DNA of 39,353 nt, taken from NCBI GenBank assembly GCA_024762975.1, contig JANTGJ010000017.1:1-39353 (forward strand). Direction: 5' to 3'. Source of the stretch: Candidatus Krumholzibacteriia bacterium (GTDB taxonomy: Bacteria > Krumholzibacteriota > Krumholzibacteriia > LZORAL124-64-63). A program made the position numbers and the translations under genes. Of this stretch, positions 1-39,353 are shown in pieces. Position 1 is the stretch's first letter. Each line of letters begins with the position of its first letter. A model generated the notes under the pieces. That model had not been told where the DNA came from. It did no database searches and saw nothing but the letters and a program-made list of their open reading frames with translations.

Positions 1-474
1 CAGCACGCCCAGAGCGATCGCCGGCAGGGGCAGCTTCCAGCGGGACAGGAGCCAGGCCATGCCCAGGCCGCCAAAAATCAGATGGGCCATCAGCCAGGTC
101 AGTGGCGGGAAACCCAATCGATCCTGGAGGAAATTCAACACGACCGAAGGCGGGTAAACGTATTTAACATAGGCAGTCGAGCCGAAGGACGGCATGCCGG
201 CGAAGAGATAGGGATTCCAGTGCGGATAGTCCCCCGCCTGGAGAGCTTCGTCCCCGACCTTGGCAAAGGCGTTCGCGTTCTGCGAATCACTGCTCAGGAA
301 GACCTGCTTGTGGAAGAACGGTCCCGGATAGAGCAAGGCCAATACCGCCAGCACCAGCAACGTCAGCAAGCCCCAGCGAATGATGCCCTGTGGCTCGGAC
401 AGGAATGAAGGTGTCGCGCTCACCGGGGACGCCGCCGGGTGCGTCTTCTTGCTGTTCTTCTTGCCCAATTCCAT
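1..474 (-). CDS. YfhO-family membrane protein, N-terminal part (3' end outside window)
   Basis: The frame opens at ATG 474 and runs off the left window edge, giving 158 residues. A short basic, hydrophilic N-terminus is followed by a membrane segment at about residues 32-50. A loop then carries SSDSQN and the block PHWNPYLFAGMPSFGS, and further hydrophobic stretches follow. The WNPYLF-GMPSF pattern is typical of YfhO-like multi-pass proteins, which resemble GT-C glycosyltransferases and are linked to glycosylation of surface polymers. AGGAG lies directly against the ATG, an unusually short spacing, but no better in-frame start is seen. It is the last visible gene of the glycan cluster, 96 nt after the GT2 gene. 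The family assignment is fairly secure; the substrate is unknown. Confidence 0.75.
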   Translation of the reverse strand, partial: MELGKKNSKKTHPAASPVSATPSFLSEPQGIIRWGLLTLLVLAVLALLYPGPFFHKQVFLSSDSQNANAFAKVGDEALQAGDYPHWNPYLFAGMPSFGSTAYVKYVYPPSVVLNFLQDRLGFPPLTWLMAHLIFGGLGMAWLLSRWKLPLPAIALGVL

Positions 475-524
475 CTCCTGGAGTCACGGGTTCCCGTCCA
501 GTGGGGTGCTCGATTCAACATATC

Positions 525-558
525 ACCCGGTCCGGAGAAATGTCCACTGCCACCGGGT
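525..558 (-). other. Stem-loop between GT2 and YfhO genes
   Basis: ACCCGGT and ACCGGGT form a 7-bp perfect inverted repeat around a loop of about 20 nt in the 96-nt spacer. There is no T-tract, so it is not a convincing intrinsic terminator. It could be a processing or attenuation structure. Confidence 0.3.
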
Positions 559-570
559 CCGCCGGTCCGC

Positions 571-1491
571 TCAATGCCGGTCCGGTCGCAGCTCGTCGAT
601 CGCACCCAACAGGACCGACAACGCCGTCTCCAATCTTCCCTGCCACAAGTGGAATGCGGCATGGCCACCGAGATAGGCGAATTGGCTGACCGCCAACAGC
701 GGCCAGCGGGAAGCCGGCCAATGCTGACGCAGCAAACGGATATGGCTCTGACTGCGCAAGCGAACCTTGCCGGGAGTGTGGGCTCCGACCGTGGCACTGA
801 CCTTGTGCAGCACCAGTGCGCGCGGCACATGGAGAATCCGACCACCGGCAGCACGAATCCGCAACGAATAGTCGGCATCTTCACCGTAGAAATAGTAGCT
901 CTCGTCCAGTAGCCCCACACTGCGCAGGACACGGGGCCGGATCAGCAACGCACAACCGGTGCCGTACTCGACCCAGCGCGTTCCCGAGGGAAGCTTGCCC
1001 GAAATCCGCCGAATCCCGTCGTGGCGCACCCAGCCGGACCAATGGCCGATGCGTCCTCCATCGTACCAGGCCAGCGCCGGATCGTGATGGTAACAGATAC
1101 GGGGAGTGGCAGCCCAGGCATCCGGCTCCTGCATCATCGCGCCGACCAGTCGTTCCAGGCTGCCCTGCGGCACCACCGTGTCGTTGTTCAACAACAGGAT
1201 CGGACCCTCGAAATCCTCGGCCTGCAGACGCCGCAAGGCGACATTGTTACCGCCGGCCCAGCGTAGATTTTCGCCGGTTTCGAGGATCTCGACTTCCGGG
1301 TGATTTTCGCGCGTCCACTCGACCGAGTCGTCGCGCGAGCCGTTGTCGACCATCAGCACCCGCAACCGGGGATAGGTCGCATCCCGCAGCGAGCGCAGAC
1401 AGTCTTCCAGTTCGCTCCGGCCGTTCCAGTTGACGACGACCACGGCCAGTGGCGGCAACTCGGACGCCGTTTCGTCCACCGGCTCAAACAC
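571..1491 (-). CDS. Family 2 glycosyltransferase (rhamnosyltransferase-like)
   Basis: 306 residues. The N-terminal GT-A fold is visible: VVVVNWNGRSELEDCL near residue 18, the VDNGSRDDS nucleotide-binding loop, and LLLNNDTVVP in the metal-binding DxD position. These are characteristic of GT2 enzymes that add rhamnose or related sugars to lipid-linked glycans in the cytoplasm. No membrane segment is evident. GTG 1491 is the likely start and overlaps the stop of the upstream GT2 gene by 8 nt, so the two are probably translationally coupled. GTG 1479 is an alternative. Donor and acceptor cannot be read from sequence. Confidence 0.85.
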   Translation of the reverse strand: MFEPVDETASELPPLAVVVVNWNGRSELEDCLRSLRDATYPRLRVLMVDNGSRDDSVEWTRENHPEVEILETGENLRWAGGNNVALRRLQAEDFEGPILLLNNDTVVPQGSLERLVGAMMQEPDAWAATPRICYHHDPALAWYDGGRIGHWSGWVRHDGIRRISGKLPSGTRWVEYGTGCALLIRPRVLRSVGLLDESYYFYGEDADYSLRIRAAGGRILHVPRALVLHKVSATVGAHTPGKVRLRSQSHIRLLRQHWPASRWPLLAVSQFAYLGGHAAFHLWQGRLETALSVLLGAIDELRPDRH

Positions 1492-2476
1492 GCCGGGCGA
1501 TCCGGTACGCCTGCTCGGGTCGGCGGCCCGCGACGATCAATTCGGCAATGAGTCCCAGGCTGATGAATTGCAGGGCCAGGATGATCAGTACCATGCCCAG
1601 GATCAGGATCGGCCGGACGCGGAGTCCGTTGCCCAGCATCCACCAGACCAGGAAGTAGGTGCTGATTCCCCCGCCGATGGCCAGGAAACCCAGCCCCATG
1701 CGACCGAAGAAGTGCAGCGGCGAGGTCTTGCGCGCGTGCAGGAAATAGACCGTCAGCAGATCCAGGAAGCCGTTGACGAATCGGGCCATGCCATACTTCG
1801 TGGTTCCGTACTTGCGCGCGAAGTGACGAACCGGTTTTTCGGTCACGCGGAAACCGTCCAGATGCGCCAGCGCCGGCGTGTAGCGGTGCATGTCCCCGTA
1901 CAACTTCAGTCGCCGGGTCACCGCGCGCCGGTAGGCCTTCAGGCCGCAATTGAAATCATGCAACCTCAGGCCGCACATGCGCCCCGTGAACCAGTTGAAG
2001 ATCCTGCTCGTCTTGTTCTTGATGAAGCTGTCCTTGCGGTCCTGCTTCCAGCCCGAGACCAGATCCCAGCCGTCCTCGATCATCGCAACCAGTTCGGGAA
2101 TCTCGGCCGGGTCGTCCTGCAGGTCGGCATCCATCGTGATCACGATATCGGCCGCGGCCGCACGGAATCCCGCGGCCAGGGCCGCAGCCTTGCCGAAGTT
2201 TCGCGCGAAGCGGATCCCATGGACCTGCGGTCGGCCGGCGGCCAATTCCCCGGCCACCTCGAAAGTCCGGTCCGAACTGCCGTCGTCGATGATCCAGACC
2301 TCCCAGGTCCGGCCCATCCCTTCGATGGCCGCGGCGATGCGGTCGACCAGTTCGGGCAACGATTCATCCTCGTTGAAGGCCGGCACCACGACGGCGATGT
2401 CGCAGCGGACCGGCGCCTCCTCCTGGACCGCGGGCGCCGCTTCGGTCACGGCCGCCGGCTCATACGATTCGTTCAT
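1484..2476 (-). CDS. Dpm1/GtrB-like polyprenyl-phosphate glycosyltransferase
   Basis: 330 residues. Motifs in order are VVVPAFNEDESLPELV, WIIDDGSSDRT, ITMDADLQDDP and VSGWKQDRKDS. A C-terminal membrane region of two helices begins near FFGRMGLGFLAIGGG. This is the layout of enzymes that transfer a sugar from a nucleotide donor to polyprenyl phosphate on the inner membrane face (Dpm1, GtrB, ArnC class). ATG 2476 is chosen over the longer frame because its ATGA overlaps the epimerase stop and AAGGA lies upstream at good spacing. It could charge the carrier used by the neighbouring DUF2723 protein. GDP-mannose is a plausible donor given the guanylyltransferase at 30389-31489, but that is inference. 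Confidence 0.88.
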   Translation of the reverse strand: MNESYEPAAVTEAAPAVQEEAPVRCDIAVVVPAFNEDESLPELVDRIAAAIEGMGRTWEVWIIDDGSSDRTFEVAGELAAGRPQVHGIRFARNFGKAAALAAGFRAAAADIVITMDADLQDDPAEIPELVAMIEDGWDLVSGWKQDRKDSFIKNKTSRIFNWFTGRMCGLRLHDFNCGLKAYRRAVTRRLKLYGDMHRYTPALAHLDGFRVTEKPVRHFARKYGTTKYGMARFVNGFLDLLTVYFLHARKTSPLHFFGRMGLGFLAIGGGISTYFLVWWMLGNGLRVRPILILGMVLIILALQFISLGLIAELIVAGRRPEQAYRIARRV

Positions 2477-3519
2477 GCCTGATTCCTTCGGGCGATGGCC
2501 CAATCCACCTCACGTGCCAGCCCCTCGGCAAACTCGATCGTCGGCCGGTAGCCGATGGTGGCCTCGACGTGGCTGCGCTCCGCGAACGTATCTTTCACGT
2601 CGCCCAGCGCGGTCTCCTGGTAGTCGACGACCGGTTCGATGCCCGGCACGCGCTCCCGCAGAAGATCGGTCAACAACTGCAACGCTTCACTGAAAACCAC
2701 GCGCGAACCGCCACCGGTGTTGAAGACTTCCCACTCGCGATCGCAGGCAACGGCCAACAGGTTCGAGCGCACCGCATCGGCAACATAGGTGAAGTCACGG
2801 GTCTGCGAACCGTCGCCGTAGACCGAGAATCCCGTCCCATCGAGCGCCGCTTCGATAAACTTGCGAAAAGCCATGTCCGGCCGCTGCCGCGGGCCGAAAA
2901 CCGTGAAGTAGCGCAAACTGCTGGTCGGGACTCCGAAATTCATCGAGTAGAGCACACACAGATGTTCGGCCGCCATCTTGGTCACCCCGTAGGGCGAACG
3001 CGGCTGCGGCAGGGCCTTCTCGGTCACGGGCAACTGTTCCTGGTCACCGTACACCGAACTGCTGCTGGAGTAGACCAGGCGCACCAGCGAATCCTTCACC
3101 GCAGGTTGGCGACAGGCTTCCAGCAAGCGTTGCGACGCCATCACGTTGCGACCGAGATACTCCTCGAAGTACTCGCCCCAACTGGCCCGCACTCCGGCCT
3201 GGGCCGCCAGATGGAAGCAGGCGACCTTGCCGGCCAGCAACTCGACGGGGTCCAACTCCTGCAAATCCTCCTGACGGAAATGGAAATTCTCGTGATCGCG
3301 AAATCCGGCCAGGTTCTCACGTTTCAGATCCACATCGTAGTAGTCGGTCAGGCAGTCGACGCCCGTTACGCGGCAGCCCATTTCCAGCAGAACCTCGGTC
3401 AACGTACTGCCGATGAACCCCGCGCAACCGGTGACCACGACCGGAGTACCGGCGGCCAGGATTCCATGGACCCGGTCCGGCAGACCGGCAATCAGTTCGC
3501 GTGCTTCCCTAGCGTCCAT
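2473..3519 (-). CDS. NAD-dependent nucleotide-sugar epimerase/dehydratase (extended SDR)
   Basis: 348 residues. The Rossmann glycine motif TGCAGFIGS lies at 30-38, an acidic NAD ribose-binding Asp in GVDCLTDYYD, and the active site is YSSSSSVYGD (150-159) with Y177-x3-K181 in SPYGVTK. This matches UDP-glucose/UDP-glucuronate 4-epimerase-like extended SDRs that provide sugar donors in the cytoplasm. The start is ATG 3519, with GGAGG six bases before it, inside the last codons of the DUF2723 gene (11-nt overlap). The downstream GT2 gene starts in its stop codon. The exact substrate (UDP-Glc, UDP-GlcNAc or UDP-GlcA) is not decidable here. Confidence 0.88.
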   Translation of the reverse strand: MDAREARELIAGLPDRVHGILAAGTPVVVTGCAGFIGSTLTEVLLEMGCRVTGVDCLTDYYDVDLKRENLAGFRDHENFHFRQEDLQELDPVELLAGKVACFHLAAQAGVRASWGEYFEEYLGRNVMASQRLLEACRQPAVKDSLVRLVYSSSSSVYGDQEQLPVTEKALPQPRSPYGVTKMAAEHLCVLYSMNFGVPTSSLRYFTVFGPRQRPDMAFRKFIEAALDGTGFSVYGDGSQTRDFTYVADAVRSNLLAVACDREWEVFNTGGGSRVVFSEALQLLTDLLRERVPGIEPVVDYQETALGDVKDTFAERSHVEATIGYRPTIEFAEGLAREVDWAIARRNQA

Positions 3520-6280
3520 TTTCACCCTCCACGGCATCGCGAATTCGCTGATCCTCGCGGTCGAGGGACTGCTCACGCATCTGGTCCAGGGCCTGCTGCA
3601 TCTCCGGATCGGGGTGACCGCTGTAGGCTTCCCATTCGCGCAAGGTCGTAGCTGCCGCCTCCCGCCTGCCCAGCGCCTGGAACAGGCTGAACTGTACCTG
3701 GCGATAGAAGTGGCGGTCCGGATCGCGTTCGATCTGCTCGGCGATCCAATCGAGGGCCAGATCGGGCACACCGCCGCGAGCGATTCCGCGCATGGCATTG
3801 AAGACCACCCGCTCCTCGAGTTGCTCGTCGATATTACCGGCCAGGGAAGACAGGAATTCCTTGGCCTCCTGGTCGCGATAGGCCTGTACCAGCAGCAACG
3901 GATAGAATTCGATCGCCTGTTCATTGTAGGGCGCCACGGCCAGGCTGGCCCGGAACGCGCTGAGCGCCTTGTCCAATTGCTCGCGATAGTAGATCGAGTC
4001 TTCGCGCGCGGCGCCGTTCGCATTGATGTAGAACTGATAGCCGGCGCGGTTGTACGCCGCCGGATAGTTGCCCAGCAGGTGCGTGGCATTCGCGTTCCGG
4101 AAGACGTCGCGGCGCATCTGCCCCATGCGGGCACCCAACGAGTCGTATTGCGACGCACTGAGCGTCTGCGACGGATTGCCGATGATCGGATTGCGCCCGT
4201 CGTTGTTCAGACCGGTCATCGCGGCGTACTCGGACTGACGCAACGCCGTGTCGCCGGTCATCAGGGCGCCCATGCGGTACACGCCCAACATGTTTTCCAG
4301 CACCTTGTCCGGATCCGTGATGGGCAGCTTGTCCTCGCTGGCCTTGTCCATCAGGCGGTAGGCCATGCCTTCCATCTGCAAATTCGGGAAGTACCGTTCC
4401 ATGATCTCCCGCGGAATCGTGACCGCGAAAAAGACCGGACGCTGGGCCATCTGTTCGTTTGTCGTGATGATGTCGTGCAGGACGTAGTCCTTGATCATCA
4501 CGATCTGCTGTTCACCGGTCTTCGGATCCTGGAAAACCCGGTGTCGCAGGGCATCGATTTCCTGGTCGTCGCGAGTCATGGCCAGCCCCTGCCCGCCGTG
4601 TTTGAGCTGTTTCACATACCAGGGCAGATTGACCAGCGAGAGATTGACCACCGTTACGTCGGTGCGGAAGTGTTCAACGGTCTGCAGGTACCAGATCGGG
4701 AAGGTATCGTTGTCACCGTTGGTAAATACGATCGCGTTTTCGTCCAGCCCGGCCAGGATGTTCCAGGCATATTCGTAGGCAATGCGATTGTCGGTGCGAT
4801 TGTGCTCGAAATACTTCGTCGAGTGCATTTTTCCGGGTAGCGCAGCTCCCAGCACCGGCCACAGCGCGGCCAGCAGCATGGCGGCACCCAGACCACGGGC
4901 CGCCCAGCCGATCTTCACGCGCTCCAGGCCGGTCTTCCAGTTGCCGCCCTCGGTTTCGATCTGTCCCGCCGATTTCCCTTCCGCACCGGTGGTGTAGCGC
5001 AGCAACGCGGCCGCCCCCATCCCGATGAATACGGCAAAGAACAGGAAGGCGGCAAAATAGAAGTAGTCGCGATCACGGACTTCATGGTTCGTGAAATTCA
5101 GATACAGGGTCAGGATCTCGCCATTGATCAGGTAGTTCACCGCCGGCACCAGTACCAGTGGCAGGATGCGGCGGAAACCGTGGAAGATGCCGACCAGAGC
5201 CAGAAAGACCGGGCCCAGCACGGTCGTAACGGCCGACAGCGCGCCGTAGCCCGGACCGAGGAAGTAGAACTGCTTGAACAGGAATCGGTAGTAGTAGCCG
5301 AACTGGAACTGCAACGGAGCCTGCCGGTCGAACGGATTCAGCGGCGGATACTGTTCGCGCCGGATCACCGAAAGCAGGGTTGCGAAATTGTCCGGATCGG
5401 ACTGGTTGATCACCGGTTCGGGGGAGGCGCCGGCGCGCATCATCAACATGATGTGAACCGTCAGGCCCACGAAGAAGAGGGCGCTGCCGATCAGGGCGAA
5501 GCGCCGGCCCTGCACCGAGCGCAGCACAATGACAACCAAATAGGCAATGACCGTAAATACCACCAGCGCATTGTTCCGCGTCACGGTCGAGAACAGGAAA
5601 ATGGCCAGGCCCGCGCTCATCAGCATCAGGTCCAGCGTGGCCAGGTCGCGTTTCGAAGCCAGAAGAACGAGCAGGAAGATTCCGGGATATACGAGCAGGG
5701 TGCCCAGGTGGAAACCGACTCCCAACCCCAGCAGATAGACGACCAGGATCAGCAGCTGATTACTGCCCTCGGTGGTACGGGAATCGTACCACTTGATCGC
5801 CAGCCAGGAGAGCAGGGAGATCATGAAGGCGGCCAGGCCATAGACCTCCGCTTCGGTGGCGTTGTTCCAGTAGGTTTCCGAGAAGGCCAGGAAAAAGGCA
5901 CCGATCAGCCCCCCCGCGTGCGCCAGCCAGCCCCCGTCCGGGTCGGCTCGACGCGCCAGCTCCCAGATCACGAGATAGACCAGCATCACGGCCAGGGCGC
6001 TGAAGAAAGCCGACATGAAATTGACGGCCCAGGCGGTGCGGTACGAAGCCTCGGTGATATCCGCCTGCCCCAGCAACACATCGAAGACACGGCCGAAGAG
6101 GATATACATCGGCGTGCCCGGCTGATGAGGCACACCGACAATATGACTGGCGGTGATGAACTCGCCACAATCCCAGAACGGCGATGTCGGTGCCAACGTG
6201 AGCGTATAAACGCCCAGGGTGACGAGAAAAACGCAGGCGGCCAACAGAACCTGCGGCCGCGAATACCATTTACCGGTCAA
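3509..6280 (-). CDS. DUF2723 GT-C-like membrane protein with helical C-terminal region
   Basis: About 923 residues. The N-terminal half has many membrane helices and the DUF2723 signature PTSPFWDCGEFITASH, with acidic D37 and E40 in the first non-cytoplasmic loop, as in GT-C mannosyltransferases that use lipid-linked sugars. DUF2723 includes human TMEM260, a protein O-mannosyltransferase; bacterial members are largely uncharacterised. After the last membrane helix there is a long soluble part, and the final 230 or so residues look TPR-like (for example YLGSFPD-like helical repeats are absent, but AFRASLAVAPYNEQAIEFYP is present). TTG 6280 is preferred because GAGGG lies five bases upstream; GTG 6292 is in frame but has no ribosome site. 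It overlaps the epimerase gene. Confidence 0.85.
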   Translation of the reverse strand: MTGKWYSRPQVLLAACVFLVTLGVYTLTLAPTSPFWDCGEFITASHIVGVPHQPGTPMYILFGRVFDVLLGQADITEASYRTAWAVNFMSAFFSALAVMLVYLVIWELARRADPDGGWLAHAGGLIGAFFLAFSETYWNNATEAEVYGLAAFMISLLSWLAIKWYDSRTTEGSNQLLILVVYLLGLGVGFHLGTLLVYPGIFLLVLLASKRDLATLDLMLMSAGLAIFLFSTVTRNNALVVFTVIAYLVVIVLRSVQGRRFALIGSALFFVGLTVHIMLMMRAGASPEPVINQSDPDNFATLLSVIRREQYPPLNPFDRQAPLQFQFGYYYRFLFKQFYFLGPGYGALSAVTTVLGPVFLALVGIFHGFRRILPLVLVPAVNYLINGEILTLYLNFTNHEVRDRDYFYFAAFLFFAVFIGMGAAALLRYTTGAEGKSAGQIETEGGNWKTGLERVKIGWAARGLGAAMLLAALWPVLGAALPGKMHSTKYFEHNRTDNRIAYEYAWNILAGLDENAIVFTNGDNDTFPIWYLQTVEHFRTDVTVVNLSLVNLPWYVKQLKHGGQGLAMTRDDQEIDALRHRVFQDPKTGEQQIVMIKDYVLHDIITTNEQMAQRPVFFAVTIPREIMERYFPNLQMEGMAYRLMDKASEDKLPITDPDKVLENMLGVYRMGALMTGDTALRQSEYAAMTGLNNDGRNPIIGNPSQTLSASQYDSLGARMGQMRRDVFRNANATHLLGNYPAAYNRAGYQFYINANGAAREDSIYYREQLDKALSAFRASLAVAPYNEQAIEFYPLLLVQAYRDQEAKEFLSSLAGNIDEQLEERVVFNAMRGIARGGVPDLALDWIAEQIERDPDRHFYRQVQFSLFQALGRREAAATTLREWEAYSGHPDPEMQQALDQMREQSLDREDQRIRDAVEGENGR

Positions 6281-6386
6281 TGCAACCCTCACTTGGCGGA
6301 ATGCCGGAATTCGAATCGATTTCGGAGACGGAAAAACCGCGCATCAAACTAACACACGCGACAGTACGCAACAACCGTTGCCTGAA

Positions 6387-7379
6387 TCAGTTCCGGGCCG
6401 TCGGAAGCTCGTGCACCGGACCGTCCGTACGGCGCCAACGCCCCAGCCACAGCAACAGGCCTCCCTGCAGGCTGAACACCACCTGGACCAGGAACGCCCC
6501 CAGTTCCATGGCCACCGCCTGGGGTACACCCAGGCCCGCCCAGATCAGCAATCGCTCGGAGACCTGCTCGCGCAGGCCGATGCCGTTGATGGTCACCGGC
6601 AGCGTCAGACTGACGGCCAGCACCGGAACCAGGACCAGGAGCTGAACGACCTGGTCGGCATCCAATTCGATCCCCAGACCGCGCGCTACCAGCAGGTGTG
6701 TCACCATACGCGCCATCTGGATCCCGATGCTGAAGACGAAGACTCCATTCAGCCATGCCACGCGCTCGCGAAAGTGGCTGAATTCCTCGACCACGCGTTC
6801 GAGCGGATCAGCCAGCCGACCCAGTTTCAATCCACGCGCCAGAGTCGGCAACCGGCCGCCGATGCGACGCGAGATCAGGAAAGCCAGTACCGACACCAAC
6901 AGCACAAAGACGGGGATCATGACCAGCGCGATGCGCGGCAGCGGGATCGAGCGCAGGGCCGCCCAGCCCAGCACCAAAACCGCCAGCGCCGCCAGCGCAC
7001 CCAATCCGATCAGCCGATCCAGAAGCGTCGAGCAGAAAACCCCCAGCGGCCGATGCTCCTGGCGCCCCAGGTCCACGATTTTCCAGGCATCGCCGCCGAC
7101 ATTCGCGGGCAGAAAATTGTTGAAAAAGAGCCCGATGAAGTACAGGCGCACGATCTCGCGCGTGGGCGTCCCCAGACCGGCAGCTCGCAGAATCCAATTC
7201 CATTGCAGGGCTCCGCCGAGTGCCGAGATCCCGTAAACCCCGAAGGCGGCCACCAGCCACCCCCAGTGCGGGTCGGACATCGCGGTGCGGATCTCCTCGA
7301 GCGATTGCCGGGACAGCAGGAAGCCGATCAGCGCCACGCTGACAGCCAGCTTGCCCACGAAGATCAACGCGTTCTTCAA
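6387..7379 (-). CDS. AglD/MprF-type lysylphosphatidylglycerol synthase TM-region family protein (UPF0104)
   Basis: 330 residues, multi-pass. The core block LYFIGLFFNNFLPANVGGDA is diagnostic of the LPG_synthase_TM family (PF03706), which includes the membrane half of MprF and archaeal AglD. The aminoacyl-transferase domain of MprF is absent. Such proteins often sit in glycan clusters and are suspected of lipid or lipid-linked sugar translocation or transfer. TTG 7379 is chosen: GGGAGG lies six bases upstream and TTGA overlaps the stop of the GT4 gene by 4 nt. The longer in-frame reading upstream would run through the GT4 coding region. The molecular function is not established. Confidence 0.82.
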   Translation of the reverse strand: MKNALIFVGKLAVSVALIGFLLSRQSLEEIRTAMSDPHWGWLVAAFGVYGISALGGALQWNWILRAAGLGTPTREIVRLYFIGLFFNNFLPANVGGDAWKIVDLGRQEHRPLGVFCSTLLDRLIGLGALAALAVLVLGWAALRSIPLPRIALVMIPVFVLLVSVLAFLISRRIGGRLPTLARGLKLGRLADPLERVVEEFSHFRERVAWLNGVFVFSIGIQMARMVTHLLVARGLGIELDADQVVQLLVLVPVLAVSLTLPVTINGIGLREQVSERLLIWAGLGVPQAVAMELGAFLVQVVFSLQGGLLLWLGRWRRTDGPVHELPTARN

Positions 7380-8500
7380 CGGCGACCTCCCCGGGCGGCG
7401 ACCTCCTCGAAGAGCTGGAGCGACTCGTCCACGCACTTCGGCCAACTGAACGAAGCGGCCCACTCCCGAGCGGCGTGACTTTGTTGTTTCCACAGGTCAT
7501 CATTTCTCAGCAGATTCAGCGCTTCTCGCGCCATGGCCCCATCGTCGCCGTAGGGCACCAGCGCGCCGGTCACACCGTCGCGGACCGAATCCCTCAGACC
7601 CGGCCGATCGCTGGCAATCACCGGGATCCCGCACTGGTTCGCTTCGACCACGGTCAGGCCCCAGCCCTCCTTCGGGCTCGGATTCAGGAACACGTGGCAG
7701 GTGTGGAGCGTCCGAACCAGTTCATCCCAGGACAGGAAGCCCTTGAACTCGACGCTGGCCTCCAGTCCCCGCTGAGCGACCAGCTTTTTCAGCCGTGCTT
7801 CGTCGGGGCCGCGCCCCATGATCAGCATGCGCGCCTCGGGCAACTCGCTCCGGATGCGGTCGAAGGCGCGGATCGCGATGTCCAGGCTCTTGTACTTGCG
7901 CAGGCGGCTCCAGCTGACGACCAGCGGCGCCTCGCTGCGCGGCGGAGGATCGGTCAGGGTAAACCGTTGATGGTCCAGGCCGCACAGTACGGTTCGGATC
8001 CGGTCCCCGACCAGGCCGCGGGCCATCAGGTCGTCCCGTGTCGAGGGGCTGATGACCTCGAAGTCCACGTCGCGATAGATGCGCGGAATCAGGCTCTCGG
8101 CGCCATAGACGTAGGTCGCCGTAATCGGATTGGCCTCCCGGTAAACGGTGGTACCGAACAGATGGGGTACGATGGCCAGCAGCGGGGTCGTGCCGCGATA
8201 CAGTGGGGTGTAGAACGGGATCTTGTTGATGTCTTCGACCAGTAGGTCATAGTTGCCGTGGCGCAACAGCTTCTTCACCAGTCCCGGCAACACGAAATTG
8301 GCCACCGTCCAGTGGCCTCGCCGGTGGATATTCACCCCGTCGATGCTATCGTGTGCCGGAGCGCAGGGATAGGACGAGCAAACCAGATCGACTTCCCAGC
8401 CGCGCTCGGCCGCGCCCTTCAGGATGTGGTGCAGATGCAACTCGGCACCGCCGCCCAGCGGATCGTTGATATCCCGCCAGTTCAGTGCCAGGATCTTCAG
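7376..8500 (-). CDS. Family 4 glycosyltransferase (GT-B fold), probable CTG start
   Basis: 374 residues if started at CTG 8500. The N-terminus KILALNWRDINDPLGGGAE is the usual GT4 opening with the glycine-rich acceptor loop. The C-terminal half has VVSWSRLRKYKSL and the E-x7-E block PKEGWGLTVVEANQCG for donor nucleotide binding. It transfers a sugar from a nucleotide donor, cytoplasmic. No ATG, GTG or TTG fits this N-terminus. CTG 8500 has GGAGG seven bases upstream and overlaps the methyltransferase stop as CTGA. The only upstream alternative, GTG 8578, would add 26 residues lying inside the methyltransferase gene. Family is certain, start less so. Confidence 0.88.
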   Translation of the reverse strand: MKILALNWRDINDPLGGGAELHLHHILKGAAERGWEVDLVCSSYPCAPAHDSIDGVNIHRRGHWTVANFVLPGLVKKLLRHGNYDLLVEDINKIPFYTPLYRGTTPLLAIVPHLFGTTVYREANPITATYVYGAESLIPRIYRDVDFEVISPSTRDDLMARGLVGDRIRTVLCGLDHQRFTLTDPPPRSEAPLVVSWSRLRKYKSLDIAIRAFDRIRSELPEARMLIMGRGPDEARLKKLVAQRGLEASVEFKGFLSWDELVRTLHTCHVFLNPSPKEGWGLTVVEANQCGIPVIASDRPGLRDSVRDGVTGALVPYGDDGAMAREALNLLRNDDLWKQQSHAAREWAASFSWPKCVDESLQLFEEVAARGGRR

Positions 8501-9303
8501 GACCGGGCCTCCATGTTGGATCCCCCGGCTGGCTTGCGGGCCAGCACGCCGATCGTCGGCGTCGTGTACAGCGAACACCGCGTGCGACCGAACCAGCGGC
8601 GCCAGGCCTCGCCCCAGCGAGCCAGCAATGGAATGGGCTCAGGGAACATCGGCAATTGAATGGTCGTGCGGGTGATCAGGATCTTGCGCAACGCGCGATA
8701 CCACAGACCCGGAACCATCCAGTCACCGTAGCTGCGCGTGACCACCAGCCCCTCGCGTCGCACCAGCCGCTCGAGCTGACCGATCGTGAACTGCGTTTCC
8801 CACCCGGCGAACCACCTGTCCAGCGCGATCAGGACTTTCTTGCCCAGCGTGTAGTAATGGAAGGTCTGAGGCACGTCGATCACCAGCGTACCGCCGGGTT
8901 TCAGTACGCGGATATTTTCGCGCAATAGCGGCAGCGGATCGGGAAAGTGCTCAAGAAGCCCCTGATGAAAAACGACGTCGAAAGTACCCTCGGCAAAGGG
9001 CATCAGTTCGCCATTGCCACAGACGGGAGCAACCTGCACCCCGGCCTGCGTCGCCGCCTTCCGGGTCAGGCCCAGCGATCCGGCCACGTAGTCCAGGGTC
9101 AGCACCTCGGCCCCGGCCTGGACCAGCGCCACGGCGTCGCGGCCGGTACCGGCGCCGACTTCCAGAACGCGCTTGCCCGTCAGATCCCCCAGGCCGGTGA
9201 TCTCGCGCACCAGGCGGCCGTCCGTTCCGTAGACATCGTCCAATTCGAGGTCGTCGGCCTCTTCCCAGAATCGCTGCCAGTGTTCAGGAGTGGATTCTCT
9301 CAC
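8497..9303 (-). CDS. Class I SAM-dependent methyltransferase
   Basis: 268 residues. Motif I RVLEVGAGTGRDAVAL (45-60) binds SAM; an acidic residue follows in VLTLDYVAGS. DVVFHQGLLEHFPDP is the motif IV/V region of UbiE-like methyltransferases, followed by LKPGGTLVIDVPQTFHYYT. The start is GTG 9303, whose GTGA overlaps the nusB stop, with GGAGAGG just upstream; longer readings enter nusB in another frame. Position at the head of the glycan cluster suggests methylation of a sugar or lipid-linked precursor, but small-molecule or other targets cannot be excluded. Confidence 0.83.
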   Translation of the reverse strand: MRESTPEHWQRFWEEADDLELDDVYGTDGRLVREITGLGDLTGKRVLEVGAGTGRDAVALVQAGAEVLTLDYVAGSLGLTRKAATQAGVQVAPVCGNGELMPFAEGTFDVVFHQGLLEHFPDPLPLLRENIRVLKPGGTLVIDVPQTFHYYTLGKKVLIALDRWFAGWETQFTIGQLERLVRREGLVVTRSYGDWMVPGLWYRALRKILITRTTIQLPMFPEPIPLLARWGEAWRRWFGRTRCSLYTTPTIGVLARKPAGGSNMEARS

Positions 9304-9782
9304 GGTGCCTCTCCGCCTTCGCCCTCCGGCGTTTGCGCGGTCCGGGGTGCGGCGGCATCGGCGCCGGCAGGATCCGGATATACTTCTCTTGCCGCGCGAT
9401 CCAGAACGCCGTTGACGAAGCCGACGGCTCCATCCTCGCAGTAACGATGGGTCAGGTCCAACGCCTCGTTGATCACGACGCGGTAGGGAACGTCCGGACT
9501 GTACTTGAGTTCCGTCAAACCGATGGCCAGGATGGCCCGCTCCAGCACACCCAGGCGCGCCGGATCCCAGTCCCTGCTGACCAGACGGCCCAACCAACTC
9601 TTCATCTCCACGGCATGGGTGCTGACTTTGGTGGCCAGCTCCCGGGCGAATTCCGAGGTCTCGTCCGCGGCGTCGCGTCGGCCCAGCTGGTCCTCCAGGG
9701 TATCGTGCAGGGAGGCGCCGCTGATCAGCGACGCATAGTAGGATTGCAGGACCACGTCCCTGGCTTTTCTTCGCTTGCCCAC
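9300..9782 (-). CDS. nusB: Transcription antitermination factor NusB
   Basis: 160 residues, all-helical. RRKARDVVLQSYYAS at the N-terminus corresponds to the boxA RNA-binding arginine-rich start. LGVLERAILAIGLTEL, VVINEALDLTHRY and VGFVNGVLDRAAREV match the conserved NusB C-terminal blocks. NusB binds NusE (S10) and boxA RNA for rRNA antitermination. GTG 9782 is preferred because AGGAG lies eight bases upstream; the in-frame TTG 9800 lies upstream of that site. nusB after ribH is a widespread arrangement, but here 176 bp with three stem-loops intervene. A proline-rich tail of about 25 residues is extra. Confidence 0.95.
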   Translation of the reverse strand: MGKRRKARDVVLQSYYASLISGASLHDTLEDQLGRRDAADETSEFARELATKVSTHAVEMKSWLGRLVSRDWDPARLGVLERAILAIGLTELKYSPDVPYRVVINEALDLTHRYCEDGAVGFVNGVLDRAAREVYPDPAGADAAAPRTAQTPEGEGGEAP

Positions 9783-9814
9783 CGCGTATTCTCCTGTCAA
9801 AGATCACATGGCGC

Positions 9815-9842
9815 GGGGACGATCCCCTACGGCGTCGTCCCC
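9815..9842 (-). other. Stem-loop 3 of ribH-nusB spacer
   Basis: GGGGACGA pairs with TCGTCCCC (8 bp, 12-nt loop), ending about 20 nt before the nusB ribosome-binding site. No T-tract follows. It could affect nusB translation or be part of an array with the two upstream stems. Confidence 0.45.
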
Positions 9843-9851
9843 GGATACACT

Positions 9852-9895
9852 CGGGGGAAGGCAAATGATGGACACCTCCACCGTGCCTTCCCCCG
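9852..9895 (-). other. Long 12-bp stem-loop 2 of ribH-nusB spacer
   Basis: CGGGGGAAGGCA and TGCCTTCCCCCG form a perfect 12-bp stem around 20 nt. The loop contains a second small stem (TGGA/TCCA). No T-run follows on either strand. It is the strongest inverted repeat noticed in the window. Confidence 0.55.
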
Positions 9896-9925
9896 GCAAT
9901 GGTAGCTTACCGACCTGTGGTTGGC

Positions 9926-9943
9926 AACCGACGGTCGTCGGTT
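9926..9943 (-). other. Stem-loop 1, just after ribH
   Basis: AACCGAC-GACC-GTCGGTT is a perfect 7-bp stem with a 4-nt loop, about 15 nt after the ribH stop. It could mark the 3' end of the riboflavin operon mRNA, although the U-tract of an intrinsic terminator is lacking. Confidence 0.45.
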
Positions 9944-9958
9944 CGAACGCGGCTGGGA

Positions 9959-10432
9959 TCAGCCCTGCTCGATGTCATCCCACAGGCTGATCATTTCCAG
10001 CGCCGTCAGTGCCGCATCGAAGCCCTTGTTGCCGGCCTTGGTGCCACTGCGCTCGATGGCCTGATCCAGAGTCTCGGCCGTCACGATGCCATACACCACG
10101 GGAATGTCCGCATCCAGCGATACCTGGGCGATGCCCTTGGTGACTTCGCTCGATACGTAGTGGAAATGCGGCGTGTCACCCTGGATGACACAACCGACAC
10201 AGATCACGGCTGCGTACCGGCCCGTACCGGCGAATTTCTTCGCTGCCATCGGGATTTCGAAGGCACCCGGAACCCAGGCCGTATCGATCTGATCCTCATC
10301 CACGTCGTGGCGGCGGAGGCAGTCCAGTGCGCCGTCCATCAATTCACGCGTGAAGAAGTCGTTGAAACGGCTGCCGACGATGGCGATCCGCTTGCCCTGT
10401 GCGTTGAACGAACCTTCGAATGTGCGACCCAT
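9959..10432 (-). CDS. ribH: 6,7-dimethyl-8-ribityllumazine synthase
   Basis: 157 residues. It condenses 5-amino-6-ribitylaminouracil with 3,4-dihydroxy-2-butanone 4-phosphate, the penultimate riboflavin step. VGSRFNDFFTRELMDGA, VPGAFEIPMAAKK, CVIQGDTPHFHYVSSE (with the catalytic His region) and GTKAGNKGFDAALTALEM are all in family order. ATG 10432 has AAGGAG eight bases upstream and follows ribBA by 11 nt. It is the last gene of the ribD-ribE-ribBA-ribH operon. Confidence 0.97.
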   Translation of the reverse strand: MGRTFEGSFNAQGKRIAIVGSRFNDFFTRELMDGALDCLRRHDVDEDQIDTAWVPGAFEIPMAAKKFAGTGRYAAVICVGCVIQGDTPHFHYVSSEVTKGIAQVSLDADIPVVYGIVTAETLDQAIERSGTKAGNKGFDAALTALEMISLWDDIEQG

Positions 10433-10443
10433 CTTCGTCTCCT

Positions 10444-11658
10444 TTAGAGATGATCCAGCAGGTGGCCCATGCGGGCCTTCTTCGTCTTCAGGTACTTCGC
10501 GTTCTTCAGGTTGGGTTCGATCTCGAGCGGCACGCGCCCCTCGATCTTCAGCCCGTAGCTTTCCAGTCCCACGATCTTTCGTGGGTTGTTCGTCATCAGG
10601 CGCATCCGGCGTACGCCGATGTCGCGCAGGATCTGCGCACCGATGCCGTAGTCGCGCAAATCGGCCGGGAAGCCCAGCTTCTCGTTTGCCTCCACCGTGT
10701 CGGCACCTTCGTCCTGCAACTGGTAGGCCTTCATCTTGTTGACCAGACCGATGCCCCGGCCCTCCTGGCGCATATACACGAACACGCCCGAGCCCGCATC
10801 GCGGATCGCCCGCAACGCGGCATCCATCTGTTGCCCGCAGTCGCAACGCAGGCTGTGGAACAGGTCTCCCGTCATGCATTCGCTGTGCACGCGGACCAGG
10901 GTGGGCTCTTCCGGTTGAGGGTCGCCCATAACCAGCGCCACGTGGGTCGAAGCATCGACGTTCGTGCTGTAGGCCAGCATCCGGAACTCGCCCCACTGGG
11001 TGGGCAGCGGCACCTCGGCCTCGCGCACGACCAGCTTGTCGTTGCGGCGGCGCCAGCGGATCAGGTCCGCGATGGTGATCAGCTTCAGGTCGTATTCCCG
11101 GGCCATCTCCTGCAGGCGCGGCATGCGCGCCATGTCGCCGTCGTCGTCCATGATCTCGCACAGCAGGCCGGCCGGGTAGAGCCCCGCCGCTTCACACAGA
11201 TCGACCACGGCCTCGGTGTGGCCGGCACGTTTCATCACACCTCCAGGCTGGGCCTCGAGCGGGAAAATGTGGCCGGGGCGGGCCAGGTCCTCGGGTCGGG
11301 CGTCCGGATCGATGAAGACCTCGACGGTGCGGGCACGGTCCGAGGCGCTGATCCCGGTGGTCACCCCCTCGGCCGCATCGATACTCACGGTAAACCGCGT
11401 TCCCAGCGAGGCTGTGTTGCGCGAGACCATGGCCTGGATGTCCAGTTCCTGCAGCCGCTCCGGTGTCGCTGCCAGGCAGATCAGTCCGCGGCCGTACTTG
11501 GCGATGAAGTTCACCGCCTGCGGCGTGACTTTCTCGGCGGCCATGATGAAGTCACCCTCGTTCTCACGGTCCTCGTCATCCACGACGATGATCATCTCGC
11601 CCGCGCGCAAGGCCTCGAGCGCCTCGTCGATGGTGTTGATTCCGCTGTCGTTGCTCAT
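10444..11658 (-). CDS. ribBA: Bifunctional 3,4-dihydroxy-2-butanone-4-phosphate synthase / GTP cyclohydrolase II
   Basis: 404 residues, usual length for the fusion. The N-terminal RibB domain (about 1-205) has the acidic metal-binding [16 protein letters not shown] loop and [11 protein letters not shown] with the conserved His. The RibA domain (about 210-400) has the zinc cysteines in [18 protein letters not shown], then [13 protein letters not shown] and the C-terminal [12 protein letters not shown]. It supplies both branches of riboflavin synthesis from ribulose 5-phosphate and GTP. The gene starts at ATG 11658, 46 nt after ribE, with only a weak ribosome site, and is followed closely by ribH. 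Confidence 0.97.
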
Positions 11659-11704
11659 GTCGTACCGTCCCGTAGTCAGGGTCGTTTCGCTCGATCCAAT
11701 TCGT

Positions 11705-12397
11705 CTAGCTTCCGCCCCGCAGGCGGGAGAATCCCTTGCTCAGCAATCGTTCCAGGGTCAGCCCCGCCGGTGGGCGACCCGTATCGTTCGAATCCTTTCC
11801 ACGGGCATCGCCGTCGCGACCGGATCGTGCTGCCTTGACCAGCACATCCATCTCCAGATTCACGCGGTCGCCGGATCTCAGGAATCCGAAGTTCGTTTCC
11901 TTCACGGTGTGCGGGATCAGGTTCACCGTGAAGCGGTCCGTGAAGGGCCCCTCGTCCACCGTCAGACTGACGCCGTCGATGGCCACCGAACCGCGAGGGG
12001 TCAGATAGCGCGCCAATTTCGTCTCCAGATCGATGGTCAGGTTCCAGGTACCGGCGCCTTTCTCCAGGCGCAGCACGCGCCCCACGCCGTCGACATGTCC
12101 CTGTACCAGATGCCCATCCAGCGCGTCCCCGGCGCGCAACGCAGGCTCCAGATGCACGCGCCGTCCGGTTCGCCAGGAAGCCAGGGTCGTCAGACGCCGG
12201 GTTTCGGCGCCCGCCTCGACGGCAAAGCCGCGCGCATCTGTGCGCACCACCGTCAGGCAGATTCCATTGACGGCGATGCTGTCACCCGGACTCGTACGGG
12301 CCGCAATGCCGGGCGCCCGGATCTCCAGCACCGTCATACCGCCGCGACGCGATTTCCGTTGCAGGGTGCCGACCTCGCGGACCAGTCCGGTAAACAT
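11705..12397 (-). CDS. ribE: Riboflavin synthase, alpha subunit
   Basis: 230 residues with two lumazine-binding barrel repeats: [10 protein letters not shown] plus GICLTVV in the first, and [14 protein letters not shown] plus IDGVSLTV in the second. It dismutates two 6,7-dimethyl-8-ribityllumazine molecules to riboflavin. ATG 12397 is set by an excellent Shine-Dalgarno GGAGGTGATC five bases upstream, lying in the last codons of ribD; the stop of ribD and this start share one base (TGATG). The C-terminal tail of about 25 residues is polar and variable. Coupled translation with ribD is likely. Confidence 0.96.
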
Positions 12398-13572
12398 CAG
12401 AAGATCACCTCCGAGAGGGTGCGCTGAAACGACCGGCAATCATAAATCGTCTGCAGGTCCTGCTCGAAACGGGTGCACCGCGTCAGATGCATGTCGCAGC
12501 GCGGTACCGCCGGACCGCCGCAATCCTCGGGCCAGCCCACGCCACAGCCCAGGACCACCGGAGCGATATAATTGATCCAACGATCGATCTGGTCCGTAGC
12601 GAGGAACGAAGCGGCCAACCGCGGTCCCCCCTCGAGCATGATCGTATGCAGGTCCAGACCCTCGGCCTGCGCCAGCAGCCCGCGCGGATCGACGCCGCGC
12701 TCGCACTCGGGGCAGAAAACGATTCGCCCTCCATCGGCTTCAATGCGTCCGCGGGTTTCCGCATCCCGGGCGCTTTCACCCGCAAAAACGAAGTACTCGT
12801 CGCGATCCAGTCCCCCGGTCCAGCTCAGGTCCGTGTCCACATAGCCGGCCGCCGGCTCCGCTTGGGGTACATCCTGGTCGCTCCGGGCCAGGCGGCCATC
12901 GAGGCGAGCGGCCTCGACACGGGCAGTGCCCTCGCCGATCAGTACCAGGTCCACCCATCGCCGCCGGCGGTGTACGTCGTGGCGAGCCCGGCTCCCGGTC
13001 AAATACACCGGTGCGGTTCCGCGCCGGTCCTGCGGACGCGGTGCGAACTTCCCGTCGAGGCTGACGGCGGTCTTGAGTTCGACGTAGGGACGCTCGAAGC
13101 CGGCAGTCACGGCGAAAGGCCAGACCATTTCCAGGGCCTGTTCGGCTCGGGCGCCGATCCTCACTTCGATACCGCGCTCGCGCAGAAACCGCGCGCCGCC
13201 ACCGGCCACATGGGGATTCGGATCCCGCATGGCGCACACGACACGGGAGATCCCCGCCTCGGCGATGCGAGGGCCGCAGGGGGCGGTCCGCCCATGATGA
13301 TTGCAGGGCTCCAGGGTGACGTAGAGGGTAGCGCCGCGGGCTGCGATTCCCGCTTCGTCCAGGGCGATGGGCTCGGCATGCGGTTGACCGGGTCCGGGAT
13401 GGGCGCCTCGACCGACGATGCGGCCTTGCTGAACGACGACGGCTCCGACCGGCGGGTTCGGCCAGGTCCGGCGCTCGATCGAGCGGGCCAGACGCAGGGC
13501 CTCGTCCATAAATTTCAGATCTTCCGGCGTATACTCACCGTCGGAGGGTACCCTATCCGTCGACTGCGACAT
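12397..13572 (-). CDS. ribD: Bifunctional diaminohydroxyphosphoribosylaminopyrimidine deaminase / reductase
   Basis: 391 residues. The deaminase domain shows the zinc site HAEPIA (H65, E67) and PCNHHGRTAPC (C90, C99) together with NPPVGAVVVQ. The reductase domain starts around VELKTAVSLDGKFAP and contains MLEGGPRLAASFL. It performs the second and third steps of riboflavin synthesis. Start ATG 13572 follows the FMN riboswitch leader and has only a poor purine stretch (GTGGTGAC) as ribosome site, consistent with riboswitch control of initiation. The longer in-frame reading would enter the riboswitch expression region. It is the first gene of the operon. Confidence 0.95.
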   Translation of the reverse strand: MSQSTDRVPSDGEYTPEDLKFMDEALRLARSIERRTWPNPPVGAVVVQQGRIVGRGAHPGPGQPHAEPIALDEAGIAARGATLYVTLEPCNHHGRTAPCGPRIAEAGISRVVCAMRDPNPHVAGGGARFLRERGIEVRIGARAEQALEMVWPFAVTAGFERPYVELKTAVSLDGKFAPRPQDRRGTAPVYLTGSRARHDVHRRRRWVDLVLIGEGTARVEAARLDGRLARSDQDVPQAEPAAGYVDTDLSWTGGLDRDEYFVFAGESARDAETRGRIEADGGRIVFCPECERGVDPRGLLAQAEGLDLHTIMLEGGPRLAASFLATDQIDRWINYIAPVVLGCGVGWPEDCGGPAVPRCDMHLTRCTRFEQDLQTIYDCRSFQRTLSEVIF

Positions 13573-13637
13573 GTTGTCACCACGGGGTACATCACGATGG
13601 GAAGGGGCAACAGGGGACGCCGCAGGCAGACCAGCCA

Positions 13638-13661
13638 CGCCCGTAACATTCACAACGGGCG
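13638..13661 (-). promoter_or_regulatory. Hairpin in ribD expression platform
   Basis: CGCCCGT and ACGGGCG form a 7-bp stem with a 10-nt loop, between the FMN aptamer and the ribD start. No U-run follows. It may participate in switching, but a competing structure was not worked out. Confidence 0.4.
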
Positions 13662-13686
13662 GACCTTACCTGGGATCCGCGGCCAC

Positions 13687-13817
13687 CAACTTCTACCATC
13701 CAGACTATCACTGTCGGCCCCGGAATTTCACCGGATCAGCCCTGGGCGGCGCAAGCGCTACGTCAGGGGTCGCGGGCTTTCACCGCCGGTGGGGATTTCC
13801 ACCCCGCCCCGAAGTTG
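13687..13817 (-). promoter_or_regulatory. FMN riboswitch (RFN element) controlling the rib operon
   Basis: On the minus strand the aptamer has a perfect 7-bp P1 (CAACTTC/GAAGTTG) enclosing the conserved RFN blocks CCGGCGGTGAAAGCCCGCGA, TGATCCGGTGAAATTCCGGGG and CCGACAGTGATAGTCTGGAT (each shown in part). These are the hallmark sequences of the FMN-binding six-helix junction. It lies about 115 nt upstream of ribD, so the operon is expected to be repressed when FMN is abundant. Confidence 0.96.
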
Positions 13818-13823
13818 AGGAGC

Positions 13824-13843
13824 CGGCCCGATGGTTCGGGCCG
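13824..13843 (-). other. Stem-loop at the 5' end of the ribD leader
   Basis: CGGCCCGA-ACCA-TCGGGCCG is a perfect 8-bp stem with a 4-nt loop between the predicted transcription start and the FMN aptamer. It may protect the 5' end of the mRNA. Confidence 0.45.
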
Positions 13844-13861
13844 ATTGAGTTGTTGCGATCA

Positions 13862-13890
13862 AAACTAGGTGCTGGCCGGGAAAACGTCAA
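13862..13890 (-). promoter_or_regulatory. Sigma70-type promoter of the riboflavin operon
   Basis: TTGACG (13885-13890) and TAGTTT (13862-13867) are separated by exactly 17 bases. Transcription would begin near 13855, just before a stem-loop and the FMN aptamer. The rest of the gap from 13891 to 13949 holds the tail of the upstream unit and no gene. Confidence 0.65.
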
Positions 13891-13949
13891 GCGTGCGGTC
13901 CGGCAAGGATCCGCCCTCGCTCACCGACTGTGGGCAGGTTGTCCCGGAG

Positions 13950-15275
13950 TCAATCGTCGCCGCGATCGTTCTTGCCCAGGAAACGCGCTTTCGGCACATC
14001 GTGTCCGATCGAACGCAGCCGTTGCCGTGCACTGTCGTACAATTCGCTCGCCGGCACCCGCGCGTGTCCCAGCTTGATATCGTACACGGGTTCCCCCTGC
14101 ACGAATCGCCAGTGGTTCAGCAACGTCGGTACGGCCGAGCCGGGTTCAAACTGGATGAATCGGCGATGCGATGAGGACAGAATCAGCGGCGGATCATTCC
14201 GTTTGGCGGCAAAGTGGATCAGGTCCAGCAGGTATCGGTCGTCCACCAGCTGTTTTCCGTCGCGATCCAGAAAATAGCGTTGGATGCGTCCGGCCAACTG
14301 CGTGTCGAAACCGCCCCAACAGAGATCCACGACGAATTTGTCATAGGTATCGATCGCGTCCATGACGAAAGCGCCGAGCAGGGCTGCGTAGCCGAATCGT
14401 GCGCTGATCCAGATCATGGCCAGGTCGTCCGAAACGCCGTCGCCCAGGCGGCGGCGGAAAAACTCCTGATCGTGTTCGGGATAGGAATACCGCGCCTTCG
14501 AATCCCGGCAGATGACGCCCAGATCGCGCAGCATGCGCAACTGATCCTCCAGCAGCACACTGCTCCCCGGATCGCGCAGACCGCACATCTCGAAGCGTTC
14601 GCGATCGACGATCCAGATCTCGCCGCCACCGATCAGGAAAGGCAGCCCCTCGAACGTCCTCTTGTGCTGCAGCATGGCCGTCTTGCGGGTCGACCAGTCA
14701 TCCATGAATCCGGCCAGCACGAGGCCGGTCAGGAATTCCCGGGTGTTGACCGCTTGCCCGGCCAGAAAATCAACTCCGAAAAGTGGCGCACCGTCGACGA
14801 CCAGTTCGAGTTCCGGATCCTCGATGTGCTCGAAGATCCAGTCGGCGAATCGCGCGAGCATTTTGCCGCGCCGGTGGCGAACCCGTTCCGAACGCAGGTT
14901 CGGATCGGTCTTTTCCAGCACCGTCAGGATACGGTCAAACGTGGCGTCGGGAAATCGAAGTCCGGTACCGTATTCGTCGGTGAACAGGCCATGACCGTTC
15001 TGGGCCCGGCCCAGCACCGACTGCGGAAGCAAATCGGACAGGGCGCGCGGTCCGGTGGCGAACTTCTGTCCCATGAGATAATCGAAGTCGTGTTCAACCA
15101 GGGCACCGAAGAGTTCGGCGTGGCGCCGGAGGTCCAGGTCGCGTGCGAATCCGCGACCCCGTTCGGCGCCATTTCTCTGCCGCGGTTCCGGCTCCGATCC
15201 GGAGTCTGCGAGCTGATCGAGGAGGTCCTCGACGCCGGGCCGGTCGCGACCCTTCCTGCTGCGCCTGCGCTTCAA
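13950..15275 (-). CDS. Conserved-looking hypothetical protein downstream of ftsY
   Basis: 441 residues; I do not recognise the family. The N-terminus (about 1-45) is very basic then acidic and probably disordered. The rest appears soluble and globular with no signal peptide or membrane helix. A stretch near LLEDQLRMLRDLGVICRD followed by a Tyr-rich strand resembles a winged-helix recognition helix and wing, but this is only a pattern impression. WSTRKTAMLQHKRTFEGLPF and WGGFDTQLAGRIQRYFLD are other distinctive blocks. TTG 15275 is supported by GGGAGG five bases upstream, 21 nt after the ftsY stop, so it is probably co-transcribed with smc-ftsY. Reading frame and codon use look genuine. Confidence 0.75.
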   Translation of the reverse strand: MKRRRSRKGRDRPGVEDLLDQLADSGSEPEPRQRNGAERGRGFARDLDLRRHAELFGALVEHDFDYLMGQKFATGPRALSDLLPQSVLGRAQNGHGLFTDEYGTGLRFPDATFDRILTVLEKTDPNLRSERVRHRRGKMLARFADWIFEHIEDPELELVVDGAPLFGVDFLAGQAVNTREFLTGLVLAGFMDDWSTRKTAMLQHKRTFEGLPFLIGGGEIWIVDRERFEMCGLRDPGSSVLLEDQLRMLRDLGVICRDSKARYSYPEHDQEFFRRRLGDGVSDDLAMIWISARFGYAALLGAFVMDAIDTYDKFVVDLCWGGFDTQLAGRIQRYFLDRDGKQLVDDRYLLDLIHFAAKRNDPPLILSSSHRRFIQFEPGSAVPTLLNHWRFVQGEPVYDIKLGHARVPASELYDSARQRLRSIGHDVPKARFLGKNDRGDD

Positions 15276-15296
15276 TGGTCCTCCCAGCAGTCGGAA

Positions 15297-16358
15297 TCAG
15301 CGATCCTGCGAATCCGCATCCGAAACCTCTTCCGAGTCGGTCCAGTCGGCAAACAGGGCATTGGCAAACTGCTCCGGATCGAACACGGCAAGGTCCTCGA
15401 CCGTTTCTCCCATGCCGACATACTGCACCGGCAGGCCCAGGGTCTCTGCGATCGCCACGACGATACCGCCCTTGGACGTGCCGTCCAGCTTGGTCAGGAT
15501 CAGGCCTTCGACCGGAATCGTTTCGGCAAATACGTTGGCCTGCGACAGTCCGTTCTGACCGGTGTTGCCGTCAATGACCAACAGCGTCTCGGGGTCGCGG
15601 CCGGTCTTGCGGCGGATCACGCGGGCCATCTTGCCCAATTCGTCCATCAGGTTGCTCTTGGTGTGCAGGCGTCCGGCCGTATCGACGATCACGACATCCG
15701 AGCCCCGCGCCTGGGCGGCGGCCAGGGCATCGAAGACTACGGCGGCTGGGTCGGAGCCGGGCCCCTGGCGCACGCAGTCGACGCCGATGCGCTCGGACCA
15801 GATCACGAGTTGGTCAACGGCCGCCGCGCGAAAGGTGTCCGCGGCGGCAAGCAGCACGTTTTTTCCCTCGTTCTTCAACAGGTGGGCCAGCTTGGCAATG
15901 CTGGTGGTCTTGCCGGTTCCGTTGACGCCGACGATGAACAGCACGCGCGGCCCCTCGGTCGCAGCGGTCGGCTCGACAGCCTCCGCGGCAACGTCGTTCC
16001 TCTTGCCCTTCTTCTTTTTCTTCTTCTTGCCGGCGTCGGAATCCAGATCCCAGGTCAGCGGTACGATGCGCGGCTGGGCCGTGGTCAGGATCTCCTGCAC
16101 ATCGGCGCGAATGACCTGCAGCACCGACTCGATGGAAGCCTCGCCACCCTCCTCCTTCAATCGCTTTTCGATGTTCTGCGTGATCGCGACCGACGACTTG
16201 ACCCCCATGTCCGCACCGATCAGCAACTCCTCGATCTGGTCGAGCGTATCCTCGTCCAGCCGAATCCGGCCGCCGAAGAGATTGCTCAGCTTGCCGACGA
16301 AGCTTTCGCGCGTCTTGCGCAATCCCTGGCGAAAGCGCCCCAGCGCTCCGCGGATCAC
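15297..16358 (-). CDS. ftsY: Signal recognition particle receptor FtsY
   Basis: 353 residues. The N domain (about 1-100) is followed by the SRP GTPase domain with G1 GVNGTGKTT (144-152), DTFRAAA (174-180), G3 DTAGR (226-230), TGQN (266-269) and [10 protein letters not shown] (289-298). It docks SRP-ribosome complexes at the inner membrane for co-translational insertion. There is no long acidic A domain. Between N and G domains lies an unusual insert with seven consecutive lysines (111-117) and a spacer of about 18 residues. GTG 16358 overlaps the smc stop (GTGA), with GGAGG eight bases upstream. Confidence 0.96.
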
Positions 16359-19300
16359 TCGCTTGCCTCCATACGGTCGTCAGACTCCTCCATCGATTCG
16401 GCCTGATCGCCATCCGTTTCTGCCGGGTCCGGTTCGGGTTCCAAGTCGGCCGCCGGCGATGCCGGCTCCTCCGTGGTCTCCGCAGCGGCCTCCGGCATAT
16501 GCATCTCCGTTTGCGCCTGCCGCTCCCGTTCCAGACGCCGGTTCTCGCTCGTATCGACCTCGGCCCGGCGACTGGCGATGGCGTTGCCCAGCTCCTGATC
16601 CGACTGTGATTCGGCGACGTCATTGAACGTGACCGAAACGATGTTCGAGCACCCCGGCTCCATCATCGTCACCCCGTACAGGTGGTTGGCGGTTTCCATG
16701 GTCAGCTTGTTGTGCGTGATGACCAGGAACTGCGTACTGCGACTGAATTCGCGCAGCATGGTGACGAAACGGTTGATATTCGAATCGTCCAGCGGCGCGT
16801 CGGCCTCATCCAGTACGCAGAACGGCGAAGGCTTCACCAGGTAGACGGCGAACAACAACGACAGCGCCGTCAAGCAGCGCTCCCCCCCGGACAGCAGCGA
16901 CACGGTGTTGACGACCTTGCCCGTCGGCTGCGCCGTCACATGTAGATTGCTTTCCAGCGGATCGTCGGTGCGCATCATCTGCAGGTCGGCCCGGCCGCCC
17001 TTGAACAGCGTCTGGAAGACGGCGATGTAGTTGCGGCGCACTTCCTCGAACGTCTGAGCGAACCGTTTGCGTGCCGTCTGGTTGATCTCGGTGATGGCCT
17101 TGACCAGATCGTCGCGGGCCTTCTCCACATCGTCCCGCTGGGCTTCCAGGAAGTCCAGCCGTTCCTTCTTGGTGTCGTATTCCTCGAGGGCCAGGTGATT
17201 GATCGGGCCGAGCGAACCGATGATGCGTCGCTTGTTCTCGAGAATCCCGGTCGCCTGTTCGATCTGGAAAACCTCGCCGTCGCGTTCGAGCTCCTTGGGC
17301 AGCTCGTCTTCGTTGATACCCGCTACCAGATCCGCGAAGCTGCCCTTGTACTGTTCCTCGATGCGCTCCTCGAGATTGTTCATGCGAACCTCGAGCGTGG
17401 CCAGTCGGGTTTCGACCTCATGCGCCTGTTCACGGTAGCCACCGCGCATCTTTTCGATCTCCTGGACTCGCTGGTGCCATTGATCCGTCTCTTCGTGCAG
17501 GACATGAATGCCTTCGACAGCGGCCCGGACGACACGGCGGCGCACTTCACGCTCCTCGATGCTCTTGCCCAGGATCTCCCGTTTGGTTTCGAGCTCCTCG
17601 GTCAGCGCACGCATCGACTCGCGCCCCACCTCGATCTCCTGGGAAAGGCGTTCGCGACGCGAAAAGAGTTCGGCCACGTTCTGCTTCAGATGCGTCAGTG
17701 CGGTCTCGGTCTCCCGTTTCTGGCTTTCACGCCGCTGATGCATCAGGCGGAATTCCTCGACCTGGGCGCGGGCCTCGTCGCGGGTGATCTCCGCTTCCGC
17801 CACGCGCTGACGCAGGTCGTCCCGGTGCAGGGTGGAATCCTCGCGCAGCTTGCCGCTCTCACTCAGCAGATCCGTCAGTTGCTCCTCGTCGCCATCCAGC
17901 ACACCGATCTCGGCCTGCAGACGCTCGCGCTCCACCTCCATCTCGGCCGCCCGTTTGCCCGCCGAATCCCGCCGGTCCGCGAGCTGGGCCAGTTCGACCA
18001 TCACCGACTGCAGTTGCCGGTCCATCTCGTTCAGGCGCCCGCGGCCGTCGATCAACGCCTGGCGCAGGTCCTCGCGCCGGGAGCGGTTGGCAGCCAACTC
18101 CTCCTGGGCCGCGGCCAGATCGGTCTCGGCCGTGGCGACCTCGTCGGCCAACTTGTCCAATTTCTCTTTGCGGCCGAGCAGCGCCGTACGATCCTCGCCG
18201 CCCTCGCCGCCACCGCGTACGCTGCCATCACTGCCGATCAGCAGGCCACTGCGACTCGCACACAACAGGGTGCCGGGGCCGGAGTACGAACGCGCGGCAT
18301 CAGCCGCCGTCCGGTCGTCGTCGAACAGCACCGTCCTCGCAAGCAGGTTGCGCAACGCGGGCAGTTCCGTGCCCGGGCCACGAACCGCATCCAACGCCCA
18401 ACGGCCGCCCGCCACCCCGGGATTCCCGCTGCCGTCCGCGTTGAACCCGCCGCACAGGAACCGGGCCTGCCCGATCTCCTCGCGACGCAGTTCGCCGACC
18501 AGATCCAGCGCCGCGTCGATACCGTCGACCACGACGGCGTCGAGTGTATCGCGCAGCACGGCTTCCAGGGCGGCACTGTCGCGTTCATCCACTTTCAACA
18601 GATCCGCCAGGCCACCCCGGATTCGATCCTGGTCGCCGAAGCGTTGGAGAATCTCGCGCGAACCCCGGCCGTACCCTTCGTAGTCGTCCTGCAGTTTCTG
18701 CAGCAACGCGAGGGTCGATCGGGCCGCCTCCAGCTTGCCGTGCAGGGCCGATCCCTTTTCCTGCAGGGTCGTGGCGTCCACTTCCAATTCGGTTTCGTTG
18801 CGCTCGATATCGGACAACTCCTTCAACAGCGCGTTGCGGGCCTCCGACTGGGTATCCCTGCGCACCGCGAGCTCGTCCAATTCCCGGCCCGCGGTTTCAC
18901 CCTGCTCCAGGATCCGCGTGCGGTCCTCGGCCAGGATCGAAATGCGTTCCTGCCGATTCTCCCGCTTGACCTGGATCTCGCGCAGCTTCGAACGCTGCGA
19001 GGCATCATTTTCGATGAACTCCAGATTCCGGTGTGTGGCTTCGTCCAGCGCCGCGCGATCGGTCGAGAGTCGGTCTTCGAGTACGTGCAGGGACTCCTGC
19101 CGCTCGGTCAGCATCTCCGCGCTGGTCTCCAGCTCGTCCTCGATCGTGCGCAGATGCTCCTGCATCCGTTCGATCTGTCCCTCGATTTCCTTCTGGCGCA
19201 CTTCGGCCTCGGACATGCTGGCGCTGTTGTCCGTCTCGCGACGTTGGTGTTCATCGAGACGATGCTGCAGCACGAGCACCTGGCGCTCGGTCTCCTGCAG

Positions 19301-20188
19301 TTCCTCCTCGAAAGCCGCCAGGGCCTCTTCCAGCTGCGTGCGTTCGGCTTCACGTTCCTCGATCTGCGGGCGCGCGGCTTCGATCCTGGCCTGCAGTTCG
19401 GCCAGTTCACCGACTCCGGTTTCGGCCTGGGTGCGAAATTCCTCCAGCTTCTGGCGCCCCGCGGTGTCTTCACTCTTCATCTGCTGGTGCTGGCGCTGGG
19501 CAATGACCAGGTCCAGGTTGCGGATCTGTGCGAAGAGGCTCTGATGGCGTCGCGCCTTGCCGACCTGGCGTTGCAGCGATCGCACCTCGCGACCGATCTC
19601 TTCAACGATGTCGTACAGCCGGGTCAGGTCGGCCTGCGTACGATCCAGCTTGCGCTGGGTCTCCTTGCGCCGGGCCTTGTATTTCGTGATGCCCGAGCCT
19701 TCTTCCAACAGCGTGCGCAACTCGTTGTTGTTCTCGTTCAGGATTTGCTTGATCATCGATTCCTCGATGATCGAATAGGCGGTGTTGTTCACACCGCTGT
19801 CGAAGAACAGATCCCTCAAATCCTTCAGACGGCAGGGCGAACCGTTCAGATAGTATTCGCTGCCGCCGTCCCGCGTGACCTTGCGCTTGATCGACACTTC
19901 TTCGAAGTCGATCGGAAGCGCATGGTTTTCGTTGCTGAACGTGAGCGTGACTTCGGCCATGCCCACGGGCCGACGCTTCGTCGTACCCTTGAAGATCACG
20001 TCGTCCATCTTGCCGCCACGCAGTTGCTTGGCAGACTGCTCGCCCAGTACCCAGCGAATCGCGTCCACCACGTTCGACTTGCCGCAGCCGTTGGGACCGA
20101 GAATGGCTGTAATGCCCTGGTCGAATTCGAGGCGGGTCCGGTCCACGAAGGATTTGAAGCCCTGGATCTCGATGCTGGTCAACTTCAC
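16355..20188 (-). CDS. smc: Chromosome partition protein SMC
   Basis: 1277 residues, somewhat longer than typical (about 1150-1200). Walker [10 protein letters not shown] near residue 32 follows the start [13 protein letters not shown]. Two long coiled-coil arms flank a hinge around the [20 protein letters not shown] region. The C-terminal head has the signature [14 protein letters not shown] and Walker [16 protein letters not shown]. It compacts and helps segregate chromosomes with ScpAB (not in this window). The last 84 or so residues after the head form an acidic, low-complexity tail rich in Glu, Asp, Ala and Pro. GTG 20188 has AAAGG upstream; ftsY begins in its stop codon. Confidence 0.97.
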
Positions 20189-20258
20189 GGAACAAACCTT
20201 TCGGATCGTGTCGGGTTTGCGCAGCGGCCTCCCCCGCGTCGCGCAGTCAGAATCTCGT

Positions 20259-21755
20259 TCAGAATTTTGTCGGGCGCCCCCAGTCCTCGCCCAGCTCCTT
20301 GAGCAGCGGGCCCAGCGCCTCGTTGGCGGCCGCCCGATCCGGGAAACTGCCCAGATAGACGCGCTGCCAGCGGCCCTTGTCCTTGATCTGCACCGCACGG
20401 ACCGCCGTCTGGAAACCGCGCCGTTCCAGTTCCCTCAACTCCACGGCCGCCGTTTCCTCATTCGGGAACGAATAGATGTGCAGGGCCCAACCGTCCGCAC
20501 CCACGGGAACCAGGTAGGGGTCCATGAAGAACTCCGGCTCGGCGGGCTCTTCGGACCGAGTCGTGTCCGCAACGACCTCGGCGACCGTTGCGACCGTTGC
20601 CGAATCGGTGTGCGCAATCCCGGTCGAATCGGGAACCGAAACGGGGCCGCCGGCGTGATCCGTCTCGTCGGAAACCGCGTCCGGCGAGTGGGGGGTCCGC
20701 GCATCGGCAGGCATCTCGTTCTCGTTTCGCACCGCCACAGGATCGCCGTCCAGGGAGGTAACCATGACAAATGCCCGATAGTACCATACCGAGCCCAGGA
20801 TCAGGGCCAGAGCCCCGACGGCAATCCACCAGAACACGCGCGAGGTACCCCGTTTGCGCGCATACTGCCGACTGGGCGGGGTCTCGGCCGCCGAGGTTCT
20901 CCGCTCTTCCCAGTTGTCGGCCCGACCGGGATCCGCGGGCGCCTCGATCCGGCCGACCGGAGGAGTTGTCGCGAGAACCGGCTCGGACTCCGGCGCCCCC
21001 TCCGGATTCGGTTTCCCAGCTGCCGGTGGCATCCCCCCCATGGCGTCCTCGGGGGCATCGGCAACCGCCGCTTCGTGTCCGAAACGCAACACACCGGTCA
21101 GCGGGGTGCCGGCGGCCAGGAATCCCCGGCCCAGCGCCTCAATCGTGGCTCGATCGAGCCGGGAAGCATCCCAGCACAGGGCACGGATCTCGGCCTGGGT
21201 CGCCCAGGCCCTCCCCGCATCCCCGATCGGACAGCAGAGCAGAATGTCGTCGGCCTGCCGGCGCAATCGTCCCAGCAACTCCACGATTTCCCCGGGCTGC
21301 GCATCGACCGGACGATACGAGCCCGGACCGATCAGCAATCCCTGGCGTCCCGGAAACGGCAAGCGCTCGCTGCTGGTCATCAGCGAGGCACCATACCGAA
21401 TCAGATCAATCCAACCTTCGCGATCCAGGCGATCGGCCCAGCGTGCCAACACCGGATCCTCGTCATCGCAATCCAGGATCAGGACGGACTGGTCTCGCCC
21501 GGTCAGGTCACGGGCCAGCGCCAATGCCGCCGTTGCCGCCAGATTTCCCTGGCCCGGTTCATACAGCAACAGCCAGGTCCGCGGAGCGGGGCGGTTGTCC
21601 AGAAGCGCATCCGGCGCCACCTCCATCTCGCCCTGCAGCAACCAGTCCTGAATCGCGGAATGGAAATCCGATTCCACGGGAAAACCCAGGTTCTGCGGAT
21701 CCCAAGAGGTCGCATACACCGGTACATCATCGAAGAGAAATTCTTGATCAGTCAT
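20259..21755 (-). CDS. Membrane protein with degenerate P-loop ATPase-like domain and C-terminal SPOR domain
   Basis: 498 residues. Residues 58-100 read like a MinD/BY-kinase ATPase core (LLLYEPGQGNLAATAALALA, then SVLILDCDDEDP), but the Walker A lysine is absent (EPGQGNLAAT, 66-75). A Pro/Glu-rich linker (230-305) leads to one membrane helix (308-329) after a basic stretch, then a periplasmic linker and a SPOR domain (about 423-496: WALHIYSF ... RWQRVYLGSFPDRAAA). SPOR domains bind glycan strands lacking stem peptides, usually at the septum. ATG 21755 overlaps the selA stop by 8 nt. Lying between selA and smc, it may link cytoplasm and division-site wall. No close family recognised. Confidence 0.82.
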   Translation of the reverse strand: MTDQEFLFDDVPVYATSWDPQNLGFPVESDFHSAIQDWLLQGEMEVAPDALLDNRPAPRTWLLLYEPGQGNLAATAALALARDLTGRDQSVLILDCDDEDPVLARWADRLDREGWIDLIRYGASLMTSSERLPFPGRQGLLIGPGSYRPVDAQPGEIVELLGRLRRQADDILLCCPIGDAGRAWATQAEIRALCWDASRLDRATIEALGRGFLAAGTPLTGVLRFGHEAAVADAPEDAMGGMPPAAGKPNPEGAPESEPVLATTPPVGRIEAPADPGRADNWEERRTSAAETPPSRQYARKRGTSRVFWWIAVGALALILGSVWYYRAFVMVTSLDGDPVAVRNENEMPADARTPHSPDAVSDETDHAGGPVSVPDSTGIAHTDSATVATVAEVVADTTRSEEPAEPEFFMDPYLVPVGADGWALHIYSFPNEETAAVELRELERRGFQTAVRAVQIKDKGRWQRVYLGSFPDRAAANEALGPLLKELGEDWGRPTKF

Positions 21756-23193
21756 CGTTCGATCCGTGTTTCCCTGCATTCGGGGCTATGGACTCCCAGG
21801 CTCGCCGGTACGCCGCGACCACCAGGTCCAGATCCGACTCGTCGAGGGTGCGAACGTCCACAGCCAGCCCCTCCTGATTCATGCGCCCCACCAGAGCCGG
21901 ATCCCCCCGCCGCAACTCCTGGTGTACGCGTTCCAGTTCCTTCTTGGATGCTTCGAAGAGCACCAGTCTGGATTCGATTGTCGTAGAGGAAAACGAACCG
22001 CCTCCCACGCTGGAACGTCCCGGCACCACCGTTCCGTGCCAACGGGCCGGCGCCAGTGGCGCCAGTTTCTCCAGCAGACCCTCGGCTTTTTCCTGCAGTT
22101 GCGGCAGCGTTGCTCCCAGCTGTTCCAGCGTCGGCACTTCCGGTCGGTCGTCGGTTGCCAGGTAGTGCGTCAATACATCGTCCAGAGCCGCCAGGGTGGT
22201 CTTGTCCACGCGGAAGGCCCTGCGCATCGGATGCTTGCGCAACCCGGCAACATGGTCGCTCGAACCCAGTATGGCGCCCGCCTGGCAGCCGCCGAGCAGT
22301 TTGTCTCCGCTGCAGGTGACCAGGTCCGCACCTGCGGCCAGATCCTCGGCAAGCAGGCGTTCGCCCGTCGGCAGGCCCAACTTCTCGTACGGATACAGGG
22401 CACCGCTACCGGCATCGTAGACCAGCGGGCAATCGTGTTCACGACACAGCCCTGCCAATTCCGGCAAGCCGACTTCCTCGGTGAATCCCTCGACCGAAAA
22501 ATTGCTGCGATGCACCTTCAGCACGATCGTGTCCGGCCCCAGGGCCTGGCGATAGTCCTCCACGCTGGTGCGGTTGGTCGTTCCGACCTCGACGAGAGTA
22601 CACCCGGTCTCGGCCAGGATCTCGTGAATCCGAAACGATCCGCCGATGGCCACGATCTCGCCGCGCGACAGAACAACCCGGCCACCGCGGCTGAGGTAGC
22701 GCACGGCGAGCCAAACCGCCGCGGCGTTGTTGTTGACGATCAGCGCATCGGGAGCGTCGGCCAGCAAGGCCAGCTTTTCTTCGACGCGCCGTCCGCGATG
22801 CCCGCGGACACCCTCTTCGAGATCGAACTCCAGATCCGAATTGTAGCGAGCCACGGTCCACGCCGCATCGGCAGCCGACTGCGGAAAGCAGGATCGGCCC
22901 AGATTCGTATGCACGACCACGCCCGTGCCGTTCAATACGCGTGTCCATGACGGTGCCAGCAGCATTTTGCGCCGCGCGGCGATTCTGCCGCACAGCAGAT
23001 CGATCAATTCTCCGCGCTCCCGCACGCGACCCCTGGCCGTCCTCAGCTCCTCACGCAGGGCGTCGACCTCGCTTTGCACCAGGCGCGTCATCCACCCCCG
23101 CTGACCGGCGGCCAGCCACGGCAGGATGCGCTCGTCCTCGAGCAGCACGCTGATCTGCGGAATACGGGATAGGCGGTCCGAAACCTGGGACAT
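21748..23193 (-). CDS. selA: L-seryl-tRNA(Sec) selenium transferase
   Basis: 481 residues. It is a PLP enzyme that converts seryl-tRNA(Sec) to selenocysteinyl-tRNA(Sec). N-terminal RIPQISVLL and LNGTGVVVHTNLGR are characteristic, followed by VNNNAAAVWLAV, KVHRSNFSVEGF, DAGSGALYPYE and the PLP-lysine motif SGDKLLGGCQAG (K298). Full length for the family. The ATG is preceded by AGAGGAATTC. No selB, selC, selD or obvious selenoprotein lies in this window. A possible terminator sits about 33 nt upstream. The SPOR gene begins within its last codons. Confidence 0.96.
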   Translation of the reverse strand: MSQVSDRLSRIPQISVLLEDERILPWLAAGQRGWMTRLVQSEVDALREELRTARGRVRERGELIDLLCGRIAARRKMLLAPSWTRVLNGTGVVVHTNLGRSCFPQSAADAAWTVARYNSDLEFDLEEGVRGHRGRRVEEKLALLADAPDALIVNNNAAAVWLAVRYLSRGGRVVLSRGEIVAIGGSFRIHEILAETGCTLVEVGTTNRTSVEDYRQALGPDTIVLKVHRSNFSVEGFTEEVGLPELAGLCREHDCPLVYDAGSGALYPYEKLGLPTGERLLAEDLAAGADLVTCSGDKLLGGCQAGAILGSSDHVAGLRKHPMRRAFRVDKTTLAALDDVLTHYLATDDRPEVPTLEQLGATLPQLQEKAEGLLEKLAPLAPARWHGTVVPGRSSVGGGSFSSTTIESRLVLFEASKKELERVHQELRRGDPALVGRMNQEGLAVDVRTLDESDLDLVVAAYRRAWESIAPNAGKHGSNDD

Positions 23194-23225
23194 GGAAGGA
23201 GAATTCCTCTGCCGGTCAGTGCGTG

Positions 23226-23268
23226 AAAAAAACCGCGCCGGGGCGCCGATAAAACCCGGCCCGCGCGG
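23226..23268 (-). terminator. Intrinsic-terminator-like hairpin in selA leader
   Basis: On the minus strand GCCGGG/CCCGGC with outer CCGC/GCGG pairs forms a GC-rich hairpin immediately followed by seven T residues (23232-23226), about 33 nt before the selA ATG. It has the textbook form of a Rho-independent terminator. With the divergent gene upstream, it would act as an attenuator of selA or as the 3' end of a short RNA. Confidence 0.6.
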
Positions 23269-23325
23269 AGGGAAATCCAGTGGCGCCTAAGGTATCAGAA
23301 AGGGGGAGCCCTGTCCAGATGCCAT

Positions 23326-23359
23326 GTCCGCGCCGGATGCCGGCGAAGCGGACCTTTTT
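23326..23359 (+). terminator. Intrinsic-terminator-like hairpin in amidase leader
   Basis: On the plus strand GTCCGC-GCCGG-ATG-CCGGC-GAA-GCGGAC is followed by CTTTTT. It lies about 80 nt before the amidase start, so any transcript begun upstream on this strand could end here. Confidence 0.5.
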
Positions 23360-23439
23360 CGGAAACCGGGATTGCTGTATGGTGCTGCAAATGACCCTGG
23401 AATGATCGCCGAAGTTCCTGTCCCCTCGTGGAGGTCGCT

Positions 23440-25893
23440 TTGCCCGCTCCCATCCCCGAAAATCGGACGCGCCGTTCCCGGAAGGCACGGGCCCGCCTCG
23501 GGGCCGTACTGCTGGCCCTGAGCGTACTCAGCAGTTGCGCCCCACCACCGGAACCCGAAGTCGCCCCCACCGTTCCGGGCTACCTGGCATTGAGAGAGAC
23601 CTTCGGACCGCGGGACTTCGGACCGTTGCAGGGGCGCCGCATCGTGATCGACCCGGGCCATGGCGGGTACTTTCGTGGCGCGCTCGGCCCCGATGGCCTG
23701 ACCGAAGCCGAAGTGAACCTCGGAGTTGCCCTCCATCTGCGCGGCCTCTTGGAATGGGCCGGAGCCGACGTCGATCTGACCCGTACCGCGGACTACGATT
23801 TCCTGACCCCGGCAGACAGCACGCTGGCGAGCGACCTGGCTTCACGTGTTGCATTCACAGACAGTATCCAACCCGATGTCTTTCTTTCAGTTCACCATAA
23901 CAGTACAGCCGCCCGCGACGAAACGATCAACGAAACCCAAACCTACTACCCACTGCACGACAACGGCCCTTCCCTCGAACTGGCCCGGGCGATCCATCGA
24001 CACCTGGTGCGCAACCTGGAAATCCGACCGGCGAAGATCCTGCCCGGTAACTTCCACGTCCTGCGCAATGCCACGGTACCGGCGGTGCTGGGCGAACCGG
24101 CCATGATTTCACACCCGGTGATGGAGCACCGGTTGAGCCTGGCTTCCAGCCAGAAACTCGAGGCGGAGGCCTATTTCCTGGGACTGCTCGACTATTTCCA
24201 AGCGGGCACCCCCCGATGGATCGGTCCGGAGATCGTGTTGCCGGCGGACGACGGGGCGCCCCGCATCGTCCATTGGCGCTTTCTGGCCGAAGGCGACTCG
24301 ACGAACGTCCGCCCTCCCCACCCGGCCCCCGGTCCGGACCCCAGCAGCTTTCGCCTGCTGGCAAACGGCGCGCCGGCCCCGCTTCACACATCCCCCGATG
24401 GCGTGACCGTAACTTTTTTAGAAAAAACTAGTTCTACAGACATCGTGAAGCTTTCCCTGAACGGAATGAATCTGGCCGGAAGAGCGGCACCTACGGCCCA
24501 TACGGTCCTGCCGCCCGCACCAGCATCCAGACTGATCGTGGATCTGTTGCGCCCCTCCGACCCCCTGGCTCCGGCGCTGGGCCACTGGCACTCCGTTGGC
24601 GGCCCCCTGCCCGGGCCCGGGCGCCTGCAACTGGAGGGCTTTGACGACACCGACCTTCTCGAGGGTGCTTCAGGCACCGCCATTCTGACACCATCGGCGA
24701 CTCGCCGGGAGATTTCGCGATTCGAGCCGGATCAAGGGAGAAGTATTCCGGTCTCCGTGAAGGTCATTGATCTGCCGGTGGGGCGGGATTGGCGGTTGCT
24801 GCGCGCCGGCTCTGCGCTCGACAGTTCCTGGTTCGCGAACCACCCCTGGCGAATGCGCTCCGGTTCCGCACGACCAACCCTGCCCGGAGCTCCCGCTGCA
24901 CTGACCTGCAACCCGAGCGATCCGATCTGGCTGACCATCCCGGGCCTGTTGCCGGCAGTACGCACCACCGACATGGCCGGGTTCGAACAGGGCACCACCG
25001 GCGACGGGCGGATCTGGACGCTACCGCCACTGCTGCCGGCGACGGCCGGCCGTACGATCGTCATCGATCCGGCCGGCGGAGAGGGGAGCCCCGGCCCGAC
25101 GGGAGCGACCGGATTGCGTGCTGCTGACGTGAACCTGGCAGTGGCGCAGGAAGCTGCCCGCCTGTTGCGCGGAGCCGGAGCCCAGGTCATTCTGACGCGG
25201 GAGGATGGTCATCTGCTGCCGGATCCGGACAAGGTACGGCTGGCCGAAAAGTACGGGGCAGACCTGTTCCTGGTGCTGGAACGAGCCCGGGCCGGTGACC
25301 CGTTGCGGGCGCGACATCATCCCGGCAGCGTTGCGGGCAGCGCCTGGGCAGAGGCCCTCACCCAGGCCTGGCAACCGCTCGCAGCGGTCAGCGACACGCT
25401 GGCCGTAGCCCGGTCGTGGGCCTATCTGCTCCGGCATACCGCCTGCCCCGCGCTGGAGGTGTTTCTGCCCGGTCCGGATCGGAACGGATGGGAAGAAATA
25501 CTGGAGAATACCGACTGGCTGCGCGCGGAGGCCCGTGCACTTCTGTTGGCCACCTGTGCGGTTTTCGACAGCGACAGGGTATTGAACACCGCGATCGATC
25601 CGCTCGTGGTTCTCCATGAAATCGCTCCACTGATGGAACCGGACGCGATCCAATGGATCGAATGGGACGGCAACTTCCTGTGGACCTTGCCGGCGGTACT
25701 CCCGGCGGTAGCATCCTCTTCCCGCATCCCTGCCGAATCGGTATCTTCAATTGCCGGACCGGGGCTTCCGGCTCGCGGCCCGGTGCATACGCTGGAGGTA
25801 CACACCCGGGATCGCTGGCAGCTCTGGCTGGTCGAACGCCACGATGGTCGTTGGAGCGGCCGGATTCTGTTGGAGGGAGAATCGACCCGATGA
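23440..25893 (+). CDS. N-acetylmuramoyl-L-alanine amidase lipoprotein with a second, degenerate amidase domain
   Basis: 817 residues. A basic N-terminus and hydrophobic stretch end in lipobox LSSC (C33). The Amidase_3 domain (about 67-255) has zinc ligands H74 (DPGHGG), E89 (TEAEVNL) and H152 (SVHHN), and a catalytic-type E219 (LGEPAMIS). It cleaves the amide between MurNAc and L-Ala of peptidoglycan. A strand-rich middle (about 270-530) leads to a second amidase-like domain (538-710) where these positions are A545, A561 and E614, so zinc binding is unlikely. TTG 23440 is chosen since GGAGG lies five bases upstream; in-frame GTG 23428 has no such site. The TonB-like gene overlaps its stop. 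Confidence 0.9.
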   Translation: MPAPIPENRTRRSRKARARLGAVLLALSVLSSCAPPPEPEVAPTVPGYLALRETFGPRDFGPLQGRRIVIDPGHGGYFRGALGPDGLTEAEVNLGVALHLRGLLEWAGADVDLTRTADYDFLTPADSTLASDLASRVAFTDSIQPDVFLSVHHNSTAARDETINETQTYYPLHDNGPSLELARAIHRHLVRNLEIRPAKILPGNFHVLRNATVPAVLGEPAMISHPVMEHRLSLASSQKLEAEAYFLGLLDYFQAGTPRWIGPEIVLPADDGAPRIVHWRFLAEGDSTNVRPPHPAPGPDPSSFRLLANGAPAPLHTSPDGVTVTFLEKTSSTDIVKLSLNGMNLAGRAAPTAHTVLPPAPASRLIVDLLRPSDPLAPALGHWHSVGGPLPGPGRLQLEGFDDTDLLEGASGTAILTPSATRREISRFEPDQGRSIPVSVKVIDLPVGRDWRLLRAGSALDSSWFANHPWRMRSGSARPTLPGAPAALTCNPSDPIWLTIPGLLPAVRTTDMAGFEQGTTGDGRIWTLPPLLPATAGRTIVIDPAGGEGSPGPTGATGLRAADVNLAVAQEAARLLRGAGAQVILTREDGHLLPDPDKVRLAEKYGADLFLVLERARAGDPLRARHHPGSVAGSAWAEALTQAWQPLAAVSDTLAVARSWAYLLRHTACPALEVFLPGPDRNGWEEILENTDWLRAEARALLLATCAVFDSDRVLNTAIDPLVVLHEIAPLMEPDAIQWIEWDGNFLWTLPAVLPAVASSSRIPAESVSSIAGPGLPARGPVHTLEVHTRDRWQLWLVERHDGRWSGRILLEGESTR

Positions 25894-26648
25894 CGAGCGC
25901 ATCACCGCAGCACGGTCCCGGCCCACGGGACAGCAAATTCACCTCCCGTGCGCAACTGGCCTTCCGCCGGGGCAGCACCCGTCGCCTGGCCGGCGCCGTC
26001 GCAGTCGCGTTGATCGCACTGGTTGTCCTGGTCCTCCTCGGCCCCAGCCGGGACGCCGTCCGCAAGCGATTCGAGTACTATGGAGCTCCCGGCGAAATGG
26101 TGATCATGCAGGAGATCTCGATCGACGAGGGATCGGCGAAGGTCCATCAACTGCCCCAGACCCTGCAAACACCGCCTCCCCCGTCCCGGATCGAGATCGA
26201 GCCCGAACCGGAAAACGAGGATGCGACGGATCCGAAACCGCGCGATGCGCCGGTCAACGACCTCCAGGAGATCGATCTGCCCAGTACCGACCCGAATCCC
26301 GATGCGGACCGGGTGATGGACAATCAGGTCGAGTTGGCGCTGCCACAGCAGACGAACCCCGATTGGTACCTCTTGGTGCATGTACTGCCCGAGTACCCCT
26401 TCGACGCGCCGCCGTCCGAGCAGCGGATCCCCGTCATACAGGTCCGAGTCGCGATTTTCGTGAATCGGGAGGGCGACGTGACCGAAGCCATGATCCAGTC
26501 GGCGACGGGCGGTTCGACCTTCACCAACGAAGTCCTGAAGAAGGTGCAACAATGGAAATTCGGCTGGCGCATCGATCCCGAGGCCGGCCGTTGGATCGAG
26601 TTGACCTTCAACTTCAACAGCCCCTATGCGCCGCGGCCCCGCCGCTAG
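25890..26648 (+). CDS. TonB-family periplasmic-spanning protein
   Basis: 252 residues. A basic cytoplasmic N-terminus is followed by a single membrane helix (about 33-51), an acidic and proline-rich periplasmic stretch (about 85-150, with PPPPS and EPEPEN) and a C-terminal TonB_C-like domain (PVIQVRVAIFVNREGDVTEA, VLKKVQQWKFGW). Canonical TonB carries a His in the membrane helix for ExbBD coupling; none is present here, and no exbB/exbD is nearby. ATG 25890 overlaps the amidase stop as ATGA, with GGAGGGAG upstream. Coupling to an amidase hints at a wall-related or outer-membrane role rather than standard iron uptake; this is inference. Confidence 0.82.
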   Translation: MTSASPQHGPGPRDSKFTSRAQLAFRRGSTRRLAGAVAVALIALVVLVLLGPSRDAVRKRFEYYGAPGEMVIMQEISIDEGSAKVHQLPQTLQTPPPPSRIEIEPEPENEDATDPKPRDAPVNDLQEIDLPSTDPNPDADRVMDNQVELALPQQTNPDWYLLVHVLPEYPFDAPPSEQRIPVIQVRVAIFVNREGDVTEAMIQSATGGSTFTNEVLKKVQQWKFGWRIDPEAGRWIELTFNFNSPYAPRPRR

Positions 26649-26684
26649 GAGGCGAGGCCGCGTTCGATCTCCGGCGAACGCCTC
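26649..26684. terminator. Stem-loop between convergent TonB-like and LpoA-like genes
   Basis: CGTTCG/CGAACG (6 bp, 8-nt loop) extends through GAGGC/GCCTC with an internal bulge. It fills the 39-bp space between two convergent stops, the usual place for a bidirectional terminator, although neither strand has a T-tract. Confidence 0.5.
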
Positions 26685-26687
26685 TCA

Positions 26688-28574
26688 CTAGCGTTCCGCC
26701 GGTACCGGCTGGAGCGCATCCATGCCGAGGCTGTCCGCCGCAACGGTATCGGCATGCGCCTGCTCCCAGGCCCACGCCTCGGCGAATAGACGGGCCGGGA
26801 AGCGCACCACACGCCCGCCGCGGACCATGCGCACCGACTGCTCGAAGGAGTCGAGGCCTTCGGCGTCGAAATCGCGACTGGCCAGGCGTCCGCGGAGGGC
26901 TGCCGTCAACTGTGCCCGGTTCGCGACCCCTGCGTCATTCATCGTCTCGAGCAGCATCCGCAAAGCCTGGTAGACCTTCAGAGCCTGCGGTGTGACCTCA
27001 CCGGGATAGGCATCTTCCTGCCATTTGAGATAGAATTCTTCGGTCCACTGCGGTCGGAACATGGCCAGATCCGAGGGCAACAGGGCGCCGTCCAGGGAAT
27101 CACCGGCGCGCTGGATCAGCCGTTCGGAATTCCAGTGACTCAGGCCCAGCACCATGGCTCCGGAGCGATAGAAATCCAATTGCGGGCCGAGCATGACCAT
27201 CTGGTCCACTGTTGCCGGCGTAAAAATCACCTCGGGCCGGTATTCGCGCAGCTTCAGGATCGGTGGGCGGAAATCGGTCCCCGCGGGCGGGTAGGAGGCC
27301 ATCGCCAGCACCGTGCCGCCCAACGCCGCCACTTCGGTACTGAAGTCTTCGGCAATCCGGCGCCCTTCCGGATCATCCGGATACAGGACAGCGAAACGCT
27401 CCTTCAGCAGCACCTTCGTGGCTACCTGGGCCAGCAGACGAATCTCGAAAAGCCCGGTGAGGTTGGTCTGAAATATACCGTCCCCCAGCTTCCAGACGCC
27501 CTCGTTCGTCGCCGTTGGAGAAACCAACGGCACCCCGTAGCTATCACACACCAGCGCCGCGGCCGCGGTCGACGAACTGAGCAACGAACCCAACAGGACC
27601 ACGGCGCCTTCCTCGGCGCACAAGCGCCGCGCAGCCAGGGCCGCGGTCACCGGATCTCCCGCCGTATCTTCGACCAGCAATTCGTAATTTGTGCCCATCT
27701 CGGTATTGGCGGCGTCCAGCGCCAGCAGGGCCGCATCGACAAAGGCATTCCCCAGCAACGCATACTTCTCCGTCAACGGAGCCAGCAACCCAATGCGATT
27801 GATCTGCACCGGACCGGAAGGCTCGTAGTGGGGACGACGTGTCACCGATTCCGGATCGGCGACCAGTTCGCGCGCGGCCAGGGTCCAACGATCCGCCGGA
27901 GCATCCACTCCCAGCCGGTCGACCACGCCCTGTGCCGCCTCGAATTCACCGAGTTGCAGGTGGTCACGCACCCGCAGGTAACCGAGGTAGGGATAAAGAG
28001 CGGAATTGGGCACGCGTCCCATCAGGCTGGCCAATTGGGTTCCATCCAGGCGTTTCAGGTAGAGATCCGCCTGCGGAGCACCATCGGGTCCGGTCGCACG
28101 GGCCGGATTGCGGTCGTGATAGCGCACCAGAAGGTAGGCCGCATCGAGAGTATCGCCCGCGGCAGCTGCCAACCCGGCGCCGCGTTGAAGCGTCTTGTCC
28201 AGGAGCGGGCTGCCGGCAAAGTCACTCATCATTTCGGACACGAACCGGCGCGCGCGTTCCGTCTCGCCCAGACTCACGGCCGAGTCGATGGCCATATCGA
28301 GGACCTCATCGTTACGATCGAACCGCGAGTGGTAATCGAGTAGATTGGCCGCAATCTCCAGCGTCTTGCGGTCCCGGTGCAGCTGATGCTCCATGACCAT
28401 CTGTGCATACAGGCGCTGCGCCTGATCCAGTTCGGGGCCCTGCAATCCCGCGACGGTTTCGGCAGGCGGATTCTGTCCCCCGCAGCCGGGCAGCAGAATC
28501 CAGGCGGCGATTCCGGCCAGCACGGCGGTCATCAAGAGGGCCGATCGGCGAGCGAAGATCTCGGTCCGCGGCAT
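26688..28574 (-). CDS. LpoA-like lipoprotein: TPR-like helical N-domain plus periplasmic-binding (LivJ-type) C-domain
   Basis: 628 residues. The lipoprotein signal ends in LPGC (C31). A helical region (about 40-245) resembles TPR repeats. The C-terminal domain (from about 258, INRIGLLAPLTEKYALLG, through VVLLGSLLSSSTAAAA, PLVSPTATNEG, FAVLYPDDPEGRR to about 600) is a type I periplasmic-binding fold. This is the architecture of LpoA, the outer-membrane activator of penicillin-binding protein 1A, and also of branched-amino-acid sensors. ATG 28574 has AGGAG eight bases upstream, 10 nt after the DUF2914 gene. Whether it activates a PBP is untested. Confidence 0.82.
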   Translation of the reverse strand: MPRTEIFARRSALLMTAVLAGIAAWILLPGCGGQNPPAETVAGLQGPELDQAQRLYAQMVMEHQLHRDRKTLEIAANLLDYHSRFDRNDEVLDMAIDSAVSLGETERARRFVSEMMSDFAGSPLLDKTLQRGAGLAAAAGDTLDAAYLLVRYHDRNPARATGPDGAPQADLYLKRLDGTQLASLMGRVPNSALYPYLGYLRVRDHLQLGEFEAAQGVVDRLGVDAPADRWTLAARELVADPESVTRRPHYEPSGPVQINRIGLLAPLTEKYALLGNAFVDAALLALDAANTEMGTNYELLVEDTAGDPVTAALAARRLCAEEGAVVLLGSLLSSSTAAAALVCDSYGVPLVSPTATNEGVWKLGDGIFQTNLTGLFEIRLLAQVATKVLLKERFAVLYPDDPEGRRIAEDFSTEVAALGGTVLAMASYPPAGTDFRPPILKLREYRPEVIFTPATVDQMVMLGPQLDFYRSGAMVLGLSHWNSERLIQRAGDSLDGALLPSDLAMFRPQWTEEFYLKWQEDAYPGEVTPQALKVYQALRMLLETMNDAGVANRAQLTAALRGRLASRDFDAEGLDSFEQSVRMVRGGRVVRFPARLFAEAWAWEQAHADTVAADSLGMDALQPVPAER

Positions 28575-28584
28575 GGATAGTCTC

Positions 28585-29031
28585 CTATTCGACGACAAAA
28601 GCTGCGGTATGCAGCACCTTGCCCGAGGCATCGAGGACCTTGACCTCCCACGCACCCGTCCAGGCGGGCAGGATGCGCTTCGAGGACCACGTTCTCCAGT
28701 TGGAGGATCCGACCTTCAAGGTGACCCGGGCCTTGGCCTCACCTTCGTGATACCAGGCATGGGTGATGGTGGTCGGGACTTCCAACCCCTGGACTCGGGT
28801 CAGGCAATAGATGGTTCCCGCGTCGGCGGCGAAATGATCTCCGGGATCGACGAGCTCACGCGTGACGCGATCGAGCTCGGTGCCCAGCTGTGCCGAAACC
28901 TGCACGGTCGATTCGGACTCGTTCGTGTCGGCTGCGACCGCATCAGACAACGGACCTACCGCCAACACGACGAGGGCAACGACAACACCGGTTGTCGCGC
29001 GCGGAACGAGATACTGCAAGCGGTGGATCAT
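28585..29031 (-). CDS. Secreted DUF2914-domain protein
   Basis: 148 residues. The signal peptide spans about 1-34 (hydrophobic VVVALVVLAV, then SDAVAAD). The remainder matches the DUF2914 pattern: an aromatic-Cys YCLTRV, PTTITHAWYHEG, SSNWRTWSSK, TGAWEVKVLDASGKVL and a final FVVE strand. It is a small beta-rich periplasmic domain of unknown function. ATG 29031 has GGAGGAG five bases upstream. It is sandwiched between the parvulin lipoprotein and LpoA-like genes, so an envelope role is likely. Confidence 0.85.
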   Translation of the reverse strand: MIHRLQYLVPRATTGVVVALVVLAVGPLSDAVAADTNESESTVQVSAQLGTELDRVTRELVDPGDHFAADAGTIYCLTRVQGLEVPTTITHAWYHEGEAKARVTLKVGSSNWRTWSSKRILPAWTGAWEVKVLDASGKVLHTAAFVVE

Positions 29032-29052
29032 GGCGACTCCTCCGGGTCCGCA

Positions 29053-29115
29053 GGGCCGGATCTTGCCGGCCCCGTCGGTTCTTTCCCGTGTCCCGTCAGG
29101 CGGAACGCTTCCGCC
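29053..29115 (-). other. Two stem-loops between parvulin and DUF2914 genes
   Basis: GGCGGAA-CGC-TTCCGCC (29099-29115) lies just after the parvulin gene stop and GGGCCGG-ATCTTG-CCGGCCC (29053-29072) precedes DUF2914. Both are perfect 7-bp stems (plus-strand sequence given). Neither has a T-run. They may stabilise or partially terminate the transcript. Confidence 0.4.
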
Positions 29116-29123
29116 ACCTTACC

Positions 29124-30350
29124 CTACTTGCGCAGATCTTCAATACTGGAAGGGTGCAAGGCCGCCGGGTTATCAAGATTATCGAGCAGGAACTGCGCAT
29201 CCGAAACCAGCTCGCTGTCCGGATACTCTCGCAAGAGACGGGCCAGATATCGACTGGCAGCGCGCTTGTCGTGGAACGAGTCCAGCGCCGTGTTGCCGGC
29301 CAGGAACAGCGCATCATCAGCCCGGTCGCTCTCGGGGAAATCGGCATAGATCATGTCCAGAACTTCCATCTTCTGCATCGGGTCCGCCAGCAGCCGAGCC
29401 TTGGCCAGCAATTCGTCGGGGCTGAGTCCCTGACCCGGAGCATAGGGCCCCTGGAACGTGATTTCCGCATTCTTGCGCGCATCGACCAGCCAATCATCGA
29501 CGATCTGGTTCCGGAATCCGGGGGTAACTTCGGACAACACCTGCAAACGGGCTTCGTTGTACGTCATGTTGCGATCCGGTTCGCGGCGCCGAATCTCAAC
29601 CACGTGCCACCGATTGCCGATGCGGAACGGTCGATTCAATCCATCGCTGCAGGCATAGGCACGCAACGCGAAGGCCTTGTAATCATCCACATTTTCGACG
29701 TAGCCGCCCGCGTTGAACCAGCCCAGTTCGCCGTCCTTGGCCTTGGTCTTTTCGTTGACCGACATCTCCTTGCAGACGACCTCGAAACGATCCTTCCACT
29801 CTCCCGTGGCGATGCGGTTGTACGCTTTCCAGGCATCATCCTCGTTGGTCAGTTCGATGTGACGTGCCTGCACCAGCCCCTTGGACTTGTAGCGGCTGCG
29901 GTTCGCCATGTAGTGATCCTGCAGATCCTCTTCCTCCGGCTCTTTCCCCTTCAGCAGATACAGATTCTTCATCGCCAGGGTCAGGGCGTCTCGCCGTTGC
30001 GAGATCAGGGTGCGGGCGACCGCCTGGGTATTGTAAAGCTCCTGATCCACCGCGCCCTGGACCAGCAGTAGATCATCCACCATATCCTTGAGCAGCAGAC
30101 GTTGCCCCTCCGGCCCCCGGAACTTCGCCTTGCGGCTCTCCGTCAGCTCATCAAAACGCAATTGCAGATCGAATTCGGTGATCTTGACGCCGTTGACCTC
30201 GGCGACCACGGGCGAGATATCATTCGACCCGTCACCATAGACCGGCAGGTATTCGAATTCCCGATCCTGTTGCGCGTCCTGGCATCCGACCAGCAGACTC
30301 GCCATCAGGCCCAGAATCAGGGTGGAAACGATACGGCGGTACTGCAGCAT
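29124..30350 (-). CDS. Parvulin-type peptidyl-prolyl isomerase lipoprotein with TPR-like C-terminus
   Basis: 408 residues. Lipobox LLVGC (C23). An N-terminal SurA/PrsA-like helical region (about 45-150, VVAEVNGVKITEFDLQL) is followed by a parvulin domain (about 158-255: QARHIELTNED, DGELGWFNAGG, GNRWHVVEIRRREP). Residues about 325-392 resemble paired TPR helices (YADFPESDRADDALFLAG, YPDSELVSDAQFLLDNL) as in BamD/YbgF-type lipoproteins. It probably assists folding of exported proteins. ATG 30350 has GGAG upstream. The gene is 38 nt after the guanylyltransferase gene. Confidence 0.87.
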   Translation of the reverse strand: MLQYRRIVSTLILGLMASLLVGCQDAQQDREFEYLPVYGDGSNDISPVVAEVNGVKITEFDLQLRFDELTESRKAKFRGPEGQRLLLKDMVDDLLLVQGAVDQELYNTQAVARTLISQRRDALTLAMKNLYLLKGKEPEEEDLQDHYMANRSRYKSKGLVQARHIELTNEDDAWKAYNRIATGEWKDRFEVVCKEMSVNEKTKAKDGELGWFNAGGYVENVDDYKAFALRAYACSDGLNRPFRIGNRWHVVEIRRREPDRNMTYNEARLQVLSEVTPGFRNQIVDDWLVDARKNAEITFQGPYAPGQGLSPDELLAKARLLADPMQKMEVLDMIYADFPESDRADDALFLAGNTALDSFHDKRAASRYLARLLREYPDSELVSDAQFLLDNLDNPAALHPSSIEDLRK

Positions 30351-30388
30351 TGCGATTCTCCTCCGGGGTTTTCAACCGGCGCCAAGAC

Positions 30389-31489
30389 CTACAGCAGATC
30401 CCCGCGCTCACTTGCTTCGAGTCGCTCGATAACTTCCTTCAGGCGCTGCGCCTGATCCTTGCGACAGATCAGGAGCGCATCCGGAGCATCGACCACGATG
30501 AGATCCTCCACGCCGATCAGCGCTGTCAGCTTGTCCGGCACCATCAGGATATTTCCGTGGGCGTCGAGGGGCAGCAACTCACCGCGTCCGCGATTCTCCG
30601 CAGGCAATCCCTCGGCCAACTCGCCCCACGCATCCCAGCTGCCCAGATCGGACCAGCGGTACCCGGCGGCCAGGACCCCGAAATCGTCCAGCTTCTCCAT
30701 GACCGCATTGTCAATCGATTCACTGCGACAGACGGCGTAGGCGCTCTGCAACGCCGCTTCGAAGCGATCGGTTCCGAATTCGGCGGCAGCCGGCGCCATG
30801 GCCTGCACGATATCGTCCATTTCCCGGCCGGCAACGGCAGCAAAATGGCGTGGATTCCAGACGAAGATTCCGCTATTCCACAGATGCCGCCCGCCCCGCA
30901 CATACCGCTCGGCGGTTGCCAGGTCCGGCTTTTCGACGAAGGCCAGTCCACGGCGAATCTCCGTGCCCTCCTCCGCATCGGTCAACAGGTAACCGTAGCC
31001 GGTTTCCGGACGAGTGGGCGGGATCCCGAAAGTCAGGACTGTGGGATTGGCAGCGGCCACCGCAAAAGCGGTCGCCAACTGATCACGAAAAACACCATCG
31101 TCGGGAATGAAGTGATCCGCAGGAAGGAGCGCCACGGGCGCTTCGGGGTCAATGCGCGCAGCGAGGGCCATCCCCAACGCAGCGCAGGGTGCGGTGTTGC
31201 GACCGACCGGCTCGTTCACCACCTGGGCGGCATCCAGTTCGGGCAGCTCGGCACGGGTCGGCTCGGCCAGCGAACCGCTGGTGATGACCAGGACGCGCTC
31301 GGGCCCGACCAGCGGCACCAGACGGTCGAAGGTCTCACGCAACAGGCTGCGGCCCGAAGCCAGCGCCAGCAACTGCTTGGGGCGATCTTTTCGGCTGAGG
31401 GGCCAAAAACGCGTACCCCGGCCTCCGGCCATGATGATGCAGATGCCGGAGGCGGGCGAACAGGAGCCGTTGCCGGTCGGAGGCGTCAT
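30389..31489 (-). CDS. Mannose-1-phosphate guanylyltransferase
   Basis: 366 residues. GGRGTRFWPLSRKDRPKQLL is the nucleotidyltransferase signature of GDP-mannose pyrophosphorylases. NEPVGRNTAP, LPADHFI, GYGYL, FVEKPD and WNSGIFVWN follow in family order. It makes GDP-mannose from mannose 1-phosphate and GTP. The phosphomannose isomerase half of longer ManC proteins is absent. ATG 31489 lies 12 nt after the rplI stop with a G-rich but weak ribosome site. GDP-mannose could feed the Dpm1-like enzyme at 1484-2476. Confidence 0.92.
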   Translation of the reverse strand: MTPPTGNGSCSPASGICIIMAGGRGTRFWPLSRKDRPKQLLALASGRSLLRETFDRLVPLVGPERVLVITSGSLAEPTRAELPELDAAQVVNEPVGRNTAPCAALGMALAARIDPEAPVALLPADHFIPDDGVFRDQLATAFAVAAANPTVLTFGIPPTRPETGYGYLLTDAEEGTEIRRGLAFVEKPDLATAERYVRGGRHLWNSGIFVWNPRHFAAVAGREMDDIVQAMAPAAAEFGTDRFEAALQSAYAVCRSESIDNAVMEKLDDFGVLAAGYRWSDLGSWDAWGELAEGLPAENRGRGELLPLDAHGNILMVPDKLTALIGVEDLIVVDAPDALLICRKDQAQRLKEVIERLEASERGDLL

Positions 31490-31500
31490 CTCGCCCCCGC

Positions 31501-31944
31501 TCAAGCCTTGACGACCCACACCTTGGCGACGACTTCGACCTCGGCGTGCAGCTTGATCGGTACCGAATAGACGCCCAATTGCTTGATGGGCTCTTCCAGA
31601 ACGATCTGCTTGTGATCGAACTCGTTGTTCTCGGCCTTCAGAGCCTCCGCGATATCGCGCTGGCCGACGGAACCGAAGAGCTTCTCTTCCTCGTCCGCCT
31701 GCACCGAGATCGTGCAGGAAAGCTCGCCCATCGTCTTGGCCAGTTCCTCGGCACTCGCCTTGCGCAGATCGTCGCGCTTGGTTTCGAGCTTCATGTGCTC
31801 GAGCACCATCTTGGCGTTGCCCTCGGAAGCCTCGACGGCCTTGCCCTGCGGGATCAGGAAATTGCGTGCGAAGCCCCGCTTGACCGAGACGGTCTCGCCC
31901 ATCTCGCCCAGGTTGTCCACGCTCGTCATCAGGATCACGTCCAT
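31501..31944 (-). CDS. rplI: 50S ribosomal protein bL9
   Basis: 147 residues. MDVILMTSVDNLGEMGETVSV and the GFARNFLIPQGKA loop are diagnostic of bL9's N-terminal domain, followed by the long connecting helix and C-domain (LFGSVGQRDIAEAL). It binds 23S rRNA at the L1 stalk base. ATG 31944 has AAAGGTGG upstream. It is the last ribosomal gene of rpsF-rpsR-DUF2232-rplI. Confidence 0.97.
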   Translation of the reverse strand: MDVILMTSVDNLGEMGETVSVKRGFARNFLIPQGKAVEASEGNAKMVLEHMKLETKRDDLRKASAEELAKTMGELSCTISVQADEEEKLFGSVGQRDIAEALKAENNEFDHKQIVLEEPIKQLGVYSVPIKLHAEVEVVAKVWVVKA

Positions 31945-31958
31945 CTCTTAAACCACCT

Positions 31959-32957
31959 TTACTCGACTTCGCGCGCCTCGTACTCACGATGGCGGCGCCT
32001 CAGATCGAACCATTGATCGGCCAGCCCCAGCACGAGAGAGGAGGCGACCAGAACGGCGAACAGGGGAAATCCCATGATCAGCCAGAAAACCACCTGCATC
32101 GGGCCGGACATCAGTCGCGAGACGAAATACGCCTGCACGGTAATCCCCTGGACCATCAGCAACAACACTGCGACCAGCGCCAGATTCAAGCCGATTGCCG
32201 CCAGGTACGGCGCCCGCGTCAGCAGCAGCCCGAGTCCGGCAACCAGACCCCACACCACGTAGAACGGCAATCGCCACTGGAGGAACGGTGCTCCCCCCCG
32301 CAGGCGGGTCCGCACTCCACTCCATCTCCCGAGCCACATTCCCAGCAACAGGACCAGGCCTGCCTGCCCGATCATGCCCACCGCCAGAAACGAGGGATAG
32401 ACACGAGCGACGAGGTTCAGCGTCTGGTCAATCCGCTGTTCCTGCTGCTGTCGGGCACGGCTCAGTTCCGGCTCTTCCAGGTCCAACCAGAGCGTCTGCT
32501 CCAGGTTGGTCACCGCCAGCGTTCTCATTTCCTGCAGCGTATCCTGCACCGGCAACTGGCTCATCGACCAGACCAGCAACGGAGCCAGACAGGCGACCAC
32601 CGCGATCCACCCGGCATCCAGACGCCACCGGGCCAACAAGACCCACCCGGCGACCAGCCCTGCCAAACAATCGACAACCGCCTGCCACCCGACCTCCGGT
32701 GACACGAGCACCAGAATTCCGGCGGACGTGATCCCTGCAATCGCGAGGGTCCACTGAATTTGCGGGCCGGTCATCAGGGCCCAGGCCCACAGGGCGGACA
32801 CGATGAAAGGGTAGAAAAGCAGCAGCGCCATGACCGCCGGGAGCGCACCGGTAGCGGCTGATCCCTCGGCCGGAATACGATCCAGCCCCCAGGTCAACCC
32901 TGCGGTGACCAACGCCACGACCAACGGCCGCATCAGGCTCTGCCGGCTCCCTTCCAT
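31959..32957 (-). CDS. DUF2232 (YybS-like) multi-pass membrane protein
   Basis: 332 residues with about eight hydrophobic segments spread along the whole length. A central soluble loop (DLEEPELSRARQQQEQRIDQ) precedes VYPSFLAVGMIGQAGLVLLL, a DUF2232-type block. A gene of this family between rpsR and rplI is a widespread arrangement. ATG 32957 has GGGAG eight bases upstream, 15 nt after rpsR. Function is unknown. Confidence 0.8.
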   Translation of the reverse strand: MEGSRQSLMRPLVVALVTAGLTWGLDRIPAEGSAATGALPAVMALLLFYPFIVSALWAWALMTGPQIQWTLAIAGITSAGILVLVSPEVGWQAVVDCLAGLVAGWVLLARWRLDAGWIAVVACLAPLLVWSMSQLPVQDTLQEMRTLAVTNLEQTLWLDLEEPELSRARQQQEQRIDQTLNLVARVYPSFLAVGMIGQAGLVLLLGMWLGRWSGVRTRLRGGAPFLQWRLPFYVVWGLVAGLGLLLTRAPYLAAIGLNLALVAVLLLMVQGITVQAYFVSRLMSGPMQVVFWLIMGFPLFAVLVASSLVLGLADQWFDLRRRHREYEAREVE

Positions 32958-32972
32958 CCGGAATACTCCCTG

Positions 32973-33239
32973 CTAGCGGTAGTATTCCTTGACGAACGGC
33001 AGCAACGCGATATGACGCGCACGCTTGATCGCGACAGCCAGCGGACGCTGGAACTTCGGGATCGTACCCGTATTGCGCCGCGGAGCAATCTTGCCGCGCT
33101 CGGTCACGAACCGACGCAGAAGCTCCTCGTCCTTGTAATCGATGGCCACCAGGCCGTTGCGGCTGAAGAAGCAAACCTTGGGTTTGCCGTGCCGCCTGTT
33201 CTTCTTCTTCTTCTTGATCCGAAGGTTCTTACGCGCCAT
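32973..33239 (-). CDS. rpsR: 30S ribosomal protein bS18
   Basis: 88 residues. The basic N-terminus is followed by [36 protein letters not shown] and [20 protein letters not shown], all standard bS18 blocks. It pairs with bS6 on the 30S platform. AAGGAG lies upstream of ATG 33239. The 94-nt gap to rpsF holds a stem-loop TGCCGC/GCGGCA near 33270-33285 and another CGCGG/CCGCG with inner TTGA/TCAA. Confidence 0.97.
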
Positions 33240-33333
33240 CGGATGCTCCTTTTCCAGATTCGCGCTGCCGCCGGAGCGGCAACGTCAACACAGGTTCAGT
33301 CGCGGATTGATCGATTCAACCGCGAATCGTTGG

Positions 33334-33705
33334 TCAGTCGGCGGCGGGAGCACTTTCGCTCTCGCGTCGGGGAGCTTCCGCGGCACGCTTCGCACGCGCG
33401 GCACGGTTGCGCTCTTCCCACTCCTCGTCGACAACGATCAGATGACGCAGAACCTGGTCGTCCAGGCGGAACTGCTTGTCCAAGTCGGCGACCGCCGTAC
33501 CGTTCGAGCGGAACTTCAGGAACATATAGTTGCCCTTGTTCTCGTGCTCGATCTCATAGGCGAGACGACGGACCCCCCAGTGGTTCTCCTGGGTGATTTC
33601 TCCCTCGTGTCCGGTCAGGATCTCCTTGACCGTGTTCACACGGGATTCCATCTCGGCCTCGGGCTGATCGGCCTTCAAGATGAAGATGAGTTCGTACTTC
33701 TTCAC
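33334..33705 (-). CDS. rpsF: 30S ribosomal protein bS6
   Basis: 123 residues. KKYELIFILKADQPEAE opens the ferredoxin-like fold; WGVRRLAYEIEHENKGNYMF and the C-terminal acidic/Ala tail fit bS6. GTG 33705 is chosen, with GGAGGTG seven bases upstream; longer readings enter the leader. It has its own promoter and a leader of about 180 nt with a long stem-loop, suggesting autoregulation. Confidence 0.95.
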   Translation of the reverse strand: MKKYELIFILKADQPEAEMESRVNTVKEILTGHEGEITQENHWGVRRLAYEIEHENKGNYMFLKFRSNGTAVADLDKQFRLDDQVLRHLIVVDEEWEERNRAARAKRAAEAPRRESESAPAAD

Positions 33706-33749
33706 TGGTAACACCTCCCTCCGGTCAGAACGACCCTGGTCTTTATTCC

Positions 33750-33818
33750 CCGCGAGGCAAGCAGCTCGTGCCGCACGCGGAGTCAGCCAGGGTAGGGATG
33801 TGATATCCAGCCTCGCGG
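33750..33818 (-). promoter_or_regulatory. Structured rpsF leader, candidate bS6:bS18 autoregulatory element
   Basis: CCGCGAGGC and GCCTCGCGG make a perfect 9-bp stem closing about 50 nt, inside which CCGC-GT-GCGG can pair. bS6:bS18 is known to bind a CCG-containing structure in its own mRNA leader in many bacteria. The position fits, but the defining bulge geometry was not verified. Confidence 0.45.
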
Positions 33819-33889
33819 CTGAATTTCGTTTTTTCGGGGTGGATGGATTGACACAACACACCCTCGGCTGCGGATCGCAGCAAGCGGGC

Positions 33890-33918
33890 AATATATCGAA
33901 GCGGGCCGCAATCCGCAA
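33890..33918 (-). promoter_or_regulatory. Promoter of rpsF operon
   Basis: TTGCGG (33913-33918) and TATATT (33890-33895) are separated by 17 bases. Transcription would start near 33883, leaving a leader of about 178 nt before rpsF. The site lies just after the pth stop. Confidence 0.6.
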
Positions 33919-33935
33919 GAAAAACCGGGAAACGG

Positions 33936-34616
33936 TCAATCGAGCGCCGGACGCACCCGGAAGTTGTGCCGCGAAGCCGTCTGCTCCGTGCCGCGCTCGA
34001 GCCAGCACTCGAGAGCATCGACCGCCCTCTTGATCAGGGCTTGCACCGGCTCCCTTTCCTCTTCCGCGAAGGGACTGAGGACCAGATCGGCCCACTCCGG
34101 GGGCGGCACTTCGCCGGAGCCCGGCGCGATGCCCAGCCGCAGACGGGGAAACACCTCACCACCGAGTTGATCGATGATGGATTCGAGGCCGTTCTGGCCG
34201 CCACTGCTGCCCCGGACCCGAAACCGCACCGAGCCCAGTGGCAGCGAAAGATCGTCACAAACGATCAGGGGACGGATGGGTTCCGGCACGATCTCCGGCA
34301 CGATCTCCCCTCCGGTTTCTTCCACTGCCGGTTGGCGTGGAGTCGCTCCCGTCAAAGCGATCCCTGCGCGGCGACTCCAGGCCGCCAGGGCCTGTCCGCT
34401 GCGGTTCATATAGCGCTGTGGGAGCAATAGATGCACCGTCGCGCCGTTTCGCACCGCGACCGCGGCCTCCACGTCGGAATCCGCCGGGCCGAATTCCATA
34501 CCCAGACGACGAGCGAGTTCCCGAACGACCGTGAATCCGATATTGTGTCGGTGCTCCTGGTACTCGCGGCCGATATTTCCCAGCCCTGCGATGACGCGGA
34601 TTTCGTGGATGCTCAC
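33936..34616 (-). CDS. pth: Peptidyl-tRNA hydrolase
   Basis: 226 residues; E. coli Pth has 194. It releases peptides from drop-off peptidyl-tRNAs. Key residues are N14 (GLGN), catalytic H24 (HRHNIGF), N71 (YMNRSG), D121 (VCDDLSLPLG) and N142. An insertion of about 22 residues (91-113) contains the repeat EIVPEIVPE. The usual His before N142 (GGHNG) is Gln here (GGQNG). ATG 34616 has AAGGAAGAG upstream. It follows rplY with a gap of 183 nt that holds one stem-loop. Confidence 0.95.
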   Translation of the reverse strand: MSIHEIRVIAGLGNIGREYQEHRHNIGFTVVRELARRLGMEFGPADSDVEAAVAVRNGATVHLLLPQRYMNRSGQALAAWSRRAGIALTGATPRQPAVEETGGEIVPEIVPEPIRPLIVCDDLSLPLGSVRFRVRGSSGGQNGLESIIDQLGGEVFPRLRLGIAPGSGEVPPPEWADLVLSPFAEEEREPVQALIKRAVDALECWLERGTEQTASRHNFRVRPALD

Positions 34617-34725
34617 ATTCTCTTCCTTGCTGCTGCGCGTCCGCCGATCGGAGTCTCTTTCGCGGCGCCATTCCGGACCTGCTCTGGGACCTTCTACAGA
34701 CCCAACTACGGACCCCGGAATAGCA

Positions 34726-34757
34726 GATGCCCCCCGGTCCTACCGCCGGAGGGCATC
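34726..34757 (-). other. Stem-loop between rplY and pth
   Basis: GATGCCC and GGGCATC form a 7-bp stem, with CCGG/CCGG inside. It is about 45 nt after the rplY stop. No clear T-run follows, so termination is uncertain. Confidence 0.4.
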
Positions 34758-34799
34758 GTATCGTCTCCCCGGACCGGTGCCCGAGGCAATCCGAAGGGG

Positions 34800-35480
34800 C
34801 TATTCCCCGCTTTTTTCCGTGGAATCGCCGGAATCGCCTTCTGCCGATTCGCCTTCGGCTCCTTCTTCACCCTCGACGCCTTCTTCGCCCTCTTCAGGCT
34901 CTTCCTCGACGAGAATGACCGGCGGCTTGATATTCAGCACCAGGGTCTCCGGATCGGTGACGAACTCACCCACCTCGGTTTTCAGGTCGCGCACGAAGAT
35001 CTTGTCGTTCAGCTCGAGATCCGTGATGTCGACCTCGATGAAGTCGGGCAGCTGGCTCGGACGGCAGCTCAGTTCGACCTCGGTCAGCGACTGGGCCACC
35101 GAACCCTCGCCCGTCTTGACGGCATTGTTCGAACCGACGACCACCAGGCTGACCGCTACGGTAACCGGTACGCCGCGCGGAATCTCCATCAGATCCACAT
35201 GCAGGATCTCGTCATTCACCGGATTGGACTGGACTTCCTTCAGCAGGGCAATCGGATCGTCCTCACCGATCTCGCCGTCCTGGTGAATCTGGAAGATCGC
35301 ACCGGAGCCGGTAATCCCCTTCAGAATCTTGACGAACCCCTTCTGGTCCAACTCGATATTCGCCGTCTCGCGGTGCGTGCCGTAGATTACGGCGGGAATA
35401 CGACCGGCAGCACGGGCACGACGATTGGCGTTCTTGCCCGTAGTGGACCGGTTGAAAAAGTCCAGACTGATCAGACCCAT
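34800..35480 (-). CDS. rplY: 50S ribosomal protein bL25 (Ctc/TL5 type)
   Basis: 226 residues, the long two-domain form. The 5S rRNA-binding N-domain has ARAAGRIPAVIYG; the C-domain contains LHVDLMEIPRG and VELSCRPSQLPDFIEVDI. The last 35 residues are a Glu/Gly-rich acidic tail. ATG 35480 has AGGAGG seven bases upstream. prs-rplY-pth order is conserved in many bacteria; here an rlmG-like gene is inserted and a structured 209-nt leader precedes rplY. Confidence 0.95.
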   Translation of the reverse strand: MGLISLDFFNRSTTGKNANRRARAAGRIPAVIYGTHRETANIELDQKGFVKILKGITGSGAIFQIHQDGEIGEDDPIALLKEVQSNPVNDEILHVDLMEIPRGVPVTVAVSLVVVGSNNAVKTGEGSVAQSLTEVELSCRPSQLPDFIEVDITDLELNDKIFVRDLKTEVGEFVTDPETLVLNIKPPVILVEEEPEEGEEGVEGEEGAEGESAEGDSGDSTEKSGE

Positions 35481-35504
35481 TTTGGATCCTCCTGAGAATC
35501 GGGC

Positions 35505-35545
35505 CGCGACAGCGACCGGGAAAAGGGCTCGTCGCGATCCGCGAC
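35505..35545 (-). promoter_or_regulatory. Possible attenuator in rplY leader with alternative pairings
   Basis: On the minus strand GTCGCG-GAT-CGCGAC (35545-35531) is followed by GAGCCCTTTT and then a second GTCGCG (35510-35505). CGCGAC can pair with either copy, giving two mutually exclusive hairpins, one ending near a short T-run, 25-50 nt before the rplY start. Confidence 0.4.
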
Positions 35546-35647
35546 AAGAAACCTTCTGGCTCTTTGGCCTGATGGACGAAACTGCGCTGACCGTCTACGA
35601 GGGAGAGCTACTCCTGGCGCACGGATCCGCCCCGAAAAGGACTGCTC

Positions 35648-35676
35648 AAAAAAGCACCTCGACCGGGATCTGTCAA
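35648..35676 (-). promoter_or_regulatory. Possible promoter of rplY
   Basis: A perfect -35 TTGACA (35671-35676) is followed after 17 bases by TTTTTT (35648-35653), a weak -10. It lies just after the rlmG stop. Confidence 0.3.
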
Positions 35677-35689
35677 GAGCGACCAGCGC

Positions 35690-36838
35690 TCACTCGGCCT
35701 CCAGTACCACGAACCGGCGATCCGATGAGATCGTCCGGCAACGGTCGAAGAGACGCTCCAGCTTCCAGTGATAGCCCAGGTGCCGATTGCCGACCACGAG
35801 CAGCCGCCCCCCACGGCGCAGGGCTCGCCGCGCATGACGGAACATCTCCCAGGCAACCTGATCCCCCTCGGCCCGCCCCTGATGGAAGGGCGGATTGCAG
35901 ACGACGAGATCCAGGCTGCCGACAGCACAGGTTTCCAGACCATCGGCCACCTCGAACCGGGCACCGGGGCCGCCCAGGACAGCGCTCAGCCCTGCACGAC
36001 GGGCATTGCCGAGCGCACTGGCAATGGCCTGATAGGATTCATCCACACCCAACACCCGGGCCCGGGGACACCGGCGTGCCAGCCCCAGGGCCAGCACCCC
36101 ATTGCCACAGCCCAGATCGGCCGCCTCGAGTGCTTCATCACCTTGCGGCAGAGTCGTCAACAGCAGCCGTGCACCCGCGTCCAACGCTCCGCGCGAGAAC
36201 GCATTCGCGGCACTTTCGAGGGTCAGATCAAATCCCGGCACGGTATAACCGGCTGCCGGTCGGGTCGCGGGGACCGCCAATTCCGGGTCCAGGCGCGCGG
36301 CCGCCAGACGCGCCTTCTTCCACCCCAACGAGGTCACGGTGGGTCCGATCCGTTTCTCCAACGAAGTGTAAATGCGCTTGGGCGTATGCTTGATCATCCC
36401 CCCGCCCAACAGGACCGCCCCCGGAGCCAATCGCGGGCGTACGCGTTCCAGACACTCATCCCACCAGGCCAGGGACTTGGGGAAGCGCGCCAGAACCAGT
36501 TCAAACGGACCGTTCGGGTCATGGTCGGCTGGAACCCAGGACACGGCATCGTCCGGGAGGCCATTGACACCCAGGTTGTGTTCCAGGGCGAGGCGCGAAA
36601 GGTGGGAATCGTTCCAGCTCGTGGGTCGATGCCCGGCCAGTGCGCAACCCAACGCCCCGAACGAGTCGTTGATCAGCAGCACTCGCGCGTTGGGCGGCGC
36701 CGCCGGAGCGATTTCCTCGCGCCAGTTGCGCAGCAGGTATTCATCCGCCGCATCCCAGGCCCGCAGACGCTCGCCATCGCGCAGGGGCATCCGCGACAAT
36801 TGCAACCGGCGACCGTCGTGCTCCAGAATCTCATCCAC
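35690..36838 (-). CDS. RlmG/RsmC-type rRNA (guanine-N2)-methyltransferase
   Basis: 382 residues. The N-terminal half is a degenerate methyltransferase-like domain (RLRAWDAADEYLL, NDSFGALGCAL), as in RlmG. The C-terminal half is catalytic: DLGCGNGVLALGLA for SAM binding and VVCNPPFHQGRA with the NPPF motif of N2-guanine methyltransferases. RlmG modifies G1835 of 23S rRNA; RsmC modifies 16S G1207. The start of the protein favours RlmG. GTG 36838 shares one base with the prs stop (TAGTG), so it is coupled to prs. Confidence 0.85.
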   Translation of the reverse strand: MDEILEHDGRRLQLSRMPLRDGERLRAWDAADEYLLRNWREEIAPAAPPNARVLLINDSFGALGCALAGHRPTSWNDSHLSRLALEHNLGVNGLPDDAVSWVPADHDPNGPFELVLARFPKSLAWWDECLERVRPRLAPGAVLLGGGMIKHTPKRIYTSLEKRIGPTVTSLGWKKARLAAARLDPELAVPATRPAAGYTVPGFDLTLESAANAFSRGALDAGARLLLTTLPQGDEALEAADLGCGNGVLALGLARRCPRARVLGVDESYQAIASALGNARRAGLSAVLGGPGARFEVADGLETCAVGSLDLVVCNPPFHQGRAEGDQVAWEMFRHARRALRRGGRLLVVGNRHLGYHWKLERLFDRCRTISSDRRFVVLEAE

Positions 36839-37776
36839 TAGAGAAAGAGTTCGCTGACGGTTCTTTCATGATGGATCCGCTCGATGGCATCTGCCAGCAG
36901 TTCCGACATATCCAGCACCTTGATCTTCGGGCACTCGTCGAAGCGATCGAACGGAATGGTATTCGAAATGACCATTTCCTTGATCGGCGAAGCGTTCAGC
37001 CGCTCCAGGGCCTTGCCCGAAAGGATCGGGTGCGTGCAGCAGGCGGTGACCGACCGGGCGCCCTGGACCTCGATGATGACGCGTGCCGCATCCGTCAGCG
37101 TGCCCGCCGTATCGACCATATCATCGAAGATCACGACATCCATGTCCTCGACTTCACCGATGAAATTCATCACCTCGGCCTGATTTGCCTTGGGTCGCCG
37201 CTTGTCGATGATGGACAAGCTGGCGCCCAGGCGCTTGGCGAAGGCCCGGGCCATCTTGATCGAACCGACGTCCGGCGCAACCACGGCCAGTTTCTCCGAA
37301 GGAAGATGGGCGAAATGCTTCAGCAGGACCGGTGCCGAGTAGAGATGGTCCAGGGGAATATCGAAGAAGCCCTGAATCTGCGGGGCGTGCAGATCGATCG
37401 TCAGCACACGATCCGCCCCTGCGGTCGTGATCAGATTGGCCATCAGCCGGGCCCCGATCGGTACGCGGGGCTGATCCTTGCGATCCTGCCGTGCATAGCC
37501 GAAGTAGGGGATCACGGCCGTCACCCGGCGACAGGAGGCGCGGCGGACGGCATCGATCAGCAGCAGCAGCTCCAGCATATTCTCAGCCGGTGGCATGGTG
37601 GGCTGAACAATGAATACGTCCGTTCCGCGAATGTTGTCCTGGATCTGGATTTGGATTTCCCCATCGGAGAATCGGCCGGCTTCGACCGACGTCAAGGGGA
37701 TACCCAGTCTCTTGGCGATGAGTTCAGCGATGACGGGGTGGGCGGTACCGCCGATCACGACCAGCTGATTCTGCAT
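36838..37776 (-). CDS. prs: Ribose-phosphate pyrophosphokinase
   Basis: 312 residues. It makes PRPP from ribose 5-phosphate and ATP. FSDGEIQIQIQDNIRG, PYFGYARQDRKDQPR (ATP-binding flexible loop), TIDLHAPQIQGFFDIP, VVAPDVGSIKMA and the PRPP loop VVIFDDMVDTAGTL are all present. ATG 37776 has AAAGGAAC upstream. It follows tRNA-Gln by about 190 nt with a terminator-like hairpin in between. Confidence 0.97.
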   Translation of the reverse strand: MQNQLVVIGGTAHPVIAELIAKRLGIPLTSVEAGRFSDGEIQIQIQDNIRGTDVFIVQPTMPPAENMLELLLLIDAVRRASCRRVTAVIPYFGYARQDRKDQPRVPIGARLMANLITTAGADRVLTIDLHAPQIQGFFDIPLDHLYSAPVLLKHFAHLPSEKLAVVAPDVGSIKMARAFAKRLGASLSIIDKRRPKANQAEVMNFIGEVEDMDVVIFDDMVDTAGTLTDAARVIIEVQGARSVTACCTHPILSGKALERLNASPIKEMVISNTIPFDRFDECPKIKVLDMSELLADAIERIHHERTVSELFL

Positions 37777-37863
37777 GGATCGGTTCCTTTGCTCGAGCCG
37801 GAGGGGGACTGCTCGCAGGTATGGTTAAACCGACCCGTCGGGAAAATCAACGGAAAACAGACG

Positions 37864-37882
37864 AAAACCGGCAGGAAGCCGG
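37864..37882 (-). terminator. Intrinsic-terminator-like hairpin between tRNA-Gln and prs
   Basis: On the minus strand CCGGC-TTCCT-GCCGG is followed by TTTTCGTCTGTTTT. It is about 90 nt downstream of the tRNA 3' end and could end the ispE-spoVG-tRNA transcript or attenuate prs. A second small hairpin CCGA-CCCG-TCGG with TTT follows at 37830-37841. Confidence 0.5.
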
Positions 37883-37969
37883 CTTGAGTGCGGAATCACC
37901 AGGTTTCGGGCGGGGGGCGGCCCGGCTTCGGAAGCTCGCGCAGGGCTGACGATCAAGAGTGGGACGTAA

Positions 37970-38044
37970 TGGTTGGGGCGGCAGGATTCGAACCTGCGAA
38001 TGCATGGACCAAAACCATGTGTCTTGCCACTTGACGACGCCCCA
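37970..38044 (-). tRNA. tRNA-Gln (UUG)
   Basis: The minus strand folds as a cloverleaf: acceptor TGGGGCG/CGCCCCA, anticodon arm CATGG-TTTTGGT-CCATG with anticodon TTG, and T arm GCAGG-TTCGAAT-CCTGC. The discriminator A (37973) and CCA end (37972-37970) are encoded. Its 5' end is only 15 nt after the spoVG stop, so it is likely cut from an ispE-spoVG-tRNA transcript. tRNA-Gln before prs is a conserved neighbourhood. Confidence 0.96.
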
Positions 38045-38059
38045 ACCAGAACTCCGAGG

Positions 38060-38401
38060 TCAGAAACTCTCCTCCATCTCGGATCCCTGGCCGGACGAGC
38101 CGTAGGCTCCCGGGCTCGCCGGAGGCGGGACTTCCCCATTCTCGACGCGCTGGATCTCCTGCCGATAGGCAGCGATGACCTGGTTTTCCATCCACTCCCG
38201 CGTACCCATGTTGATCGGATGAGCGATATCCTGGAACGTTCCGTCCTTGCGCTTGCGACTGGGCATCGCAATGAACAGGCCGCTGGCTCCCTCGATGATC
38301 TTCAAACCGCGAACAACGAATGCATTATCGAGAGTGATACTGGCAAACCCCTTCAGCTTGTTGTCATCACGCAACGTGATGCGAATTTCTGAAATTTCCA
38401 A
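38060..38401 (-). CDS. spoVG: SpoVG-family nucleic-acid-binding regulator
   Basis: 113 residues. Starting at TTG 38401 the protein begins EISEIRITLRDDNKLKGFAS, followed by LDNAFVVRGLKIIEG, GLFIAMPSRKRKDGTFQDI and HPINMGTREWMENQVIAAY, the SpoVG core. A variable tail (PPPASPG...) follows. SpoVG binds DNA and RNA and regulates division, envelope or virulence genes in several phyla. GAGGGAG lies five bases before the TTG; the upstream in-frame extension is not family-like. It follows ispE by 51 nt. Confidence 0.95.
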   Translation of the reverse strand: MEISEIRITLRDDNKLKGFASITLDNAFVVRGLKIIEGASGLFIAMPSRKRKDGTFQDIAHPINMGTREWMENQVIAAYRQEIQRVENGEVPPPASPGAYGSSGQGSEMEESF

Positions 38402-38452
38402 GGTTCTCCCTCTCCGTAGCGAGTCCCTACCTGCCACACGACCGGGCTTCCC

Positions 38453-39353
38453 TCAATCATCCTTGATTTCCACCCCAGCCGCGCAAGGTTGAACGACTCT
38501 CACATACAGACCGGAATCAATCAGATCCCCCGTCAGACTGGCGAGGTCTTCACCGTCCGGAAACACCGCTACTATCGCGGAGCCGCTGCCTGAAAGCATG
38601 GCAACCGGCGCCACATCCCTCAACTGGATCACCAATCGTTGCAACAACGGCTGCTGCGGCAAGACGGCCTCCTCAAGCCGATTGAAGCCCGGCCACGTAC
38701 TTTGCGGAAACCGTGCCAGAATCGGCCTGATTACGCCGATATTAGCTTTGCTCGCATTGACTGTCAATCCCATTCTCAGGTTTCCATAGACTTCTGCCGT
38801 GCTTAAGTCCAAGTCAGGTTTGACAATAAGAAACTGGCCGGTGCGAACTGGAGGTAGCGGGGTCAATTTTGTCCCAATTCCGCGACCGAGCTGTGTCCCG
38901 CCCCGGATGAAGAACGGGACATCCGCCCCCAGCGCGGCGGCCATTTTCTCCAACTCTTCCGCATCCAGACCGGCAGCGAACAGCCGGTTGCAAGCCACCA
39001 AGGTGGCGGCGGCATCGCTGCTGCCGCCGCCCAGCCCGGCAGCGGAAGGAATCTCCTTGACCAACCGCATCACGATATGGCCCGAGCGTCCGGTCAGTTG
39101 GCAGAAATGAGCAGCAGCCCGCCAGCACAGATTCGTTTCATCGTCCGGAATCGACGGTTCCGACTCCACCGTCAGCTCGATCTTCGGAGCACCGCCGGCG
39201 TATTCCTCGATCAATGTCACCTGCAAATGGTCGAAGATCTCGACCGTCTGCAGCACGGTCTCGACCTCGTGGTAACCATCGTGGCGCAGGCGCAGAACTT
39301 CGAGATGAAGGTTCACCTTGGCCGGGGCCTGAGCACGGACCGAGCGGTTGACG
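38453..39353 (-). CDS. ispE: 4-diphosphocytidyl-2-C-methyl-D-erythritol kinase, 5' end outside window
   Basis: 300 residues visible. It phosphorylates CDP-ME in the MEP isoprenoid pathway; GHMP kinase fold. The frame is open to the right edge and includes APAKVNLHLEVL, the conserved N-terminal Lys motif, so a GTG at 39316 is internal and the true start lies beyond the window. Also seen are RHDGYHEVETVLQ, the ATP loop KEIPSAAGLGGGSSDAAAT and AMLSGSGSAIVAVF. The isoprenoid it feeds includes polyprenyl phosphate carriers. Confidence 0.95.
   Translation of the reverse strand, partial: VNRSVRAQAPAKVNLHLEVLRLRHDGYHEVETVLQTVEIFDHLQVTLIEEYAGGAPKIELTVESEPSIPDDETNLCWRAAAHFCQLTGRSGHIVMRLVKEIPSAAGLGGGSSDAAATLVACNRLFAAGLDAEELEKMAAALGADVPFFIRGGTQLGRGIGTKLTPLPPVRTGQFLIVKPDLDLSTAEVYGNLRMGLTVNASKANIGVIRPILARFPQSTWPGFNRLEEAVLPQQPLLQRLVIQLRDVAPVAMLSGSGSAIVAVFPDGEDLASLTGDLIDSGLYVRVVQPCAAGVEIKDD

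Follow-up and report, generated by a model that had tools for sequence, protein, structure and literature searches.

In this study, a gene was characterised in a stretch of 39,353 nucleotides from a Candidatus Krumholzibacteriia bacterium (contig JANTGJ010000017.1; hereafter the window), the product of which joins a degenerate BY-kinase domain, as judged from sequence profiles and predicted fold, to a single transmembrane helix and a C-terminal SPOR domain. The protein is new as a combination, both of its parts being of kinds already known, and it belongs to a real, conserved family that occurs well above chance and has probably not been described so far. In keeping with the initial annotation, which knew of no described protein of this architecture, a full-text literature search of partial coverage returned no paper combining the terms "SPOR domain" and "BY-kinase", the fusion itself having been sought within Krumholzibacteriota. 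The family is of interest as an envelope protein, apparently undescribed, that is nearly universal and fixed in position throughout an entire phylum, and as a case in which a BY-kinase fold appears to have become a pseudoenzyme joined to a predicted cell-wall sensor.

The reading frame is open throughout its 498 codons, from an ATG at position 21755 to a stop codon at 20261-20259, and a further ATG at 21779 is an alternative candidate start that would add eight residues. The features of the gene and of its neighbours are collected in the table below. The initial annotation had placed the gene correctly and had given no strand; its single membrane helix and its SPOR domain were both recovered. 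The predicted helix is the sole segment of the protein that exceeds 1.6 on the Kyte-Doolittle scale with a 19-residue window, and it is flanked by five lysine and arginine residues on the N-terminal side versus one on the C-terminal side. Across the family, positive-inside counts favour an N-in orientation for 43 of 73 members only. The linker between the helix and the SPOR domain is variable.

Table. Features of the pseudo-BY-kinase/SPOR gene and its conserved neighbours, in window coordinates
Feature	Position	Strand	Basis
Pseudo-BY-kinase/TM/SPOR gene	20259..21755	-	Open frame; homologs at the equivalent place in 74 other genomes
Degenerate BY-kinase-fold domain, about residues 28-227	21075..21674	-	PDB profile (BceF), Foldseek, hhalign
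Former Walker A loop EPGQGNLAAT, residues 66-75	21531..21560	-	Aligned with GEGKST of BY-kinases; Ala73 at the lysine position
Walker A' (DxD) strand LILDCDDEDP, residues 92-101, retained	21453..21482	-	Asp95 in 72/73 and Asp97 in 68/73 members
Single transmembrane helix, residues 305-325	20781..20843	-	Hydropathy and flanking charge
SPOR domain, residues 421-485	20301..20495	-	PF05036 E 8.1e-8; FtsN 1uta by family profile
selA, upstream neighbour, 8-nt overlap	21748..23193	-	PF03841 E 3.8e-114; upstream in 72/74 loci
smc, downstream neighbour	16355..20188	-	SMC_N E 1.2e-72; 22-99 nt downstream in 60/74 loci
ftsY, next in the conserved run after smc	15297..16358	-	SRP54 E 2.5e-74

Single-sequence searches with Pfam, NCBIfam and phmmer against the PDB gave nothing firm in the N-terminal half, Pfam reporting the SPOR domain only. 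The profile of the family matched BceF (E 2.3e-11), CapB (1.8e-7), VpsO (8e-7) and Wzc (3e-5) in the PDB, compared with 0.0024 for ParA and 0.0045 for MinD, and hhalign related it to BY-kinase-type proteins of the phylum at 98.2% (E 3.6e-14). An AlphaFold model of residues 1-241 of the window protein reached a mean pLDDT of 90.9 and a pTM of 0.88, and that of a distant member a mean pLDDT of 80.4 and a pTM of 0.82. With both models, the best 50 Foldseek matches in the PDB were all BY-kinases (Wzc, CapB, BceF, VpsO, Etk); against VpsO, the window model had a TM-score of 0.75 by target length at 2.8 A rmsd. Both models have a fold of the P-loop ATPase type, and no fold unrelated to P-loop ATPases was predicted. 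Among individual members searched with NCBIfam, tyrosine autokinase models led (best E 6.1e-10), followed by the KGGVGR AAA model (6.5e-9). The MinD model TIGR01968 (minD_bact) matched only 1 of 41 members at all (E 2.3e-4, short of the NCBI cut-off), and the window protein did not match it at E 10; the Ssd model TIGR03815 matched three members weakly (best E 8e-4). The layout had been described earlier as that of a MinD/BY-kinase ATPase. Because profile, predicted fold and PDB comparison agree, the choice between the two falls to the BY-kinases: the BY-kinase half of that description stands, and MinD as nearest family is rejected, the best MinD and ParA scores being many orders of magnitude weaker. 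By these lines of sequence and model evidence, the N-terminal region is a degenerate BY-kinase domain, nearer to BY-kinases than to MinD or ParA.

The state of the active site was read from an alignment of 73 members, including divergent copies located by synteny, with eight BY-kinase-type sequences of the phylum (seven with Lys and one with Thr at the lysine position) as the Walker A reference. The catalytic lysine reported missing from the window protein is indeed absent, and no member retains it: the position holds Arg in 42 members, Ser in 14, Ala in 10, Gly in five and Leu in two, the divergent copies included. The glycines and the Ser/Thr of GxGK(S/T) are not kept either, and the position of the Walker B aspartate is occupied by Cys in the window protein and by Val, Leu and others elsewhere, with no Asp among the residues listed for the 73 members. 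No pattern of the EX2RX2R-type helix was seen in the aligned columns, in a region that aligns poorly, and residues 226-303 of the window protein contain one tyrosine (Y298), so that no tyrosine cluster lies in the stretch joining the domain to the membrane helix. In the tree of the domain, families f2, f3, f5, f6, f7 and f8 carry Arg at the lysine position in every aligned member, as does one clade of f1. Ala, Ser and Gly occur only in the remainder of f1, except that f4, where the alignment is least sure, has Leu or Ala. Most of the taxonomic family of the window itself carries Ala, Ser or Gly in place of Arg. The simplest reading of these sequences, for a tree whose root is not established, is an ancestral change from Lys to Arg followed by further loss. 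The domain had been called decayed, a word that misleads, because Arg is the prevailing residue at the lysine position, the DxD motif is kept and the state is phylum-wide; the loss of catalytic residues is old and ordered. The Walker A lysine of BY-kinases has a further role, pairing with the Walker B aspartate in an inactive state (PMC8517177); as that aspartate is gone, the residue at the lysine position cannot play the identical inactive-state role. The pseudokinase domain has presumably lost the binding or use of nucleotide. A separate BY-kinase-like protein in another genome of the phylum (L126:1593-2477:+, genome G035) has REGATY replacing GEGKST.

The SPOR domain scored 32.9 bits with PF05036 on the window protein alone, against a cut-off of 21, and 36.4 bits in the search of the genome. 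The SPOR profile of the family also matched E. coli FtsN (1uta) with an E-value of 4.9e-4. The ligand of SPOR domains is glycan that has lost its stem peptides, the product of septal amidases, and Q251, S254, W283 and R285 of FtsN are needed for septal localisation (PMC6895207). The equivalents of S254 (Ser429, kept in 63 of 64 sequences), W283 (Trp463, 59 of 62) and R285 (Arg465, 62 of 63) are conserved in the family, and the equivalent of Q251 is His426, a histidine in 56 of 63. Such conservation suggests that the domain is under selection to bind glycan, His having taken the place of Gln; given the replacement of so important a residue, affinity for glycan cannot be taken for granted. The genome of the window (G000) contains five SPOR matches over the Pfam cut-off, of which the pseudokinase-SPOR protein is the weakest.

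The first protein search matched 47 of 58 related genomes. Among the 11 apparent absences, selA was found in nine, and a divergent homolog followed it in eight of these nine; in the remaining cases, one contig stops inside selA, and in two genomes selA was not detected. The 41-row profile of the N-terminal domain found matches in 77 of 80 Krumholzibacteriota genomes, one of which, G002, gave a weak match at a separate 896-aa frame that was not counted as a family member. The genomes with neither a usable match nor a rescue by synteny are G002 and G006 (selA undetectable) and G045 (contig stops inside selA). In the divergent families, the gene was located by its place between selA and smc, and the order of the domains is unchanged at very low identity. 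The domain tree tracks the taxonomic families, which agrees with the expectation of vertical descent. In a named genome collection, a scan with the single protein gave no matches and the 41-row alignment gave no conserved stretch, and a closer alignment yielded 24 loci, about half of them from Candidatus Krumholzibacteriota or Krumholzibacteriia and the rest mostly from organisms named as unassigned bacterium.

The position of the gene, first described as coupled to selA and next to smc, is repeated in the other genomes. In the window, the end of selA and the start of the pseudokinase-SPOR gene share the eight nucleotides atgactga, and the GTG start of smc (20188) lies 70 nt beyond the stop codon. 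Across 74 loci, each from another genome, the two loci without selA directly upstream are those at which the contig ends, and the loci without smc downstream likewise end with the contig, except L088, in which the frame enters a stretch of N. The ftsY gene is kept after smc in most loci of sufficient length. No selA-smc pair without an intervening pseudokinase-SPOR gene was seen among the Krumholzibacteriota genomes examined. The conserved neighbourhood comprises an lpoA-like gene, an amidase gene, selA, smc, ftsY and rib genes, and no polysaccharide gene was recognised in it.

Compared with the BY-kinases BceF (6z0p), CapB (4jlv/3bfv), VpsO (6u1q) and Wzc (3la6), the window protein shares the fold, sequence homology over the whole domain and the DxD motif, but lacks the Walker A lysine, the Walker B aspartate, the EX2RX2R-type helix and the tyrosine cluster; moreover, its domain precedes the transmembrane helix and is linked to a SPOR domain rather than to a Wzz domain. 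With the bitopic SPOR division proteins of E. coli, FtsN, DamX and DedD, it has in common one transmembrane helix and a C-terminal SPOR domain, to which it adds a large cytoplasmic domain of BY-kinase fold; within the SPOR domain, to which the comparison with FtsN was confined, the difference lies in the His at the place of Gln251. BLASTP against DamX gave no significant match. In DamX homologs of other gammaproteobacteria, an AAA domain, a transmembrane helix and a SPOR domain occur in a single chain, although this AAA domain is of the ExeA type, unlike the BY-kinase fold. TadZ/CpaE and Ssd, which are proteins of the MinD/ParA type, are alike by analogy in their P-loop fold, atypical Walker A motif and role in localisation or septum-site placement, whereas the sequence of the window protein is nearer to BY-kinases; to our knowledge, neither TadZ/CpaE nor Ssd has a SPOR domain.

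On balance, the protein is probably a bitopic inner-membrane division scaffold, with a SPOR domain that would find septal glycan and a pseudokinase domain that would dock a partner in the cytoplasm. An N-in/C-out topology would place the SPOR domain in the periplasm, where it would bind the peptide-stripped glycan made by amidases at the septum, and the protein would accumulate where the cell divides. In the cytoplasm, the pseudokinase domain would present a static, rigid docking surface and would be neither a kinase nor a MinD-type oscillator. Candidate partners are SMC, a cytoplasmic component of the divisome, or an active P-loop paralog. SMC is among them because smc is always the next gene where the contig reaches that far; selA and ftsY are equally fixed neighbours, so that synteny alone cannot pick the partner and is no proof of interaction. 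The narrower proposal of a phylum-specific coupler of septal wall and chromosome, in which the SPOR domain would detect denuded glycan and the pseudo-BY-kinase domain would recruit SMC or set its position, is quite unlikely. If the scaffold reading is true, the protein would provide a route for relaying the remodelling of the septal wall to the cytoplasm, with SMC as a possible recipient, and its importance would rise if SMC or another chromosome factor were the partner. No MinD over the curated cut-off of TIGR01968 was found in 10 Krumholzibacteriota genomes, including that of the window, in which many ParA/MinD-type ATPases are present.

Several other explanations were weighed against the scaffold. 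The domain may still bind, and perhaps hydrolyse, ATP by means of the DxD motif together with the Arg or another residue, so that docking toggles with the binding of septal glycan. The near-invariance of both DxD aspartates and the prevalence of Arg in most families are consistent with such a nucleotide-responsive switch, and ATP hydrolysis has been reported for the TadZ of E. rectale in spite of the loss of its conserved lysines, a lysine from an adjacent helix compensating (PMC10482377). This precedent keeps residual nucleotide use a live rival, but the loss of the remaining Walker A residues, the lack of an aspartate among the residues listed for the Walker B position of the 73 members and the replacement of Arg in most members of the taxonomic family that includes the window speak against it, and we regard it as unlikely, though deserving attention. 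Somewhat less probable still is an ordinary division protein resembling FtsN or DamX, with the cytoplasmic domain as a minor tether and the adjacency of smc as a frozen operon of no functional meaning. This explanation overlaps with the scaffold and differs in denying the pseudokinase domain a specific docking role. The anatomy is that of a bitopic SPOR protein, and selA, ftsY and the rib genes of the run have no evident role in division. However, the long conservation of a domain of about 200 residues, confidently folded in the models and with invariant positions, suggests a specific cytoplasmic role, and in DamX of E. coli Pfam finds no domain other than SPOR.

The close relation to BY-kinases leads to a further possibility, that of a pseudokinase partner of an active BY-kinase or ParA-type paralog, which would regulate the synthesis of envelope polysaccharide or cell wall, the SPOR domain serving as a wall anchor with no specific role in division. 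Copies with GEGKST do occur within the same genomes (for example, G000:C144), but the EX2RX2R-type segment is not kept in its poorly aligned region and the conserved neighbourhood lacks recognisable polysaccharide genes; this possibility is improbable. Finally, the degenerate P-loop might be taken as the mark of a decaying pseudogene or a spurious frame, for which the likelihood is negligible, since the frame is open and the order of domains is kept across eight families of the phylum, with a confident fold in the models; conservation rules it out.

Four further frames of the window recur near this gene run in relatives. A protein with two Amidase_3 stretches (23428-25893, plus strand) is divergent from selA and adjoins it in many relatives; amidases produce the denuded glycan that is bound by SPOR domains. 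Beside it lies a 331-aa frame (25653-26648, plus strand) without a Pfam match at 1e-5, which accompanies the amidase gene in relatives and for which "TonB-like" is a label of convenience only. A Peripla_BP_6 protein of the LpoA-like type (26688-28655, minus strand) keeps its placement in the neighbourhood phylum-wide. In addition, a 441-aa frame (13950-15275, minus strand), also without a Pfam match at 1e-5, is kept downstream of ftsY in many members of the family to which the window belongs.
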